Shown in pieces: positions 1 through 64,000 of a stretch of 64,000 bases of DNA. Each line of letters starts with the position of its first letter. Positions within the stretch are counted from its first letter, which is position 1. The stretch lies in the NCBI RefSeq assembly GCF_037023745.1, contig NZ_CP146101.1, forward strand, positions 3,030,001 through 3,094,000, in the 5' to 3' direction. The position numbers and the translations under genes are program-made. Below the pieces are notes generated by a model that saw only the letters and a list, made by a program, of their open reading frames with translations, made no database searches and was not told the origin of the DNA. This DNA comes from Streptomyces sp. SCSIO 30461 (GTDB lineage: Bacteria; Actinomycetota; Actinomycetes; Streptomycetales; Streptomycetaceae).

Positions 1-1150
1 GCGCCATCAGCCGCCACACATCGTCGCGGGAGGCTCTCTCGGCGGTGAACTGCTCCGGCAGACCGGCCCCGTCGAGCAGCACCACGGCCACTCCATAAGC
101 GAGGTTCATCTGGGCACCGATCGGCTCCAGAGGGCGGCTCGCCGTCCAGCCGCATTTCTCGTACATGCCCTGAGCGAGGTCGATCCTGATCCCGTTGATC
201 TCGGACGGGTCGATGCGGTGCTCGTCGCGCAGGCGAAGCGCGGCGTCCATCGCGGCGTGCATACCGCCGCAGGCGGCGTACGGCTTGACTGCGATACGGG
301 TCGTCTCCCAGACGTCGCCCAGATCAGCGGTGAGGCATGCGGGGTCGGGCGCGGGGTCCTGGCCCTGGCCGAAGGTGGAGAGGAAGCCGCCGTAGTCGCG
401 TTCGAAGACCCGCTTGATGCCGATGTAGCCCTGCGCGGCCAGGGCGGCGGCGACCAGTCCGTTGCGGGCCGTGAAGCCGTGGTGCATGCGCTTGACCATG
501 GACTCGAACTGCACCGACATGAGGCCGCCGGCCTGGGTGCAGGCCATTCCGAGTGCGTCCTCGAACGCGGCGGCGTCCAGTTCGTAAAGGCAGCCGACCG
601 CGGCGGCTGCCGCCGGCCCCCCGAAGACCGTGCCCGAGTGCCAGCCGCGGATCATGATGTCCGATCCGTGCAGGGCCATTCCCACCCGCGGGCCGACCTC
701 GTAGCCCAGGATCGCCGCGAGCAGGAACCGTGCGCCGGTCAGGTCCGGGTGTCGGGCCGCGGTGGCCAGCAGCGGCGGCAGGATCAGGGCGTTGCTGTGC
801 AGGGGGCCGAACGGATGGTAGTCGTCGAGTTCGAACCCCTGGATGAAGCCGGAGTTGAGCATCGTCGCCGTCAACGGACCGGCGGTGAGGCCGCCCCAGC
901 CGATGATCGCGGCGTCACCCGTGCCGTCCAGGGCGGTGAGCGCCTCGACAGCGACTTTCGAAGTCGGCAGCCGCGCACCCACCAGCGCGCAGCCGACCCC
1001 GTCAAGCAGCAGATGCCTGGCCCGCTCCCGCACCGGCTCGGGCACCTCGTCCAGCGTGGTGGTGGCAAGCCATGTCGCCAGCCGTCCGGTCGGGCCGGTG
1101 GGATCACTTGCGGCGGAACCCCGGCCGGGGTGAGGTGTGGTGGCGTGCAT
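1..1150 (-). CDS. MmgE/PrpD family protein (partial, C-terminus beyond window)
   Basis: This is the N-terminal about 383 residues of a MmgE/PrpD-family protein, the family of 2-methylcitrate dehydratase and cis-aconitate decarboxylase. The helical first domain carries FELDDYHPFGPLHSN around residues 106-120, matching the family's Asp-Asp-His active-site segment. The second domain has KPYAACGGMHAA from about residue 289, the family's conserved KPYPxCRxxH-type strand. The ATG at 1150 follows a weak GGGAC; no better in-frame start is seen. The gene runs off the left edge, so its C-terminus and downstream partners are unknown. Family assignment is strong; the substrate cannot be told. Confidence 0.85.
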   Translation of the reverse strand, partial: MHATTPHPGRGSAASDPTGPTGRLATWLATTTLDEVPEPVRERARHLLLDGVGCALVGARLPTSKVAVEALTALDGTGDAAIIGWGGLTAGPLTATMLNSGFIQGFELDDYHPFGPLHSNALILPPLLATAARHPDLTGARFLLAAILGYEVGPRVGMALHGSDIMIRGWHSGTVFGGPAAAAAVGCLYELDAAAFEDALGMACTQAGGLMSVQFESMVKRMHHGFTARNGLVAAALAAQGYIGIKRVFERDYGGFLSTFGQGQDPAPDPACLTADLGDVWETTRIAVKPYAACGGMHAAMDAALRLRDEHRIDPSEINGIRIDLAQGMYEKCGWTASRPLEPIGAQMNLAYGVAVVLLDGAGLPEQFTAERASRDDVWRLMA

Positions 1151-1223
1151 GTCCCATTGTCGGTCCAGGCGCTCGACGGCGGTGGCGCGGCACGCTCGAC
1201 ACGATCACCCGAACGGACGCCGG

Positions 1224-1263
1224 AGGGCGGGGTACGCCGACGGGTTCCGGCGTACCCCGCCCT
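1224..1263. terminator. Strong hairpin, probable terminator
   Basis: A perfect 16-bp inverted repeat (AGGGCGGGGTACGCCG and its complement) encloses an 8-nt loop. It lies between the start of the MmgE/PrpD gene and the MarR-like fragment. No intact gene ends here, so it may be the orphan terminator of a gene lost on the left side of that fragment. Confidence 0.55.
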
Positions 1264-1329
1264 GGGACGAGGCCGGCCGCGGGAGGTACCCCGCGCTGTC
1301 ACGGGGCCTACTTCGGGTCGTGGTCGAAC

Positions 1330-1760
1330 ATGGCCAGCGGCCTGTCGAACAGGATGATGGCCAGGATGCTGGTCTGTCCCTACACCACCGACGAGGGCAG
1401 TCTCACCGCGTCCGAGCTCGTCGAGCGGCTCCGGGTCAGCCCGGCGTCGATCTCCAAGGCGATCGCGTTCCTCGAAAGCCAGAGCCTCGTACGCCGTGAA
1501 CGCGACCAACGTCGCCGCGAGCGCTACATCGTCGACGACGACGTCTGGTACCAGTCGATGCTCGCCAGTGCCCGCGCCAACGCGCGACTCGTGGAGATCG
1601 CGCGCCAGCGCGCCGGCGTACTCGGTGGCGACACCCCCGCCGCGGTCCGTCTGGAGAACGTCGCCCGCTTCCCGGACTTCGTCACCGAGAGCATCACCCG
1701 CGCGACGGAGCAAGCTCGCGAACTCCTCTATGCCAAGCCGGAGCCGGCTCCGGACGTGAG
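1330..1760 (+). pseudogene. Truncated GbsR/MarR-type transcriptional regulator
   Basis: The reading frame encodes a winged-helix region (SLTASELVERLRVSPASISK is the recognition part) followed by a charged wing (VRRERDQRRRERYIVDDD) and a C-terminal helix ending near ELLYAKPEPAPD. This matches the C-terminal half of Streptomyces MarR/GbsR-like regulators that, as recalled, usually carry an extra IS30-like HTH of about 100 residues in front. That N-terminal part is missing: a hairpin and non-matching sequence lie directly upstream. The frame stays open to 2109, about 250 bp into the convergent trehalase gene, so the natural stop also seems lost. Probably a decaying regulator; a functional short protein from the ATG at 1330 cannot be excluded. 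Confidence 0.5.
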
Positions 1761-1853
1761 GCGGTCCGACGGGGACGGGGAGCGCTGTGACGGGGTGCTG
1801 ATGCGCTCCCGAATCACCGCTCCGCCCGCCCGTCGGCGGCCACGAGCAGCTCC

Positions 1854-3737
1854 TCAGAGGAACGACCCCGCGCCTTTACCCGAGATCGGCACCCCGTCCG
1901 CCTCCCTGCGGTTGAGCTCCTTGTCCAGGGTCAGCGCTGTGTCGATGAACGCCAGATGCGTGAACGCCTGCGGGAAATTGCCGAGTTGCCGACCCGTCAG
2001 GTCGATCTCCTCGGAGTACAGTCCCAGGTGGTTCGCGTACGTCAGCATCTTCTCCAGCACGAGCCTGGACTGGTTCAGCCGACCCGCCCGCGCCAGCGCG
2101 TCCACATAGGTGAACGTGCAGAGCGAGAAGGTGCCTTCGGAGCCGCTCAGTCCGTCGGGTGATGCCTCCGGGTTGTAGCGGTAGACCAGGCTGTCGTTGA
2201 CGAGTTCGCGATCCATGGCGTCGAGTGTGGAGGTCCACATCGGATCGTCCGGGGTGATGAACCCGACCGTGGACATCCGCAGCAGTGACGAGTCGAGGAC
2301 ATCGCTGCCGTACTGCTGGACGAACGCTCCGCGTCCGGGATCCCAGCCCCGGGCCATGACCTGCTCGTAGAGTTTGTCGCGCTCCGTGCTCCAGCGTGCC
2401 AGCGAGGCCGGACGTCCGCTCGCGACCGCGAGTCGAAGGGCCCGGTCGAAGGCGACCCAGGACATCACACGCCCGTAGGTGAAGTCCTTGCGTCCGCCCC
2501 TGGTCTCCCACATGCCCTCCTCGGGCTGGTCCCAGTTGTCGCTGAGCCAGTCGACGAGGGTGCGCAGGGAGGTCCAGCCGCGGTGGTCGAGTTGGATGCC
2601 CCGCTCATGGGCGAAGAAGATGCTGTCCAGCGCCTCGCCGTAGATGTCGAGCTGGAGCTGGGTGGCCGCCCCGTTGCCGATACGCACCGGATTGGATCCC
2701 GCGTAGCCCTCCCAGTGGTCGAGTGTCTCCTCGACCAGGTCGGAGGATCCGTCGACCCGGTACATGATGTTCAACGGGTCCGAGGAGTCAGGTCGTACCG
2801 CCTGTTCGTGCACGCGGTCGCGCAGCCAGCCGATGAACGCCGCGGCCTCCTCTGTGAAACCCAGACCCAGCAGGGCGTAGACGGAGAAAGAGGCGTCGCG
2901 GATCCAGGTGAAGCGGTAGTCCCAGTTTCGCTCCCCGCCCAACTGCTCGGGCAGCCCGGCGGTGGGGGCCGCCACCAGGGCGCCGCTCGGGGCGTAGGTC
3001 ATGAGCTTCAGTGTCACGGCCGAGCGTTCCACCGCCTCCCGCCAGCGGCCGGAGTAGCGGGACTGGCGCAGCCAGGTGCGCCAGAACTGGACGGTGTCCT
3101 CGAACAGGTCCACGAACTCGTTGTGGGTGATGTGCCGTGGCGGCCCGTCGGCGAAGGTCTCGATGACCACGCCCCGCTCCTGCCCCGCCTGGAGGGTCAG
3201 TTTGAAGTGCAGGTCCTGGTCGTCGCCGATGAAGACGGGCACCAGTCGTACGTCCTCGGGCTCACGCACCGCGTGCACCGTCAGTTCCATCCCCTCGGCC
3301 GCGAACACGGCGCCCTTCTCGGTGAAGTGCAGCTTGTGCGGCTTGCGGCCGTAGTCGAAGCGGGGGGCGATGTCCACGTCGAAAGTGAGGCTCCCCCGTA
3401 CGCAGCGCAGCAGGCGTACGAGGCGGTGCCGGTCGGTGGCCGACGTCCCGGTCACGGGCATGAAGTCGATGACCTCGCCCGCGCCGCCCTCGGTCATGAA
3501 GCGGGTGACGAGGATCGCGGTGTCCGGCAGGTACAGCTGCTTTGTGGAGTACGTCGTGTCGGTCGGGGTGACCTTGAAGTGCCCGCCCTTCTCGTTGTCC
3601 AGCAGTGCCCCGAAGATGCTGGGCGAATCGAACCGCGGAGTGCAGTACCAGTCGATGGTTCCGTTGGTGGTGACCAGTGCTGCCGTCTGGAGGTCACCGA
3701 TCAGACCGTGGTCCTCGATCAGGGGGTAGTCGCCCAT
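1854..3737 (-). CDS. Glycoside hydrolase family 15 protein (trehalase/glucoamylase-like)
   Basis: A 627-residue cytosolic GH15 enzyme, by similarity to actinobacterial trehalases and glucan 1,4-alpha-glucosidases. The N-terminal beta-sandwich begins with the typical YPLIEDHGLIGDLQTAALV and TIDWYCTPRFDSPSIF segments. The alpha/alpha-barrel has NWDYRFTWIRDASF (about 271-284), GMWETRGG, which carries the family's general-acid Glu, and a late EGTFSLCTF segment with the likely general-base Glu. There is no signal peptide, consistent with intracellular trehalose or glycogen-derived sugar use. Length fits the family. Whether it prefers trehalose cannot be decided here. Confidence 0.9.
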   Translation of the reverse strand: MGDYPLIEDHGLIGDLQTAALVTTNGTIDWYCTPRFDSPSIFGALLDNEKGGHFKVTPTDTTYSTKQLYLPDTAILVTRFMTEGGAGEVIDFMPVTGTSATDRHRLVRLLRCVRGSLTFDVDIAPRFDYGRKPHKLHFTEKGAVFAAEGMELTVHAVREPEDVRLVPVFIGDDQDLHFKLTLQAGQERGVVIETFADGPPRHITHNEFVDLFEDTVQFWRTWLRQSRYSGRWREAVERSAVTLKLMTYAPSGALVAAPTAGLPEQLGGERNWDYRFTWIRDASFSVYALLGLGFTEEAAAFIGWLRDRVHEQAVRPDSSDPLNIMYRVDGSSDLVEETLDHWEGYAGSNPVRIGNGAATQLQLDIYGEALDSIFFAHERGIQLDHRGWTSLRTLVDWLSDNWDQPEEGMWETRGGRKDFTYGRVMSWVAFDRALRLAVASGRPASLARWSTERDKLYEQVMARGWDPGRGAFVQQYGSDVLDSSLLRMSTVGFITPDDPMWTSTLDAMDRELVNDSLVYRYNPEASPDGLSGSEGTFSLCTFTYVDALARAGRLNQSRLVLEKMLTYANHLGLYSEEIDLTGRQLGNFPQAFTHLAFIDTALTLDKELNRREADGVPISGKGAGSFL

Positions 3738-3776
3738 CCTTGAGCCCCTTTCGCCCCGGGCCGGAGGCGGACGCCG

Positions 3777-3804
3777 CCTCTAGCCACTCCATCAGCTTAG
3801 ACAA
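3777..3804 (-). promoter_or_regulatory. Putative promoter of the GH15 gene
   Basis: On the minus strand TTGTCT and TAGAGG are separated by 16 nt, about 35 nt upstream of the GH15 start. This resembles a HrdB-type -35/-10 pair in an AT-richer stretch of the 221-bp divergent spacer. Weak pattern match only. Confidence 0.3.
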
Positions 3805-3958
3805 TCAGGGCATTGAGGGCTTTTCGGGGCGATTAGTGCTTCTCCGGATGCGGCACTACCGTGGAGGAGCGCGAGGAGAAGCGTGCAGAGGGACGGCGTG
3901 CAGGGCACGAAGAGCGCGCTGAGCAGCCGCGTCAGGTGATCCCGGGGGTGCGACGCCC

Positions 3959-5356
3959 ATGATGTCCTGGGCCACGGTCTTCCAGTTGAGGCAGTACACC
4001 AAGGCGAGCCTGTGGATCGTGCCGTTGCTCGGGGTCGTTCTCGGCGCGCTGCTCGCCGACGTCGCGGTATGGGTCGACAGCAACGTCGACGTCCCTCCTG
4101 GCTGGGAGTACTCCGCGACCACCGCGAGCAGTGTGCTCAGCTCCATTGTCGGGGCGATGATCGCTCTGCTCGGATTCGTCGTCACCATCGGTGTCCTCGT
4201 GGTCCAGCAGGCCACGGGCACCCTGTCCCCCCGCTATATGCGCCTGTGGTACCGCGACCGCCTGCAGAAGGTCGTGCTCGCGACCTTCACCGGGACGTTC
4301 TCCTTCTCCTTCTCCCTGCTGCGCAACGTCGAGGCCGACTTCGTGCCCGACATCGGGGTGACGCTGGCGGGTGCCGCCGTCGCCGTGAGCCTGGTGCTGT
4401 TGCTGGTCTACCTCAACCGGTTCATCCACAACCTCAGGCCGGTCGCCATCGCCTCCCTGGTGGTGCGGTCCGGGCAGCGGGTGCTCGACGGGGGGACCGC
4501 GCTGGCGCGGAGCGGGGCGCTGCAGCCCGCCGCGCCGGGGGGCGAGCCGCTCCCCGGCGCGGCGGCGGGACCGGTGACCCCGGTCGTCACCGAACGGGGC
4601 GGCACGGTCCAGGGTCTCCAGGCGGCCCGGCTGAAGGCCGAGGCCGAGCGCCACGACTGCGTGCTCGTGCTGCCGATGAGGATCGGCGACTTCGTGCCGC
4701 CGGGCGCCACGCTGATCGAGATCCACGGGGGGACGCGGCCCGATTCACGTGTTCTGAGCGGCTACATCGCCCTAGGTGTCGAACGTACGATCGAACAGGA
4801 TCCCGCCTTCGCCCTGCGTATCCTGGTGGACATCGCCATCAGGGCACTGTCACCCGCCGTCAACGACCCCACGACCGCCGTCCAGGTGCTGAACCACATC
4901 GAGGCCTTCCTGCACACTGCGGGCAGGATGGAGCTGGCTCCCGACTACGTCGTCCATGACAGCCGGGGGCTGCCCCGACTCGTGGTGCCAGGGCGGTCCT
5001 GGGAGGACTTCTTCCAGCTGGCGGTGACCGAGATCCGCGAATACGGCTCCTCCTCCATCCAGGTCTGCCGGCGGCTGCGGGCCGTACTGCACGGTCTGCT
5101 CACCGTCCTGCCCGAGGACCGCGGCGTGACAGTGCGCACAGAGCTGGGTCTGCTCGACCGCGCGGTGCGGCAGGCCTTCCCCGATCCGATACGGCAGGCC
5201 ATGGCGCTCACTCCCGACCGTCAGGGCATCGGAGGCGGAGCGGGAGGGCTCGGCTCCGATGCGCCGGGAACCGGCAGGCGCGCCGGGTCCGGTGTGGTCG
5301 CGGATGGCACAATCGGGCACGGCGGGCACCGTCCGCCTCCGCCGACCGGACCATAA
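3959..5356 (+). CDS. DUF2254 family membrane protein
   Basis: A 465-residue predicted membrane protein of the DUF2254 family. Four hydrophobic segments fill the first half (about residues 17-38, 60-82, 100-122 and 135-160), including the conserved SSIVGAMIALLGFVVTIGVLVVQQ segment. The C-terminal half is a soluble domain with the family's ISPAVNDPTTA-like block (RALSPAVNDPTTAVQVLNHI). The family has no established function; its fold suggests a membrane-bound sensor or channel-like protein. The GGGGGTG upstream of the ATG at 3959 is a reasonable ribosome binding site. It lies 20 bp before the ROK kinase and may be co-transcribed with it. Confidence 0.85.
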   Translation: MMSWATVFQLRQYTKASLWIVPLLGVVLGALLADVAVWVDSNVDVPPGWEYSATTASSVLSSIVGAMIALLGFVVTIGVLVVQQATGTLSPRYMRLWYRDRLQKVVLATFTGTFSFSFSLLRNVEADFVPDIGVTLAGAAVAVSLVLLLVYLNRFIHNLRPVAIASLVVRSGQRVLDGGTALARSGALQPAAPGGEPLPGAAAGPVTPVVTERGGTVQGLQAARLKAEAERHDCVLVLPMRIGDFVPPGATLIEIHGGTRPDSRVLSGYIALGVERTIEQDPAFALRILVDIAIRALSPAVNDPTTAVQVLNHIEAFLHTAGRMELAPDYVVHDSRGLPRLVVPGRSWEDFFQLAVTEIREYGSSSIQVCRRLRAVLHGLLTVLPEDRGVTVRTELGLLDRAVRQAFPDPIRQAMALTPDRQGIGGGAGGLGSDAPGTGRRAGSGVVADGTIGHGGHRPPPPTGP

Positions 5357-5376
5357 CGACCACTCACAGGGAAGCC

Positions 5377-6624
5377 GTGAGCACGTACCGTGACTTCGCC
5401 CACAGGGGCGCCGCCAGGGCCACCGCCCTGCGGACCGCCGGCACACGGGAGCGGCGCTCGCACCTCACCGCACCGCGCGTTCCCACCGTGGGGATCGACA
5501 TCGGCGGTACGAAGGTGATGGCCGGTGTCGTCGACGCCGACGGCGTCATCCTGGAGAAGGTGCGTACCGAGACCCCTGACAAGTCCAAGAGCCCCAAGGT
5601 GGTCGAGGACGTCATCGTCGAGCTGGTACTCGACCTCTCCGACCGCCACGACGTGCACGCCGTCGGCATCGGAGCGGCGGGCTGGGTGGACGCCGACCGT
5701 TCCAGGGTGCTCTTCGCGCCCCACCTCGCCTGGCGCAACGAACCCCTGCGCGACTCCCTGGAGAAGCGCCTCGTCGTCCCCGTCATGGTGGACAACGACG
5801 CCAACACCGCCGCCTGGGCGGAGTGGCGCTTCGGCGCCGGCCGAGGCGAGGACCATCTGGTCATGATCACGCTCGGTACCGGTATCGGAGGGGCGATCCT
5901 GGAGGGCGGGCAGGTCAAACGGGGCAAGTACGGGGTCGCCGGGGAGTTCGGCCATATGCAGGTCGTACCCGGCGGGCACCGCTGCCCCTGCGGCAACCGC
6001 GGTTGCTGGGAGCAGTACAGCTCCGGCAACGCGCTCGTGCGCGAGGCCCGCGAACTGGCCGCGGCCGACTCCCCGGTCGCCTACAACATCATCGAGCGGG
6101 TCAAGGGCAGCGTCCCCGACATCACCGGACCGCTGATCACCGAGCTCGCCCGAGAGGGCGACGCCATGTGCGTCGAGCTGCTCCAGGACATCGGTCAGTG
6201 GCTCGGCGTCGGCATCGCCAATCTCGCGGCGGCGCTCGATCCCTCCTGCTTCGTCATCGGCGGCGGTGTCAGCGCGGCCGACGATCTGCTGATCGGCCCC
6301 GCCCGGGACGCCTTCCGACGTCATCTCACCGGCCGCGGCTACCGGCCCGAAGCACGGATCGCCAAGGCCCAGCTCGGCCCGGACGCCGGGATGGTCGGCG
6401 CCGCCGACCTCGCCCGACTGATCGCCCGCCGCTTCCGGCGCGCCAACCGGCGCCGCGTCGAACGGCATGAGCGGTACGAGCGCTACGCCCAGGCACTGCG
6501 CAACCCCGGCGCGAGCAACGGCAACAGCAACAGCTACGGGGGCGCGAGCGGCGACATCGGCCGCACGGACGGCGCCGCCGACAGCGGTACCCCTCGCACC
6601 ACCCCTCAGGAACCCTCCTCATGA
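5377..6624 (+). CDS. ROK family sugar kinase (glucokinase-like)
   Basis: A 415-residue ROK protein. The ATP-binding motif DIGGTKVMAGV starts at residue 41, a catalytic DND lies at about 139-141, EFGH at 190-193, and the ROK zinc motif CPCGNRGCWEQ spans 203-213. These point to an ATP-dependent hexose kinase such as glucokinase. Compared with typical Streptomyces glucokinases (about 317 residues) it has about 35 extra N-terminal residues and an Arg-rich, then Asn/Ser/Gly-rich C-terminal tail of about 60 residues that looks disordered. The start is the GTG at 5377. Its stop overlaps the next start by 4 bp. It lacks a DNA-binding HTH, so it is an enzyme rather than a ROK repressor. Confidence 0.88.
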   Translation: MSTYRDFAHRGAARATALRTAGTRERRSHLTAPRVPTVGIDIGGTKVMAGVVDADGVILEKVRTETPDKSKSPKVVEDVIVELVLDLSDRHDVHAVGIGAAGWVDADRSRVLFAPHLAWRNEPLRDSLEKRLVVPVMVDNDANTAAWAEWRFGAGRGEDHLVMITLGTGIGGAILEGGQVKRGKYGVAGEFGHMQVVPGGHRCPCGNRGCWEQYSSGNALVREARELAAADSPVAYNIIERVKGSVPDITGPLITELAREGDAMCVELLQDIGQWLGVGIANLAAALDPSCFVIGGGVSAADDLLIGPARDAFRRHLTGRGYRPEARIAKAQLGPDAGMVGAADLARLIARRFRRANRRRVERHERYERYAQALRNPGASNGNSNSYGGASGDIGRTDGAADSGTPRTTPQEPSS

Positions 6625-7223
6625 CCCTGCCCCGACAGTCCGCACAGCACCCGGAGAGCGCGCACCCGGACGACGCCGGAAACGCCGTGCGTCCGCCGGA
6701 GGTTCGGCGGCACATGATCCTGCGCCGCTGTCTGACACTGCTGGTCATCGTGCTGCTCATCGGCATCCCGGCCGGATATCTGGTGATCTCCGCCGAACAG
6801 AGCCGGGACAGCGGCCGGGACAAGGAGCGCGAGTCGTCCGCGACCGGTCTGCGGGAGAGTTGGCCGTCCAAGATGAAGCGCCGGGTCTTCGAGGTGCCCA
6901 TCCCAGCGAAGTCCACCGAGGTCGCCTACTACGAGACCTCCAACTGGAAGTCGAGCCGGCTCTTCGTCACCTTCCGGACCACCGCAGTGGGCCTCGACCG
7001 CTTCCTCAACCGGGTCGGCACCACCCGGTCCGAACTGACGACCGGCGAAGTCACGATCAACGAGCGCGACGCTGCCACGGCGGGCTGGACCTTCGGTCCG
7101 GAGACCTACTGGTCGGGCACCACCCACTCGCAGCCGGACCCCCGGCCCACCCAGGACATCACGGTCGATCTGACCGATCCGTCATCACCCAGGGTCTTCG
7201 TCGTCTCGACCACCACTCCCTGA
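6621..7223 (+). CDS. Single-pass membrane protein of unknown function
   Basis: A 200-residue protein whose start overlaps the ROK kinase stop (ATGA), so translation is probably coupled. One transmembrane segment (LTLLVIVLLIGIPAGYLVI, about residues 38-56) follows a basic stretch, giving an N-in topology with an extracytoplasmic domain of about 140 residues. That domain has VPIPAKSTEVAYYETSNWKSS and a WTFGPETYWSG block, conserved in appearance but not recognised. No lipobox or catalytic motif is visible. The coupling suggests a role tied to the kinase or the DUF2254 protein, but this is inference. Confidence 0.75.
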   Translation: MTLPRQSAQHPESAHPDDAGNAVRPPEVRRHMILRRCLTLLVIVLLIGIPAGYLVISAEQSRDSGRDKERESSATGLRESWPSKMKRRVFEVPIPAKSTEVAYYETSNWKSSRLFVTFRTTAVGLDRFLNRVGTTRSELTTGEVTINERDAATAGWTFGPETYWSGTTHSQPDPRPTQDITVDLTDPSSPRVFVVSTTTP

Positions 7224-7324
7224 ACCCGCGACCCCGGCCACGGTCTCCCGACCGGGGCCAACGTCGGAGCCACGCCGCGGGATCGGCCTTGCCTGCGACT
7301 TCTCCCGAGCTCTACGGTCACGGC

Positions 7325-7774
7325 ATGCGAAGACGCCGTGACCAGTCCGGAGAACCATCGGCACCGCCAGATGCCTCGAACGCGATCGCGATCACCCTTC
7401 GGGAAGTGGTGGCGCTCGTGGAGACCTTCGAGTACGCCCATGCGCAGATCGCCATGCGGAGCGATGCCGACGACCACACCGTCGCGAAGGCCAGCGGTTC
7501 CCATCTGATCCCGGCCCTGTACGCGCGAGCCGGTTTCGCCGCCGGGAGGGAGAGCGATCGGATCCCCCTGCTCGTGAGCGAGCTGGGTTCGCTTGAGGCC
7601 GCTGTGCTCAACCTGGAGTCCTACGGGGGGCATGAGGCCGAGTTGTGCCTGGGCTATGGCATGCTCGACAGTCTGGGGAACCGCGAAGCCGGTGCCGGTC
7701 TCCTTCGCTCGGTGCACGGAATCCTGGCCTTCGCCGACGAGGCGGCGGACCCGGTCCAGGACGTCAGCGTCTGA
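7325..7774 (+). CDS. Hypothetical protein, helical
   Basis: A predicted 149-residue soluble, mostly helical protein with no motif I recognise. Codon use has the GC3 bias of the neighbours, which supports real coding. The ATG at 7325 is preceded by only weak purines (TCACGGC), so a leaderless or different start is possible. It stands 100 bp after the kinase-linked membrane protein. Confidence 0.5.
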   Translation: MRRRRDQSGEPSAPPDASNAIAITLREVVALVETFEYAHAQIAMRSDADDHTVAKASGSHLIPALYARAGFAAGRESDRIPLLVSELGSLEAAVLNLESYGGHEAELCLGYGMLDSLGNREAGAGLLRSVHGILAFADEAADPVQDVSV

Positions 7775-7871
7775 GTGCCGACTCCGCCGCGCCCATCGCC
7801 GCTTGAGCAACCTTCGCAGGCACCGGGCGGTCTTGCCGGATGCCGAGGCACCGCTGAGTGCCTGAGCGAGG

Positions 7872-8262
7872 ATGACGATGACGAATCCGAACACCATCGT
7901 GACGTGGGTGGACGCACGCGAGAGGCTGCCTCGGAGCGGTGCGCCGGTGGCGGCGGCGATCACGGGCCGGTACCCGGCTGGCGGCGCCGATCAGTCCCGT
8001 GGCGCGTTGGGGGGAGGAGTTCTGGCTGGTGAGGCCGATGTGTTTCACCACGCTGCACTTCAGCGAGGACGGGGCAGAACACCGGGACTGCTTCGTCGAC
8101 TCCGATGGGATCGTCCGTCTTCCCTACGGCCGTGGCGATGCGGAAACCGTGACCCACTGGGCCGAGCTGCCCACCCTTCCAGGCGGTACCACCCACGTCG
8201 TACTCGGAGAAGACGTGCCGTCAGCTCTCCGGAATGCATGGGACGCTCGTCGCCTCGCCTGA
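7872..8262 (+). pseudogene. WISV/DUF551-like small protein, frameshifted
   Basis: Two frames together encode one recognisable protein. The first (from ATG 7872) gives TIVTWVDARERLPRSGAPV, like the start of DUF551-type proteins. The second gives GEEFWLVRPMCFTTLHFSED through HWAELPTLPG to 8262. The frames join cleanly if one G is removed from the six-G run at 8009-8014. This is either a real single-base insertion inactivating the gene or a homopolymer sequencing error. Function of the family is unknown. Its 3' end overlaps the convergent WYL regulator by 42 bp. Confidence 0.6.
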
Positions 8263-9258
8263 GCCGATCTCCCGTACCGCGCAGTCGGATCCGTAGGCTT
8301 TGGCGAGTACGCGCACCACGGCGGCCATGGCCTGGCGCAGTTCGGCCGGCGCGACGACCTCTACGTCGACACCGAGCCGTAGCAACTCCCCGCAGGCGTG
8401 TTCGGTGCTCTCGATCGGGATGACCGCCTCGACCCATCCCTCGTCGTCGGCGGCGGTCGCGGTGGATGCGGCGGCTCTCACCACATCCGGGGGGACGTTG
8501 TCGGGCAGGCGTCGGCGTCCCCTCGGTGACAGGCGGATGGTGGCTGTACCGGTGTGGCGGCGTGCGTGGAAATCGTCGAGGTAGGTGCCCCAATGGGCGG
8601 CCAGGTCGAAGTCCCGCGGCCGGTCGAACCGCTCGTCGCTCAGCGCCGCATCGAGGACCTGGGTGACCCGATAGGTCGCGATCCGCTGCTTCACGGCGGC
8701 GACGAGGTACCAGATACCGGACTTGAGCACCAGGCCGTAGGGCCGAAGGCGGCGGTGCACTTCCTGCGGCGCGCGCCAGCGGCGGTAGCGCACGTCCACC
8801 GCACGCCGGGTGAGCACCGCGTCGACCAACACGGGCAGACACGGCGTCTGTTCGTGTTCGCGATACCAACCTGGAGCGTCCAGGTGGAACACCGCCGCGG
8901 TCCGCGCGGCCTCGTCGCGCAGCCCCGTCGGCAGAGCCGCCAACAGCTTCAGTCGTGCCGCTGTCACCTCAGCCGCGAGCCCCAGGTCGGCGGCGGGGCC
9001 CGGCAGCCCGGCGAAGAACAGCGCCCGTGCCTCGCCCTCGCTCATCCCGGTCAGGCGAGTGTGATAGCCGTCGACCAGCTGGTATCCGCCTCCGCGGCCC
9101 GGTTCCGCGTAGACCGGCACCCCGACGTCCTGCAGACGCGCCAAATCGCGATAAGCGGTGCGCACGGACACGCCGAGCTCGTCAGCGAGCCCTTGCGCGG
9201 ACATGCGGCCCCGGGATTGCAGCAACAGCAGCACCGACAGCAGTCGACCGGCAGACAT
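8221..9258 (-). CDS. YafY-type HTH/WYL-domain transcriptional regulator
   Basis: A 345-residue DeoR/YafY-like regulator. The N-terminal winged helix (RLLSVLLLLQSRGRMSAQGL, then VSVRTAYRDLARL, about residues 5-43) is followed by a GRGGGYQL wing and a C-terminal WYL ligand-sensing domain (about 120-210) with PYGLVLKSGIWYLVA. A longer reading from 9297 is possible, but the ATG at 9258 gives the usual family start. It is divergent from the NIPSNAP gene with a 128-bp spacer, the common arrangement of WYL regulators with their target, so it probably controls that gene and itself. Confidence 0.88.
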   Translation of the reverse strand: MSAGRLLSVLLLLQSRGRMSAQGLADELGVSVRTAYRDLARLQDVGVPVYAEPGRGGGYQLVDGYHTRLTGMSEGEARALFFAGLPGPAADLGLAAEVTAARLKLLAALPTGLRDEAARTAAVFHLDAPGWYREHEQTPCLPVLVDAVLTRRAVDVRYRRWRAPQEVHRRLRPYGLVLKSGIWYLVAAVKQRIATYRVTQVLDAALSDERFDRPRDFDLAAHWGTYLDDFHARRHTGTATIRLSPRGRRRLPDNVPPDVVRAAASTATAADDEGWVEAVIPIESTEHACGELLRLGVDVEVVAPAELRQAMAAVVRVLAKAYGSDCAVREIGSGEATSVPCIPES

Positions 9259-9386
9259 GGGCGCATTCTCCCAGGAAACCCTGACAGCACCTGACACATG
9301 GCTCGCCTACCGTCGGCTCGCACCCGGCACCCCGCCGAACGAGCCGGGACGACGCGTCCGCAGAAGAGGACCGAACAGGAGCTGCC

Positions 9387-10127
9387 ATGCCCACCGCCGA
9401 GCCTTTCGCACGCCCCGCCGTCATCGAGCTGCGCCAGTACACCTTGCGCTCCGGTCGGCGCGACGAGCTCATCGAGCTGTTCGACAAGGAGTTCGTCGAG
9501 ACCCAGGAAGGCGCGGGGATGGTCGTCATCGGCCAGTTCCGGGACCTCGACGACCCGGACCGCTTCGTCTGGCTTCGCGGGTTTCGGGACATGGAGGTAC
9601 GCCAACGCGCGCTGACAGCCTTCTACGGCGGCTCCGTCTGGGCCGAGCACGGCCCTCAGGCCAACGCCACCATGGTCGACTCCGACGATGTGCTCCTTCT
9701 TCGTCCCCTCTCGGACGCGAGCGGGTTCGCCGTCCTGCCGTCCCAGCGGCCTCGCTTCGGCGCTCGGGCACCGCAGCGATTCGTGTCCGCCACTGTGTGG
9801 TCATTCCCTCCGGGGCGGCACGACGGCATCGCACTGATCAGGGACGGCCTCCTCCCCGTGCTCCGGGATACAGGCCCCACCCCGCTCGCCGTCCTCACCA
9901 CCGAGACAGCGCACAACACATTCCCCAGGCTGCCGATTCGTACCGCGGAGAACGTCGCCGCGATCTTCACCGCGTACTCCGACGAGAGCCACCACCGGCA
10001 TCATCTCGCCCGAGTACAGGCCCATCCCCTCGTGCGGGACGAGATCCTCCCGGGCATCGCGCGGGAACAGACAGCGGCCCCCCTGACGCTGCGGCTGGCG
10101 CCCACCGGCCGTTCGCTCGTCTCCTGA
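9387..10127 (+). CDS. NIPSNAP family protein
   Basis: A 246-residue protein with two dimeric alpha/beta-barrel (NIPSNAP) repeats. The N-terminal one has VIELRQYTLRSGRRDELIEL (about residues 12-31), the family signature, and the second ends with HHLARVQAHPLVRDE. The family's biochemical role is unsettled in bacteria; small ferredoxin-like barrels often bind hydrophobic ligands or act as monooxygenases. AGGAGC precedes the ATG at 9387. It is divergent from the WYL regulator, its likely controller. Confidence 0.85.
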   Translation: MPTAEPFARPAVIELRQYTLRSGRRDELIELFDKEFVETQEGAGMVVIGQFRDLDDPDRFVWLRGFRDMEVRQRALTAFYGGSVWAEHGPQANATMVDSDDVLLLRPLSDASGFAVLPSQRPRFGARAPQRFVSATVWSFPPGRHDGIALIRDGLLPVLRDTGPTPLAVLTTETAHNTFPRLPIRTAENVAAIFTAYSDESHHRHHLARVQAHPLVRDEILPGIAREQTAAPLTLRLAPTGRSLVS

Positions 10128-10289
10128 CCGGGCTCGTCTGCCGTGGTCGATGAAGGCGCTGCTCGGGAGAGCAGGAGCGTGGCGAGTTGTTCCAGCGGCT
10201 CCGCGACGCCGAGGCCGTGCGTGCCGATGTACGCGCCGCAGCGGAGGCGCCCGGCACCCGGCGGCGCCGCCCCGGCCCGCACCTGCCTG

Positions 10290-10839
10290 AGTGGACGCGT
10301 GTGTGCGGGACTTGATCGCCGGCAGCGGCCGAGTGGTGCGGGCCGGCCAGGTGGTCCACCAGGTCGTCCAGCTCGGTTCGGACTCCGGCCGAAACCGCGA
10401 CGCCGAGCGTCCCGGCAAGTCCGAGGAAGGAGTCGATGTCGCCTTGGGCCGGACCGGACCAGGTGGGGAGTGTGCCTTCGTCGTCGCCGCTGGTGGCCGC
10501 ATGGAGCCGGGCCGGTGCGGCGGCGTAGTCGACCACTCAGCCCTCGCGGGGCGGCTGGTGGTCCACGTACTCAAGGACCAGGACACGTTCGCCCGGATCG
10601 GTGCCGACGAGCATCGGCACCACGGGCGGGTCGACCCGGGACGCGAGCTTCAGCGCCGCCACTTCGCGGGCGTACCTCTCGGCCGCCTCCGGAGCGTCGA
10701 TGAGCTGCTTGACCACCACGGGTGTGCCGGACAGCTCGGCCCGCCTACGCGAGATCGCGGGCTGCTTCCCCGGCGGCGAGCCCGACGAGGCGAGCCCAGC
10801 TCGGACCGCAGTGCGTCTCCGAATGGCAGTCGTGACCAC
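10290..10839 (-). pseudogene. Aminoglycoside phosphotransferase family pseudogene
   Basis: From 10839 the frame encodes an APH N-lobe: TPVVVKQLIDAPEAAERYAR, EVAALKLASRVDPPVVP and RVLVLEYVDHQPP. A TGA at 10537-10539 interrupts it, and the same frame continues with VVDYAAAPARLHAAT, normal for the family. In relatives this position is commonly Trp, so a TGG to TGA change is the simplest explanation. Further on, after DDLVDHLAGPHHS, the expected catalytic HGD...N loop is absent, so there is also a deletion or frameshift. The original 3' end is not definable. The gene is almost certainly non-functional. Confidence 0.65.
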
Positions 10840-11132
10840 ATGGGCTCATGCTCGCACGTTCCGCGTCCGTGAAGCCGGGTGACGCAGGGCGCCACCACGA
10901 CGTCCCAGACCCGCGGCATGGTTGTGAGGAGGATCACGACCCGCCGGCCATATGGCGTCGCGGTGAACCGGCTTCGGGGACGAGGGGTCGGATGACCTGT
11001 GATCTCGCCCTTTCTGCAAAGAGATCGATGGCATCGCGCCCGCCGATGTGTGCGGGATCTGTGTGCGGCGTGCTACCCGGTGTTCCAGGGGGCGTCGTGC
11101 CGCGACCGCCTGTCAGCCGTTAGCATCACGGC
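10840..11132. other. Spacer without a supported gene
   Basis: About 290 bp between the phosphotransferase pseudogene and the first His-rich membrane protein. Only short overlapping frames with no recognisable product are present. A TAGCAT at 11121-11126, 6 nt before the ATG at 11133, could be a -10 box for a leaderless transcript, but no convincing -35 is visible. Confidence 0.4.
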
Positions 11133-11609
11133 ATGGTTACGGCCTGGTCTTTCTCCAGCGTGCTGCGGGTCCGCTCTTCAGCGGGGCCGCTGCGTCTGCT
11201 GTGGCTGGCCGCGCTACTGCTCGGCATCCTGTTCACGCATGGCGCGACGGCGGAGAGCTCGGCGAGCCATGGGGTGGCCGGTGTGACCACGCACATGCAT
11301 GCATCCGCCGGGATTGACGATGGTCACGTGGGCGGGGCCGGGCACGGTGACGATGCCGCGCACTCCTCGCCCGAAGCCGTGGCCGCCGAAGACCGCCATG
11401 ACGGTCACGGCTCTTCACATCCGGCTCAGGCGTGCGTCTCCGGCCAGCCCCAGCAGGGCCTGGATCTGGCCGCTCCCTGTCTGCACCCACTGAGTCGGGT
11501 GGCGCCCAAGCGTGCCTACGCAGGCGGGAAGTCCTCAGTCCCGCCCCGGCCCGAGTCGCCCATTCCTCCATCGGCGGGTCCCACGGACTCGGTAGTTCAG
11601 CAGGTCTAG
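11133..11609 (+). CDS. Small His-rich secreted/membrane protein (DUF6153-like)
   Basis: A 158-residue protein with one hydrophobic segment (LRLLWLAALLLGILFTHGATA, about residues 20-40), which could be a signal peptide or anchor. A long His/Asp/Gly-rich region follows (HMHASAGIDDGHVGG, GHGDDAAH, EDRHDGHGSSH), then a conserved-looking CVSGQPQQGLDLAAPCLHP segment with two Cys. This resembles the Streptomyces DUF6153 family, suspected but not shown to bind metal ions outside the membrane. No strong ribosome binding site precedes the ATG, so it may be translated from a leaderless transcript. Confidence 0.6.
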   Translation: MVTAWSFSSVLRVRSSAGPLRLLWLAALLLGILFTHGATAESSASHGVAGVTTHMHASAGIDDGHVGGAGHGDDAAHSSPEAVAAEDRHDGHGSSHPAQACVSGQPQQGLDLAAPCLHPLSRVAPKRAYAGGKSSVPPRPESPIPPSAGPTDSVVQQV

Positions 11610-11734
11610 ATTTCGGCGCCCTCGACTGGTCGCCGCCTCCCGAGAATCATCAGCCCCCGGCCCTGCCGGGTGGGTTGTGCCAGTGCGGCCGGTTCCCGGC
11701 ACTCAGGCGCCCGTACACCGCACCTCCGTGCGCT

Positions 11735-11748
11735 GAGGGGTACCCCTC
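11735..11748. promoter_or_regulatory. Palindrome, candidate operator
   Basis: GAGGGGTACCCCTC is a perfect 14-bp palindrome about 82 bp upstream of the second His-rich gene, in the 220-bp spacer between the two small genes. No hairpin loop is possible, so it is more like a dimeric repressor site than a terminator. Its GGGGTACCCC core recalls GC-box metal-sensor sites, but no regulator is assigned. Confidence 0.35.
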
Positions 11749-11829
11749 GTGCCTGCCTGCAATCCCTGCTGATCTCTTTCCGCCTCCTCTCCGCGTGACC
11801 GTGAGAAGAGGCTGGTCCCCGGAGGAACC

Positions 11830-12285
11830 ATGCCGTTCCATCCTCTTCCTCACCTTCACGGCAGCCGCCGTGCTGCCCATTCCTCATGGCTGTTCCGTCT
11901 GATTTCCTTCGTCCTGGTTGGGCTGCTGATGGGCGCATCCGCCTGCTCTGTCATGCATGACAGCGGCAGCCGTGCGCACGGAGGGACGCCAGCGTCGTCC
12001 GGCCATCTCCCGCAGGCGGCAGAAGCTGTGGAGCGGGAGATGGCCCACGGGCCGCATCCACACCCCGGCTCTGCCTGCGCGCCGTACGTGGTCGGCCAGG
12101 TGCTGCCGAAAGCCGGGCATCTGGTCACGGGCGGGGTGGCCTTGGCTGCCTTCGCCGCGGTAGCGGCTGGAGTGACTGCTGCCGTGGCTGTCTCGCTCCA
12201 GGCGGCGCGGCGCGACGGCGGTAGATCCCGGATACGGCTTTCGGGCCGGGCCGGACTCTCCGTCGTCTGTCGGTGGCGGATCTAG
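11830..12285 (+). CDS. Small two-TM His-containing membrane protein
   Basis: A 151-residue protein after a clear GGAGG ribosome site. An N-terminal hydrophobic segment (WLFRLISFVLVGLLMGASAC, about residues 20-39) could be a signal anchor; it ends in a Cys, but the surroundings are not a good lipobox. A loop with HDSGSRAHGG and AHGPHPHPGSACAPYVVGQVLPKAGH follows, and then a second hydrophobic helix (VTGGVALAAFAAVAAGVTAAVAV). It resembles the preceding His-rich gene and lies 130 bp before the PLP enzyme gene. Together they suggest a metal-handling theme. Function unknown. Confidence 0.55.
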   Translation: MPFHPLPHLHGSRRAAHSSWLFRLISFVLVGLLMGASACSVMHDSGSRAHGGTPASSGHLPQAAEAVEREMAHGPHPHPGSACAPYVVGQVLPKAGHLVTGGVALAAFAAVAAGVTAAVAVSLQAARRDGGRSRIRLSGRAGLSVVCRWRI

Positions 12286-12414
12286 ACCAGGTGCTTTCGC
12301 AGCCTCGACCGTGGCTGCCGCGTGCTGCGCCAGGACCAAAGGCGCACGCCTCGTCCTGGCGGGAGCGCACGCGAGATGAGCACCCGTCACGCCACCACTG
12401 AATGAGAGCGGAAG

Positions 12415-13605
12415 ATGCACCCGCACACCACCACTGACATCACACCCCCCACCCGCTCCGCCCTTTCCGGGCTCGTCGGCAACACCCCTGTCCTCCGGAT
12501 TTCCGAGCCTCTCTCCCCGGCTGATCGCGGATTCTGGGCAAAACTGGAGGGCTTCAACCCCGGCGGCATCAAGGACCGCCCTGGCCTCCACATGGTCGAG
12601 CAGGCCCGTGCCCGCGGCGACCTTCGCCCTGGTGACCGAATCATCGAGTCCACCAGCGGCACCCTCGGCCTCGGCCTTGCCCTGGCGGGGATGGTTTACG
12701 GCCACCCGGTCACCCTGGTCACCGACCCAGGGCTCGAGCGGTCCATGACGCAGCTGCTGACCGCACATGGCGCGCAGGTCAATGTGGTCTCCGAACCCCA
12801 CCCCACCGGGGGCTGGCAGCAGGCACGGCGCGACCGCGTGGCCCAGCTCATGGCGCAGCACCCCGGCTCGTGGTGCCCGGACCAGTACAACAACCCCGAC
12901 AACACCACTGCCTACACTCCGCTCGCGCTGGAGCTGGCCTCCGAACTGGGCCCCATCGACGTACTGGTGTGCAGCGTAGGCACCGGGGGGCACTCCGCGG
13001 GCGTATCCCGCGTCCTGCAGCACCTCTACCCGGAGATGCAGCTCGTCGGCGTCGACACCACCGGCTCGACCATCTTCGGCCAGCCCGCCCGTACCCGGTT
13101 GATGCGCGGCCTGGGCTCAAGCATCTACCCCCGCAACGTCGCCTACGACAACTTCAGCGAGGTCCACTGGGTCGCCCCCCACGAGGCCGTGTGGACCTGC
13201 CGCCAACTCGCCGCATGCCACTACGCCACCGGCGGGTGGAGCGTCGGCGCAGTCGCCCTGGTCGCTGGGTGGCTGGCTCGCACCCTGCCCGCGGACACAA
13301 AGATCGCGGCGATCTTCCCGGACGGCCCGCAGCGTTACCTGAGCACGGTCTACGACGACGACTACTGCGCCGCCCACGGACTGCTCGACTCCCCACCCGC
13401 ACCGGAACCGGAGGTGATCGGCAGCCTGGGCGAGAAGGAGGTCACCCGCTGGACCCGGTGCACCACTGTCGTCGACCCGCTCACCCTGAACGACCCGGCG
13501 CAGGACACCAAGGTGGTCGATCCGCTCGCCGAATCCGACGCGGAACCTGACGTGTCGTTCGGGACCGAGGACATCGAATCCGACCTGCTGGAGGAGGACC
13601 GGTGA
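12415..13605 (+). CDS. PLP-dependent cysteine synthase family protein
   Basis: A 396-residue fold-type II PLP enzyme like cysteine synthase, O-phosphoserine sulfhydrylase and SbnA. The PLP lysine is K53 in [11 protein letters not shown], the substrate loop ESTSGTLG is at about 78-85, and the phosphate-binding glycine loop GTGGHSAG is at about 189-196. The core ends near residue 330; an acidic tail of about 60 residues rich in Asp, Glu and Pro follows, not usual for housekeeping CysK/CysM. The stop overlaps the MFS start (GTGA). With an MFS exporter and a possible serine kinase (DUF1015) next to it, a specialised amino-acid product is more likely than bulk cysteine; this is inference. Confidence 0.85.
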
Positions 13606-14909
13606 AGGGGACCCTCGCCCAGGTGCGCTCCTACGAGCGCAGTGTCCAGCTGTTGATGGTGAACCAGTTCACCATCAACCTCGGTTTCTACATGCTGATG
13701 CCCTATCTGGCAGCACACCTGGCTGGCCCCCTTGGTCTCGCGGGCTGGCTCGTCGGGCTCATCCTCGGCGTACGCAACTTCAGCCAGCAGGGCATGTTCC
13801 TGGTCGGCGGCACTCTGGCCGACCGGCTCGGCTACAAGCCGATGATCATCGCGGGGCTTGTGCTGCGTATCGTCGGCTTCGCGACCCTCGGGCTCGTCGA
13901 CTCCGTACCCGCCCTGCTCGCAGCGTCGGCCGCGACAGGCTTGGCCGGTGCGCTGTTCAACCCGGCCTCCCGGGCCTACCTGGCCTTGGACGCCGGCGAC
14001 CGCCGGGTCGAGGCGTTCGCGCTGTTCAACGTCTTCTACCAGGCGGGCATCCTGCTGGGCCCGCTGGTGGGCATGGTGCTGACCGGCGTCGACTTCCGCG
14101 TCACCTGCCTGACCGCAGCCGGAATCTTCGCCGTGCTGAGCATCGTGCAGATCCGGGCCCTGCCCGCCCGCCGGGCCGACGACACGCAGGAGCAGAAGGA
14201 CGGTCGGCGCGAGAGCGTACTCGCCGAGTGGCGCGGCATCATCGCCAACCGGGCGTTCCTGCTCTTCTCCGTGGCCATGGTCGGCTCGTATGTCATGTCC
14301 TTCCAGGTCTATCTCGCGCTCCCGCTGGAGGTGCGACGCCTTGGCGGGGAAGGACAGTTCGGCACAGCTGCGGTCGCGGTGCTCTTCGCCGTCTCCGGAC
14401 TGAGCACGATCCTCTTCCAGACGAAGGTCACCGCCTGGTGCAAGGCCCGTATGGAACCGGGCCGGGCGCTCACCTGGGGGCTGCTCACCATGGGCGTGGC
14501 GTTCGTACCCCTGCTTGCGGCCACGGCGGTCCCCGTGCCGGACGGCGGAGTGGGACTGTGGCTGCTCGCGGCCGTGCCACCTGCGCTCTCCGCACTGCTC
14601 CTCGCGCTGGGGACGATGATCGCCTATCCATTCGAAATGGACACCATCGTCCGGCTCTCCGGTGACCGCCTCGTCGCCACCCACTACGGGCTGTACAACA
14701 CCATCTGCGGCGTCGGTATCACCCTCGGAAACCTGCTCACCGGCGCGGCTCTCGACGCCGCCCGTGCGGCGGGCGTCTCCGCGCTCCCGTGGATCGCGCT
14801 CCTCGCGCTCGGCCTGGTCTGCGCCGCCGCTCTGTACAGGCTGCACCGCACCGGTCGCCTGGCGCCGCCCCCCGTGCGCGGGGCGCAGCCCGAGCCCGTC
14901 ACAGCCTGA
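13602..14909 (+). CDS. MFS transporter
   Basis: A 435-residue major facilitator with about 12 hydrophobic helices. The loop 2-3 motif reads [15 protein letters not shown], a good match to the MFS GxLaDrxGrk signature, and the protein aligns by eye with EntS/SbnD- and multidrug-type exporters. The GTG start at 13602 overlaps the PLP enzyme stop by 4 bp, so the two are translationally coupled. Export of the product of the PLP enzyme is the likely role, though import cannot be excluded. The DUF1015 gene follows after 82 bp with its own AGGAG. Confidence 0.85.
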
Positions 14910-14991
14910 CCAACAACTCCGCGCTGGAGGGCGGGCGAGTTGCCTCTCGTCCGCCCCTCCAGCCGACCGTGCCCACCTCCAGGAGCGATCG

Positions 14992-16209
14992 ATGCCGACC
15001 CCTGCTCTGCCGACCCCAACCGGCCTGCAGTTGCGACCCTTCCAGGCCGTGCGCTACGACCCGGCCCAGGCCGGTGACCTGTCCCACGTGATCTGCCCGC
15101 CGTACGACGACATCGGCCCGGCCCGCGCACGCTCCCTGCGCGTAAAGCCCCACCACATCGCGCGGTTGCTTCACGCCACCGACCCGCAGACGGCCGCCGG
15201 TCAGCTGGACCGCTGGCAGCAGCGTGGCGTACTGGTCCGCGACACCCGACCCGCTCTCTACGTCTACCAACAGCAGCGCGGCGCCCGGATCCTGCAACGG
15301 GGACTGATCGGTGAACTGCATCTGGACCGCGGTCCCGCCACCCCTGTGCTTCCCCACGAGGACGTACAACCCCACGTGGTCAGGCAGCGCGCCGGACTCA
15401 TGTCCGCTCTGCGCGCCCAGCTGGAACCACTGCTGCTGACCTACCGGTCCACAGAATCGATGACGGCGCAGATCGTCGAACACGTCACCCGGCGCCCACC
15501 GGTGGCTGTCGCCCGCGCCGGCACGATCACCCACATGCTGTGGGCCAGCACTGCCCCGGACGAACAACTCCTCATCACGGCCGGCTTGTCCCGGTACCGG
15601 GCCCTCATCGCCGACGGGCACCACCGCCACGCCGCCGGCCTGCAACTGAGTGAAGGAGAGGACGCAAGTCCTTGGCAGGGCAGCCTCGCCCTGCTGGTCG
15701 ACGCCACCACCCATCCTCTGCGGTTGTCGGCGATCCACCGGGTGATGCCCGGCCTGGAGCCTGCGAAGGCCGCGGTGGCCGCCGCTGACGTGGCGCACGT
15801 GCGGCAACTGTCCGGGCCGCGCCTTCCGGGCCCCGGGGAACTGGTGCTCGCCGGAGCCGGCCGGGCGTGGGCCATCTCCGACCCCGAGCCGGAGGCGCTG
15901 CGGGAGGCTCTGACCGGCCGCCCGCCGCAATGGCATCAACTGGCAGCGGCGGTCACCGACCACCTTCTGCTGGGCCGTGCCTGGTCGGTTCCCGACCTGT
16001 CGGGTGCCATACGTCATGTGCACGATGCAGAACAGGCTGTGGCTGCTGTTGCCTCACCGGGCAGTGGAACTGCCGTCCTGTTGCCCGCGGTCACCGAGAA
16101 CACGGTGTGGGACATGGTCGGCGCAGGAGTGCGGCTGCCCCGCAAGACGACCTCGTTCGGTCCCAAACCAGCCGCCGGGCTGGTATTGCGCGTCATCGAC
16201 GCGCCATAA
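14992..16209 (+). CDS. DUF1015 family protein (candidate free-serine kinase)
   Basis: A 405-residue DUF1015 protein. The N-terminal family block RPFQAVRYDPAQA...VICPPYDDI lies at about 15-41 and the central IADGHHRHAAG at about 206-216. The DGHHR motif resembles that of ParB-like free-serine kinases (SerK, SbnI), and I recall reports that some DUF1015 proteins phosphorylate serine; neither point is verified here. Such a kinase would supply O-phosphoserine to the upstream PLP enzyme. The start is the ATG at 14992 with AGGAG 6 nt upstream. Its TAA stop is formed partly by the inserted MITE: TA from the target site and A from the element. Confidence 0.8.
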   Translation: MPTPALPTPTGLQLRPFQAVRYDPAQAGDLSHVICPPYDDIGPARARSLRVKPHHIARLLHATDPQTAAGQLDRWQQRGVLVRDTRPALYVYQQQRGARILQRGLIGELHLDRGPATPVLPHEDVQPHVVRQRAGLMSALRAQLEPLLLTYRSTESMTAQIVEHVTRRPPVAVARAGTITHMLWASTAPDEQLLITAGLSRYRALIADGHHRHAAGLQLSEGEDASPWQGSLALLVDATTHPLRLSAIHRVMPGLEPAKAAVAAADVAHVRQLSGPRLPGPGELVLAGAGRAWAISDPEPEALREALTGRPPQWHQLAAAVTDHLLLGRAWSVPDLSGAIRHVHDAEQAVAAVASPGSGTAVLLPAVTENTVWDMVGAGVRLPRKTTSFGPKPAAGLVLRVIDAP

Positions 16210-16533
16210 GGGCTGTCCCGTGATCCGCGGTGGATCAGAGCGCGGCGTCAGGTGTATGGGGTCTCCGCCAGCCCCTGGGGCCGAGGGGTATGGGGTCTCC
16301 CCCGGCCCTTGGGGCCGAGGTGTATGAAGTCTCCCGCCGGCCCTTGGGGCCGAGGGGTATGGGGTCTCCCCCGGCCCTTGGGGCCGAGGGGACGCAACGC
16401 AAGGCGGAGGGTCGCCCTCATACTGGGTGTATTCGGGTGATTCGGCAACGCAGCGTGGGGGCACCTCCCGGCGAAGCCGGGGGGAGTGCCGTAGCTGTCG
16501 TCGCGCGCCCGCCGGGGATTACGGGACAGCCCT
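16209..16533. mobile_element. MITE-like element, 325 bp, IS5/IS427-type ends
   Basis: The ends are 18-bp inverted repeats, AGGGCTGTCCCGTGATCC at the left and its complement with one mismatch at the right, flanked by TA at 16207-16208 and 16534-16535. A TA duplication and ends starting GGGCTGTCCC fit the IS427 group of the IS5 family. No transposase is encoded, so it is a non-autonomous element. Inside are four tandem 34-bp repeats and a hairpin near 16460-16490. It separates DUF1015 from the last gene of the cluster and may act as a terminator. Confidence 0.75.
16254..16390. repeat. Four tandem repeats of 34-35 bp
   Basis: Units start at 16254, 16288, 16322 and 16357 with GTATGGGGTCTC (GTATGAAGTCTC in the third) and end with GGGGCCGAGG. 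They differ at only a few positions, are adjacent without spacers, and lie inside the MITE. They are not CRISPR-like. Confidence 0.85.
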
Positions 16534-16587
16534 TAGCCGACCACACCACACTCACCGTCATCCATTTCCGGTAAGGAGCAGTTTCCG

Positions 16588-17328
16588 TTGTCCCATTCCC
16601 AGCTCGCCGACCGCCCCGCAGGCTCCGATGGTCAGCCTGCGCCCAACGCCCCCGGACCAGGCCGTGCCGCCATCCGGAGAGCGCGCACCCGCAGGGCCCA
16701 GAAGACCTCTCTGCTGGCGCGATACGTTGGTTACGTCGGCTACTTCGTCGGCGCCGGACTCATCAGCGGCGCGGTGGTTCACCACCCGCTGGACCCGGCC
16801 CGCTACACGCGGATCGCCGCGTGCGGCGTTCTGGTCTTCCTCGCTGCCACCGTGCTCAACGAGTTCTTCCTCGCACGCGACAAGCCTGGCCTGTCAAGGA
16901 TGCTGCTGGTCATCGGCGCCTCACTGCTGCTCTCGTTCGGCATCGGCATGCTCAGTGGCGGCCTCCAGCACTTCGAGGACTTCCCCGCACGTGGCGCCGT
17001 GCTCGTACCCCTGGGGATTACGGTCTCTTTCATCGCCTATGCGGCGAAGGACGCCCAGACCTCCTGGCGGCGCATCTTCAGTCCCGTGGGCCTGGCGGTC
17101 CTGCTGACCGCGCTGATCAGCTTCGCCGGTCTGCGCTACGTGGCTGCCGGCATGGACGAACCGGCGGAAGGCGGCGGACACAGCCACGGAAGCGCGGAGC
17201 AAGAGGAAGCGGGGCAGGAGCAGCGGCACGAACCGGCCCCCGCGGCCCCCGCATCCCAGCCCGGAACCCCTCCCAGGGGCAGCGGTGCGGTCAAGGGATC
17301 CGGCCACGGCGAGGGTCACGCTCACTGA
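16588..17328 (+). CDS. Five-TM membrane protein with His-rich tail
   Basis: A 246-residue protein. After a basic N-terminus there are about five hydrophobic helices (about 46-64, 76-95, 104-124, 136-153, 165-185). The C-terminal tail of about 55 residues is hydrophilic and contains GGGHSHG, RHEP and a terminal GHGEGHAH, which look like metal-binding clusters. No family recognised. The start is a TTG at 16588 with AAGGAG 9 nt upstream. It belongs by position to the PLP-MFS-DUF1015 cluster but is cut off from it by the MITE. A role in metal sensing or transport is a guess from the tail. Confidence 0.75.
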   Translation: MSHSQLADRPAGSDGQPAPNAPGPGRAAIRRARTRRAQKTSLLARYVGYVGYFVGAGLISGAVVHHPLDPARYTRIAACGVLVFLAATVLNEFFLARDKPGLSRMLLVIGASLLLSFGIGMLSGGLQHFEDFPARGAVLVPLGITVSFIAYAAKDAQTSWRRIFSPVGLAVLLTALISFAGLRYVAAGMDEPAEGGGHSHGSAEQEEAGQEQRHEPAPAAPASQPGTPPRGSGAVKGSGHGEGHAH

Positions 17329-17420
17329 GCCTCCGTCAACTTGAAGTTGTTGGTAAAAGGCTGGCCTGACTGGTTTTCGGGGTGCTCGTGCTGGTCGTAG
17401 GCGGTCGTCCACGACGGAGA

Positions 17421-17674
17421 TCATTGGTCGGCGTTGGTTTCGCGGTTGGTCAGGACGAGCAGAGCCTTGGAGATCAGATCCGGTTCGGGGCAGCGGTGGA
17501 GCAGGTGTCGGCGGACGCGCCCAGGTCCGGCTCGGGCCGTCGGATGCCTCAGGGTCCATCCAGTGCGGCAGTGGGAGCAAGGCACTGGCTTGTGGGGGGG
17601 GTGCAGCGAACGCGTCCCGCCCACGGACCGCAGTGGTGGCGGGTGAGGGGGTGCCGGTTGTGAAGTGACGGTGC
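17421..17674 (-). pseudogene. Possible small Cys/His zinc-finger-like remnant
   Basis: In the 358-bp spacer before the GlxA-type gene the minus strand reads CSHCRTGWTLRHPTARAGPG and continues RVRRHLLHRCPEPD to a TGA at 17421. The CxxC...H...HxxC spacing looks like a small zinc-binding peptide. No start codon lies in a sensible place; the frame continues upstream into the GlxA gene. The spacer otherwise holds only an eight-G run (near 17595) and no convincing signal. Either a broken small gene or chance. Confidence 0.25.
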
Positions 17675-17686
17675 CTTTCTCCCCGT

Positions 17687-18748
17687 TCAGCGTGTCTGCG
17701 GTAGCTGGTCCTGGATGTCTCTCCCTGCGGATAGCGCGGTGGTGTCCCGGGTGAAGTGAGTTTCCGGGCCGAAGCGTTGCCGGTAGGCCGAGGGGGTGAG
17801 TCCCGTTTCTCGGCGTAGGAGTGTTCGGAGGTTGGCGGGGGTGCCGAGTCCGGCGTTGCGGGCGACGGCGTCGATACGGGTGTCTCCGCGTTCGAGGAGG
17901 CGGCGGGCGAGGGTGACGCGTTGCGCGGTCAGCCATGCGAGGGGTGTGGTGCCGAGTTGGGTGCGGAAGCGGCGGTGCAGGGTGGTGGTACTGACGGCCG
18001 CCTCGGTTGCGAGGTCCGCGATGGTGAGGGGGGTGTCGAGTCGCTCCTGCGCCCAGGCCAGCAGGGGGGCGAGGGATTCGTCGGGCAGGTCGGGTAAGGG
18101 GCGTTCGATGAACTGCTTCTGTCCGCCGTCGCGGTGGGCGGGGAAGACGAGTCGGCGGCTGATGGAGTTGGCGGTCTCCGCGCCGTGGTCGCGGCGGATG
18201 ATGTGCAGGCCGAGGTCGAGTGCGGCGGCGCTGCCCGCGGAGGTGAGGATGGTGCCGTCGTCGACGAAGAGGACGTCGGGTTCGACGCGGACTGCGGGGT
18301 AGTGGGCGCGCAGGAGGTCCGTGCACTGCCAGTGCGTGGTGGCCCGGCGGCCGTCGAGCACGCCGGCCTGGGCCAGGGCGAACGCGCCGGTGCAGAAGGA
18401 GACCAGCCGGGCGCCCCGCTGATGGGCGCGGCGTATGGCGTCCAGTACGGCGGGATGGCGCGGCTGGCTGACGTCAGGCCTGCTCGGGAGGATCAGGGTG
18501 TCGGCGGCGTCGGCGGCTTCGAGGCACGCTGCTTCGGTCAGAGTGAAGAAGCGGTCGCGCATGACCGTGCGGTCCTGGGGTGTGCAGAGCGTGAAGTTGT
18601 AGAGGTCACGGCCGAGCTCGGGTCGGGGCAGCCCGAACAGTTCGGTGGCGCAGCCGAGTTCGAAGGGGTTGGTGTCCTCTTCCACGATGACTGTCATCTG
18701 GTGTGGCTGGAGCCCTCGGGAAGCGTCGTGGAAGGATTCTTGCGTCAT
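17687..18748 (-). CDS. GlxA family transcriptional regulator (DJ-1/PfpI + AraC HTH)
   Basis: A 353-residue regulator. Residues about 15-185 form a DJ-1/PfpI-like domain, with VSFCTGAFALAQAGVLDGRRA around the nucleophile-elbow position. Residues about 235-335 are an AraC-type double HTH (TIADLATEAAVSTTTLHRRF, then IDAVARNAGLGTPANLRTLL and TGLTPSAYRQRF). Such proteins activate nearby catabolic or stress genes in response to an unknown ligand. It is divergent from the repeat-containing secreted protein across a 140-bp spacer and is therefore a candidate controller of it. Confidence 0.9.
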   Translation of the reverse strand: MTQESFHDASRGLQPHQMTVIVEEDTNPFELGCATELFGLPRPELGRDLYNFTLCTPQDRTVMRDRFFTLTEAACLEAADAADTLILPSRPDVSQPRHPAVLDAIRRAHQRGARLVSFCTGAFALAQAGVLDGRRATTHWQCTDLLRAHYPAVRVEPDVLFVDDGTILTSAGSAAALDLGLHIIRRDHGAETANSISRRLVFPAHRDGGQKQFIERPLPDLPDESLAPLLAWAQERLDTPLTIADLATEAAVSTTTLHRRFRTQLGTTPLAWLTAQRVTLARRLLERGDTRIDAVARNAGLGTPANLRTLLRRETGLTPSAYRQRFGPETHFTRDTTALSAGRDIQDQLPQTR

Positions 18749-18829
18749 ACGCCACTTCTACCACTCACACCCGGCGATGCCGGTGTCGAAGGATGAGGCC
18801 TGGTGAGCGGCGGTGGGCCTGCGCGTCCA

Positions 18830-18853
18830 TGGACGGCATGCCCCTGCCGTCCA
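18830..18853 (+). promoter_or_regulatory. Leader hairpin before the secreted repeat protein
   Basis: TGGACGGCA and its exact complement, with a 6-nt loop, form a 9-bp stem 35-58 nt upstream of the ATG at 18889. It leaves the GAGAGGAG ribosome site free. It may be a leader element or an operator-like palindrome; evidence is structural only. Confidence 0.3.
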
Positions 18854-18888
18854 AACCTGTATGGGTTTCGGTGAGAGGAGTATGCGCA

Positions 18889-20445
18889 ATGCGCCTGTTT
18901 TCTTGGCGTACTTCCGTGGTGAGAGGAACCGTGCCGGGTGCGCGGGAGGAAACGAGGAGCGTAAGGGGCTCCGTGCCGTTGGGGCGACGATGGCGGGTAC
19001 GGTTGACCGCACTCTTGGTCACCCTGCCGAGTGCGGTCGTGACGCCGCTGCTCACGGCACAGCCGGCTGCCGCAGCGACGACCGGTAGTACGGTCTGTTT
19101 GCGGTCGGCGGACGGTGTCTACCGCTGGGATGGTGGTACGTCCTGGACGCAGATCAGCGGGCCCGGAACAGCCGACCAGATCTACGGAGGCGGGGCGGGT
19201 CTTCTCCGGGCCGCTCCGGACGGCAGTGGTGTCTACCGCTATCAGGGGTCCGGGCAGAACTGGCAGCGGATCGGTACCGCCGGCCCGGGCTCCCAGTGGG
19301 TGGTCACGGACAATGCCGTCTTCGGGCGGTCACCCGACGGTGTCTACCGCTGGGATGGTGGTACGTCCTGGACGCAGATCAGCGGGCCCGGAACAGCCGA
19401 CCAGATCTACGGAGGCGGGGCGGGTCTTCTCCGGGCCGCTCCGGACGGCAGTGGTGTCTACCGCTATCAGGGGTCCGGGCAGAACTGGCAGCGGATCGGT
19501 ACCGCCGGCCCGGGCTCCCAGTGGGTGGTCACGGACAATGCCGTCTTCGGGCGGTCACCCGACGGTGTCTACCGCTGGAATGGTGGTACGTCCTGGACGC
19601 AGATCAGCGGGCCCGGAACAGCCGACCAGATCTACGGAGGCGGGGCGGGTCTTCTCCGGGCCGCTCCGGACGGCAGTGGTGTCTACCGCTATCAGGGGTC
19701 CGGGCAGAACTGGCAGCGGATCGGTACCGCCGGCCCGGGCTCCCAGTGGGTGGTCACGGACAATGCCGTCTTCGGGCGGTCACCCGACGGTGTCTACCGC
19801 TGGAACGGTGGTACGTCCTGGACGCAGATCAGCGGGCCCGGAACAGCCGACCAGATCGTGCCCTGCGCCGCCGTCAACACGGCGGTCGGCTGGACCACTT
19901 ACTCCGCCGACAGCGACGAAGGCAAAGAAGCTCTCGAGGTATGCGCGGGTGAAGTGTTCCCGGGGATTATCTGCACCATGACCTACTCACCCCAGAGCTA
20001 TCAGACCTTTCCAGGGGAAGAACGCCCTGTCGGAGACAGGGTCTTCAATTACACTGCGCAAACCGTGACTCACACCCTGACCTGGTCGGATACCGTGGGG
20101 AGATCAGACACACTCGAGGTGAGCGCATCCACGAAAGCCACCATCTGGGAAGTGGCTGAAGTAGGAGTGAGCGCGACTTACAGTAAGACTTTGAGTAAGT
20201 CGAGTACCGTTTCGCAGACCGAAAGCCTGCCAGTTTCAGGTTGCAGCGTGGGGTGGCTGGCCCGTTCTGCGGAGATGGACACTGCCACAGGGGACATTCA
20301 TGTGCATTTCGCCAAGGGAAATCGCCTGTACGGCCACCGGGACTTCATGATCACCAACGCTGCGTTCACGGCACCGACCGGGAACGGTTCCGTCGTCGCC
20401 CGTTCTCGCCCCATGACCGCGTCTGAAAGCACCTCGTGCTCTTGA
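18889..20445 (+). CDS. Secreted propeller-repeat protein with aerolysin-like C-terminus
   Basis: A 518-residue predicted secreted protein. The ATG at 18889 has GAGAGGAG 8 nt upstream. A long basic N-region precedes a hydrophobic core (about 38-58) and an AxA-type cleavage site near residue 62. Residues 75-323 hold three complete near-identical 75-residue repeats plus a partial fourth. Each is two half-repeats (DGVYRWDGGTSWTQISG and SGVYRYQGSGQNWQRIG) like tectonin/lectin beta-propeller blades. Residues 324-518 are Ser/Thr-rich with alternating beta segments (VTHTLTWSDTVGRSDTLEVS, YSKTLSKSSTVSQTES), resembling aerolysin/ETX-MTX2 pore-forming domains. A lectin-guided pore-forming toxin is plausible, but the fold call is by eye. 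Confidence 0.7.
   Translation: MRLFSWRTSVVRGTVPGAREETRSVRGSVPLGRRWRVRLTALLVTLPSAVVTPLLTAQPAAAATTGSTVCLRSADGVYRWDGGTSWTQISGPGTADQIYGGGAGLLRAAPDGSGVYRYQGSGQNWQRIGTAGPGSQWVVTDNAVFGRSPDGVYRWDGGTSWTQISGPGTADQIYGGGAGLLRAAPDGSGVYRYQGSGQNWQRIGTAGPGSQWVVTDNAVFGRSPDGVYRWNGGTSWTQISGPGTADQIYGGGAGLLRAAPDGSGVYRYQGSGQNWQRIGTAGPGSQWVVTDNAVFGRSPDGVYRWNGGTSWTQISGPGTADQIVPCAAVNTAVGWTTYSADSDEGKEALEVCAGEVFPGIICTMTYSPQSYQTFPGEERPVGDRVFNYTAQTVTHTLTWSDTVGRSDTLEVSASTKATIWEVAEVGVSATYSKTLSKSSTVSQTESLPVSGCSVGWLARSAEMDTATGDIHVHFAKGNRLYGHRDFMITNAAFTAPTGNGSVVARSRPMTASESTSCS
19111..19857 (+). repeat. Three near-identical 225-bp tandem repeats plus a partial fourth
   Basis: Units begin at 19111, 19336, 19561 and 19786, exactly 225 bp apart; the fourth stops after 72 bp. 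Differences are confined to one or two bases, mainly at the GAT/AAT/AAC codon after CCGCTGG. This near-identity at DNA level implies recent duplication or ongoing homogenisation, and copy number could vary between strains or be mis-assembled from short reads. Confidence 0.95.
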
Positions 20446-20629
20446 GGCCGTCCGGGAATTCGAAGTCCCGACCCGTCGTACCACCCAGCCGCGGGGCTGA
20501 GGCAATCTGATGCGGTACTCCCAGTTCGTTCGCCGGCCAGGCCGGACGGCGCTGACATAGGCACGTTGGACACTCTGCAGCGACGGCCGGGGTTACGCCG
20601 CAGAGTGTCCGGCGTCGCGCCCTTCTGCT

Positions 20630-20775
20630 GCTGAGGCGTTCGATATTGACGGCAATATCCGTGAATACATGTTGAAGATGGGCTTTCGGTCGTCCTCGGT
20701 AGCGGCGTATGCCGTGGCCGTCGGCGAACTCGCTGACCTGGAGCAGGGCGGCCGTCGGGTTCCCCCAGCCGCGTG
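20630..20775 (-). mobile_element. Remnant of an IS1182-like transposase (C-terminal end)
   Basis: The minus strand encodes QVSEFADGHGIRRYRGRPKA followed by HLQHVFTDIAVNIERLS, close to the C-terminal end of IS1182-type DDE transposases as I recall them (GLxKxHLQHVLTAxAxNxxRL). No start, catalytic DDE residues or terminal repeats remain. The rest of the 361-bp spacer 20446-20806 is non-coding or degenerate. It marks an old insertion or deletion between the toxin-like gene and pcaL. Confidence 0.55.
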
Positions 20776-20806
20776 AGATACCGTGATACGTGAGAGGGTC
20801 TGACGG

Positions 20807-22105
20807 GTGAGCGAGACACCACCGAACACCCTGCAATACCGCTCTGACGGGCCAGAAGACGCTCCGGTCCTGGTCCTGGGCCCCTCACTGGGTACTACAT
20901 GGCATATGTGGGACCGCCAGATACCGGAGCTGTCCGAACGATGGCGGGTCATCCGCTTCGATCTCCCCGGCCACGGCGGCGCCCCGGCCCACCCCGCCGA
21001 CTCGGTCAGCGAAATCGCGGACCGCCTCGTCGCCGTCCTCGACCTGCTCGGCGTACAGCGCTTCGGGTACGCGGGTTGTTCCATCGGCGCCGCCGTCGGT
21101 ATCGACCTCGCGCTGCGGCTGCCGCACCGGGTGGCCACCCTCGCGGTGATCGCGGCCTCGCCTCGGTTCGGGACGGCCGACGACTTCCGCAGACGCGGGG
21201 TGATCGTCCGCACCAACGGGCTCGAACCGATGGCCCGCAGCGCACCCGACGGCTGGTTCACACCCGAGTTCGCCGCCGCGCAGCCCGCGATCGTGGAGTG
21301 GGCCGTCCAGATGGTGCGTACCACCGATCCCGGCTGCTACATCGGGGCGTGCGAGGCGCTCGCGGCCTTCGACGTGCGCCAAGACCTGGGGCGCATCGGC
21401 GTGCCCACGCTCGTCCTGGTCGGGTCCGACGACCAGCTCACCGGGCCGGCCGAGGCCCGGACGCTCGTGGCGGGCATCCCGGACGCCCGGCTCGCCCTCG
21501 TGCCCGGCGCCTCCCACCTCGCGCCGGTGGAGCAGCCGGCGGCCGTCACCGATCTGCTGATCCGCCACTTCTCCCTGGCCTGGCAGGACACCCTGGCCGC
21601 GATACCCGCGCCCCCCGTGCTGCCCGGGTTCGCCGCACGAGGCAACCCGTCCGCTGAGTTCGCGGGTGCCCCCGGAGTGTCGGCCGCCCCCGCCGAACAG
21701 CAGGGGGTCGGCCGCGTCGGCCGCCCGGACCCCTACGACGCAGGGCTCAAGGTTCGCAGGGAGGTGCTGGGGGATGCCCATGTGGACCGTGTGCTGGAGA
21801 CCGCGGACGACTTCACCGCCGACTTCCAGGAGCTGATCACCCGCTACACCTGGGGCGAGGCGTGGAGCCGCGGCGGCCTGGACCGGCGCACCCGCAGCGC
21901 GGTCGCGCTCACCGCGCTGGTCGCCGGCGGTCATCTCGACGATCTGGCCGTCCACGTCCGTGCCGCACTCCGCAACGGGCTCACTCCTGTGGAGATCCGC
22001 GAAGTCCTGATGCAGTCGGCGGTCTACTGCGGGGTGCCCGCCGCCGATGCCGCCTTCCGCGTGGCCCAGGGGGTGATCCGCGAGGAGACCACCCCGCACA
22101 CATAG
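20807..22105 (+). CDS. pcaL: Fused 3-oxoadipate enol-lactonase / 4-carboxymuconolactone decarboxylase
   Basis: A 432-residue fusion for two steps of the protocatechuate branch of the beta-ketoadipate pathway. The N-terminal alpha/beta-hydrolase (about 1-265, PcaD-like) has its nucleophile Ser92 in GCSIG and the His in GASHLAPVEQP. The C-terminal region (about 310-428) is the carboxymuconolactone decarboxylase (PcaC-like), with ELITRYTWGEAWSRGGLDRR and a late EIREVLMQSAVYCGVPAA. A Pro/Ala linker joins them. The fusion is known as PcaL in actinobacteria. No other pca gene lies in this window, so the gene is separated from its usual cluster. Confidence 0.92.
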   Translation: MSETPPNTLQYRSDGPEDAPVLVLGPSLGTTWHMWDRQIPELSERWRVIRFDLPGHGGAPAHPADSVSEIADRLVAVLDLLGVQRFGYAGCSIGAAVGIDLALRLPHRVATLAVIAASPRFGTADDFRRRGVIVRTNGLEPMARSAPDGWFTPEFAAAQPAIVEWAVQMVRTTDPGCYIGACEALAAFDVRQDLGRIGVPTLVLVGSDDQLTGPAEARTLVAGIPDARLALVPGASHLAPVEQPAAVTDLLIRHFSLAWQDTLAAIPAPPVLPGFAARGNPSAEFAGAPGVSAAPAEQQGVGRVGRPDPYDAGLKVRREVLGDAHVDRVLETADDFTADFQELITRYTWGEAWSRGGLDRRTRSAVALTALVAGGHLDDLAVHVRAALRNGLTPVEIREVLMQSAVYCGVPAADAAFRVAQGVIREETTPHT

Positions 22106-22141
22106 GATGCGCCGCACTGCCGCGAGAGAGAGGTCGCCCCG

Positions 22142-22774
22142 GTGAAGCTCACGAAGAAGTCGCACGCCTGCATCCGGCTGGAGAAGGGCGGGCGGACACT
22201 CGTCATCGACCCCGGTGCCTTCAGCGAGGCGGACGCGGCCGTAGGAGCCGACGCCGTGCTCATCACCCATGAGCACGCCGACCACTTCGACGAGGCACGG
22301 CTGCGCGCTGCGCTGGACGCCAACCCGGCCGCCGGGATCTGGACGCTGCGCAGTGTCGCCGAGAAGCTCTCCGCCGCTTTCCCCGGCCGGGTGCACACGG
22401 TGGGCAGCGGCGACGCGTTCTCCGCCGCGGGCTTCGACGTCCAGGTGTACGGCGAGCTGCACGCGGTCATCCACCCGGACCTACCGCGGGTCACCAACGT
22501 CGGCTTCCTGGTGGACGGTTCGGTCTTCCACCCGGGGGACGCGCTGACGGTGCCCGAACAGTCCGTAGATACGCTGATGCTCCCGGTGATGGCCCCGTGG
22601 AGCAAGGTCTCCGAGGTCATCGACTATGTGCGCGAGGTCGGGCCGCGCCGGGCGATCGATGTCCACGACGCGCTGCTGACCGAGCTGGCGCGTCCGATCT
22701 ACGACACCCACATCGGCAATCTCGGCGGCGCCGAGCACAGCAGGCTCGCGCCGGGGGACTCGACGCAGCTCTGA
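22142..22774 (+). CDS. MBL-fold metallo-hydrolase
   Basis: A 210-residue metallo-beta-lactamase fold protein of the UlaG-like short type. The HxHxDH motif is HEHADH (His43, His45, Asp47, His48), with a further His in ELHAVIHPD and FHPGDAL as later ligand segments. It is probably cytosolic and its substrate is unknown. The GTG start at 22142 follows GAGAGAGGT. It lies 36 bp after pcaL but is also found without it in Streptomyces, so a functional link is not implied. Confidence 0.85.
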   Translation: MKLTKKSHACIRLEKGGRTLVIDPGAFSEADAAVGADAVLITHEHADHFDEARLRAALDANPAAGIWTLRSVAEKLSAAFPGRVHTVGSGDAFSAAGFDVQVYGELHAVIHPDLPRVTNVGFLVDGSVFHPGDALTVPEQSVDTLMLPVMAPWSKVSEVIDYVREVGPRRAIDVHDALLTELARPIYDTHIGNLGGAEHSRLAPGDSTQL

Positions 22775-22783
22775 TCCGGTCGC

Positions 22784-22806
22784 GGGCGTACCGAGCCGGT
22801 ACGCCC
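22784..22806. terminator. Hairpin after the MBL gene
   Basis: GGGCGTACC and its complement with a 5-nt loop lie 10 bp after the MBL stop. A probable intrinsic terminator of the pcaL-MBL transcript. Confidence 0.5.
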
Positions 22807-22925
22807 CCGGTCCGCCCGACCTCACCCCGGCTCGGGCCGTCCCGCCCCCGCTACGGCGCGGCTCCGGCATCCCGGGCTGTTCTCGGCGGCCCCGGTTGTC
22901 ACACCCCGCGGTTACGCTTGCAGAC

Positions 22926-23705
22926 ATGCGCATCGCCACGTTCAACGTCAATTCGATCACGGCCCGGTTGCCGCGGCTGCTCGCCTGGCTGGAGAGCAGC
23001 GGCACCGACGTGCTGTGCATCCAGGAGACCAAGTGCACCGCCGAGCAGTTCCCGGCAGACGCGCTGAAGGAGCTCGGCTATGAGTCGGCGGTGAACGCCG
23101 ACGGCCGGTGGAACGGTGTGGCGCTGCTCTCCCGGGTCGGGCTCGACGACGTCGTCATGGGGCTGACCGGCGGCCCCGCGTACGGCGGGGCCCAGGAGCC
23201 GCGAGCGGTGAGCGCCACCTGCGGTCCGGTCCGGGTCTGGTCGGTGTACGTGCCCAACGGCCGGGAGGTCGCCCATGAGCACTATGCCTACAAACTGGCC
23301 TGGCTCGAGGCGCTGAAGCAGGCCGTCACCGAGGACGCGGCGGGCGGTCGTCCGTTCGCGGTGCTGGGCGACTACAACATCGCACCCACCGACGACGATG
23401 TGTGGGACCGGTCCTTCTTCGAGGACATGACCCATGTGACCGAGCCGGAGCGCGCCGCGCTGGCGGGGCTGCGGGAGATCGGTCTGTCCGACGTGGTGCC
23501 GCGTCCGCTCAAGTACGCCCATCCTTATACCTACTGGGACTACCGTCAGCTGTGCTTCCCCAAGAACAGGGGTATGCGCATCGATCTGGTGTACGGCAAC
23601 GAGCCGTTCGCCAAGGCGGTCAAGGACAGCTATGTCGACCGTGAGGAGCGCAAGGGCAAGGGGGCGTCGGACCACGCCCCGGTCGTAGTCGACCTCGATC
23701 TCTGA
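22926..23705 (+). CDS. xthA: Exodeoxyribonuclease III
   Basis: A 259-residue ExoIII-type AP endonuclease/3'-5' exonuclease for base-excision repair. It has the family's FNVNSITAR at residues 6-14, the metal ligand Glu34 in CIQETK, GDYNIAPTDDDVWD with the catalytic Asp/Asn pair, MRIDLVYG, and the final SDHAPVVVDL. Length is normal. The ATG at 22926 is chosen because translation from the upstream ATG would add ten non-conserved residues. No strong ribosome site is present. Confidence 0.95.
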   Translation: MRIATFNVNSITARLPRLLAWLESSGTDVLCIQETKCTAEQFPADALKELGYESAVNADGRWNGVALLSRVGLDDVVMGLTGGPAYGGAQEPRAVSATCGPVRVWSVYVPNGREVAHEHYAYKLAWLEALKQAVTEDAAGGRPFAVLGDYNIAPTDDDVWDRSFFEDMTHVTEPERAALAGLREIGLSDVVPRPLKYAHPYTYWDYRQLCFPKNRGMRIDLVYGNEPFAKAVKDSYVDREERKGKGASDHAPVVVDLDL

Positions 23706-23763
23706 GGTCAGCGCTCCGCGCGCCCTGTGGTGCGCCGTCCACGGGAGTGCAAGGCTGATCGGT

Positions 23764-24207
23764 ATGAACATCCCTTTCTTGGACAACTGGCGTAAAAAGC
23801 ATAGTGCCGAGCGAGGCGGACAGGTGCTGGCATCCGCGATCGGGGGCGACCCGGATGGCGTAGCCGCGCTGCTCGGCGAGTGCGAGCTGCTGCGTGTCCG
23901 GGCAGGACAGCAGGGGCTCGAACTGGATGACACCCCGCGTTCCTTGGAGGCGCTCGACCAGCTTCCACCGCGCTGGCGCGACGACCCGGAGGAGCTGCCC
24001 TGGGTGGGCAATGACGCCGGCCTGTATCTGGGCACGGTGATCGTCCGTACGGTGCGGGGCGCCACCTGGCATGTCTGGCCCGGAGGGCAGCCGGTGATCA
24101 GGCTGGCCTCCGGGCGGGAGATCAACGTGGTGGAGGCGGGCTTGGACTGGGCGACTCAGGGGTCGCCCGAGCTGTCCCAGGTGTACGCCGAAGCGGCAGA
24201 AGCCTGA
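23764..24207 (+). CDS. DUF6278 family protein
   Basis: A 147-residue small cytosolic protein of the Streptomyces-type DUF6278 family, recognised from its NIPFLDNWRKKH start and the block IVRTVRGATWHVWPGGQPVI. No catalytic motif is evident and function is unknown. It follows xthA by 58 bp in the same direction, an arrangement I recall from other Streptomyces, but coupling to DNA repair is not shown. Confidence 0.75.
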   Translation: MNIPFLDNWRKKHSAERGGQVLASAIGGDPDGVAALLGECELLRVRAGQQGLELDDTPRSLEALDQLPPRWRDDPEELPWVGNDAGLYLGTVIVRTVRGATWHVWPGGQPVIRLASGREINVVEAGLDWATQGSPELSQVYAEAAEA

Positions 24208-24323
24208 CGTTTTTCTACCGCTTATGCCGTATTTATGCCCATTCGGTGCGTGTTGGGTGTGAAGCCCGCCGTCCCGGTGGATAGTTTGCGCTGGCCGGAC
24301 CCGGACCGGAGGCCAGCCGGAGA

Positions 24324-25904
24324 TCACTTCTCACGTAGGGGGACCGACACATATGAGGGGTCGTCCGCTGGTGAGGAGAAGGTCAGCTTCGCCCCGGACG
24401 GGTTGTGCTCGATGTAGAGCGGGTCGACGGTGTCGACGACCAGGGCGAGACGGTGGCCCGCCGGCACATCGTAGGCCGTGGAGTACAGCTCCATATCCAC
24501 GGTGAAGGGGCGGCCGGGGGTCTGGCCGTGGAAGGTGTAGGGCGCGTTGCTGATCAGCTTGCCGAGGCCGAGCGGTCCCACGTCGTAGAGGTATGCGACG
24601 AGGGTGCCGCTCTCCTTGGTGCTGGTGACCGTCGTGTGCAGCTTCGCCGTGCCCCTGACGCGCTGCTCGGAGCCGTAGCGCTCGGACTGCCAGACCGCTG
24701 CGAACCAGCGCGGCAGCAGCGGGATCGACGCCATCGGCGGCACCTTCAGGAACTGGTCCAGGGCGTTGGAGAGCACGGTGACCCCGCCGTTGGCTCCTGA
24801 GTCCACGTTGGCCCGGATCTTCTTGGTGCCGCCCAGCTCGAACTTCCGGGTGTCCGCGCCCACCGACTTCCAGTCCGGGTACGACTCGTAGCCACCTTCC
24901 GAGCGTGACTTGATCCGCACCGGCGCCTCGCGGTCCACGCCGTTGTCTTCGCCCTTGAGGTGGTGGTCCATCCAGCGGCGGGCACTGGTCCAGGTGTCGT
25001 TGGGTAGGCCCAGCAGTCCGGTCATCTCGGCGGTGGCGTGGTCGCCGGGGCGGAACTCCAGCCGCTTCGGCCCGGTGAGGCGCTCGTAGAACGAGGCGTA
25101 CTGGTTGGGCGGGAAGATGGTGTCGCCCCAGGCGTTGCCGAGCATGATGGCCGCACCGTTCCGGTTGATCCGGTCCACGTAGGCGGCGGGGGAGCGCTTC
25201 CTCCCCCAGGCGATCATGTCGTCTTCCTTGGCCGGGTCGACGCCGCCGAGGAAGTCCTTCATGAACTGTTTGAGCTCGGGACTCGGGCTGCCGGTGGCAT
25301 AGCCGGTGCCGCCGAGGAGCGCGGCGGCCTGGAGGTGCTCGGTACGTCCGCCGTAGATGGAGGCGGGGATGTCGGCCCAGCCGCTGAGGGCGGCGACGGC
25401 CTTGATCCGACTGTCGTGCGCCGCGGCGAGCAGGCTGATGCCGGCGCCGTACGACATCCCGGCCATTCCGACCTTGGACGGGTCGGCGGGGGTGTGGGCG
25501 AGTGCCCAGTCGATGACCCGGGACGCGTCGGCGATGTCCGGTGGCCCGGCCACCTCGATGTGACCGCCGGACTGCCAGAAGCCTCGCACGTTGTAACTGA
25601 CGACCACATAGCCCGAGTCCGCGAGCTTGGCGGCCTGGGCGAGGTACTGGATCTGCGGTGTGGCCCAGCTCGTGGGCAGCACGATCACGGGATATCTGCG
25701 GGTTCCGTCGGCGTCCGCCGGGGTGGCGACGTTGGCCTTGAGGACGGTGCCGCCGTCGCCGTGGATGTCGACGAAGCGAACGCCCGGGTGGGTGCCGGCG
25801 GCGGCCGGAGCGGCTGGGCTCAGCGCGAAGACCGTACCGGCGAGGAGAGCGGCCGAGACGGTACCGGTCGTCGCCGTCCGCAAGGCCTTGTGGGGGTGTC
25901 CCAT
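24324..25904 (-). CDS. Secreted CocE/NonD (X-Pro dipeptidyl-peptidase type) hydrolase
   Basis: A 526-residue alpha/beta hydrolase. A Sec signal (residues 1-36, hydrophobic TVSAALLAGTVFALSPAAPAAA) gives export. The catalytic domain has nucleophile Ser151 in GMSYGAG, an Asp in WGDTIFPPNQ and a His in GDHATAE. The C-terminal jelly-roll (about 340-520, PATHGRLALVVD-like PAGHRLALVVDTVDPL) is that of X-Pro dipeptidyl peptidases and cocaine esterase. The substrate is unknown; an extracellular peptidase or esterase is likely. The divergent spacer contains palindromes listed separately. Confidence 0.88.
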   Translation of the reverse strand: MGHPHKALRTATTGTVSAALLAGTVFALSPAAPAAAGTHPGVRFVDIHGDGGTVLKANVATPADADGTRRYPVIVLPTSWATPQIQYLAQAAKLADSGYVVVSYNVRGFWQSGGHIEVAGPPDIADASRVIDWALAHTPADPSKVGMAGMSYGAGISLLAAAHDSRIKAVAALSGWADIPASIYGGRTEHLQAAALLGGTGYATGSPSPELKQFMKDFLGGVDPAKEDDMIAWGRKRSPAAYVDRINRNGAAIMLGNAWGDTIFPPNQYASFYERLTGPKRLEFRPGDHATAEMTGLLGLPNDTWTSARRWMDHHLKGEDNGVDREAPVRIKSRSEGGYESYPDWKSVGADTRKFELGGTKKIRANVDSGANGGVTVLSNALDQFLKVPPMASIPLLPRWFAAVWQSERYGSEQRVRGTAKLHTTVTSTKESGTLVAYLYDVGPLGLGKLISNAPYTFHGQTPGRPFTVDMELYSTAYDVPAGHRLALVVDTVDPLYIEHNPSGAKLTFSSPADDPSYVSVPLREK

Positions 25905-25943
25905 CGGTCACTCCTGACTCGTGCAAGTACCAAAGTGACCCGA

Positions 25944-25988
25944 CGGTAACGGTTGCCTCTTACCGGAGGTAACTACTTGGTAAGTTAC
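25944..25988. promoter_or_regulatory. Cluster of TTACC/GGTAA inverted repeats (candidate operator)
   Basis: Three overlapping dyads lie 40-85 bp upstream of the CocE hydrolase start: CGGTAA...TTACCG (25944-25965), TTACCGGAGGTAA (25960-25972) and GTAACTACTTGGTAAGTTAC (25969-25988). All share the TTAC/GTAA half-site. Such stacked sites are typical of a dimeric repressor such as a TetR or MarR protein. The regulator is not obvious in the window. Confidence 0.5.
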
Positions 25989-26005
25989 GTGCAAGTAACG
26001 ATTTT

Positions 26006-26058
26006 TTGACGTGTCGTCGCACGAGCGTGGTTCTGATCGCGGGTTGACGTGCCGTCAA
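26006..26058. promoter_or_regulatory. Paired TTGACGTGnCGTC palindromes
   Basis: TTGACGTGTCGTCGC at 26006-26020 and the perfect dyad TTGACGTGCCGTCAA at 26044-26058 are 38 bp apart, about 140-195 bp upstream of the hydrolase-P450 pair. The repetition of a 13-bp word suggests a second regulator site in this divergent promoter region, distinct from the TTACC cluster. Confidence 0.4.
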
Positions 26059-26200
26059 GTCGGCTTCTCCGGTTCTCCCGCAAGGGGGAAGTCCACCCGT
26101 GCGCCGGTTCCGCACCCTGGTGATCGCGGGGTCCACGGTTCACCGTGGTGCCGTACACCGCGGCCGCCCCGGCCGCCCGCCGAACGGAGAGGTCGTGACC

Positions 26201-26980
26201 ATGACCGACAACCGACGTTTCGTGCTCCCTCATACGCTCATCGGTGAAGGCCCGCACCGTGTCATCGCCGTGCACGGCTGGTTCGGTGACCGCGACACCT
26301 ACGCGCCACTGTTCGCCGACCTCGACACGACCTCTTTCAGCTATGCCTTCGTGGACCTGCGGGGATACGGCGAGGCGATGCGGGCGACCGGCGCGTACAC
26401 CACCGGCGAAGGCGCCGCGGACGTGCTGGCGCTCGCCAAGGAGATCGGCTGGGACCGCTTCTCGCTCATCGGCCACTCCATGGGCGGCTCCGTGGTCCAG
26501 CGGGTCGTGGCGCGCGCACCGCAGCAGGTGCGCCGGCTGGTCGGGATCTCCCCGGTGCCCGCCGGCGGCCTGCCGATGCCCCCCGACCAGTGGCGGCTGT
26601 TCGCCGACGCGGCCGACATCCCGGCGAACCGCCGCGCCATCATGGACATCACCACCGGCTCGGTGCGCCCCGGCGCCTGGTTGGACCGGATGACCCAGCG
26701 GTCGCTGCGCAGAAGTGACCCCAAGGCGTTCCGGGCATGGCTCGACTCCTGGGCGACGGAGGACTTCCACAGCGAGATCGAGGGCTCCACCATCCCTGCC
26801 CTCGCCATCGCCGGTGGTCTCGATCCTGCCCTCGGCGCCTCGCTGATGCGCGAGACCTGGCTGCGCTGGTACGCCAGGGGCGAGCTGGCCGAACTGCCCG
26901 CGGCCGGGCACTACGCCATGGACGAGACCCCGCTCCAGTTGATCAGGACCGTGGAGGACTTCCTGCGGGCGGACGCGTGA
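26201..26980 (+). CDS. Alpha/beta-fold hydrolase
   Basis: A 259-residue hydrolase with HGWFGD (oxyanion segment, 25-30), nucleophile Ser93 in GHSMGGS and a C-terminal GHYAMDETP His. Family members include esterases and lactonases; the substrate is unknown. The ATG at 26201 has AGAGG at 8 nt, better than the GTG 6 nt upstream. The stop overlaps the P450 start (GTGA), so the two proteins are probably made together and may act on the same compound. Confidence 0.85.
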   Translation: MTDNRRFVLPHTLIGEGPHRVIAVHGWFGDRDTYAPLFADLDTTSFSYAFVDLRGYGEAMRATGAYTTGEGAADVLALAKEIGWDRFSLIGHSMGGSVVQRVVARAPQQVRRLVGISPVPAGGLPMPPDQWRLFADAADIPANRRAIMDITTGSVRPGAWLDRMTQRSLRRSDPKAFRAWLDSWATEDFHSEIEGSTIPALAIAGGLDPALGASLMRETWLRWYARGELAELPAAGHYAMDETPLQLIRTVEDFLRADA

Positions 26981-28320
26981 GTGGTTCGCGCGACCAGGAC
27001 ACGAATCCAGCCGTCCCCGGCGGTCCGGCGTCGCCCGAAGCCGCACCGCGCCCGGACGGCGCCACCCCACCCGTGCCTGATGTGTACGATCCGAGGGTCC
27101 ACGCCCGGGGGCCGGCGCATGACGCCTTCCGTGTCCTGCGCGCCCATCACCCCGCGGCTTGGCAGGAGGAGTACGAGGTGCTGGGCTGGCCCGCAGGACC
27201 AGGCTTCTGGGCCGTCACCCGCCATGCCGACGTCGTGCGGGTGCTCAAGGACTCGGGCGCCTTCTCGTCCTGGCTGGGAGCGACCCAGATCCGGGACCCG
27301 GACCCGGCCGATCTTCCGTTCATCCGCCGGATGATGCTCAACCAGGACCCTTCATCCGGCAGTGCGGCCGGAGGGCCCGGCTCGGACCACGGGCGACTGC
27401 GGCGACTGGTCAGCCGGGCCTTCACGCCCGCGCGCGTGGACCGGTTCACCGACGCCGCCCGGACTCGTGCCCGCGAACTGCTGGGCGCCGCCAGGGACTC
27501 GGGGCCGGTGGTGGACCTGGTCTCCGCCGTCACCGACGACTACGCCCTGCTGAACCTCGCCGACCTGCTGGGTGTACCGGAGAGTGACCGGGGCCTGCTG
27601 CTCGGCTGGACCGAGCGCGTCATCGCCTACCAGGACCCGGACGAGCCGCCCCTGCTGGACGAGGCCGGCCGGCCGGTGAACCCCCGTTCGCCCGCCATGC
27701 TCCGGGAGATGTTCGACTACGCCCAGGAACTCGCCGCCTACAAACGACGCGTGCCCGCCGATGATGTGATGACGTCACTCGCCACATCCGCGCTGACGGA
27801 CGCGGAGCTGGAGATGTTCTTCTTCCTGCTCACCGTGGCGGGCAATGACACGGTGCGCAGCGCCGCGCCCGGCGGTCTGCTCGCGCTCGCCGAGCACCCG
27901 GACGAACAGCGCAGGCTACGCGACGGAGACGTCCCGCTCGGCACAGCGGTGGAAGAGCTGCTGCGCTGGCACCCCCCGGTGCTCTCGTTCCGCCGCACAG
28001 CCACCCGTGACACGCTCGTCCACGGTCGGCGGATACGGGCGGGCGACAAGGTCGTGGTGTTCCACGCGGCGGCCAACTACGACGAGCGGGTGTTCCGGGA
28101 TCCGCACCGGCTGGACCTGTCCAGGGACCCGAACCCCCACGTCTCGTTCGGCGACGGCCCGCATGTCTGCCTCGGCGCCCACTTCGCCCGGCTCCAGTTG
28201 CGCGTACTGCACGCAGAGGCACGCGACCTACTTCCGCCCATGACGCTGGGGAGCCCGCCGAGGCGCCTCGTGTCCAACTTCATCAACGGGATCAAGTCCC
28301 TGCCGCTGGTTCTGGGCTGA
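26977..28320 (+). CDS. Cytochrome P450
   Basis: A 447-residue P450. Landmarks are the I-helix AGNDT, the ExxR motif in EELLRW, and the heme loop FGDGPHVCLG with Cys398. The B-C region (WLGATQIRDPDPADLPFIRRMMLNQDP) resembles CYP124/125-type enzymes of steroids or branched lipids, by eye only. The segment before the C-helix, normally DPPEHTRLR, is expanded to about 17 residues rich in Ser and Gly (SSGSAAGGPGSDHGRLR), which is odd. Translation is coupled to the upstream hydrolase. The redox partner could be the ferredoxin pair at 31.9 kb. The 3' end overlaps the convergent gene by 29 bp. Confidence 0.9.
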   Translation: MSGSRDQDTNPAVPGGPASPEAAPRPDGATPPVPDVYDPRVHARGPAHDAFRVLRAHHPAAWQEEYEVLGWPAGPGFWAVTRHADVVRVLKDSGAFSSWLGATQIRDPDPADLPFIRRMMLNQDPSSGSAAGGPGSDHGRLRRLVSRAFTPARVDRFTDAARTRARELLGAARDSGPVVDLVSAVTDDYALLNLADLLGVPESDRGLLLGWTERVIAYQDPDEPPLLDEAGRPVNPRSPAMLREMFDYAQELAAYKRRVPADDVMTSLATSALTDAELEMFFFLLTVAGNDTVRSAAPGGLLALAEHPDEQRRLRDGDVPLGTAVEELLRWHPPVLSFRRTATRDTLVHGRRIRAGDKVVVFHAAANYDERVFRDPHRLDLSRDPNPHVSFGDGPHVCLGAHFARLQLRVLHAEARDLLPPMTLGSPPRRLVSNFINGIKSLPLVLG

Positions 28321-29035
28321 CATCCGGCAGCGGCGACTGCGCCGCCCGTGTCACATCGGCGACGAGTTCCACGACATCGGGTCCGTACGCCTCGGTGTTG
28401 AGCACCTTCAGCAGTAGGACGAAGGACCTGCCGCCGTACCTCCGGGACAGCCGCTCGTGGTGCCGGGCGAGATAGCGGGCCGCGGCCTGGTTGGTGATCG
28501 CCCGCTGGCCGCAGAAGAGGAACACCGGTCTGCCGCCCTCGCCGGCGGTGAGCCGGGCGAGCAGCACATACTCGGTGGCGCCCTTGTCCAGCCGGTAGTG
28601 CTCGGTGCCTATCCGGAACGCCAGCCGGTCGGGACCCGGCTCGACGCCGGTGTCTATCCGCACCCCGGGCAGCAGCGAGGACAGATGAGCGGACATCCGG
28701 CGATTGCTCCCGGGGCCTCCCACGCAGAACTCCGTGCGGTCACCGAAGCCCTGCCGCGCGGTGTCGTGCTGGACGATCTGGGCATGCGCCCCGCAGTCCT
28801 TGATCAGCGCGGAGAGCTCCAGCAGGGTGAACACGTCGAAGCGGTGGACCGCACCCTCGCTCGCGGGCTCGCGGTTGACGACGAGCAGGCACTCGGAGTC
28901 CTGTGGCAGACCGAAGAAAGCCTGCTTACGGTGGAGCCGCCGACGCCAGAGGCAGGTGCGTGCCAGCCAGCCGAGTGAGGCGCTGGTGCCGGCGGCCACG
29001 ACACCGAGCACAAGGTCGCGCAGGTCTGCGTTCAT
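28292..29035 (-). CDS. Membrane-anchored hypothetical protein
   Basis: A 247-residue protein with a weak N-terminal hydrophobic segment (about residues 8-25) that could anchor it, then a soluble domain. Visible conserved-looking blocks are FGLPQDSECLLVVNREPASE, DVFTLLELSALIKDCGAHAQ, FCVGGPGSNRRMSAHL and VFLFCGQRAITNQAAARYLA. The GGPGSN loop could bind a nucleotide or phosphate. I do not recognise the family. Its 3' end overlaps the P450 gene. Confidence 0.6.
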   Translation of the reverse strand: MNADLRDLVLGVVAAGTSASLGWLARTCLWRRRLHRKQAFFGLPQDSECLLVVNREPASEGAVHRFDVFTLLELSALIKDCGAHAQIVQHDTARQGFGDRTEFCVGGPGSNRRMSAHLSSLLPGVRIDTGVEPGPDRLAFRIGTEHYRLDKGATEYVLLARLTAGEGGRPVFLFCGQRAITNQAAARYLARHHERLSRRYGGRSFVLLLKVLNTEAYGPDVVELVADVTRAAQSPLPDVSPEPAAGT

Positions 29036-29141
29036 GGGCGCGCATGGTAGCGGGCCGCACGGAGAGGTGTTCGAGGCGGTCCTGACGGGCAGACCCGGGT
29101 GACGTTACGCTGCGGCCGACTCTCGTCGGCTGGAGGTACAC

Positions 29142-31025
29142 ATGCGTCGTACTACCAGGACAACCAATCGTCTTGTCGCCGTTCCCGCGCTGGTCATCGC
29201 CGTGTTCACGGCGGGGGCCGCGGGGCCGTCGGCGGTTCCCGCGGCACCGGCAGCCGGACGGGCTGCCGAAGCCGAGACCGTCAACGGCAAGACCGTCAAC
29301 GGCAAGGCTCTCACGGCCCGGAAGAAGGTGCCCGTCGCCGTCGGGTACGGCGGGGTGGTCTCAAGCGTCGACCCGGACGCCTCGGCGGTCGGCATCGAGG
29401 TCCTGCGCGGCGGCGGCAACGCGGTGGACGCCGCCGTCGCCACGGCCGCGGCACTCGGGGTCACCGAGCCGTACTCCGCGGGCATCGGTGGTGGCGGCTT
29501 CTTCGTCTACTACGACGCCGCCACCCGAACGGTCCATACCGTCGACGGTCGTGAGACCGCGCCGCGCAGCGCGGACGCGTCGCTCTTCCTGGAGAACGGC
29601 AAACCCATCCCGTTCGAGGAAGGAGTCACCAGCGGCCTCGGCGTCGGTACCCCCGGCACCCCGGACACCTGGGACGCGGCGCTGGACGAATGGGGCAGCA
29701 GGTCCCTGCGCACCCTGCTGAAGCCGGCTCAGAAGCTCGCCAGGGACGGCTTCGTCGTGGACGCCACCTTCCGCGCCCAGACCCAGGCGAACGAGGCCCG
29801 CTTCCGGGACTTCCCGGCCACATCCGAGCTCTTCCTGCCGGGCGGGCGGCTGCCGGTGGTCGGCTCGGTCTTCCGCAACCCGGATCTGGCGCGTACCTAC
29901 GCGGAGCTCGGACGCAAGGGCACCGGAGCGCTCTACCGAGGTCCCATCGCACGGGACATCGTGGACGCCGTGCGCGACCCGCAGCTCAGTGAGGGCGCGA
30001 CGCGGGTGGTGCGGCCGGGTGACCTGACGATGCGGGACCTGGCGGCCTACGAGACCGAGTGGCGGCGACCGACCGTGATGACCTACCGGGGCCTGGACGT
30101 GTACGGCATGAGACCCGTGTCATCCGGTGGTACGACCGTCGGCGAGGCGCTCAACATCCTGGAGAGCACCGACCTCTCGGATGAGTCGGAGGCCGGCTAT
30201 CTGCACCGGTTCATCGAAGCGAGCCGGATCGCCTTCGCCGACCGCGGACGCTGGGTGGGCGACCCGGCGTTCGTGGACGTACCCGTGAGGGAACTGCTGT
30301 CCCAGCGCTACGCGAACTCGCGGGCGTGCCTGATCCGCGACGACGCCGTACTCAAGAGCCCGCTGGCACCGGGAGACCCCCGCAAGCCCACCGCGTGCAC
30401 CGCGGCCGGTGTGGCGGTCCCGGCGACCTACGAGGGCGACAACACCACGCATCTCACGGTCGCCGACCGGTGGGGCAACGTCGTCGCCTACACCTTGACC
30501 ATCGAGTCCACCGGCGGCAGCGCGATCACCGTGCCCGGGCGGGGCTTCCTGCTCAACAACGAGCTCACCGACTTCTCCTTCGCCCCGGCGAGCCCGTCCG
30601 TGCCCGACCCCAACCTGCCAGGACCGCGCAAGCGCCCCCGCTCCTCCATGTCCCCCACGATCGTGCTCGACCAGCGCGACCGGCCGGTGCTGGCCCTCGG
30701 CTCCCCTGGCGGCGCCACCATCATCACCACAGTGCTCCAGACCCTGACCGGTGTGGTGGACCGCGGACTTCCGCTGGTCGACGCCATCGCTGCCCCGCGC
30801 GCGAGCCAGCGCAACCAGTCCACGACCGAAGTGGAACCCGCTCTCTGGAACAGCCCGCTGAAGGCTGAGCTGGAGGCGATCGGTCACTCCTTCCGGCAGA
30901 ACCCGGAGATCGGCGCCGCTACGGCGATCCAGCGGCTGCCGGACGGGCGCTGGCTCGCCGCCGCCGAGAAGGTACGGCGCGGCGGGGGCTCGGCCATGGC
31001 CGTACGGCCCAGCGGCACGCCGTAG
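29142..31025 (+). CDS. ggt: Gamma-glutamyltransferase (secreted)
   Basis: A 627-residue gamma-glutamyl transpeptidase that cleaves glutathione and gamma-glutamyl amides outside the membrane. A signal peptide covers about residues 1-35. The large-subunit region has the GGGNAVDAAVATAAALGVTEPYSAGIGGGGFF block. The autocleavage site and nucleophile are Thr435 in DNTTHLTV; the small subunit continues with the oxyanion and gamma-Glu-binding segments MSPTIVLD and LGSPGGATIITTVLQ. Precursor length is normal. GGAGG precedes the ATG. Confidence 0.93.
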   Translation: MRRTTRTTNRLVAVPALVIAVFTAGAAGPSAVPAAPAAGRAAEAETVNGKTVNGKALTARKKVPVAVGYGGVVSSVDPDASAVGIEVLRGGGNAVDAAVATAAALGVTEPYSAGIGGGGFFVYYDAATRTVHTVDGRETAPRSADASLFLENGKPIPFEEGVTSGLGVGTPGTPDTWDAALDEWGSRSLRTLLKPAQKLARDGFVVDATFRAQTQANEARFRDFPATSELFLPGGRLPVVGSVFRNPDLARTYAELGRKGTGALYRGPIARDIVDAVRDPQLSEGATRVVRPGDLTMRDLAAYETEWRRPTVMTYRGLDVYGMRPVSSGGTTVGEALNILESTDLSDESEAGYLHRFIEASRIAFADRGRWVGDPAFVDVPVRELLSQRYANSRACLIRDDAVLKSPLAPGDPRKPTACTAAGVAVPATYEGDNTTHLTVADRWGNVVAYTLTIESTGGSAITVPGRGFLLNNELTDFSFAPASPSVPDPNLPGPRKRPRSSMSPTIVLDQRDRPVLALGSPGGATIITTVLQTLTGVVDRGLPLVDAIAAPRASQRNQSTTEVEPALWNSPLKAELEAIGHSFRQNPEIGAATAIQRLPDGRWLAAAEKVRRGGGSAMAVRPSGTP

Positions 31026-31081
31026 GTCCTGTCCTGTCCGACCCGGAAAGGACCTGCGCGGGCACACGCGCGACCGCACGT

Positions 31082-31113
31082 CACCGGGGTCACCCATGAG
31101 GGTGGCCCCGGTG
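31082..31113. terminator. Hairpin after ggt
   Basis: A 14-bp stem (CACCGGGGTCACCC and its partner, with one T-G pair) and an ATGA loop lie 57 bp after the ggt stop. A probable intrinsic terminator. Confidence 0.6.
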
Positions 31114-31184
31114 GCGTACCGGGCCCGGGGGCTGCTTGCTGTTAAGTGCGGAACGCGGACAGGCGAGCAGAGAGCGAGTGGCCC

Positions 31185-31826
31185 ATGGAAGCGGACAGGC
31201 AGCGGCTGCGGACCCCGCGAGCGGCAGGTCTTGCCGGGATCGTGTTCGCCCTGCTGCTGGCGGCTGCGATCGTGCTGATGCGGACCGCGATTCCCGAGGG
31301 CGCCGCCACGACCGGCGGGATCAGCCCCGACCGAAAGCGGGCCGTGCGCGCGGCACTCGAACTCGTGCCCTTCGCCGGGATCTTCTTCCTGTGGTTCATG
31401 GGTGCCCTCCGGGCGCAGGTCGGGGAGGCGGAGGACAAGTTCGTCGCCACCGTCTTCCTGGGCAGCGGACTGGTCTTCGTTGCCACGCTGTTCGGCGCCG
31501 CCGCGGCGGCCGGCAGCATCCTTGCCGACCAGCAGCCGTCGGACTTCGGCCGCAACTTCGCGTACACGCTGCTGACGACGTACTCCATGCGGATGGCCGC
31601 GGTCTTCATCTTCACCACCTCGCACATCGGCCACCGGCTCGGGCTGCTGCCGCGCCCCTACACGATCATCGGGGTGGTGGCAGGCCTGATCCTGCTGTTC
31701 GCAGGGCCGGGCTTTCCCTGGTCCGAGCTGGTGTTCCCGGCCTGGGCGGTGCTCATCAGCGCCTATCTGATCAGGCTTCGCCTGGGGTCTCGGACCGATG
31801 TGCCCACCGCCACCGGGCCGGTGTGA
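31185..31826 (+). CDS. Multi-pass membrane protein of unknown function
   Basis: A 213-residue protein with about five hydrophobic helices, including GLAGIVFALLLAAAIVLM (about 15-32), ALELVPFAGIFFLWFMGALR, VATVFLGSGLVFVATLFGAA and TIIGVVAGLILLFAGPGF. The loop between helices 1 and 2 is charged (SPDRKRAVR). No family recognised. The ATG at 31185 is preferred over one 39 bp earlier because it gives the compact N-terminus. It lies 100 bp upstream of the ferredoxin operon. Confidence 0.65.
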   Translation: MEADRQRLRTPRAAGLAGIVFALLLAAAIVLMRTAIPEGAATTGGISPDRKRAVRAALELVPFAGIFFLWFMGALRAQVGEAEDKFVATVFLGSGLVFVATLFGAAAAAGSILADQQPSDFGRNFAYTLLTTYSMRMAAVFIFTTSHIGHRLGLLPRPYTIIGVVAGLILLFAGPGFPWSELVFPAWAVLISAYLIRLRLGSRTDVPTATGPV

Positions 31827-31926
31827 CCCCGGCAGTTCACTCCTCCGGCGCACTCGACGGGCGGAGCACCGCCGGTGAGCCCATGCTGAATCGGAGAGTG
31901 ACTCGTCACGGGAAGGACTGATCCGG

Positions 31927-32169
31927 GTGAGAGTTGTCGTCGATCTCAACCGATGCCAGGGTTACGCGCAGTGCGCGTTCCTCGCACCGGACGTCTTCGA
32001 AATGCACGGCGATGAAGCGCTGCTGTACAACCCGCACGCCGACAAGGCGCAGCGTGATGCTGTGGTCAGGGCGGCGGCAGCCTGTCCGGTGCAGGCGATT
32101 CTTGTCGACGGGGTGGGCGAGGAAGCCGCTGCCACCGCCGGTGCGCAGGGGGCCCACGATGCCCGGTGA
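31927..32169 (+). CDS. [3Fe-4S] ferredoxin (P450 redox partner)
   Basis: An 80-residue ferredoxin with C10-x5-C16 and C53-Pro, the pattern of actinobacterial single-cluster 3Fe-4S ferredoxins that feed P450s. The extra Cys of 4Fe-4S ferredoxins is replaced (QGYAQC). The acidic surface is typical. The GTG start at 31927 has GGAAGGA upstream. Its end overlaps the reductase start by 11 bp, showing coupled expression with the reductase and the P450 at 33596. Confidence 0.9.
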   Translation: MRVVVDLNRCQGYAQCAFLAPDVFEMHGDEALLYNPHADKAQRDAVVRAAAACPVQAILVDGVGEEAAATAGAQGAHDAR

Positions 32170-33547
32170 ATTCCTCGACTGGCTGAAGCGCGAAGGGCGC
32201 ATCGTCATCGTCGGTGCCTCGCTGGCCGGTCTGCGAGCCGCCGAGACCCTCCGGGGCGAAGGGTTCGCCGGTTCACTGACGATGATCGGCGACGAACCGT
32301 ACGAGCCCTACGACCGCCCCCCGCTCTCCAAGGCCGTCCTGCTGGGGCGGGCCGCCCCGGACCGTACGGAGCTGCCCCGGCGCCGAGAGGTGGACGCCGA
32401 CTGGCGCCTCGGTGTGCCGGCGACCGGACTCGACATGGCAGGCCGGAAGGTGCAACTGGCCGACGGGGAAGAGGTGCCGTACGACCGGCTGCTGATCGCC
32501 ACCGGTGTACGGGCGCGCTCCTGGCCGCACGAGACCGAAGCCGAACTCGACGGAGTGTTCGTACTGCGCGGCAGGGACGACGCCACCGCGCTCCAGAAGC
32601 GTCTGTCGGCCGGCCCCCGCAGGGTTCTGGTGATCGGCGCGGGGTTCACCGGCTCGGAGATCGCGTCAGCCTGCCGGGAGCGGGAGATCGAGGTCACCCT
32701 CGCGGAACGCGGTTCGTCTCCACTGGTCGGGGCGCTCGGCGGGGTGGTCGGACAGGTCGCCGCCCAACTCCACCGCGAGAACGGCGTGGACCTTCGCTGC
32801 GAGGTGATGGTCACCGGTCTGGAAGGCGACACGGCGGGCCGGGTGCGTGCCGCCCACCTCTCCGACGGCACCAGTGTGGAAACGGACGTCGTGGTCGTCT
32901 GCCTCGGCGCGACCCGCAACACCGAATGGCTCGCCGGATCCGGTCTCGGCGCAGGGCCCCGTGGCATCGCCTGCGACGCCGGATGCCGGGCGTTCGACAT
33001 CCGGGGCATCGTCACCGACGACATCTTCGTCGCCGGAGACGTGGCACGGTCCCCGCACCCGCTCTTCGGCTACCAGTTCCTGTCCCTGGAGCACTGGGGC
33101 AACGCGGTCTCCCAGGCCGAGACCGCCGCGCACAACATGCTCTGCGACAGCGTCGAACGCCGCCCCCACATGTGGGTGCCGGGCTTCTGGTCCGCCCAGT
33201 TCGGGGTGAACATCAAATCGGTCGGCGTCCCATCGATGGGCACGGAGATCATCATCGCGCAGGGCTCGCTCGCCGAGCGCCGGTTCGTCGGTGTGTACGG
33301 CTACCAGGGGCGGGTCATCGGCGCCGTCACTTTCGACCATGCGCACTGGCTGCCGTTCTACCAGCACCTGATCGAGACGACCGCGCCCTTCCCCCCGAAG
33401 TTCGAGACCGTGGACCGTCGCCCCGAGGGGCTACGCCCGATGTCGGCGGAGTTCCCCGACCCCTCGGTGCCCACCCACGGGCCGACCGTCACCCTCAGCG
33501 GGTACTCGCCGGCGGACCGGCGGATGACCTTCACTCCCGGCAGGTAA
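32159..33547 (+). CDS. FAD-dependent ferredoxin reductase
   Basis: A 462-residue pyridine-nucleotide-disulfide-type reductase. The FAD-binding Rossmann motif is IVIVGASLAGLRAA (about 15-28), the NAD(P)H-binding motif VLVIGAGFTGSEIA is in the middle, and DDIFVAGDVA is the FAD-ribityl segment. The C-terminal extension of about 90 residues resembles the interface domain of putidaredoxin-reductase-like enzymes plus a Pro-rich tail. It transfers electrons from NAD(P)H to the adjacent ferredoxin. The ATG at 32159 overlaps the ferredoxin gene. Confidence 0.9.
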   Translation: MPGEFLDWLKREGRIVIVGASLAGLRAAETLRGEGFAGSLTMIGDEPYEPYDRPPLSKAVLLGRAAPDRTELPRRREVDADWRLGVPATGLDMAGRKVQLADGEEVPYDRLLIATGVRARSWPHETEAELDGVFVLRGRDDATALQKRLSAGPRRVLVIGAGFTGSEIASACREREIEVTLAERGSSPLVGALGGVVGQVAAQLHRENGVDLRCEVMVTGLEGDTAGRVRAAHLSDGTSVETDVVVVCLGATRNTEWLAGSGLGAGPRGIACDAGCRAFDIRGIVTDDIFVAGDVARSPHPLFGYQFLSLEHWGNAVSQAETAAHNMLCDSVERRPHMWVPGFWSAQFGVNIKSVGVPSMGTEIIIAQGSLAERRFVGVYGYQGRVIGAVTFDHAHWLPFYQHLIETTAPFPPKFETVDRRPEGLRPMSAEFPDPSVPTHGPTVTLSGYSPADRRMTFTPGR

Positions 33548-33595
33548 CGCCGTACGAGGCCGCCGGAGCCCTGTGAGCCACCCCAAGGACTGGTC

Positions 33596-34834
33596 ATGAC
33601 CCAAGCCGAAGGCAGTCTGCTGCGGCAGATCCTTGACTACAGCAATCGACACAACCCATACCCGCTGTATGCGGAGCTGCGCAAGACCCCGGTCCTCAGC
33701 GAGGGCGACGGCGCCTATGTCGTGAGCACGTACGACGAGGTCCTGAGCCTGCTGCACGACCCGCGGGTCAGTTCCGACCCGCGCAACATGACCGCGCCCG
33801 GGGGGCCTGAGCTCGGCCAGCAGGAGGAGCCCGGCCTGCCGCCCAGCTTCATCCGGCAGGACCCCCCGGAGCACGACCGGCTCCGTCGGATGACCAACGC
33901 GTCCTTCGGCCCGCCGCACACCCCGCGCCGCATCGACGAGATGCGCGGCGACCTGGGCAAGGTGGTGTCCGGTCTCATCGACGGGATCGGGAACACGGAC
34001 CGGATCGACCTCGTCGAGCAGTTCTCGTACCCCTTCCCGGTGACCGCGATCTGCCGGCTGCTCGGCGTGCCGCGTGAGGACGAGCCGCGCTTCCACGGCT
34101 GGGCCGACACCTTGGCGGCGAGTCTGGACCCGATGCCCGGAGAGGACCCGACCGAGCGGAACAAGATCGCTGAGAAGGCTCGCACGGAGCTCGGCATGTA
34201 TCTGGCCGGACTCATCGATGAGCGCCGCAAGGACCCCAAGCACGACATGCTCTCCGAATTGGCGACCCGCCATGGGCCGGACGGGGTCATGACGACCATG
34301 GAGCTGCTGAGCACGTCGGCGCTGCTGCTGATCGCCGGCCATGAGACCACGGTCAACCTGATCACCAACGGGATGCTCACACTGCTGCGCAATCCCGACC
34401 AGCTCCAGCGGCTGCGCGAGGACCCGAAGTCGGTGGTCCCCATGGTGGAGGAGCTGCTGCGCTTCGAACCCCCTGTGCAACTGGTGCCCAACCGCACCAC
34501 CCTCGCGGACATCGACATCCGCGGCGTCACCATCCCCAAGGGCGCGTCCCTCTGGCTGGTCGCGGCCGCGGGCAACCGCGACCCGAAGCGGTTCGCGCAC
34601 CCGGACCGGTTCGACCCGGACCGGGGCGACATCCAGCACCTGGGCTTCGGCAGTGGCATCCACTCCTGCTTCGGCGCCCCGCTGGCCCGGCTGGAGGCCC
34701 AGTTGGCGCTGAGTGAGCTCGCGCGCAGGCTGGTCAACCCCCGGCTGCTGGAGGACCCGCCCGAGTACCGGCGGAACGCGGTGCTGCGCGGGCCCCGCCA
34801 TCTGCCCATCGCCTGCAACGACATCCGGCCCTGA
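33596..34834 (+). CDS. Cytochrome P450 (CYP107-like)
   Basis: A 412-residue bacterial class I P450. It has DPPEHDRLRRM before the C-helix, AGHETT in the I-helix, the ExxR in EELLRF, and the heme loop FGSGIHSCFG with Cys358. The overall pattern is that of CYP107-type enzymes, so a macrolide- or fatty-acid-like substrate is possible. It closes the ferredoxin-reductase-P450 operon 48 bp after the reductase. No biosynthetic backbone gene is nearby, so its natural substrate cannot be inferred. Confidence 0.92.
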   Translation: MTQAEGSLLRQILDYSNRHNPYPLYAELRKTPVLSEGDGAYVVSTYDEVLSLLHDPRVSSDPRNMTAPGGPELGQQEEPGLPPSFIRQDPPEHDRLRRMTNASFGPPHTPRRIDEMRGDLGKVVSGLIDGIGNTDRIDLVEQFSYPFPVTAICRLLGVPREDEPRFHGWADTLAASLDPMPGEDPTERNKIAEKARTELGMYLAGLIDERRKDPKHDMLSELATRHGPDGVMTTMELLSTSALLLIAGHETTVNLITNGMLTLLRNPDQLQRLREDPKSVVPMVEELLRFEPPVQLVPNRTTLADIDIRGVTIPKGASLWLVAAAGNRDPKRFAHPDRFDPDRGDIQHLGFGSGIHSCFGAPLARLEAQLALSELARRLVNPRLLEDPPEYRRNAVLRGPRHLPIACNDIRP

Positions 34835-34874
34835 CGGCCCGCGACGACCTCCGGCGCTGACGGTGCGGTGTCCC

Positions 34875-34897
34875 ACCGGGTCCTGTCCGGACCCGGT
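34875..34897. terminator. Hairpin after the P450 operon
   Basis: ACCGGGTCC and its complement with a 5-nt loop, about 40 bp after the P450 stop and ending at the map remnant. Confidence 0.5.
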
Positions 34898-34899
34898 AC

Positions 34900-34962
34900 T
34901 CACGGAGCGGTGAGGATGCGCGGGCCCGCGTCCGTGATGCCCACCGTCTGCTCGACGTGGAG
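34900..34962 (-). pseudogene. C-terminal remnant of type I methionine aminopeptidase
   Basis: The minus strand encodes HVEQTVGITDAGPRILTAP and a TGA, matching the C-terminal end of Streptomyces type I methionine aminopeptidases (HxEHTVxITDxGPRILT). About 95% of the gene is missing: the sequence upstream on this strand is the oppositely oriented XRE remnant. It marks a deletion scar. Confidence 0.6.
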
Positions 34963-35030
34963 GTCGCGGCGGCGGCCGGGCTCTCGGCGGAGACCCTGCG
35001 CAAGATCGAGACCGGCCGCGCACTGTGCGC
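34951..35030 (+). pseudogene. Internal remnant of an XRE-family regulator
   Basis: The plus strand reads LDVEVAAAAGLSAETLRKIE followed by TGRA, the XRE helix-turn-helix of a Streptomyces regulator that I recall lying beside the methionine aminopeptidase. No N-terminus or ligand domain remains; the frame passes into low-complexity Pro/Arg sequence. Confidence 0.55.
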
Positions 35031-35111
35031 CCCTCCCCGTCCCCGCGACCGTCCCCGTCCCCGCGGTCGCGCCCAGCGCCGCCCGGCCGTTCGCGGCGTA
35101 GTCTCCCGACC

Positions 35112-35501
35112 GTGGACCTCAAGAAGCTCGACCGCGCCAAGTACCTCAGCCTCACCACCTTCCGCAAGGACGGAACCGGTGTCGCCACGCCGGTGTGGTT
35201 CGCCGTCGACGGCGGTGACGTCTATGTCTGGACCCGCTCCGATTCATGGAAGGTGAAGCGGCTGCGCCGCAACGGCCGGGTCACCGTGTCCCCCTGCGAT
35301 GTGCGCGGCCGGGTCGCGGACGGCGCGCCGGTGGCGGAGGGGACCGCGCGGCTGCTGGATGACGCGGACCTGAAGAAGGTGCGGCGGCTGCTCGCCCGCA
35401 AGTACACCTGGCAGTTCTGGCTCGTCGACTGGCCCGCCGCCCTCGTGCGGTTCGGCAAGCGACCCCACACGGGCATCGCGGTGACGCTGCGGACACGTTG
35501 A
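35112..35501 (+). CDS. PPOX-class F420-dependent/FMN-binding oxidoreductase
   Basis: A 129-residue split-barrel protein of the pyridoxamine-5'-phosphate-oxidase-like family. It has KYLSLTTFRKDGTGVATPVW and RLRRNGRVTVSPCDVRG, which correspond to the flavin/F420-binding strands. Members of this small class in actinobacteria often use F420H2 to reduce quinones or other small molecules. The GTG at 35112 gives the normal VDLKKLDRAKYLSLTT start. It stands alone after the deletion scar. Confidence 0.85.
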   Translation: MDLKKLDRAKYLSLTTFRKDGTGVATPVWFAVDGGDVYVWTRSDSWKVKRLRRNGRVTVSPCDVRGRVADGAPVAEGTARLLDDADLKKVRRLLARKYTWQFWLVDWPAALVRFGKRPHTGIAVTLRTR

Positions 35502-35590
35502 GCGATCCGCACCGTGCGCGAAAACCGCCCGTAGCCGTCCCGTAACGCGACTGGGATGCAATGCCAGCGGCCGGTGACGGAGGGCGGGCG

Positions 35591-37117
35591 ATGACAGTGG
35601 ACCAGCACCCCATGGAGCAACTCCCGATGGATATGGCGGTGTTCAGGCGCTACCTCGGAGAACTGACCGGGTGGCTCGACCGGGACGCGGGCTGGTACGG
35701 GGTCTTCCGACGGCGTGACCCCGAGGGGCTGGCCGCGTGCCTCCAGGGTGCCGAGATCCCACCGTGGGACGTCGTGGAGTCCCTGCTCCAGGATCTCGGA
35801 GCGGGTCGGACCGAAAGCGAGAGCGCCCGTGTGCTGCACTCGGCCGCCGCCGCCGCGCACGATCTGCGTGCGGGCGGGCGCGAGGCCCTGCGGGAGCGTC
35901 TGGAGCTGATGGGCCGGGAGCAAGTCCGTGCGGCGGAGCGCGGCCGGGAATTGCGGCGGCGGCTCGCCCTGCTCACCGCGGACTCCCCGGACCACCAGGC
36001 CCTCGCCCATGAGCTGGCCTGGGTGCACGACGACCACACGCGTGCGGTGGCCCGCTGTGCGGAACTCACCGAGAGGCTGGCCGCGTTGCGGCCGGATCCC
36101 CCCGGCGGCGGGGTGGAGTCGACCCCGGGCGCCGGTGCTGGTTCCTGGTTCCATCCGAGAGGCGGCCGGATCAGGACGCCGCACCCGGACCAAGCGTCCA
36201 CCGTTCGTGTGGACTCCGGCCCGGTGTCGGGCCCTGCGCCGGTTCACGTGGACTCCGGACCCGTGCCGGTTCACGCCGACTCGGACCAAGCGGGCAGGAA
36301 TCCCGTGGACTTGCCGCAGCCGGAGTCGTCATCCGGTGGCGAGCGCCGGCGGCGAGGCTGGAGCGGTCCCGCGAGGCGGCGCTCGCGCGGTGCCCGCTAT
36401 GCGCCTCTGGACGGAGCGGACCAGGCGGACCCGGTGCCGGGGGAGGTGGCCGCCGTTCCCGTGACCCTGTCGCCCGAGACCGGAACGCGGCCTCGCGGAG
36501 CGCGGTTCGGGAGTTTCGGCGGTCCCGTCGGCGCCCAGCCGGCGGCGGGTCCGCAACCGCAGGCCGCTGTCGACCCGTCGGATGAGCCGGCCCGGCGAGC
36601 CGCCGCCGAGACCGTGGAGGTGCTCGGCATGCTGCGCGCCGAAGGGCGCGGCGGCGAGGCCCATGCCGTGCTCTGCGAGGCGGCTACCCGCCCCGCCGCC
36701 TGGCTGCCGGCGCTCGGCGGCGAACTGCTCCGGGCCGGGCTCGGAGCCGACTGGGCGACTCTCCTCTGGGAAGCGGCGTCTTTGCCGCCAGGTCCGCTCG
36801 CCGCCGCCGCGCGGGCGCTGGCCGCCGCCGGCAGCGCCGACGACTGTGCCCGGCTCCTGCGCCAGGTCGTCGCGCGTCCGCCCGACGAGATCGCCGAAGC
36901 CGTGCTCGCGCTCGGTGTCACCGAGGGCGGGGACGAGGCCCACGCGCTGCTCATCGCGTTCGTGCGAGGCCGTACCGCAGAGGACACGGCGCGGCTCGCC
37001 GAGTCAGACCCGCGTGTCCTCGTACCGGCGCTCCTGTCCGCCGCCCGGACCGTGTCGCCGGAGCGGGAGCGGGATCTCGTGCACGCTCTGCGCGTCGCCG
37101 GACTCCTCAGTACGTGA
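35591..37117 (+). CDS. Large conserved hypothetical protein
   Basis: A 508-residue protein with no recognised domain. The N-terminal third is helical and charged (about 1-165, likely coiled-coil around residues 95-165: REALRERLELMGREQVRAAE). A Pro/Gly/Ser-rich linker of about 150 residues with repeated VDSGPV-type units follows, then an Ala-rich C-terminal helical repeat domain (about 335-505) like a HEAT/TPR-type solenoid (AAAARALAAAGSADDCARLL). The ATG at 35591 has GGAGGGCGGG 6 nt upstream. It precedes the pyrimidine operon by 168 bp. A scaffolding role is only a guess. Confidence 0.65.
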   Translation: MTVDQHPMEQLPMDMAVFRRYLGELTGWLDRDAGWYGVFRRRDPEGLAACLQGAEIPPWDVVESLLQDLGAGRTESESARVLHSAAAAAHDLRAGGREALRERLELMGREQVRAAERGRELRRRLALLTADSPDHQALAHELAWVHDDHTRAVARCAELTERLAALRPDPPGGGVESTPGAGAGSWFHPRGGRIRTPHPDQASTVRVDSGPVSGPAPVHVDSGPVPVHADSDQAGRNPVDLPQPESSSGGERRRRGWSGPARRRSRGARYAPLDGADQADPVPGEVAAVPVTLSPETGTRPRGARFGSFGGPVGAQPAAGPQPQAAVDPSDEPARRAAAETVEVLGMLRAEGRGGEAHAVLCEAATRPAAWLPALGGELLRAGLGADWATLLWEAASLPPGPLAAAARALAAAGSADDCARLLRQVVARPPDEIAEAVLALGVTEGGDEAHALLIAFVRGRTAEDTARLAESDPRVLVPALLSAARTVSPERERDLVHALRVAGLLST

Positions 37118-37239
37118 AAAAGTACGGTAAAGGCTGTATGCCGACCGCTGAGGTGCGAATCACGATCGACACCGTGGGTGGCGACGATGGTCTTGCCCCA
37201 GTGTGTGACGGGGCTTACGTTCTCCTCCTAAGTATTGCA

Positions 37240-37253
37240 TCTACGTGCGTAGA
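37240..37253. promoter_or_regulatory. Palindrome upstream of the pyrimidine operon
   Basis: TCTACGTGCGTAGA, two 6-bp arms around TG, lies 33 bp before the nitrilase start in an AT-richer stretch (CTCCTAAGTATTGCAT) that could contain the promoter. A plausible operator for the catabolic operon. Confidence 0.45.
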
Positions 37254-37285
37254 GGCTCTCTGACGTCTTGTCGAAGGAGCAGCTC

Positions 37286-38128
37286 ATGACCAATGTCGTA
37301 CGCGCCGCACTCGTCCAGGCGAGCTGGACCGGCGATGCCGAGTCGATGATCGCCAAGCACGAAGAGCACGCCCGTGAGGCCGCGCGCCAGGGCGCGAAGA
37401 TCATCGGATTCCAGGAGGTCTTCAACGCGCCGTACTTCTGCCAGGTCCAGGAGCCCGAGCACTACCGCTGGGCCGAACCGGTGCCGGACGGCCCGACCGT
37501 GCTGCGGATGCGCGATCTCGCCCGGGAGACCGGCATGGTGATCGTGGTCCCGGTGTTCGAGGTGGAGGGCACCGGCTTCTACTACAACACCGCGGCCGTC
37601 ATCGACGCCGACGGCACCTATCTGGGCAAGTACCGCAAGCACCACATCCCCCAAGTCAAGGGCTTCTGGGAGAAGTACTACTTCAAGCCCGGCAACATGG
37701 GCTGGCCGGTCTTCGACACCGCCGTCGGCAGGGTCGGGGTCTATATCTGCTACGACCGGCACTTCCCTGAGGGCTGGCGCCAACTCGGCCTCAACGGTGC
37801 CCAGTTGGTCTACAACCCGTCGGCCACCTCACGCGGTCTCTCCGCCTATCTCTGGCAGCTCGAACAGCCCGCAGCCGCGGTCGCCAACGAGTACTTCATC
37901 GCCGCCATCAACCGGGTCGGCCAGGAGGAGTACGGCGACAACGACTTCTACGGCACCAGCTACTTCGTCGACCCGCGAGGACAGTTCGTCGGCGAGACCG
38001 CCAGTGACAAGGCCGAGGAACTGGTCGTCAGGGACCTGGACTTCGCTCTGATCGAAGAGGTCAGGCAGCAGTGGGCCTTCTACCGCGACCGCCGGCCCGA
38101 CGCCTACGAGGGGCTGGTGCAGCCGTGA
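37286..38128 (+). CDS. Nitrilase-superfamily amidohydrolase (beta-ureidopropionase-like)
   Basis: A 280-residue carbon-nitrogen hydrolase with the full catalytic triad Glu44 (GFQEVF), Lys117 (YRKHHIP) and Cys154 (ICYDRHFPE). It resembles N-carbamoyl-beta-alanine and N-carbamoyl-putrescine amidohydrolases. Next to dihydropyrimidinase and an omega-type aminotransferase, the likely job is hydrolysis of N-carbamoyl-beta-alanine to beta-alanine, CO2 and ammonia. AAGGAGC 5 nt before the ATG at 37286 decides the start. The stop overlaps the aminotransferase start (GTGA). Confidence 0.9.
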   Translation: MTNVVRAALVQASWTGDAESMIAKHEEHAREAARQGAKIIGFQEVFNAPYFCQVQEPEHYRWAEPVPDGPTVLRMRDLARETGMVIVVPVFEVEGTGFYYNTAAVIDADGTYLGKYRKHHIPQVKGFWEKYYFKPGNMGWPVFDTAVGRVGVYICYDRHFPEGWRQLGLNGAQLVYNPSATSRGLSAYLWQLEQPAAAVANEYFIAAINRVGQEEYGDNDFYGTSYFVDPRGQFVGETASDKAEELVVRDLDFALIEEVRQQWAFYRDRRPDAYEGLVQP

Positions 38129-39405
38129 GCGACCTGTACGAACGGCACCGCGCCGTCATCCCCGACTGGGTCGCGCTGTACTACCAGCAGCCCATCGAGA
38201 TCACCCACGGCGAGGGACGGCACGTCTGGGACGCGGACGGCAACCGCTACCTGGACTTCTTCGGCGGCATCCTCACCACCATGACCGCACATGCGCTCCC
38301 CGAGGTCACCAAGGCGGTGAGCGAGCAGGCGGGACGGATCATCCACTCCTCCACCCTCTACCTCAACCGCCCCATGGTCGAGTTGGCCGAGCGCGTCGCG
38401 GCACTCTCCGGAATCCCCGACGCCCGGGTCTTCTTCACCACCTCCGGCACCGAGGCCAATGACACGGCTCTGCTGCTGTCCACCGCGTACCGCAGGTCGG
38501 GAACGATCCTGGCGATGCGAAACAGCTACCACGGCCGCTCCTTCTCCGCGGTCTCCATCACCGGCAACCGAGCCTGGAGCCCCACCGGACTCTCCCCGCT
38601 GCAGACCCTCTACGTGCACGGCGGCGTCCGTGGCCGGGGACCGTACGCGGACCTCTCCGACGCGCGGTTCATCGAGGCCTGCGTCGCCGACCTGGAGGAC
38701 TTGCTCGGGCAGACTCGCGATGTCGCCGCACTGATCGCCGAACCGATCCAGGGCGTCGGCGGTTTCACCTCGCCGCCCGACGGGCTGTACGCGGCGTTCC
38801 GTGAAGTGCTCGACCGGCACGGCATCCTCTGGATCTCCGACGAGGTGCAGACCGGCTGGGGCAGGACCGGCGACAACTTCTGGGGCTGGCAGGCCCACGG
38901 CCGGAACGGACCGCCCGACCTCCTCACCTTCGCCAAGGGCATCGGCAACGGTATGTCGATCGGCGGTGTGGTCGCCCGTGCCGAGGTCATGAACTGCATC
39001 GACGCCAACTCCATCTCGACCTTCGGCGGCTCGCCGATCACCATGGCGGCGGGTCTGGCGAACCTCTCGTATCTCCTGGAGCACGATCTCCAGGGCAACG
39101 CCAGGCGCGTCGGAGGAATGCTGCTCGAACGGCTGCGCGCCATCGGCGCGGCGGTCCCCGAGGTGCGCGAGGTGCGCGGCCGGGGGCTCATGGCAGGGGT
39201 GGAACTCGTGAAGCCCGGGACGGACCAGGCGCATCCCGAAGCCGCCGCCGCGGTGCTCGAAACGGCTCGCGAGAACGGTCTGCTCATCGGCAAGGGCGGC
39301 GCGCACAACACCAGCGTGCTGCGGATCGCCCCACCGCTGACGCTCACCGTGGCAGAGGCGGAAGAGGGCGCGGCCATCCTCGAACGGGCGCTGCGCAGCC
39401 TCTAG
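38125..39405 (+). CDS. Class III aminotransferase (beta-alanine-type)
   Basis: A 426-residue PLP-dependent class III aminotransferase. The PLP lysine is K271 in TFAKGIGNG, preceded by DEVQTGWGRTG (PLP-ring Asp) and with SGTEAND for phosphate binding. It aligns by eye with AGXT2-like and beta-alanine-pyruvate transaminases. In this operon it would convert beta-alanine (or 3-aminoisobutyrate from thymine) to the semialdehyde. The GTG start overlaps the nitrilase stop by 4 bp. Confidence 0.9.
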   Translation: MSDLYERHRAVIPDWVALYYQQPIEITHGEGRHVWDADGNRYLDFFGGILTTMTAHALPEVTKAVSEQAGRIIHSSTLYLNRPMVELAERVAALSGIPDARVFFTTSGTEANDTALLLSTAYRRSGTILAMRNSYHGRSFSAVSITGNRAWSPTGLSPLQTLYVHGGVRGRGPYADLSDARFIEACVADLEDLLGQTRDVAALIAEPIQGVGGFTSPPDGLYAAFREVLDRHGILWISDEVQTGWGRTGDNFWGWQAHGRNGPPDLLTFAKGIGNGMSIGGVVARAEVMNCIDANSISTFGGSPITMAAGLANLSYLLEHDLQGNARRVGGMLLERLRAIGAAVPEVREVRGRGLMAGVELVKPGTDQAHPEAAAAVLETARENGLLIGKGGAHNTSVLRIAPPLTLTVAEAEEGAAILERALRSL

Positions 39406-39544
39406 AGACCATGCGCTCCCTCCGGACATCCGCGCGGGCCTCCGGGTGGCAGCCGTACGGCCCCCGGGCAGCCGCGCAGCCCCGCACACCCCGCGCAGCC
39501 TCCGGAAACCGCCCAGTCCATCCCTTCAGAGACCGGGAAGAACC

Positions 39545-40948
39545 ATGAGCAACCGCACACTGATCCGCGGCGGACTCGTCATCACCGCCGCGGAAGAGAC
39601 CCACGCCGACGTACTGATCGAGGACGGCCGTATCGCCGCCCTGGCGACGACGGGCTCCGGCGCCGCCGAGAGCTGGACCGCCGAGCGCACCATCGACGCC
39701 GGCGGGAAGTACGTCATCCCGGGCGGCGTCGACGCCCACACCCATATGGAGCTGCCGTTCGGCGGCACCTTCGCATCCGACACCTTCGAGACCGGTACCC
39801 GCGCCGCCGCCTGGGGCGGCACCACCACCATCGTGGACTTCGCCGTGCAGTCCGTCGGACAGGGACTGCGCGAAGGACTCGACGCCTGGTACGCCAAGGC
39901 CGACGGCAACTGCGCCATCGACTACGGCTTCCACATGATCCTCGCGGACGTCGACGAGTCCTCGCTCAAGGAGATGGACCTGCTGGTGGAGGAGGGCGTC
40001 ACCTCCTTCAAGCTCTTCATGGCCTATCCGGGGGTCTTCTACAGCGATGACGGGCAGATCCTGAGGGCGATGCAGCGCGGCACCGCCAACGGCGGGCTGA
40101 TCATGATGCACGCCGAGAACGGCATCGCGATCGATGTGCTGGTCGAACAGGCTCTCGCCCGCGGTGAGACCGACCCCCGCTACCACGGCGAGGTGCGCAA
40201 GGTGCTCCTGGAGGCGGAGGCGACGCACCGCGCCATCCAGCTCGCCCGGGTCGCGGGCGCGCCGCTCTATGTCGTGCACGTGTCGGCGGAAGAGGCCGTC
40301 GCCGAGATCGCCCAGGCCAGGGGCAAGGGCCTCAACGTCTTCGGCGAGACCTGCCCGCAGTATCTGTTCCTGTCCACCGACAACCTTGCGGAGCCCGACT
40401 TCGAGGGTGCCAAGTACGTGTGCAGTACGCCGCTCAGGCCCAAGGAGCACCAGGCTGCGCTGTGGCGCGGGTTGCGGACCAACGACCTCCAGGTCGTGTC
40501 CACCGACCACTGCCCCTTCTGCTTCACCGGCCAGAAGGAGCTGGGCCGGGGCGACTTCTCCAAGATCCCCAACGGTCTGCCGGGTGTGGAGAACCGGATG
40601 GACCTGCTCCATCAGGCGGTCGTGGACGGCCACATGAGCCGCCGCCGCTGGATCGAGGTCGCCTGCGCCACCCCGGCCCGTATGTTCGGGCTCTACCCGA
40701 AGAAGGGCACCATCGCGCCAGGCGCCGATGCCGACGTCGTGATCTACGACCCGACGGCCACCCAGGTCATCTCCGCCGAGACCCACCACATGAACGTCGA
40801 CTACTCGGCGTACGAGGGCAAACGGGTCACCGGGCAGGTCGAGACCGTACTGTCCCGCGGTGAAACCGTGATCGACCGGCGGGAGTTCACCGGTCGGGCC
40901 GGGCACGGTGTCTACGTACCGCGATCCACCTGCCAGTACCTCAGCTGA
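39545..40948 (+). CDS. hydA: Dihydropyrimidinase (hydantoinase)
   Basis: A 467-residue cyclic amidohydrolase. The binuclear metal site is visible: His65/His67 in DAHTHME, the carboxylated Lys156 in SFKLFMAYPG, His in MMHAENG and VVHVSAEE, and Asp in STDHCPF. It opens dihydrouracil, dihydrothymine or hydantoins to carbamoyl amino acids, feeding the nitrilase upstream in the operon. The ATG at 39545 follows GGGAAGAA. A 139-bp spacer after the aminotransferase may hold a secondary promoter; no clear signal is visible. Confidence 0.93.
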   Translation: MSNRTLIRGGLVITAAEETHADVLIEDGRIAALATTGSGAAESWTAERTIDAGGKYVIPGGVDAHTHMELPFGGTFASDTFETGTRAAAWGGTTTIVDFAVQSVGQGLREGLDAWYAKADGNCAIDYGFHMILADVDESSLKEMDLLVEEGVTSFKLFMAYPGVFYSDDGQILRAMQRGTANGGLIMMHAENGIAIDVLVEQALARGETDPRYHGEVRKVLLEAEATHRAIQLARVAGAPLYVVHVSAEEAVAEIAQARGKGLNVFGETCPQYLFLSTDNLAEPDFEGAKYVCSTPLRPKEHQAALWRGLRTNDLQVVSTDHCPFCFTGQKELGRGDFSKIPNGLPGVENRMDLLHQAVVDGHMSRRRWIEVACATPARMFGLYPKKGTIAPGADADVVIYDPTATQVISAETHHMNVDYSAYEGKRVTGQVETVLSRGETVIDRREFTGRAGHGVYVPRSTCQYLS

Positions 40949-41053
40949 GCCCCGTCCGGCGGTCGGCGGCGGCAGTGAGCAACGAGAAGCGCGCGACGCG
41001 CATCTAGTACCGGGTAACGAGCAACGCAACGAACTGAACAGGGAGGTCCCCCT

Positions 41054-42055
41054 GTGGACTTCGGACTCGTCCTCCAGACCGACCCGCCAGCATCGGGGGT
41101 CGTCGGTCTGATGCGGCGCGCGGAGCGCAACGGCTTCCGCTACGGCTGGACATTCGATTCGGCCGTGCTCTGGCAGGAGCCGTTCGTCATCTACAGCCGT
41201 ATCCTGGAGCACACCCAGACCCTGCACGTCGGACCCATGGTCACCAATCCGGGCACCAGGACCTGGGAGGTCACCGCCTCCACCTTCGCCACGCTCAACG
41301 AGATGTACGGCAACCGCACCGTCTGCGGTATCGGACGCGGCGACTCGGCCATGCGGGTGGCCGGCCGCAAGCCCAACACGCTGGCCCGCCTCGGCGAGGC
41401 GATCGACGCCATCCGCGACCTCGCCGAAGGGCGGGAGGCCCTGATCGACGGCCAGCCGCTGCGGCTGCCCTGGGTGCAGGGCGGAAAACTGCCGGTGTGG
41501 ATGGCGGCGTACGGCCCCAAGGCCCTGGCACTCGCCGGGCAGAAGGCCGACGGCTTCATCCTCCAACTCGCCGACCCCTATCTGACCGAATGGATGGTGA
41601 AGGCGGTACGGGACGCGGCTGCGGAGGCGGGTCGCGATCCGGACGCGGTCACGATTTGCGTCGCCGCACCCGCGTACGTCGGCGACGACCTGGCCCACGC
41701 CCGCGATCAGTGCCGCTGGTTCGGCGGGATGGTCGGCAACCATGTCGCCGATCTCGTCAGCCGCTACGGCGAGCACTCGGACATGGTGCCCGAGGAGCTG
41801 ACCGCGTACATCAAGGAGCGGCACGGTTACGACTACAGCCACCACGGACGGGCCGGGAACCCGTCGACGGACTTCGTGCCCGACGAGATCGTGGACCGCT
41901 TCTGCCTGCTCGGCCCCCCGCAGGCACACATCGAGAAGCTCCAGGCGTTGCGTGATCTGGGCGTGGACCAGTTCGCGGTCTACAACATGCACGACGCCAA
42001 GGAGCTGACGATCGACGCCTACGGCGCGGAGATCATCCCGGCCATCAACCGCTGA
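41054..42055 (+). CDS. LLM-class flavin/F420-dependent oxidoreductase
   Basis: A 333-residue luciferase-like TIM barrel resembling the CPS_4043-type group annotated as F420-dependent (TIGR03842, from memory). It begins MDFGLVLQTDPPASGVVGLM and has VGPMVTNPGTR and GIGRGDSAMRVAGRKP in the cofactor region. It lies inside the pyrimidine operon, where the first step, reduction of uracil, otherwise has no enzyme in the window. RutA, which opens uracil, belongs to the same superfamily. So a role on pyrimidines or their products is plausible. GTG start with GGGAGG upstream. Confidence 0.85.
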   Translation: MDFGLVLQTDPPASGVVGLMRRAERNGFRYGWTFDSAVLWQEPFVIYSRILEHTQTLHVGPMVTNPGTRTWEVTASTFATLNEMYGNRTVCGIGRGDSAMRVAGRKPNTLARLGEAIDAIRDLAEGREALIDGQPLRLPWVQGGKLPVWMAAYGPKALALAGQKADGFILQLADPYLTEWMVKAVRDAAAEAGRDPDAVTICVAAPAYVGDDLAHARDQCRWFGGMVGNHVADLVSRYGEHSDMVPEELTAYIKERHGYDYSHHGRAGNPSTDFVPDEIVDRFCLLGPPQAHIEKLQALRDLGVDQFAVYNMHDAKELTIDAYGAEIIPAINR

Positions 42056-42126
42056 TCCGCCCACCGCGGTGCCGCTGAACGCCCACCGCTGACCGGGCAC
42101 CCGCCCCCCGCTGAAGGGTCAAGCCC

Positions 42127-43716
42127 ATGACCGCGCCAGTTCCCCCGGCCCCTCCGTCCCGCGACCCGGCTCAGGTGACCGACGACCAGGGCCGGGTGGA
42201 ACTCGTGCCCGGAGCGGTCTCGGGCGAGGGCCGCTTCGTCAACCGGGACCTGCTCCCCGTACCGGTGGCCAAACGGCACTGGACGACGTACAACTTCGCC
42301 GCGCTCTGGGTCGGGATGGCCCACAACATCCCGTCCTGGCTGCTCGCGTCCGGCCTTGTCGCACTCGGCATGGACTGGAAGCAGGCGGTGCTCACCATCG
42401 CGCTCGCCAATGTGATCGTGCTGGCGCCGATGCTGCTCACCGGGCACGCCGGGCCCAAATACGGCATCCCCTTCCCGGTCCTCGCGCGTGCCTCGTTCGG
42501 CATGCGCGGTGCCAACCTGCCCGCCCTCATCAGAGCCGCGGTCGCCTGCGCCTGGTTCGGCATCCAGACCTGGATCGGCGGGCAGGGCATCTTCATCCTG
42601 CTCGGCAACATCTTCGGCGGCTGGACCAAGGCCGGCGAGATCGCCGGGCAGCCCTGGACTCTGTGGTTGTGCTTCGTGGCCTTCTGGGCACTCGAACTGG
42701 CCATTATCTACCGGGGTATGGAGACCCTGCGCAGGTTCGAGAACTGGGCGGCTCCCTTCGTCATCGTCGGGGCGCTGGTGCTGCTGGTGTGGATCGCCAT
42801 GAAGGCGGGTGGCTTCGGTCCGCTGCTCGACCAGCCGTCCGAGCTCGGCTGGGGGTCGGAGTTCTGGACGGTGTTCTTCCCCTCCCTCATGGCGATGATC
42901 GCCTTCTGGTCCACACTGTCCCTGAACATCCCGGACTTCACCCGCTTCGGCGCAGGGCAGCGTGCCCAGATCTGGGGCCAGACGCTGGGACTGCCGACGA
43001 CCATGACGCTGTTCGCCCTGCTCTCGGTGTTCGTGACCTCCGGGTCCCAGGCGGTGTACGGCGTTCCGATCTGGGACCCGGTGGAACTGGCCGGAAAGAC
43101 CGACAACGTCTTCGGCCTGCTCTACGCCCTGATCACGGTGCTGGTCGCGACGATCTCCGTGAACATCGCCGCGAACGTGGTGTCGCCCGCGTACGACCTG
43201 GCCAATCTCGCGCCGAGGTTCATCAACTTCCGCAGGGGTGCGCTGATCACCGGTGTCGTCGGTGTGCTGATCATGCCGTGGAAGCTGACCGAGACCCCCG
43301 AACTCTACATCTACACCTGGCTGGGGCTGGTCGGCGGGCTACTCGGCACGGTGGCGGGCATCCTCATCGCGGACTACTGGATCATCCGCCGCACCCGCCT
43401 TCGGCTGGCCGACCTCTACCGGCACGAGGGCGACTACTGGTACTCCGGCGGCTGGAACTGGAGGGGTGTGGTCGCTTTCGTCGTGGGCGGCATCCTGGCG
43501 ATCGGCGGGTCCCATTCGGCCCCGGGCAAGGGCCCGTTCCCCGAGGAAGGGCTGATCCCCGTGCTCAAGCCGCTCGCCGACTACGGCTGGGCGGTGGGCC
43601 TCGCCGCGTCGATGGCGCTCTACACACTGCTGATGCTGCCGCTGCGGCGCCGTGTATCCTCCGGGGAGTCCGACGGGACTCTCCACGGCATCCCACCCGC
43701 CGGGTCCCCGCGGTGA
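42127..43716 (+). CDS. NCS1-family nucleobase/hydantoin permease
   Basis: A 529-residue cation symporter of the NCS1 (Mhp1/PucI/CodB) family with about 12 membrane helices. Landmarks are NRDLLPVPVAKRHWTTYNFA at the N-terminus, WVGMAHNIPSWLLASGL in helix 1 and NIPDFTRF after helix 5-6. It probably imports uracil, allantoin or hydantoin for the upstream enzymes, the usual composition of such operons. It is the last gene of the plus-strand operon. Confidence 0.92.
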   Translation: MTAPVPPAPPSRDPAQVTDDQGRVELVPGAVSGEGRFVNRDLLPVPVAKRHWTTYNFAALWVGMAHNIPSWLLASGLVALGMDWKQAVLTIALANVIVLAPMLLTGHAGPKYGIPFPVLARASFGMRGANLPALIRAAVACAWFGIQTWIGGQGIFILLGNIFGGWTKAGEIAGQPWTLWLCFVAFWALELAIIYRGMETLRRFENWAAPFVIVGALVLLVWIAMKAGGFGPLLDQPSELGWGSEFWTVFFPSLMAMIAFWSTLSLNIPDFTRFGAGQRAQIWGQTLGLPTTMTLFALLSVFVTSGSQAVYGVPIWDPVELAGKTDNVFGLLYALITVLVATISVNIAANVVSPAYDLANLAPRFINFRRGALITGVVGVLIMPWKLTETPELYIYTWLGLVGGLLGTVAGILIADYWIIRRTRLRLADLYRHEGDYWYSGGWNWRGVVAFVVGGILAIGGSHSAPGKGPFPEEGLIPVLKPLADYGWAVGLAASMALYTLLMLPLRRRVSSGESDGTLHGIPPAGSPR

Positions 43717-43725
43717 GGCACGGCG

Positions 43726-43738
43726 CCGCCTTCGGCGG
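43726..43738. terminator. Short hairpin between convergent genes
   Basis: CCGCC-TTC-GGCGG lies in the 28-bp gap between the permease and the SDR stops. A weak terminator candidate. Confidence 0.3.
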
Positions 43739-43744
43739 TCGGCT

Positions 43745-44542
43745 TCAGCGGCGTTCGCGCTGGGCTTCCACGACCCGGCGCATCGTACGGTCGGCTGCCC
43801 CTCCCGCACGACGCTGCACCCGCTCCGAGAACCCCGGGAACTGGCCTCCGATCGCGGTGAGCACCTTCATCATCGCGGGCGCCACGTTCACCTCGGCGCG
43901 GTCCTGCTCGATGGCACGGACCACACCCGCGACGACCTGGCGCGGCGACACCGTGCCCAGGCCCGCGGGCGCCTCGGCCCCCGTGTCCGCGAACATGCCC
44001 GCGTCCCGGACGAAACCGGGCTGGATCACGGAGACGCCCACCCCGTGCTCGTGCAGGTCCTGGCGCAGACCGAGCGCGAAACCGCGCAGGCCGAACTTGG
44101 TGGCGTTGTAGAGAGCCGAGTGCTTGGTGGCCGTCTTGCCGGACATCGAACCGACGAAGGCGAGATGGCCGTGGCGCGCCTTCACCATCGCGGGTGCCAG
44201 CAGCCGGGCCAGCATGGCGGGGGACCTGAGGTTGACGGCGAGGGCGCGGTCGAGCTGCTCGGGGGTGTAGTCCAGCAGCTCGCCACTGGACGGCAGAGCG
44301 GCGTTGGCGATCAGGATGTCGATGCCGGCCGCCTCGTGCGCCAGCCGCTCGATGTCGTCAGGGTCCGCGAGGTCGGCGACCACGCCCCGCGCCCCGTAAC
44401 GCTCCACCAGCGGCTCCAACGCCTCGGGCCGGCGCCCGGTCAGGATCAACCGCGCGCCGCGTGCGTTGAGTTCCGCGGCGAGCGCGGCGCCGATACCGCC
44501 GGTGACACCGGTGAGCAGAACAGTTGATCCGGTGATGCGCAT
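43745..44542 (-). CDS. SDR-family NAD(P)-dependent oxidoreductase
   Basis: A 265-residue classical short-chain dehydrogenase. The cofactor motif is TGVTGGIG (11-18), NAA follows at about 80-82, and the catalytic set is Ser132 or Ser134, Tyr145 and Lys149 (YNATK). The substrate is unknown. A GGAGGG ribosome site precedes the ATG. It is divergent from the amidase-TetR pair, and the 50-bp spacer contains a perfect 18-bp palindrome, so it is probably controlled by that TetR. Confidence 0.9.
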   Translation of the reverse strand: MRITGSTVLLTGVTGGIGAALAAELNARGARLILTGRRPEALEPLVERYGARGVVADLADPDDIERLAHEAAGIDILIANAALPSSGELLDYTPEQLDRALAVNLRSPAMLARLLAPAMVKARHGHLAFVGSMSGKTATKHSALYNATKFGLRGFALGLRQDLHEHGVGVSVIQPGFVRDAGMFADTGAEAPAGLGTVSPRQVVAGVVRAIEQDRAEVNVAPAMMKVLTAIGGQFPGFSERVQRRAGGAADRTMRRVVEAQRERR

Positions 44543-44560
44543 CTGGTTACCCTCCAGTTC

Positions 44561-44578
44561 CGTTCGTTCGAACGAACG
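44561..44578. promoter_or_regulatory. Perfect 18-bp palindrome, TetR operator candidate
   Basis: CGTTCGTTCGAACGAACG occupies most of the 50-bp spacer between the divergent SDR and amidase-TetR genes, 18 bp from the SDR start and 14 bp from the amidase start. Bound protein would block both promoters. GTTCGTTCGAAC-type dyads are common TetR operators. The TetR at 46023 is the obvious partner. Confidence 0.7.
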
Positions 44579-44592
44579 ATAAGGAGGGCAGG

Positions 44593-46026
44593 GTGGTCAT
44601 GTCCACAGGGGACTACACAGGACTTACCGAACAGGCGAGAAGGTTGCGCGAGGGCGAGGTCACCTCGCGTGAACTCGTCGTGGACGCGCTGGAACGGATC
44701 GAGGCCAGCCAGCCCGTACTCAACGCCTTCCGGCATGTGCGGGCCGAGGCCGCGCTCGCCGACGCGGATGACGCCGACCGTCGACTCGCTTCGGGGGAGC
44801 GGCTACCGCTGCTCGGTGTGCCCATGGCGGTCAAGGACGACACCGATGTGGCCGGCCTGCCGACTCTGTTCGGCTGCCAGGGCGAGGTCGCACCGGCATC
44901 AGTCGACGGCGAGCCGGTACGCAGGCTGCGCGAGGCGGGCGCCGTCATCGTCGGCAAGACCAACTCCTGTGAACTCGGCCAGTGGGCGTTCACCGAGGGC
45001 CCCGCCTTCGGTGCCACTCGCAACCCCTGGTCGCATGGACACACCCCCGGCGGCTCGTCCGGTGGATCGGCGGCGGCCGTCGCCGCCGGACTCGTACCGG
45101 CCGCGCTCGGTTCGGACGGCGCCGGCTCCATCCGGATCCCGGCCGCCTGGACCCATCTCGTGGGGATCAAGCCGCAGCGCGGCAGGGTTTCCGTCCATCC
45201 GCACATCGATGCGTTCCAGGGCCTCGCCGTCAACGGCCCGCTGGCCCGTACGGTCGCCGACGCGGCCCTGCTGCTCGACGCTGTCCAGGGGCCGCACCCG
45301 GAGGACCTGCACCGGCCCGAAGCCGTCGACGCGTCCGCCGCCGCCCGCCGCGAACCTGGCCGGCTGCGCATCGCCCTCGCCTGGCGCCCGCCGCTCACCC
45401 TCACCGGCGCCAAGCCGCACCCCGAGGTCCGCCGTGCCGTCTCCGAGGTCGCCGATGCCCTCGCCCGGCTCGGGCACGACGTCGAGGAGGCCAGGCCGCG
45501 CTACGGGCTCATCGGGCTCGGTTTCGTCCCGCGCGGGACGACCGGTGTCTCCGAGATCGCGGCGCTGCACCCCGAGCCCGCGCTGCTCGACCCGCGCACC
45601 CGTACCGCGATGCGCAACGGCAAGCTGCTCGGCGGCCGTATCGTGCGCGCGGCGCGCGCCCGTGAGGTACGCCAGCACCAGCGCATCGGCGCCATCTTCG
45701 ACACCTACGACGTCGTGCTGACCCCCACCACGGCCGTGCCGCCGCCCGCGATCGGCACCTTCGACGGGCTCGGCGCCTGGCGTACCAACTCCATCATGGC
45801 CGCGGCCTGCCCCTACGCCTGGCCGTGGAACGTACTCGGCTGGCCCGGGGTGAACGTGCCCGCCGGGTTCACCTCCGGCGGTCTGCCGGTGGGTGCACAA
45901 CTGCTGGGCCCCGCAGGTGGCGAGGAGCGTCTGATCTCGCTGGCCGCCCAGTTGGAGGACGCCCTGCGCTGGTACGAGCACCACCCCTCCCCGCCGACCG
46001 TGCGGAGCGCGCCGGTGGAACAATGA
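44593..46026 (+). CDS. Amidase signature enzyme
   Basis: A 477-residue amidase with the Ser-cisSer-Lys triad: Lys81 (VKDD), cis-Ser155 in GGSSGGSAA and nucleophile Ser179 in GSDGAGSI. The usual GGSIR is AGSIR here. It hydrolyses an unknown amide. The start may be the GTG at 44593 or the ATG at 44599; both follow AAGGAGG. Its stop overlaps the TetR start (ATGA), so amidase and regulator form one transcript. It is beside the pyrimidine operon but separately regulated. Confidence 0.9.
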   Translation: MVMSTGDYTGLTEQARRLREGEVTSRELVVDALERIEASQPVLNAFRHVRAEAALADADDADRRLASGERLPLLGVPMAVKDDTDVAGLPTLFGCQGEVAPASVDGEPVRRLREAGAVIVGKTNSCELGQWAFTEGPAFGATRNPWSHGHTPGGSSGGSAAAVAAGLVPAALGSDGAGSIRIPAAWTHLVGIKPQRGRVSVHPHIDAFQGLAVNGPLARTVADAALLLDAVQGPHPEDLHRPEAVDASAAARREPGRLRIALAWRPPLTLTGAKPHPEVRRAVSEVADALARLGHDVEEARPRYGLIGLGFVPRGTTGVSEIAALHPEPALLDPRTRTAMRNGKLLGGRIVRAARAREVRQHQRIGAIFDTYDVVLTPTTAVPPPAIGTFDGLGAWRTNSIMAAACPYAWPWNVLGWPGVNVPAGFTSGGLPVGAQLLGPAGGEERLISLAAQLEDALRWYEHHPSPPTVRSAPVEQ

Positions 46027-46619
46027 CCACCATGTCCAGCGAGCACGTCCCGGCCACCGCCCAGCCCATACTCCCGACGAAGCAACGCATCATCGGTGCC
46101 GTCCTGCGCGTCATCGGAGAGGACGGCATCGCCGGGGTCACCAACCGGCGGATCGCGAAGGAGGCGGGCGTCTCGCTCGGGTCCGTCACCTACCACTTCA
46201 CCAGTCAGCACGAGATGCTGCGGGAGTCCATGCTGCACTTCGTGCACGAGGAGACCCGGCGGCTGACCGAGCTCGCCGACGAGGGTGAGGCGGCGGGCCT
46301 CGGTCTCGACGCCGCCGCGTCGCTCGCGGGACAGGTCGCGGACGGCACCGTCTTCGACAGTGAGCACATCGCTCCCTTCGAGCTGTACATCCAGGCGGGG
46401 CGGGACGAACGGCTGAGGGAGGCGGCGGCCGAATGCTTCACCGCGTACGACCGCCTCGCCACACAGATCCTCACCGCCCTTGGTGTCCCCGACGCCGAGC
46501 GGCTGGCCTCGACCACGGTCGCCCTGATCGCCGGGCTCCAGCTCCGGCGGCTGGCCACCGGTTCGCCCGCGGAGGACCTGGCGGACGCGCTGCTGCTGCT
46601 GGTGGGCGGTCGGGTCTGA
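46023..46619 (+). CDS. TetR-family transcriptional regulator
   Basis: A 198-residue TetR protein. The N-terminal HTH (about 22-66) includes RRIAKEAGVSLGSVTYHF; the remaining helical region is the ligand-binding and dimer domain. It is translated together with the amidase (ATGA overlap) and most likely binds the palindrome at 44561-44578, repressing the amidase-tetR and SDR transcripts until an inducer appears. A strong terminator follows at 46628. Confidence 0.92.
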   Translation: MTTMSSEHVPATAQPILPTKQRIIGAVLRVIGEDGIAGVTNRRIAKEAGVSLGSVTYHFTSQHEMLRESMLHFVHEETRRLTELADEGEAAGLGLDAAASLAGQVADGTVFDSEHIAPFELYIQAGRDERLREAAAECFTAYDRLATQILTALGVPDAERLASTTVALIAGLQLRRLATGSPAEDLADALLLLVGGRV

Positions 46620-46627
46620 GTACGCCT

Positions 46628-46667
46628 GCCCTGAGCCGCTCGGGATGCGTCCCGAGCGGCTCAGGGC
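46628..46667. terminator. Strong intrinsic terminator
   Basis: A perfect 18-bp stem (GCCCTGAGCCGCTCGGGA and complement) with a TGCG loop begins 8 bp after the TetR stop and ends the amidase-tetR transcript. Confidence 0.8.
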
Positions 46668-46816
46668 GTGTGCCGGTCCGCGGCCGACCAGGCCTGCCGA
46701 ACGGGTCAGTGCGGGCCGGGTTATGCCGGTATGGGCGTGTGTGTGGCTTAGGTTGGTCTGACCATGCGCCACCGCACCGGCCGCATGGCCGAGCCTGGCC
46801 GAAAGGGGCGCCCGGG

Positions 46817-48118
46817 ATGTCGCGCACGCACACATGGCACAGGACCGGATACGGCAGGACCCGGTATGGCAGGGCCGCCGCCGTCACGCTGGCCGCCGCT
46901 GGGCTGCTCGCCGCAGCGGCCTGCACCGGGCTCACGTCATCCGGATCGCCTGCGGCTCACCCCACCGCAACGTCGGAGCCCTCTGCCCGCAGCCTGGACC
47001 CGGCGGTGTCGCAGCGGCTCGACAAGGCCATCACCCAGGTGCTGCGCCAGACCGGGGTCCCCGGTGTGATCGTCGGAGTGTGGCAGCCGGGGAAGGGTGA
47101 CTACATCCGGGCTTTCGGCGTCGCCGACAAGAGCAGCGGCAAGGCCATGTCCCAGGATCTGCGGATGCGGATCGGCAGCGAGACCAAGACGTTCACCGTG
47201 ACGGCCCTGCTCAGGCTGGTGGACGAGGGCAAGGTCGGTCTCGACGACCCCATCTCCGACTACGTGGACGGAGTGCCGAACGGCGAGAACATCACGCTGC
47301 GTCAGCTGGCCGAGATGCGCAGCGGACTGTACTCATACACGGACGACCCGGCCTTCGACAAGGCCCTCATGGCCGACCCTGACCGGGTGTTCACCCCCCA
47401 GCAGCTGCTCGACTACGCCTTCGACCACCCGGTGGGCTTCCAGCCGGGCGAGAAGTTCCAGTACTCCAACACCAACACGATCCTGCTCGGTCTGGTCATC
47501 GAGAAGGCGAGCGGCCGGAGTCTGCGGGAGGACCTGGACCGCAGTGTCCTCGGCCCGGCCGGCCTCGACGACACGCTGTTCCCCGAAGGCGCCGAATTCC
47601 CCGAGCCGCACGCACAGGGGTACACCGACCAGACGCCGGACGGCGAGGAGGCGAACGCCACCGACTGGGACCCGTCCTGGGCCTGGGCGGCCGGGGCGAT
47701 GATCTCCGACCTGCAGGACCTGCGGGAATGGGCACGCATCGTGGCCACCGGCACACTGCTCAAGCCGGCGACCCAGGCTCAGCGGCTGCGCATGCTGCCC
47801 ACCGGCTTCCCAGGGACGGGCTACGGTCTGGGCATCTTCGAGAACCACGGCTGGATCGGTCACAACGGCTCGCTGCCCGGCTACCAGAGCGTGACCGTGT
47901 ACCTGCCCGAGACCAAGGCCACGATGGTGATCCTCACCAACACCGACAACCCGTACCAGGGCAGCGAGAACAGCACGGTGTTCGCCAAGGCCATCACGGG
48001 AATCGTGACGCCGGAGAACGTGTACAGCCTGCCGCCCGCGCCCGCGTCATCGGCACAGCCGACAGCGTCCGCCGCGTCCTCGGGGGCTTCCGGCTCCGCT
48101 GAGGAGTCCGCAGGCTGA
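46817..48118 (+). CDS. Serine hydrolase lipoprotein (class C beta-lactamase / DD-peptidase fold)
   Basis: A 433-residue penicillin-recognising-fold hydrolase. A lipoprotein signal leads to Cys36 (LAAAAC). The catalytic motifs are SxxK at Ser121-Lys124 (GSETKTF), YxN in FQYSNTN and HNG in GHNGSLPG. The family includes D-alanyl-D-alanine carboxypeptidases, esterases and class C-like beta-lactamases. Its role is probably cell-wall turnover or an esterase outside the membrane. A Ser/Ala-rich tail ends the protein. ATG at 46817. Confidence 0.9.
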   Translation: MSRTHTWHRTGYGRTRYGRAAAVTLAAAGLLAAAACTGLTSSGSPAAHPTATSEPSARSLDPAVSQRLDKAITQVLRQTGVPGVIVGVWQPGKGDYIRAFGVADKSSGKAMSQDLRMRIGSETKTFTVTALLRLVDEGKVGLDDPISDYVDGVPNGENITLRQLAEMRSGLYSYTDDPAFDKALMADPDRVFTPQQLLDYAFDHPVGFQPGEKFQYSNTNTILLGLVIEKASGRSLREDLDRSVLGPAGLDDTLFPEGAEFPEPHAQGYTDQTPDGEEANATDWDPSWAWAAGAMISDLQDLREWARIVATGTLLKPATQAQRLRMLPTGFPGTGYGLGIFENHGWIGHNGSLPGYQSVTVYLPETKATMVILTNTDNPYQGSENSTVFAKAITGIVTPENVYSLPPAPASSAQPTASAASSGASGSAEESAG

Positions 48119-48136
48119 CCGCTGCCCCTGCCAGAC

Positions 48137-48174
48137 CGGCGAGCCTGGGCGGCCAAGGCCGCGCAGGCTCGCCG
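48137..48174. terminator. Hairpin terminator
   Basis: An almost perfect 18-bp stem (CGGCGAGCCTG, one G-G mismatch, then GCGGCC) with an AA loop, 18 bp after the serine hydrolase stop. Confidence 0.75.
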
Positions 48175-48300
48175 GGACTCGGTGCGGCCGCCGCGAGACG
48201 CTTCGTGTTCACCCGGGGTTTGCCGTGGATGTCCCTGGTGTCCATCGGTTCGTCGCCCCGAGTCGGCTGGGATGTCAGCGCGGCGTGCTTTGCTGGACGC

Positions 48301-49164
48301 ATGACCGAAGAGTTTCTGTCCGGGACGACAGGCAATCCCTGGGAGTCCGTCACCCTTGCCCTGGTCGAGGAGGCGGTCCGCAAGGCGGCCGCCGTCGAGA
48401 TCATGCCGCGTTTCCGCCAGCTCGCCGAGCACGAGATCCTCGAGAAGAACGGTCCGCATGATCTGGTGACCGTGGCCGACCGCAGCGCCGAGGAGCACCT
48501 CACCGCCTCACTGTCCGCGCTGCTGCCGGGTTCGGTCGTGGTGGGCGAGGAGGCGGTCCACGCCGATTCGGCGATATGCGGCGCGCTCGACGGCGACGCT
48601 CCGGTCTGGATCGTGGACCCGGTCGACGGCACTCGCCAGTTCGTCCACGGTGACCCCGGCTTCTGCACGCTGGTCGCGCTCGCCCGGCATGGTGAGGTGC
48701 TGGCTTCCTGGACCTACGCCCCGGCGCTGGACGAGATGGCGGTGGCGGTGCGCGGACACGGCGCGCGGGTGGACGGCAGGCCGATCAGCTCGGGCTCGCC
48801 CGCACCCGGAGCGGTTCTCGAAGTGGCCACCTCCCACCCGGACTTCACCACGGACGAGCAGAAGCGCGCCCTGCTCGCCCTGCGCGTCGACGGCATAGCC
48901 ACCCGACCATGCGGTTCCGCGGGTCTCGAGTACCTCGCTGTGGCCCGCGGTGAGCTGTCAGCCATAGTCTTCTCTTGGGAAAATCCATGGGATCACGCGG
49001 CGGGGCTACTCCTGGTCGCCGAGGCGGGCGGCACGGACCTGACCCTCACCGGAGAGCGCTTCCGCGTCACCGGCGGCAACGCGCTGCCGTTCACGGCGGC
49101 TCGGGACGAGACGACGGTCAGCCGGATCCACGCATTGCTGGCAGCACCCGGACGCACCGTGTGA
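48301..49164 (+). CDS. Inositol monophosphatase family protein
   Basis: A 287-residue Mg-dependent sugar-phosphatase fold protein. The metal ligands appear in VVVGEEAVH, WIVDPVDGTRQFV and the late WENPWDHAAGLLLVAEAGG. Possible substrates are inositol phosphates, histidinol phosphate or PAP. The ATG at 48301 gives the usual N-terminus; an upstream in-frame start would add 32 unlikely residues. It is convergent with the nucleotidyltransferase, with a 33-bp gap. Confidence 0.9.
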   Translation: MTEEFLSGTTGNPWESVTLALVEEAVRKAAAVEIMPRFRQLAEHEILEKNGPHDLVTVADRSAEEHLTASLSALLPGSVVVGEEAVHADSAICGALDGDAPVWIVDPVDGTRQFVHGDPGFCTLVALARHGEVLASWTYAPALDEMAVAVRGHGARVDGRPISSGSPAPGAVLEVATSHPDFTTDEQKRALLALRVDGIATRPCGSAGLEYLAVARGELSAIVFSWENPWDHAAGLLLVAEAGGTDLTLTGERFRVTGGNALPFTAARDETTVSRIHALLAAPGRTV

Positions 49165-49197
49165 AAGCTCGGCAGGGCCGCGCCTTGCCCGGCACCC

Positions 49198-50001
49198 TCA
49201 GCCGAGCAGCTCCCTGGTATCCCGCACCAGCCGTGCCGCGTCGGCGACCGCCGTCGCGTCCAGGGCGCGCAGTGCGGCTGCCGCCCGGTCTCCGAAGTCC
49301 GCGGGGGCGTTCGGTAGCCGGGACGCGCTCGCCAGCGCGCCCTTCTCGTTGAGCAGCCAGGTGCGGTGAGCCGCGTGCATCGACTGGGTGAGTACGCCGA
49401 AGGCGCGGGAGAGGCACAGCGACACATGCAAGGCGTCCCCACCACGGACCGACTTGGCCGCCGCAGCCACTGAGAAGTCCGCCTCCCAGGCGGCTTCGAC
49501 CAGAGCCTGCCGCAGCGGCTCCGGATACACCGCCGTCTCCGTCCGAAGGGCGGTCAACTCACCTGAGGGATCTGCGAGTACCCGGCAGAGCGCGACCTCG
49601 CCCGCGTACGCCGGTGACCAGAAGCCCAGCGGGTGCCCTGCCTGCACGCCCACCTCGTAGCGGCCCACACGGCAGTCCGCCCAGACGGACTCCACTCGGT
49701 CGAGATCCCGCAGGATCCAGTCCACTCGAGCGCCGTCCGCCGTGAGCCACACGCCGCCGTCCACCCACGGTCCCCAACCGCCGGGGCCCGCCACCTCCAC
49801 CGGGCCACCGGTGAAGGTGGCGGCCAGCGCTGCCAACGCCGCCGTATCCGGTGTGCCCCTGTAGTAGAGACCCAGATCCCAGTCGGAGTCCGGCCGGTGC
49901 GCGCCGCGCGCCCGGCTGCCGCCGAGGGCGACGGCGTGAATGCCCCGCACTCCGGTGAGCCGTGCCGCCATGTCCGCCATGCCATCGAGCTGGTTCGTCA
50001 T
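49198..50001 (-). CDS. Nucleotidyltransferase-domain protein (ANT/KNTase type)
   Basis: A 267-residue protein with the polymerase-beta-type motif GGSRARG (27-33) followed by DSDWDLG (38-44), Asp40 and Asp42 being the metal ligands. A C-terminal helical domain follows. It resembles aminoglycoside or lincosamide nucleotidyltransferase-like proteins of Streptomyces, most of which have no shown resistance function. Resistance is therefore not claimed. Confidence 0.85.
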
Positions 50002-50087
50002 CGCTGCGTACGCTACCCCCGGCCGCGGTGTCGGCGGCTGCGAATATGCTGGGTCCCCTGGTCACCGGTGGACGAAGGAGACCGAAG

Positions 50088-51503
50088 GTGCCGTCGATGC
50101 TCGATACCGTCGTCGTGGGCGCGGGGCCCAACGGGCTTACCGCCGCCGCCGAGTTGGCCCGCCGCGGGTGCTCGGTCGCGGTGTTCGAGGCCCGGGACAC
50201 GGTGGGTGGGGGAGCCAGGACCGAAGAGCTCACCCTGCCCGGATTCCGCCATGACCCGTGCTCTGCCGTGCACCCGCTGGGCATCGGTTCCCCGGCTTTC
50301 AAAGCCATGCCGCTGGCGCGCTACGGGCTGGAGTGGCTGCATCCTCCGCTCCCCATGGCCCATCCGTTCGACGACGGCACGGCAGCGGTGCTGTCCCGGT
50401 CGGTCGCCGAGACCGCCGCCTCCTTCGGGCCGCGGGACGCCGGGACGTACCGCCGCATGGTCGCCCCCTATCTGGGGAAGTGGGACAGCCTCGCGCGGGA
50501 CTTCATGGCACTGCCGCTGACCGCGCTGCCCCGCGACCCGCTCACGCTGGCGCGCTTCGGTGTCGACGGACTGCCACCGGCCACCTGGCTGATGCGGAGG
50601 TTCCGCGACGACCGCGCCCGGGCCCTCTTCGCCGGTCTCGTCGGGCATGTGATCGCCCCGCTGGGCGGCATCGCCACCGGCGCCGTCGGGCTGGTCTTCG
50701 CCCTCGCCGCCCATGCAGGCGGCTGGCCGCTGCCGCGCGGTGGCTCGCAGTCCATCGCGGACGCCCTCGCCGTCTATGTACGCGATCTCGGGGGGACCGT
50801 GCACACCGGCACCGAGATCAAGCGTCTCGATGACCTACCCCCCGCACGTGCCTATGTCTTCGACACCTCACCGACCGCGCTCGCCCGGATCGCGGGCCTG
50901 GGCCGCTACTACGACGCCTACCGGTACGGTGCGAGCGTCTTCAAGATCGATTACGCACTCGACGGCCCCGTGCCCTGGACCGCCGATGATCCCCGGAGAG
51001 CCGGGACGGTGCAGATCGGTCCAGCCAGCCGGGACATCGCCACCGCCCTGGACCAGGCATCGGGCGGCCGTGCCCCCCACACACCCTTCCTGATCACCGC
51101 GCAGCCCAGCCTGGTGGACCCGTCGCGTGCTCCTGAGGGCAAGCACGTCTTCTGGGTGTACGGCCACGCCCCGAACGGCTGGGAGGGCGACCTCACCGAC
51201 GCGATCGAACGACAGATCGAGCGATTCGCGCCAGGTTTCCGTGACCGCGTACTCGCCAGGGCCACCGCGGGGCCGCCCGAGATGGCCGCACGCAATGCGA
51301 ACTACGTGGGCGGCGACATCGCCTGCGGAGCCGCCCGCGGGCTCCAGTTGATGCTGCGCCCCAAGCTCTCCCTCTTCCCGTACTCGACGCCGCATCCCGC
51401 CGTGTTCCTGTGCTCGTCGGCGACCCCGCCGGGGCCGGGCGTCCACGGGATGTCCGGCCACAATGCCGCCAAGGCGGTGTGGCGGCGGCTGCGCGCACGA
51501 TGA
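50088..51503 (+). CDS. FAD-dependent oxidoreductase (phytoene desaturase/PYROXD2-like)
   Basis: A 471-residue flavoprotein with the dinucleotide motif [20 protein letters not shown] (about 8-27) and [17 protein letters not shown], as in carotenoid desaturases and PYROXD2-like proteins. The C-terminal segment [20 protein letters not shown] is the family's second FAD contact. No carotenoid genes are nearby, so the substrate is unknown. The GTG at 50088 has GAAGGAG 8 nt upstream. Confidence 0.88.
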
Positions 51504-51510
51504 TGGCGGT

Positions 51511-52029
51511 ATGAGTACCGCACCCGTGATCACCCTCGTCCAGGGCGACATCACCGAGCAGCAAGCCGACGTCATCGTCAACGCCGCGAACTCCTCGCTC
51601 CTCGGGGGTGGCGGGGTCGACGGCGCCATCCACCGGCGCGGAGGTCCCGAGATCCTGGCGGAGTGCCGAAAGCTGCGCGCCTCGCACTACGGCAAGGGCC
51701 TGCCGACCGGGCAGGCGGTCTCCACCACCGCGGGTCGGTTGCCCGCGCGCTGGGTGGTCCACACCGTGGGGCCGGTGCACAGCCGTAGCGAGGACCGCTC
51801 CGAGTTGCTCGCCTCCTGCTACCGCGAGTCCCTGCGGGTCGCCGATGAGCTCGGGGCGCGGACCGTCGCCTTCCCCGCCGTCTCCACCGGCATCTACGGC
51901 TGGCCGATGGAGGACGGCGCCAGAATCGCGGTGGAGACGGTGCGCGGCACGCCGACATCCGTCGAGGAGGTCCGCTTCGTGCTCTTCGACCGCCAGGCGT
52001 ACGCGGCGTTCGAGCTGTACGCCGGCTGA
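51511..52029 (+). CDS. Macro domain ADP-ribose deacylase (YmdB-like)
   Basis: A 172-residue macro domain protein. NAANSSLLGGGGVDGAIHRR (about 24-43) is the MacroD-type catalytic loop, and STGIYGWP (about 127-134) is the second ADP-ribose contact. It hydrolyses O-acetyl-ADP-ribose or mono-ADP-ribose on proteins. It starts 7 bp after the flavoprotein stop. The sirtuin at 55.2 kb makes such acyl-ADP-ribose, a possible biochemical link though not an operon. Confidence 0.92.
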   Translation: MSTAPVITLVQGDITEQQADVIVNAANSSLLGGGGVDGAIHRRGGPEILAECRKLRASHYGKGLPTGQAVSTTAGRLPARWVVHTVGPVHSRSEDRSELLASCYRESLRVADELGARTVAFPAVSTGIYGWPMEDGARIAVETVRGTPTSVEEVRFVLFDRQAYAAFELYAG

Positions 52030-52160
52030 CCCGGCGGTTCGCAGCCCGGTGCCCTCACCACCCCGTCAGGACCGCGCACAAGCGCGGGCCGGGCAGCACA
52101 CGGAAGCTCCGAACCCGGCACCCCATGGCGCCCGGGACCTCGGCCGAGGCCCGGCGCCAG

Positions 52161-52180
52161 CGATGCGCGAGTGCGCATCG
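52161..52180. terminator. Hairpin before the VOC gene
   Basis: CGATGCGC-GAGT-GCGCATCG, a perfect 8-bp stem, 130 bp after the macro domain stop and 55 bp before the VOC start. It could be a terminator or an operator-like dyad. Confidence 0.4.
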
Positions 52181-52235
52181 AGGCGGTCCGCCTAGCGTGT
52201 GGTGCTCGGTACGGACGGTGCAAGGGAGAAGTTTG

Positions 52236-53021
52236 ATGGCCGGTTTCGTTGAGGGCGCACCCTGCTGGGTGGATGCGATGCTTCCGGATCTGGAGGCGGG
52301 GCGGCGCTTCTACGGCGGGCTGTTCGGCTGGACGTTCGAAGACTCCGGGGAGGAGTTCGGCTCGTACCACGAGGCGCGGCTCGAGGGTAGGAGCGCGGCC
52401 GGGATGTTCCCGGTTCCGTCCGGCCAGGAGCCCGTCGCCGCCTGGAACCTGCATTTCGCGGCTCCCGATGTCGCGAGCCTCGCCGACCGGGTGGCGGCGG
52501 CGGGCGGAAAACTGGTCGACGGCCCCACCAAGGTCGGCGACGCGGGCACCCAGCTGCTGTTCACCGACCCGGGAGGTGCTGTCGTCGGGGCGTGGCAGGA
52601 GGGCGCCCGGGCAGGCTTCGCCGTGCAGGGCGAGCCCGGCTCGTTCTTCTGGCCCGAGATCTACACCCGCGACAAGGAGAGGGTCGATCCGTTCTACGAG
52701 ACCGTCTTCGGGTACGCGGGGCAGCAGGTCGCCGAGGGTGCCGAGTTCGACTTCAAGCTCTGGACGCTGCCGGGGCAGCAGTACCCGGTCGCCGGGCGCC
52801 TGCAGATGAACGAGTACTACCCGCCGGAGCTTCCGGCCCACGCGCTGGTCTACTTCAAGGTCGCGGACACGGACGCCGCGGTGGCCAAGGTCCGGGAGCT
52901 GGGCGGCACAGTGACCCGCGAGCCGTCGGACAGCCCGTTCGGCCGGTCCGCCCACGTGGTGGACGACCAGGGGGCCCGGTTCGCGCTGATGGGCCCTGCC
53001 GCCGGGGGCGAATCGCACTGA
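52236..53021 (+). CDS. VOC (glyoxalase/dioxygenase-like) family protein
   Basis: A 261-residue protein made of two vicinal-oxygen-chelate modules: the first has CWVDAMLPDLEAGRRFYGGL (about 10-29), the second FFWPEIYTRDKERVDPFYET (about 138-157). Tandem VOC proteins of this type (including hydroxylase-like members) are common in Streptomyces and mostly uncharacterised. AAGGGAGAAG precedes the ATG at 52236. Confidence 0.88.
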   Translation: MAGFVEGAPCWVDAMLPDLEAGRRFYGGLFGWTFEDSGEEFGSYHEARLEGRSAAGMFPVPSGQEPVAAWNLHFAAPDVASLADRVAAAGGKLVDGPTKVGDAGTQLLFTDPGGAVVGAWQEGARAGFAVQGEPGSFFWPEIYTRDKERVDPFYETVFGYAGQQVAEGAEFDFKLWTLPGQQYPVAGRLQMNEYYPPELPAHALVYFKVADTDAAVAKVRELGGTVTREPSDSPFGRSAHVVDDQGARFALMGPAAGGESH

Positions 53022-53082
53022 GAAACGAGGGACGAGGGGCATGATGTGGGACGGCTGAGGTCTCGCGCATGAACCTTCTGCG

Positions 53083-53121
53083 ACCGGCTCCGACCGACGG
53101 CGACCGTTGGTCGGAGCCGGT
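53083..53121. terminator. Hairpin terminator after the VOC gene
   Basis: A 13-bp perfect stem (ACCGGCTCCGACC and complement) around a 13-nt loop, 61 bp after the VOC stop. Confidence 0.65.
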
Positions 53122-53243
53122 CCGTGTCATGGGCCGAATGGGCTGTACCCGCGGAACAGGCAAATCCGGGACGCCCCTGGCAGCGGAACGGTGATGTCGT
53201 ATTTCCGCCAGCCGGCGGGTGGTCCGTGGCCGATGCTTGAACC

Positions 53244-54734
53244 ATGCATCCCGCCATGCACACCGACACCGAGCGCTGCGTACGGGCCGTACAGTCCAAG
53301 GACGCCAGATTCGACGGCTGGTTCTTCACCGCCGTCCTGACCACCGGGATCTACTGCCGGCCCAGCTGCCCGGCTGTTCCGCCCAAGCCCGCGAACATGG
53401 TGTTCCACCCCAGCGCCGCCGCCTGCCAGCAGGCAGGCTTCCGGGCCTGCAAGCGGTGCCGGCCCGACACCAGCCCGGGATCACCCGAGTGGAACGCACG
53501 TGCCGACACCGTCGCCCGGGCCATGCGGCTGATCCAGGACGGAGTGGTCGACCGCGAGGGCGTCCCCGGACTCGCTGCCCGTCTCGGATACTCGACCCGG
53601 CAGATCGAGCGGCAGCTGCTCGCCGAGGTCGGTGCGGGCCCACTCGCACTGGCGAGGGCGCAGCGTGCCCAGACCGCGCGGCTGCTCATCGAGACCACCG
53701 CGCTCCCCATGGCCGAAGTCGCCTTCTCGGCCGGCTTCTCCTCGATCCGCAGCTTCAACGACACCGTCCGCGAGGTCTTCGCGCTCTCTCCGAGCGAGCT
53801 GCGCACCCGGGCCGCCCGACGTGGCGCGGCACCCGCCGCGACCCCGGGTGTGCTCGCCCTGCGTCTGCCGTTCCGTGCTCCGCTGAACCCGGACAACCTG
53901 TTCGGGCACCTCGCCGCCACCGGGGTGCCGGGAGTGGAGGAGTGGCGGGACGGCGCGTACCGCCGCACGCTCACGCTGCCGCACGGGCACGGCATCGTCT
54001 CCCTGGCCCCGCGCCCGGACCACATCGCATGCCGGCTGTCCCTGACCGACCCACGCGACCTCACCCTCGCCATCAGCCGCTGCCGCCGCCTCCTCGACCT
54101 CGACGCCGACCCGGTCGCCGTGGACGAGCAGTTGCGCGCCGATCCGCTGATGGCACCGCTGGTCGACAAGGCGCCCGGCAGGCGGGTACCGCGTACCGTC
54201 GACGCGGCGGAGTTCGCCGTACGGGCCGTGCTGGGGCAGCAGGTCTCCACCGCCGCCGCACGGACGCACGCCGCACGGCTGGTCGCAGCCCACGGCACTC
54301 CCGTGGACGACCCCGAAGGCGGGCTCACCCACCTGTTCCCCGAGCCTCGGGCCCTCGCCGGCCTCGACCCCGAGGCCCTGAGCTTCCCACGCAGCCGCCG
54401 CACCAGCCTCGCCACACTGATCGGCGTGCTCGCCGACAGCACCCTGAGCCTCGGGGTCGACAGCGACTGGAACGAAGCCCGCGCCCGGCTCGGCGAGCTG
54501 CCCGGCTTTGGCCCCTGGACCGTCGAAGTCATCGCGATGCGCGCGCTCGGTGACCCCGACGCCTTCCTCCCGACCGACCTCGGAATCCGCCGCGCCGCCG
54601 CGGAGCGCGGCCTCCCGTCGTCCCCGGCGGCCCTGACCGCGCGCGCCACCGCCTGGCGCCCCTGGCGTGCCTACGCCGTCCAGTACCTGTGGGCGACCGG
54701 CGACCACCCGGTCAACCGTCTGCCCGTCCGCTGA
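53244..54734 (+). CDS. Ada-AlkA fusion: methyl-phosphotriester sensor, AraC regulator and 3-methyladenine DNA glycosylase
   Basis: A 496-residue three-domain adaptive-response protein. Residues about 10-80 are the Ada zinc domain with Cys38, Cys42, Cys69 and Cys72 (IYCRPSC, CKRC). Residues about 90-185 are an AraC HTH (MAEVAFSAGFSSIRSFNDTV). Residues about 200-490 are an AlkA-like glycosylase with the helix-hairpin-helix GELPGFGPWTVEVIAM and catalytic Asp in LPTDLGI. The first domain senses methylated phosphates and the last removes 3-methyladenine. It is followed 17 bp later by ogt, forming an alkylation-repair operon that it probably activates itself. Confidence 0.92.
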   Translation: MHPAMHTDTERCVRAVQSKDARFDGWFFTAVLTTGIYCRPSCPAVPPKPANMVFHPSAAACQQAGFRACKRCRPDTSPGSPEWNARADTVARAMRLIQDGVVDREGVPGLAARLGYSTRQIERQLLAEVGAGPLALARAQRAQTARLLIETTALPMAEVAFSAGFSSIRSFNDTVREVFALSPSELRTRAARRGAAPAATPGVLALRLPFRAPLNPDNLFGHLAATGVPGVEEWRDGAYRRTLTLPHGHGIVSLAPRPDHIACRLSLTDPRDLTLAISRCRRLLDLDADPVAVDEQLRADPLMAPLVDKAPGRRVPRTVDAAEFAVRAVLGQQVSTAAARTHAARLVAAHGTPVDDPEGGLTHLFPEPRALAGLDPEALSFPRSRRTSLATLIGVLADSTLSLGVDSDWNEARARLGELPGFGPWTVEVIAMRALGDPDAFLPTDLGIRRAAAERGLPSSPAALTARATAWRPWRAYAVQYLWATGDHPVNRLPVR

Positions 54735-54751
54735 CTTCCGGAGCCGCCATC

Positions 54752-55267
54752 ATGACCCGCACCCACACCCTGGTCGACAGCCCGTACGGCCCGCTCATGC
54801 TCGTCGCCACGGATTCCGTGTTGAGCGGCCTCTATATGACCGGCCAGCGGCACCGCCCCGCCGATGAGACCTTCGGACAGCCGGACTCCGGTCCCTTCGG
54901 CGAGGTCGTGCGCCAGCTCGACGCCTACTTCGCGGGCGAGCTGACGCACTTCGATCTGCCACTGCACCTGTCCGGCACCCCGTTCCAGCTCAGCGTCTGG
55001 GCCCAGCTCCGCGCCATCCCTTACGGCGAGACCCGCTCCTACGGCGACCTCGCCGACGCTCTCGGCAACCCCGGGGCATCGCGCGCCGTCGGGCTCGCCA
55101 ACGGCAGGAACCCGATCGGCATCATCGTGCCCTGTCACCGCGTGATCGGGGCATCGGGCAGCCTCACCGGCTACGGCGGCGGACTCGACCGCAAGCAGCG
55201 GCTGCTGGCCTTCGAACGCGGAGCTCCGGACAACACGCCCCTAGGCCGTGCCGGAGGAGGCGCGTAG
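54752..55267 (+). CDS. ogt: Methylated-DNA-[protein]-cysteine S-methyltransferase
   Basis: A 171-residue suicide repair enzyme that takes the methyl group from O6-methylguanine onto Cys128 in the PCHRV motif. Arg111 in SRAVGLANGRNP corresponds to the base-flipping arginine. It supplies the O6 activity missing from the adjacent Ada-AlkA fusion. The ATG at 54752 follows CCGGAG. The last 27 bp overlap the convergent sirtuin gene. Confidence 0.93.
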   Translation: MTRTHTLVDSPYGPLMLVATDSVLSGLYMTGQRHRPADETFGQPDSGPFGEVVRQLDAYFAGELTHFDLPLHLSGTPFQLSVWAQLRAIPYGETRSYGDLADALGNPGASRAVGLANGRNPIGIIVPCHRVIGASGSLTGYGGGLDRKQRLLAFERGAPDNTPLGRAGGGA

Positions 55268-55975
55268 CCGCTCCAGCAGCGAAGGCAACGCCGTGCCGAT
55301 GGGCTCGCGGACGATTTCGTCGGCGAGCTCGTCGTACGGGGTGGGGTCGGCGTTCATCACGATCAGTCGGCCCCCGTGCTCGACCGCGATCCCCGCGAGT
55401 GACGCGGCGGGCTGCACCTGAAGGCTCGTGCCCACGGCGATGAAGACCTCGCACGCCTTGGCGATTCCCATCGCCTCGCCCAGCACCACCGGATCGAGCG
55501 GCTGACCGAACATCACTGTCGCGGACTTGAGGATTCCGCCGCATGCCGTGCAGGGCGGATCGGCCTCGCCCGCCCGCACCCGCTCCAGGGCGTCCGCCAT
55601 CGGCGAACGGGCATGGCAGCGGGTGCACACCACCGTCCGGGCGGTGCCGTGCAGTTCGAAGACCTTGCGGGCGGACACCCCGGCCAACTGGTGCAGCCCG
55701 TCGACGTTCTGGGTGATCACTCGGACCGGGCTCCCACCGCGCTCGAACTCGGCGATGGCGCGGTGGGCGATGTTCGGCTCGGCATGCAGCACCGGACCGT
55801 CGAGGCGCATGCGCCAGGAGCGGCGCCGGATCTCCGGATCGGCCATGTAGTAGTCGTAGGTGACCAGCTTCTCGGCTTCCGGGTCGCGCCGCCACAGCCC
55901 GTTCGGCCCGCGGTAGTCGGGAATGCCGGAGTCCGTCGAGATACCGGCACCGCTGAGGATCGCCACGAGCGTCAT
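55241..55975 (-). CDS. Sir2-family NAD-dependent protein deacylase
   Basis: A 244-residue sirtuin. It has GAGISTDSGIPDYRG (9-23), QNVDGLHQLAG with the conserved Asn-Asp, the catalytic His in ELHGT, and a zinc site of four Cys (CTRC...CTAC). It removes acetyl or other acyl groups from lysines using NAD, giving O-acyl-ADP-ribose. Arg after Asp-Tyr in DYRG is the conserved nicotinamide-loop residue. It is convergent with ogt. Confidence 0.93.
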   Translation of the reverse strand: MTLVAILSGAGISTDSGIPDYRGPNGLWRRDPEAEKLVTYDYYMADPEIRRRSWRMRLDGPVLHAEPNIAHRAIAEFERGGSPVRVITQNVDGLHQLAGVSARKVFELHGTARTVVCTRCHARSPMADALERVRAGEADPPCTACGGILKSATVMFGQPLDPVVLGEAMGIAKACEVFIAVGTSLQVQPAASLAGIAVEHGGRLIVMNADPTPYDELADEIVREPIGTALPSLLERLRASSGTA

Positions 55976-56115
55976 GTGGCGAGCGTATGTACCCCGTGGT
56001 AGGGCCGCGAGTCGATTTTCCGTGGATCAAGGAATCAATGAGGGGTGGCGGCCGTCAGGGGCTGCGGATAGGGTCGGGGCGGCGCGACTGCCTGTTCGAA
56101 AGCAAGGGATGCAAG

Positions 56116-57264
56116 GTGACGAACGGAGCAGTTACCGCCGCGCGCGTTCTCGTCGCGGCGGACAAGTTCAAAGGCTCACTCACGGCCGTGCAGGTCGCCG
56201 AGCGGGTGACCGCGGGGCTACGGCGGGTGGTTCCCGGGCTCGTGGTGGAGACCCTCCCGGTCGCCGACGGCGGCGACGGCACTGTGGCGGCCGCGGTCGC
56301 GGCGGGCTTCGAGCGCCGAGAAGTGGCGGTGACCGGTCCGCTCGGCGAGCCGCTGACGGCGGCGTACGCCCTGCGCGGCACCACAGCGGTGGTCGAGATG
56401 GCGGAGGCGTCCGGGCTCCAACATCTGCCCGACGGCGTTTTCGCGCCGCTCACCGCGACGACCTACGGATCGGGCGAGCTGCTCCGCGCGGTGCTCGACG
56501 CCGGGGCACGGACGATCGTCTTCGGGGTAGGCGGCAGCGCCACGACGGACGGCGGGGCCGGGATGCTCGCCGCTCTGGGCGCTCGATTCCTGGACGCCGA
56601 CGGCAGGCCGATCGGGCCGGGCGGCGGTGCCCTGGGTGATCTGGTGACCGCGGATCTGTCCGGTCTCGACGCCCGCTTCGGGGACGTCGAGCTCGTTCTC
56701 GCCAGCGATGTGGACAACCCGCTGACCGGGCCGAAGGGCGCGCCCGCGGTCTTCGGCCCGCAGAAGGGCGCGACCCCGGGGGATGTCGCCGCACTCGACG
56801 AGGCGCTGGCCCACTACGCGTCGGTGCTCGGACCCGAGGCGGCGGAAGCGCCGGGCGCGGGAGCGGCCGGGGGAATCGGATACGGGGCTCTGGTGGCACT
56901 CGGTGCGGGGTTTCGGCCCGGCATCGAGGTGATGCTCGACATCCTGGGCTTCGGCAGCGCCCTGGACAGGGCGACTCTGGTGATCACCGGCGAAGGCTCC
57001 CTGGACGAGCAGACCCTCCACGGCAAGGCCCCGGCCGGCGTGGCGGCGGCGGCGCGCGCCGCGGGCAAGGACGTCGTCGCGGTCTGCGGCCGACTGGCGC
57101 TCACCCAGGAGGCACTGAGCGCGGCCGGTATCGCCCGTGCCTATCCGCTGCTGGACCTGGAGCCCGACCCGGCGCTCTGCATGGCGCAGGCGGGCCCCCT
57201 GCTGGAACGCGCGGCCGAGAACATCGCGCGGGACTTCCTGCCGGCGGGCGAAGGGCCGACCTGA
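56116..57264 (+). CDS. Glycerate kinase (GarK/GlxK type)
   Basis: A 382-residue glycerate kinase. It has the family start VLVAADKFKGSLTAVQVAER, PVADGGDGT, GVGGSATTDGGAGML and ITGEGSLDEQTLHGKAP. It phosphorylates D-glycerate, in this family usually to 2-phosphoglycerate, linking glyoxylate or serine breakdown to glycolysis. The GTG at 56116 is the likely start; the upstream in-frame extension shows no conservation-like features and overlaps the sirtuin promoter region. Confidence 0.92.
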   Translation: MTNGAVTAARVLVAADKFKGSLTAVQVAERVTAGLRRVVPGLVVETLPVADGGDGTVAAAVAAGFERREVAVTGPLGEPLTAAYALRGTTAVVEMAEASGLQHLPDGVFAPLTATTYGSGELLRAVLDAGARTIVFGVGGSATTDGGAGMLAALGARFLDADGRPIGPGGGALGDLVTADLSGLDARFGDVELVLASDVDNPLTGPKGAPAVFGPQKGATPGDVAALDEALAHYASVLGPEAAEAPGAGAAGGIGYGALVALGAGFRPGIEVMLDILGFGSALDRATLVITGEGSLDEQTLHGKAPAGVAAAARAAGKDVVAVCGRLALTQEALSAAGIARAYPLLDLEPDPALCMAQAGPLLERAAENIARDFLPAGEGPT

Positions 57265-57594
57265 TCCCTTTGAGGGCCACGGACTCCTGTGCCTGACCAC
57301 TCGTGCAGTCGGCGCCACGTCGTCGCTCCGGAGAGGCACCCCGCCCACCGCGACCCCCGACGGCACGACTCGCGACTGGACTTGAGGCCGTGCCGAGGCG
57401 TGAGGACAGAGCGGGTACACCGCCATGTGTCACCGGCCGTCCCGTGCTCGTGGCCGTACGTGCCCGCGGTGGCCGAAAGGCGTCGCTCGCCTTTCGCCGC
57501 CTCGAGAACGGCCTGTACCGGCTCCCCGTGCCTCCCTAGCATGTGCATCTCTCAGGTTCCGATTCCGAATCCCACTGACGTGAATGAGGACTGG
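57265..57594. other. Spacer without a supported gene
   Basis: A 330-bp stretch between glycerate kinase and the DUF574 gene. Open frames exist but none has a recognisable product; the ATG at 57541 is an alternative, longer start for the next gene. No hairpin or repeat stands out. Confidence 0.4.
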
Positions 57595-58407
57595 ATGCAA
57601 CGCGAGTCGTGGCGCCCGGACGCCATCGACACCAACGTGCCGAGCGTGGCACGGATGTACGACTACCTCCTGGGAGGTGACGACAACTACCAGTCCGACC
57701 GGGACGCTTGTGTCGAACTGCTCAAACAGGTCCCCAGCACCAAGGTGCTCGCCGTCAACAACCGCCGATTCCTCCGGCGCGTCGTGAGGACGCTGGCCAC
57801 CGACTACGGCGTGCGGCAGTTCATCGACCACGGTTCAGGACTGCCGACCCAGGACAACGTGCACCAGGTCGCCCAGGCCGTCGACCCGCAGTCGCGTGTG
57901 GTCTACGTCGACAACGATCCGATCGTTCTGGCGCACGGCCGTGCACTGCTTGAGGAGAACGACCGAACCGCCGTCATCCAGGCCGACATGCGGGACACCG
58001 AGGAAATCTTCGGCCATGAGGAGACGACCCGGCTCATAGACTTCAGCCAGCCGGTCGCCGCCCTGTTCGTCTCGGTGATGCACTGCATTCCGGACGAGTC
58101 CGATCCGGCCGCCCTGGTGCGCGGGGTCGCTGAACGGCTGCTACCCGGAAGCTTCCTGGTGGTGTGTCAGCTCGTCAGTGAACGGCCCGAGATCCGCAAG
58201 TTCGTGACCGACTTCATGGCCGAGGCGACAGGCGGGCACTGGGGCAGAGTGCGTGAGGAGCACGAGGTCACGGCGTACTTCGACGGTCTGGAGATCCTGA
58301 AGCCCGGGCTGGTCGAGGTGTCCACCTGGCGTCCGGACAACGATCTCGCCCCGGTGCAGCAGACGGACGAGTGGATCGAGTGGGGCGGCGTCGGCCGACT
58401 CGTGTAG
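57595..58407 (+). CDS. DUF574 SAM-dependent methyltransferase
   Basis: A 270-residue member of the DUF574 methyltransferase family that is abundant in Streptomyces. It has the typical start (WRPDAIDTNVPSVARMYDYL), the SAM-binding FIDHGSGLPTQDNVHQVAQ and VVYVDNDPIVLAHGRALL with the acidic ribose contact, and CVSVMHC-like FVSVMHCIPDE. Substrates are unknown. The ATG at 57595 has TGAGGA 4 nt upstream and gives the normal length; an ATG 54 bp earlier is possible. Confidence 0.85.
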   Translation: MQRESWRPDAIDTNVPSVARMYDYLLGGDDNYQSDRDACVELLKQVPSTKVLAVNNRRFLRRVVRTLATDYGVRQFIDHGSGLPTQDNVHQVAQAVDPQSRVVYVDNDPIVLAHGRALLEENDRTAVIQADMRDTEEIFGHEETTRLIDFSQPVAALFVSVMHCIPDESDPAALVRGVAERLLPGSFLVVCQLVSERPEIRKFVTDFMAEATGGHWGRVREEHEVTAYFDGLEILKPGLVEVSTWRPDNDLAPVQQTDEWIEWGGVGRLV

Positions 58408-58415
58408 ACCGTGCG

Positions 58416-58488
58416 GGCGGATCGCCGAGACCGCCTGTCGTCCCCCGGCTGTACGGCAGGGGACGACAGGCGGTCTCGGCGATCCGCC
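58416..58488. terminator. Very long bidirectional terminator hairpin
   Basis: Two perfect 30-bp arms (58416-58445 and 58459-58488) around a 13-nt loop fill the gap between the convergent DUF574 and XRE stops. Confidence 0.85.
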
Positions 58489-58495
58489 GCGGTGA

Positions 58496-59398
58496 TCACA
58501 GGGCGTCGAGCCGCTCCTCGACGAGCGCCCGCGTCTCCCTGGGGGTGAGCGCGCATGCTCCGAGTCGGTCCATCATGTCGCGGTACTGCTCCACGACCTG
58601 CGGTTTCTGGCTGAAGGTGCTGTCCGTCAGGTGCTCGATATAGACGGCGTCCTTCAAGTCCCGCAAGGCGAAACGCAGATACGTCAGCCCCGTGCCCACG
58701 CCGACCGACGCCGTGACCGCCAGCGGGGCCACCTGCAAGGTGATCCGGGGCTGCTCCGTCATCTCTATCAGGTGGTTGAGCTGATCCCGCATGACCTCAG
58801 GTCCGCCGACCGTGCGCATCAGCACGGACTCGTCGATCACCGCCCACAGTCGTGGGCCGTCCGGCTGTGCCAGCTGCCGCTGGCGTTCCCGGCGCAGATC
58901 GACCCGGCGACCCACCTCGTGCGCGTACAGCCTGGATGGGCCGGACTGGATCACCGCCTGTGCGTACTCCTCGGTCTGGAGGAGTCCCGGTACGTAGAAG
59001 GGCTCGTAGGTACGGATCGTCGATGCCGCCCCCTCCAGCGCGACCAGGGGCGTGAAGAAGTCGGACAGGACGTCGCTGAAGGAGTGCCACCAGTCCGGCC
59101 TACGTGACTGCTCCACCAGGCGCAGGAACTCGGCGACACGGACCTCGTCGCGCACCCCGTAGAGGTTCAACAGGGCGAGCGCGTCGGGGGGCTTGCAGCC
59201 GTGGCGTCCGAGTTCCAGGCGGCTGGTCTTGGAGCGTGAGAAGCCGAGACGGGTGTCGACAGCAGAGGGGTCGAGCTTCGCGTTGACGCGGAGTTCGCGT
59301 AGCTTTCCGCCCAGGATCAGCTTCAGAGCGGTCGGGTTGCCCTCGACCGCTCCCAGCGGACTCATGAACAACGGCGTGCTCGGTTCTGCTGCGGCCAT
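58496..59398 (-). CDS. XRE-family regulator with DUF5753 (WhiJ-like)
   Basis: A 300-residue protein. An N-terminal XRE helix-turn-helix (about 28-85: LRELRVNAKLDPSAVDTRLG, then SRSKTSRLELGRH) is joined to a DUF5753 domain with YEPFYVPGLLQTEEYA and LDAVYIEHLTD-like KDAVYIEHLTD. This is the WhiJ type of developmental regulator, which works with a small DUF397/BldB-like partner encoded next to it. The DUF397 gene lies 91 bp upstream on the same strand. The ATG at 59398 is chosen for the family-like N-terminus. Confidence 0.92.
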   Translation of the reverse strand: MAAAEPSTPLFMSPLGAVEGNPTALKLILGGKLRELRVNAKLDPSAVDTRLGFSRSKTSRLELGRHGCKPPDALALLNLYGVRDEVRVAEFLRLVEQSRRPDWWHSFSDVLSDFFTPLVALEGAASTIRTYEPFYVPGLLQTEEYAQAVIQSGPSRLYAHEVGRRVDLRRERQRQLAQPDGPRLWAVIDESVLMRTVGGPEVMRDQLNHLIEMTEQPRITLQVAPLAVTASVGVGTGLTYLRFALRDLKDAVYIEHLTDSTFSQKPQVVEQYRDMMDRLGACALTPRETRALVEERLDAL

Positions 59399-59489
59399 CG
59401 CATGCTCCTGCGGACGAGGGGAAGACGCTGACACTATCCCGCACGCACGGGCCTGAGCCACGGGTCTGCGGACCGCGTCCCGTCGGGAT

Positions 59490-59723
59490 TCAGACAATCA
59501 TGGCGTCGAAGTCGCCATCCCGGGCCCCCGCGACGAAGGCGGCGACTTCGTCGCGCGTATAGATCAGCGCCGGCCCGTGCGGATCGCGGGAGTTGCGCAT
59601 CGCGACGCCGCCGTCGGGGAGTGCGGCCAGCTCCACGCAGTTGCCGGTGGCGTTGCTGTGACTGCTCTTGATCCAGGTGGCTGACGTCAATGCGTCCGCT
59701 CGCATCCCATTGGAGAACTCCAT
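59490..59723 (-). CDS. DUF397 small protein
   Basis: A 77-residue protein with the family signature ATWIKSSHSNATGNCVELAA and VAMRNSRDPHGPALIYTRDE. DUF397 proteins pair with adjacent XRE/DUF5753 regulators and, by the WhiJ model, modulate their DNA binding. AGGGGTTGAAGG precedes the ATG at 59723. Confidence 0.92.
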   Translation of the reverse strand: MEFSNGMRADALTSATWIKSSHSNATGNCVELAALPDGGVAMRNSRDPHGPALIYTRDEVAAFVAGARDGDFDAMIV

Positions 59724-59783
59724 GTCCTTCAACCCCTCTTCGTCGGTTTGTGCAGTTGTGTAGGGTCGCCTCGGAACCAGCCA

Positions 59784-59807
59784 ATGCAATCTCAGATGCA
59801 ATTGCAT
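59784..59807. promoter_or_regulatory. TGCAAT repeats, candidate WhiJ-like operator
   Basis: ATGCAAT occurs at 59784-59790 and 59796-59802, the second overlapping its inverse to give the perfect dyad ATGCAATTGCAT (59796-59807). It lies in the only AT-rich part of the divergent spacer between the DUF397 and ATPase genes, placed to control both. Confidence 0.55.
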
Positions 59808-59888
59808 TTTCGGTGTGCGCTCGACAATACTCGTTCGGCATCGGCCGCCGCAGCGTCGAACTCCGAAGGTTTCAGGGGGACATGACCA

Positions 59889-60455
59889 GTGACGATCTAC
59901 ATGTCAGCCAGCGCGAGCACCGTTTCCGACCGTGCCGACTGGCACTCACCCGTGGAACTCGGCGCGAATCCGACGTATGAACGATCACCGTCGGGTCCCG
60001 ACCTCCACCTGGAGCACGGCTTCGGAGCGGACAACTTCGCCGCCTGCGGCCTCGACGGGCAACCGCGGAACGCGCTTCAGGCGAGGCGCTTCGTCGATGT
60101 CACCCTGCGCGGTTGGGGAGTGGCCGCGCTCGTCCCCGACATGGCGCTGGTGGCCGGCGAGCTGGTGACCAACGCAGTCCGGCACGCGCTCGAACCCGGG
60201 CGTCCGGCACAGGACGCCTATCCGCTCTGGCTGGGTCTCTACCGCCGGCCCGGTCAGATCGTCTGCACCCTCACCGACCCGAGCCCGGTCCCGCCGCGCC
60301 CGCAGCCCTCGCTCCGGATCCCTGCCCCCTGGGCTTCGGGGGGCAGGGGGCTGGCTCTCGTGGAGGCGCTCAGCGACAGCTGGTCCTGGTCCCTCACCCC
60401 GCCCCTGGGCAAGGCCGTGTGGGCGAGCCTGGCGCTCCCAGGCCGGGCGAACTGA
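59889..60455 (+). CDS. ATP-binding (HATPase, RsbW-like) regulatory protein
   Basis: A 188-residue GHKL-type ATP-binding protein. It has ALVAGELVTNAVRHAL (N-box) at about residues 85-100, LTDPSPVPPRP (G1-like Asp) and GGRGLALVEALSDSWSW (G2 box). Such anti-sigma-like kinases accompany WhiJ/DUF397 sets. The GTG at 59889 is a plausible start but the first about 40 residues are poorly conserved in appearance. Divergent from DUF397 across the TGCAAT repeats. Confidence 0.85.
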   Translation: MTIYMSASASTVSDRADWHSPVELGANPTYERSPSGPDLHLEHGFGADNFAACGLDGQPRNALQARRFVDVTLRGWGVAALVPDMALVAGELVTNAVRHALEPGRPAQDAYPLWLGLYRRPGQIVCTLTDPSPVPPRPQPSLRIPAPWASGGRGLALVEALSDSWSWSLTPPLGKAVWASLALPGRAN

Positions 60456-60549
60456 ATCCCGGTCGACCTCGCGCCGGTCACCGTCCCCCTGGAGTTCGCG
60501 GCATCCGAGTCTGCAAGAACGCCACGATCCCGACCCCGTGGTCATGACG

Positions 60550-60586
60550 AAGGCCCCGGGTGCGATCCACTCGCACCCGGGGCCTT
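60550..60586. terminator. Bidirectional terminator
   Basis: A perfect 15-bp stem (AAGGCCCCGGGTGCG and complement) with a 7-nt loop between the convergent ATPase and pssA genes. Confidence 0.8.
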
Positions 60587-60608
60587 CCCGGTCCTGCTCG
60601 GAATAGGG

Positions 60609-61493
60609 CTACGGCAGCTGCGCCGTGGCCCGCGCCTCGCGGCGGTTGTCGCGGAAGGTGTTCACCCTCCGCGCCGTGGCGAACAGCGGGATCGTCGCGG
60701 CCAGCACGATCTGAAGTGCACAGCCGGTCTGGAGCAGCAGCTGACCACCCGGAGCGTCGAACGCCCACGCCGCCAGCAGCCCCATGGCTCCCACGATCCA
60801 GCTGAGCATCGCGACCGCCAGCTTGCCCCGCGGCTTCGGGTACTCGACCCGGCTGACCATCAGCCACGCCGTGCCGATGATCGCCAGCAGGGTCGGGATG
60901 AAGGGCAGCTCCAGCAGCACGATCGACACCACGGTCAGCGCGCCGAAGGGGCTCGGCATGCCCTGGAACATGCCGTCCTTCAGTGTGACGCACGAGAAGC
61001 GCGCCAGCCGCAGCACCACCGCCAGCAACACCACGATCGCGGCCAGTGCCGAGACCTTCTGGTGGGCGTCGTCGGCGACCATGCCGTAGACCAGCACGAA
61101 GTACGCCGGCGCCAGCCCGAAGCTGATCAGGTCGGACAGGTTGTCCAGCTCGGCACCCATCGGCGAGCTGCGCAGCTTGCGTGCCACGATCCCGTCGAAG
61201 AGGTCGAAGACCGCGGCGCACAGCATCAGGATCACGGCCGTCGCGGCGGAATGCCGCGCCATACCGCTCTCGCCGCTGCCGACGAGGTGCGGGATGAGGA
61301 TTCCGGTGGTGGTGAAGTACACCGCCATGAATCCGCAGGTCGCGTTACCGAGCGTGAGGGTGTCCGCTATCGAGAGTCGCAGTGAGAGCGGCATCTCCTC
61401 CGCTTCGTCCGCGGCCCCTGAGCCAGAGTCGGTCTCGAAGTCGTCCGCCTCCGGGACCCAGCCCGCCTGTGTGTCGGGATCAATCACGGTCAA
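60609..61493 (-). CDS. pssA: CDP-diacylglycerol-serine O-phosphatidyltransferase
   Basis: A 294-residue integral membrane enzyme making phosphatidylserine from CDP-diacylglycerol and serine. The CDP-alcohol phosphatidyltransferase motif DGIVAR...G...D...D is present as DGIVARKLRSSPMGAELDNLSD with wild-type spacing, followed by about six further helices. The start is a TTG at 61493 with GGGGGTGA upstream; a GTG at 61487 is possible. It overlaps the end of psd by about 14 bp, so both are made from one transcript. Confidence 0.92.
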   Translation of the reverse strand: MTVIDPDTQAGWVPEADDFETDSGSGAADEAEEMPLSLRLSIADTLTLGNATCGFMAVYFTTTGILIPHLVGSGESGMARHSAATAVILMLCAAVFDLFDGIVARKLRSSPMGAELDNLSDLISFGLAPAYFVLVYGMVADDAHQKVSALAAIVVLLAVVLRLARFSCVTLKDGMFQGMPSPFGALTVVSIVLLELPFIPTLLAIIGTAWLMVSRVEYPKPRGKLAVAMLSWIVGAMGLLAAWAFDAPGGQLLLQTGCALQIVLAATIPLFATARRVNTFRDNRREARATAQLP

Positions 61494-62136
61494 TGCGAGT
61501 CACCCCCGCGGTAGTGACCTGGCCGACCTCGACCCCGACCTCGACACCTTCCGGGAGGTAGATGTCGACACGGGAGCCGAAGCGGATCAGGCCGATGCGG
61601 TCCCCCTGCTCGACCTTGGTGCCCTGAGGGAGGTACGGGACGATACGGCGCGCCACGGCGCCGGCGATCTGCACCATCTCGATGTCACCGAGCTCGGTGT
61701 CGAAGTGCCAGATCACCCGCTCGTTGTTCTCGCTCTCCTTGTTGAAGGCGGGAACGAATCCACCCGGCACATGCTCGACGGACGTGACCGTCCCCGCGAG
61801 CGGGGCGCGGTTGACATGGACATTCAGCGGGCTCATGAAGATGGCGACGCGGGTCCGTCCGTCCTTCCACGGCATGATGCTCTGCACCACACCGTCGGCA
61901 GGGGAGATGACCCGGCCCTGGGTGATCTCGCGCTCGGGGTCGCGGAAGAACCACAGCATGCCCGCCGCCAGAGCGGTGGTGGGCACGGCGATGGCCGCGG
62001 CGCGCTTCGACCGGCGCGCGCGCACCAGGCTCAGGGCCGCGGTCGCGACGGTCGGCAGAAGCCACGGCGATGCTCCGCGTGCAATGCGTACGCCGAAGCG
62101 GCTGTCGCGAGGTGCAGAGGTTTGGCTGTGGGGCAT
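61480..62136 (-). CDS. psd: Phosphatidylserine decarboxylase, short (archaeal/actinobacterial) type
   Basis: A 218-residue proenzyme converting phosphatidylserine to phosphatidylethanolamine. The self-cleavage site giving the pyruvoyl group is Gly-Ser in IRFGSRVDIYLP near the C-terminus. PADGVVQSI and FMSPLNVHVNRAPLAG are the conserved beta-subunit segments; a hydrophobic N-terminal region (about 25-60) attaches it to the membrane. The ATG at 62136 gives the normal family length. Upstream of pssA in the same transcript. Confidence 0.93.
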   Translation of the reverse strand: MPHSQTSAPRDSRFGVRIARGASPWLLPTVATAALSLVRARRSKRAAAIAVPTTALAAGMLWFFRDPEREITQGRVISPADGVVQSIMPWKDGRTRVAIFMSPLNVHVNRAPLAGTVTSVEHVPGGFVPAFNKESENNERVIWHFDTELGDIEMVQIAGAVARRIVPYLPQGTKVEQGDRIGLIRFGSRVDIYLPEGVEVGVEVGQVTTAGVTRIDRD

Positions 62137-62307
62137 GGATGACCTTCGTAGCGGATGATGCCGCGCTGGCAACACGGGGGACGGCGGCTTTCCGAAGATG
62201 GTATCGGTTGCGCACCGCAACTGGGCAAGCCGCAACTTGAGTCGGCGGCCGGAAGAAGATGACTCGGTGTGATCTTCTTCGCGGCCGAACCGACTCAGAA
62301 GCGACAT

Positions 62308-63513
62308 TCAGCCCTGGAGTCGGTACTCCTCGAGAAGCCGACGACCAATGATCATTTTCTGGATCTCGGCGGTACCTTCGCCGATCAGCAGCATCGGGGC
62401 CTCGCGGTAGAGGCGCTCGATCTCGTACTCCTTGGAGAAGCCGTAGCCGCCGTGGATCCGGAAGGCGTCCTCGACGACTTCCTTGCAGTACTCGGAGGCG
62501 AGGTACTTCGCCATCCCTGCCTCCAGGTCGTTTCGTTCCCCGGAGTCCTTTTTGCGTGCCGCGTTGACCATCATGGCATGGGCCGCCTCGACCTTGGTAG
62601 CCATCTCGGCCAGCTTGAACTGGATGGCCTGGTGCTGGGCGATCGGCTTGCCGAAGGTGTTGCGCTGCTGGGCGTAGGAGACGCCCAGCTCGAAGGCGCG
62701 CTGGGCGACACCGCAGCCACGTGCCGCGACATTGACCCGGCCGACCTCGACGCCGTCCATCATTTGGTAAAAGCCGCGACCGGTCGTGCCGCCGAGTACC
62801 CGATTGGCTGGAATGCGCAAGCCGTCCATGATGAGCTCGGTGGTGTCGACACCCTTGTAGCCCATCTTGTCGATCTTCCCGGGGATGGTGAGGCCGGGGC
62901 GGACCTCGCCGAAGCCCGGCTCCTTCTCGACCAGGAAGGTCGTCATCGACTTGTGCGGGGCGCTGCCTTCGGGGTGTCCTTCGTCACTCCGGACCAGAAC
63001 GGCCACCAGTGTGGACGAGCCGCCGTTCGTCAGCCACATCTTCTGGCCGTTCAGTACGTACTCGTCGCCGTCCTTCACCGCCTTGGACGTGATCGCGGAC
63101 ACGTCCGAGCCGAGGCCCGGCTCGGACATCGAGAACGCGCCGCGCACCTCGCCGGCCGCCATACGGGGCAGGAAGTGGTCCTTCTGCTCCTGGGTGCCGT
63201 GCTGCTTGAGCATGTACGCCACGATGAAGTGGGTGTTGATGATGCCCGAGACGGACATCCAGCCGCGGGCGATCTCCTCGACGCAGAGCGCGTACGTGAG
63301 CAGGGACTCGCCCAGGCCCCCGTACTCCTCCGGGATCATCAGTCCGAAGAGTCCGAGCTCCTTGAGCCCGTCGACGATCTCCTGCGGGTACTCGTCCCGG
63401 TGCTCCAGCTCGGTCGCGACCGGAATGATCTCCTTGTCGACAAAGTCCCTGACGGTGCTCAGGATCTCCTGCTGGACATCGGTCAGACCGGCGGTCTGGG
63501 CGAGTCGGGCCAT
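62308..63513 (-). CDS. Acyl-CoA dehydrogenase, probable (2S)-methylsuccinyl-CoA dehydrogenase
   Basis: A 401-residue FAD enzyme of the acyl-CoA dehydrogenase family. It has the signatures GAFSMSEPGLGSDVSAI, WLTNGGSSTLV, QRNTFGKPIAQHQAIQ and IHGGYGFSKEYEIERLYREA, and the final GEGTAEIQKMIIGR. It follows, with a 2-bp gap, a MaoC hydratase of the mesaconyl-CoA type. In Streptomyces this pair belongs to the ethylmalonyl-CoA pathway with ccr and meaA, which would lie just beyond the window. Specific substrate is inferred from context. Confidence 0.88.
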   Translation of the reverse strand: MARLAQTAGLTDVQQEILSTVRDFVDKEIIPVATELEHRDEYPQEIVDGLKELGLFGLMIPEEYGGLGESLLTYALCVEEIARGWMSVSGIINTHFIVAYMLKQHGTQEQKDHFLPRMAAGEVRGAFSMSEPGLGSDVSAITSKAVKDGDEYVLNGQKMWLTNGGSSTLVAVLVRSDEGHPEGSAPHKSMTTFLVEKEPGFGEVRPGLTIPGKIDKMGYKGVDTTELIMDGLRIPANRVLGGTTGRGFYQMMDGVEVGRVNVAARGCGVAQRAFELGVSYAQQRNTFGKPIAQHQAIQFKLAEMATKVEAAHAMMVNAARKKDSGERNDLEAGMAKYLASEYCKEVVEDAFRIHGGYGFSKEYEIERLYREAPMLLIGEGTAEIQKMIIGRRLLEEYRLQG

Positions 63514-63515
63514 GA

Positions 63516-64000
63516 CTACTTCTCCGCCTTCTTCGTGGGCTCGATCAGCTCGGGGCGGCCGGGCTGCTCGCCGCCGCGCTCCTTGGTGTACGTCTCGGTG
63601 GGGACCATCACCTTGCGGCGGAACACGCACACCATGGTGCCGTCCTGCTTGTAGCCCTTGGTCTCCACGTAGACGATGCCGCGGTCGTCCTTGGACTTCG
63701 ACGGCCACTTGTCCAGCACCGTGGTCTCGCCGTAGATCGTGTCGCCGTGGAAGGTCGGTGCCACATGCTTCAGTGACTCGATCTCCAGGTTGGCGATCGC
63801 CTTGCCCGAGATGTCCGGCACGGACATGCCGAGCAGCAGCGAGTAGATGTAGTTGCCCACCACGACGTTCTTGCCGAAGTCCGTCGTCTTCTCCGCATAG
63901 TTGGTGTCCATGTGGAGGGGGTGGTGGTTCATGGTGAGAAGACAGAAGAGATGGTCGTCGTATTCGGTGACGGTCTTCCCGGGCCAGTGCTTGTAGATGG
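63516..64000 (-). CDS. MaoC-family hydratase, probable mesaconyl-CoA hydratase (partial)
   Basis: The C-terminal about 160 residues of a hot-dog-fold MaoC protein; its start is beyond the right edge. It has the segments NHHPLHMDTNYA and VGNYIYSLLLGMSVPDISGK, then HVAPTFHGDTIYGETTVLDK, characteristic of mesaconyl-CoA (beta-methylmalyl-CoA forming) hydratases. The downstream acyl-CoA dehydrogenase starts 2 bp after its stop. Confidence 0.88.
   Translation of the reverse strand, partial: IYKHWPGKTVTEYDDHLFCLLTMNHHPLHMDTNYAEKTTDFGKNVVVGNYIYSLLLGMSVPDISGKAIANLEIESLKHVAPTFHGDTIYGETTVLDKWPSKSKDDRGIVYVETKGYKQDGTMVCVFRRKVMVPTETYTKERGGEQPGRPELIEPTKKAEK

Follow-up and report, generated by a model that had tools for sequence, protein, structure and literature searches.

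A Streptomyces locus with a CysK2-type enzyme, an MFS transporter and a SerK-like DUF1015 protein as a possible metal-linked O-phosphoserine module

The lpqS, cysK2 and Rv0849 genes of Mycobacterium tuberculosis are copper-regulated as part of the RicR copper regulon, which also includes mmcO, and we take them to adjoin one another in that order. CysK2 was reportedly described in 2014, by Steiner, as an O-phosphoserine-dependent S-sulfocysteine synthase. One paper (PMC9048740) suggests that S-sulfocysteine serves as a precursor of mycothiol and as a redox buffer. We compared these genes, along with the starting genes of staphyloferrin B synthesis on which an earlier note had modeled its proposal, with a locus of Streptomyces sp. 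SCSIO 30461 that lies in a 64,000-nucleotide stretch of contig NZ_CP146101.1 (positions 3,030,001 to 3,094,000, hereafter the window). We consider it reasonably probable that this locus encodes an O-phosphoserine module linked to metals, chiefly copper, and thus forms a streptomycete counterpart of lpqS-cysK2-Rv0849 to which a supply enzyme has been added, a reading that rests on the gene set, its conservation, a predicted fold, motifs and gene linkage.

All four genes that the earlier note had placed on the + strand were recovered by open reading frame and Pfam checks, namely a putative CysK2-type PLP-dependent beta-replacement enzyme (12415-13605; PF00291, 172 bits), an MFS transporter (13602-14909, GTG start; PF07690, 115.6 bits), a DUF1015 protein (14992-16209 from ATG to stop; PF06245, 169 bits) and a His-tailed multi-pass membrane protein (16588-17328, TTG start) for which no Pfam family scored above its cut-off. 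The 4-base overlap of the first two genes, in which the GTG start of the transporter overlaps the stop of the PLP enzyme, and the 82-base gap between the MFS stop and the DUF1015 ATG also stand as described. The genes of the supposed four-gene cluster are therefore real, but in the window the His-tailed gene is cut off from DUF1015 by a MITE-like insert (16207-16535, without assigned strand) with 27-nt inverted ends that are 89% complementary and internal repeats of 34-35 bases, to which 87 whole and partial stretches match across the genome. In close relatives (loci L005, L099, L103) the DUF1015 match is followed directly by a His-tailed homologue, with 46-62 bases between the two, and the gene thus belongs to the set there; a paralogue (77% over the first part) also lies near the second CysK2 cluster, locus L009. 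Two small genes on the + strand, each encoding a product with 11 His, precede the PLP enzyme. The product of 11133-11609, a small secreted or membrane protein, is weakly DUF6153-like (PF19650, E=0.0042, 18.3 bits, under the cut-off of 27.7), and 16 of the 21 loci L013-L033 have a homologue of it 5' of CysK2. The small membrane protein of 11830-12285 sits where LpqS is found in mycobacteria. By pattern search, 21 of 39 loci have an ORF whose C-terminus is similar 55-208 bases ahead of CysK2, although two or three of these ORFs may not be true genes, and the product shares 16-28% identity with pre-CysK2 ORFs of Mycobacteriales plasmids and family f3 genomes, in part with a C-terminal GRxxL pattern.

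The grouping of these genes is more than chance, as the same genome contains a second set of CysK2 (88%), MFS (88%) and DUF1015 (60%) at C1:4894163-4897915, and DUF1015 of the window type, found at 11 or more places in 392 Streptomyces genomes, directly follows CysK2-MFS in 11 of 11 (up to four candidates were scored per genome, making 11 a lower bound). Two of these 11 copies, in G057 and G281, look broken. An MFS homologue adjoins CysK2 in all 29 loci compared (L013-L041). DUF1015 itself is dispensable for the CysK2 module, being present at 3 of the 25 CysK2 places that reach 80% identity in a 101-genome sample, while three CysK2-bearing genomes of family f3 gave no DUF1015 match. Of 198 Actinomycetota genomes sampled, 145 carry the family. 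SerC is an O-phosphoserine-making enzyme; DUF1015 lies directly 3' of SerC in 9 of 16 actinobacterial genomes with both genes and on a different contig in the other 7, and SerC was present at 2 of 20 DUF1015 loci inspected directly. In three relatives SerA occupies the DUF1015 slot after CysK2-MFS, once as a fragment.

Nine PDB entries matched the structure model of the DUF1015 protein (pLDDT 93) at E<=0.001, each of them either a free serine kinase of the SerK/SbnI kind or the SerK homologue 1vk1, and the model follows the SerK/SbnI arrangement nearly to the C-terminus, beyond the ParB core, as a predicted SerK-type fold. A single-sequence search of the PDB found no relative at E<=1, and a profile search gave solely SerK-type matches (E 0.0066-0.047), with SbnI absent among them. 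The DGHHR motif (residues 208-212), to which the earlier note had drawn attention, is shared with SerK according to both motif comparison and profile alignment and is invariant in 29 of 29 compared DUF1015 sequences; H122-E123 and P383xKxT387 are conserved as well. Counterparts of SerK Glu30 (the residue mutated in the E30A and E30Q entries), of DGHHR and of the C-terminal KTT are all present, the correspondence of Glu30 with the HE pair being set by motif and order in the same two comparisons. Structure prediction against SerK and SbnI, suggested earlier as a check, hence gave agreement in fold and in catalytic motifs, rather than the fold without a kinase-like active site that had been named as the unfavorable outcome. 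From the model, the protein looks like a free serine kinase or an enzyme interconverting O-phosphoserine and serine, although the fold alone leaves its direction and substrate unproven. Fold, catalytic motifs and three linkages (to CysK2, to SerC and by exchange with SerA) converge on O-phosphoserine.

The PLP enzyme belongs to the PALP family, and the source records label some close homologues as CysK2 or S-sulfo-L-cysteine synthase (3-phospho-L-serine-dependent) and many others only as PLP-dependent cysteine synthase family; it is probably a CysK2-type, O-phosphoserine-dependent enzyme. Relatives of the CysK2-MFS pair are often found amid copper-resistance genes. Metal genes lie near relatives in 10 of 12 plasmid regions, which were a choice for variety rather than a random sample of the 40 records listed out of 69 (three for several CysK2 per record, one through a DUF1015 match), and multicopper oxidase, copper ATPase or CsoR-type regulator genes occur near CysK2 in relatives. 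Gene labels in unannotated loci were assigned by eye except where a family search named them; the BlaI, M56 and DUF305 labels of locus L009 match annotated pFRL3 proteins at 70-71% identity. Compared with control stretches at arbitrary positions in 20 genomes, two of which lay outside the test genomes, strict copper genes were near 5 of 30 clusters against 0 of 20 controls (p=0.075), and the difference was clear only for a broader gene set (13 of 30 against 0 of 20, p=0.0006). No copper marker gene was found in the window, and no copper-repressor palindrome was recognized upstream when the alignment was inspected by eye. The earlier suggestion of metal control or homeostasis draws its support from the copper and metal genes of relatives and not from the window's own genes.

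In the module that we favor, DUF1015 would make O-phosphoserine and the CysK2-type enzyme would eliminate its phosphate and add a nucleophile, most likely thiosulfate judging from the family, with S-sulfocysteine as the likeliest product. The coupled MFS transporter, the presumed exporter, would carry this product across the membrane, and the small His-rich membrane proteins may handle or sense metal. More tentatively, the DUF1015 family could be a second large group of enzymes that phosphorylate free serine or interconvert it with O-phosphoserine, and in copper islands it could feed CysK2-MFS for a secreted, O-phosphoserine-derived small molecule that buffers copper outside the cell. Such a minimal three-gene pathway to a metal-protection metabolite we regard as possible rather than probable.

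The enzyme may alternatively follow SbnA chemistry, joining O-phosphoserine to an amino acid, with the MFS exporting a small aminopolycarboxylate or diaminopropionate derivative that binds copper or another metal. SbnA is its best match in both NCBIfam and the PDB, and SbnA Arg132 and Tyr152 have their equivalents in R138 and Y158, but its SbnA score (TIGR03945) of 244.8 bits falls short of the 349.95 set for an equivalog and G189 replaces SbnA Ser185, leaving two of the three residues; all three positions are unchanged in the best 120 homologues listed. In favor of such a product, the sibling copper islands of pMAH135 and L175 carry genes for an ornithine cyclodeaminase, a decarboxylase and a MATE exporter after their CysK2 homologue. 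However, the L175 cyclodeaminase has SbnB as its best family at just 94 bits, far under the cut-off of 327, and homologues of the relatives' cyclodeaminase or decarboxylase are absent from the window, where tblastn of two relatives' cyclodeaminases gave no match. This search and a PF02423 search of the genome agree with the earlier note that the cluster has no SbnB-like dehydrogenase, as the sole PF02423 (SbnB-type superfamily) match lies 1.35 Mb away at C1:1690999-1691889. Given the SbnA score, the CysK2-named homologues and this distance, a diaminopropionate product is one option among others and a chelator of either kind appears rather doubtful, whereas the O-phosphoserine basis of the earlier proposal is supported by the gene linkage.

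The remaining alternatives concern DUF1015 and the grouping itself. DUF1015 might mainly convert O-phosphoserine to serine in place of phosphoserine phosphatase, here limiting or recycling O-phosphoserine. Its place after SerC would suit this, as would locus L159, where both SerC and a SerA-like gene precede it and dephosphorylation would be the remaining step of serine synthesis; yet the CysK2 cluster contains a likely consumer of O-phosphoserine and a supplier, SerA, fills the same slot in relatives, and we consider this direction unlikely as the main one. It is still less probable that DUF1015 is a nucleotide-binding regulator like ParB-type switches and no enzyme. Many proteins use the ParB-CTPase fold as a switch, and DUF1015 fusions are listed among proteins of this fold in a survey from 2025 (PMC12704722). 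A point against the favored module comes from the part of that survey concerned with nucleotide binding, where 50 selected proteins include a DUF1015 fusion, with no DUF1015 protein among the 11 binders named there and its purification unstated (PMC12704722). Against a regulator, Pfam and NCBIfam searches of the DUF1015 protein gave no DNA-binding family, helix-turn-helix or otherwise, its SerK/SbnI match is nearly full to the C-terminus and the SerK motifs are invariant. Finally, most CysK2-MFS loci are without DUF1015, as would be expected of unrelated neighbors, but the conservation of the set, both in its adjacency and in its second copy, makes that reading very improbable.

If correct, the favored module would show how CysK2 can obtain its substrate locally. 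It also bears on why actinobacterial copper regulons hold a cysteine-synthase-like gene. DUF1015 is a common family whose function is absent from Pfam, and a single enzyme assay could test its role with O-phosphoserine.

Among enzymes, the DUF1015 model shares with SerK of Thermococcus its predicted fold, the (P)HE glutamate, DGHHR and the C-terminal KTT, and with SbnI of Staphylococcus its predicted fold. It differs in length (405 vs. about 240-254 residues, with an extra N-terminal part and inserts), and identity in the structural alignment is 10-16%. By analogy, the functional set of sbnA, sbnB, sbnI and sbnD, that is, an O-phosphoserine supplier, a PLP-dependent beta-replacement enzyme and an MFS transporter, may recur in the window with DUF1015 as the supplier-like member, as the earlier note proposed; unlike in staphyloferrin B synthesis, no SbnB-type gene is near, and the PLP enzyme scores under the SbnA cut-off. 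The likeness to the S-sulfocysteine synthase CysK2 lies in the names given to some close homologues. Overall, of the precedents found, lpqS, cysK2 and Rv0849 of M. tuberculosis, which are copper-regulated, come closest, rather than sbn: in both loci a small His-rich membrane protein precedes a CysK2-type enzyme and an MFS transporter comes after it, and to these the Streptomyces locus adds DUF1015 and the His-tailed membrane protein.

The four plus-strand genes described in the earlier note were confirmed where it had placed them: a PLP enzyme (CysK2, 12415-13605), an MFS gene (13602-14909), DUF1015 (14992-16209) and a His-tailed membrane protein (16588-17328), with the claimed 4-base overlap and 82-base gap. 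Two small His-rich genes lie 5' of them (11133-11609 and 11830-12285), and the His-tailed gene has been pushed away downstream by a 329-base MITE-like insert (16207-16535) bounded by 27-nt inverted ends and containing repeats of 34-35 bases. Stretches matching the insert, whole and partial, number 87 in the single 8.05-Mb contig of this genome, whose proteins find their nearest named homologues in Streptomyces. An ORF at 18703-20445 contains several near-identical tandem repeats (YRW[DN]GGTSWTQISGPGTADQ...) and perhaps encodes a secreted repeat protein. The genome carries a second set (positions 4894163-4897915 of the contig) with 88, 88, and 60% identity to the CysK2, MFS, and DUF1015 of the window, respectively. 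Also within about 7 kb lie DUF305, a BlaI/M56 pair, a homologue of the 11133 gene (34% identity) and one of the His-tailed gene (77%, partial match). The 18 kb covered for the third DUF1015 copy (L010) contain no other cluster gene.

The best NCBIfam family for the PLP enzyme is SbnA, at 244.8 bits and under the cut-off of 349.95, and SbnA is also its best PDB match; some close homologues are named CysK2 or S-sulfo-L-cysteine synthase (3-phospho-L-serine-dependent) by their sources. Selective binding of O-phosphoserine by SbnA has been attributed to Arg132, Tyr152, and Ser185 (PMC12414870). Their counterparts here are R138, Y158, and G189, identical throughout the best 120 homologues listed. 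CysK2 homologues (E≤1e-110) were detected in 63 of 101 Streptomyces genomes and adjoined an MFS gene in 29/29 loci (L013-L041). Window-type DUF1015 (E≤1e-95, at most four candidates scored per genome) was detected at 11 places in only 10 of 392 Streptomyces genomes, with G198 represented by locus L004, which includes L072 unchanged. CysK2-MFS lies directly 5' at all 11, and in two (L099 and L107, genomes G057 and G281) the DUF1015 looks broken, with separate matches. Distant DUF1015 (mostly 43-49%) is common, 93/101 genomes having some match at E≤1e-50. Three further Streptomyces loci (L112, L113, and L114 in G069, G067, and G058) have a distant PLP-enzyme homologue (56-58%) separated by another gene from an MFS gene 44-46% identical to that of the window. 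The scanned neighbors in L112 include an ATP-grasp ligase, DUF364 (putative heavy-metal chelation), an enolase-superfamily protein, a methyltransferase and a peptide-binding ABC protein, and this gene row is possibly an unstudied dipeptide-like metabolite cluster.

SerA, which catalyzes the opening step of the phosphorylated serine pathway, occupies the slot of DUF1015 after MFS in L082 (121 bases away) and in plasmid pFRL3 of Streptomyces sp. FR1 (about 330 bases away), where the gene is annotated serA, and L081 has an N-terminal SerA fragment there. Of 44 loci in which MFS is followed by no less than 3.8 kb of sequence, 14 contain DUF1015, many of them fetched for carrying it, three contain SerA, 27 neither and none both. 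A second SerA with more than 80% identity occurs in just one of the 101 Streptomyces genomes, G096, and is the one in the post-MFS slot; in six others the second match is weaker (57-68%) and lies apart from the CysK2 places. SerC (NF003764) was found in only two of 20 DUF1015 loci surveyed initially. Scores above the SerC cut-off were obtained for 22 of the 198 Actinomycetota genomes; the sub-cut-off matches in G479 and G520, neither close to DUF1015, were not counted. DUF1015 is present in 16 of the 22; in nine of these SerC lies 5' of it on the same strand within 7.1 kb, the matches being 5, 20, 23, and 68 bases apart in G413, G474, G447, and G476, and 1.4, 1.5, 2.1, 3.6, and 7.1 kb apart in G403, G509, G478, G499, and G489. 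The other seven have the two on different contigs. In G403 a SerA-like gene, whose best family is PGDH (230 bits, under the cut-off of 454), sits between SerC and DUF1015. On a Monoglobus pectinilyticus plasmid (L234, 3107-7927), DUF1015 is followed by homoserine dehydrogenase, homoserine kinase and aspartate kinase, another hydroxy-amino-acid context. Overall, the linkage to CysK2 (11/11), SerA, and SerC gives good computational support to an O-phosphoserine-based gene set, as originally proposed. The chief outcome is that DUF1015 now has a candidate function that is concrete and easy to test, that of a predicted free serine kinase or O-phosphoserine/serine-interconverting enzyme.

The proposed metal link is supported by relatives, although the window itself has none of the copper-type markers compared. 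Such markers occurred near 13/30 clusters vs. 0/20 control stretches (p=0.0006; 14-21 kb stretches, the source locus of each marker being left out for that marker), and strict copper genes alone in 5/30 vs. 0/20 (p=0.075). Table 2 of PMC10470581 places lpqS, cysK2, and Rv0849 of M. tuberculosis under the copper repressor RicR, and work on BCG made use of cysK2 as a gene that responds to copper (PMC9048740). Among the 12 annotated plasmid regions surrounding CysK2, 10 include a named metal gene: S. longwoodensis (metal-sensitive regulator, P-type ATPase, and HMA, with DUF1015 also present), R. opacus pROB01 (multicopper oxidase, CopC, and CopD), M. gilvum, R. pyridinivorans, Streptomyces sp. 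CdTB01, G. amicalis, N. farcinica, M. avium pMAH135, M. paragordonae and K. purpeofusca, whose CDF and ArsR/SmtB types indicate that the metal is not in every case copper. The pFRL3 region has only BlaI/M56/DUF305, and that of the NBC_01001 plasmid no named metal gene.

From family knowledge, S-sulfocysteine is the simplest product, and we put it at slightly under an even chance. A chelating amino acid seems less likely, and other nucleophiles would account for the rest. The diaminopropionate idea of the earlier note does have relatives: M. avium pMAH135 (L241, 10010-15501) and genome G538 (L175, 6086-11194) both carry, close to copper genes, a homologue of CysK2 after which come genes for a cyclodeaminase, a decarboxylase and a MATE exporter. 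The window cluster does not carry these genes, and diaminopropionate as its product is only weakly supported. The cyclodeaminase of pMAH135 is an ornithine cyclodeaminase, and that of L175 has SbnB as its best family (94 bits, cut-off 327); both rows may represent an SbnA/SbnB-like pathway in a copper island.
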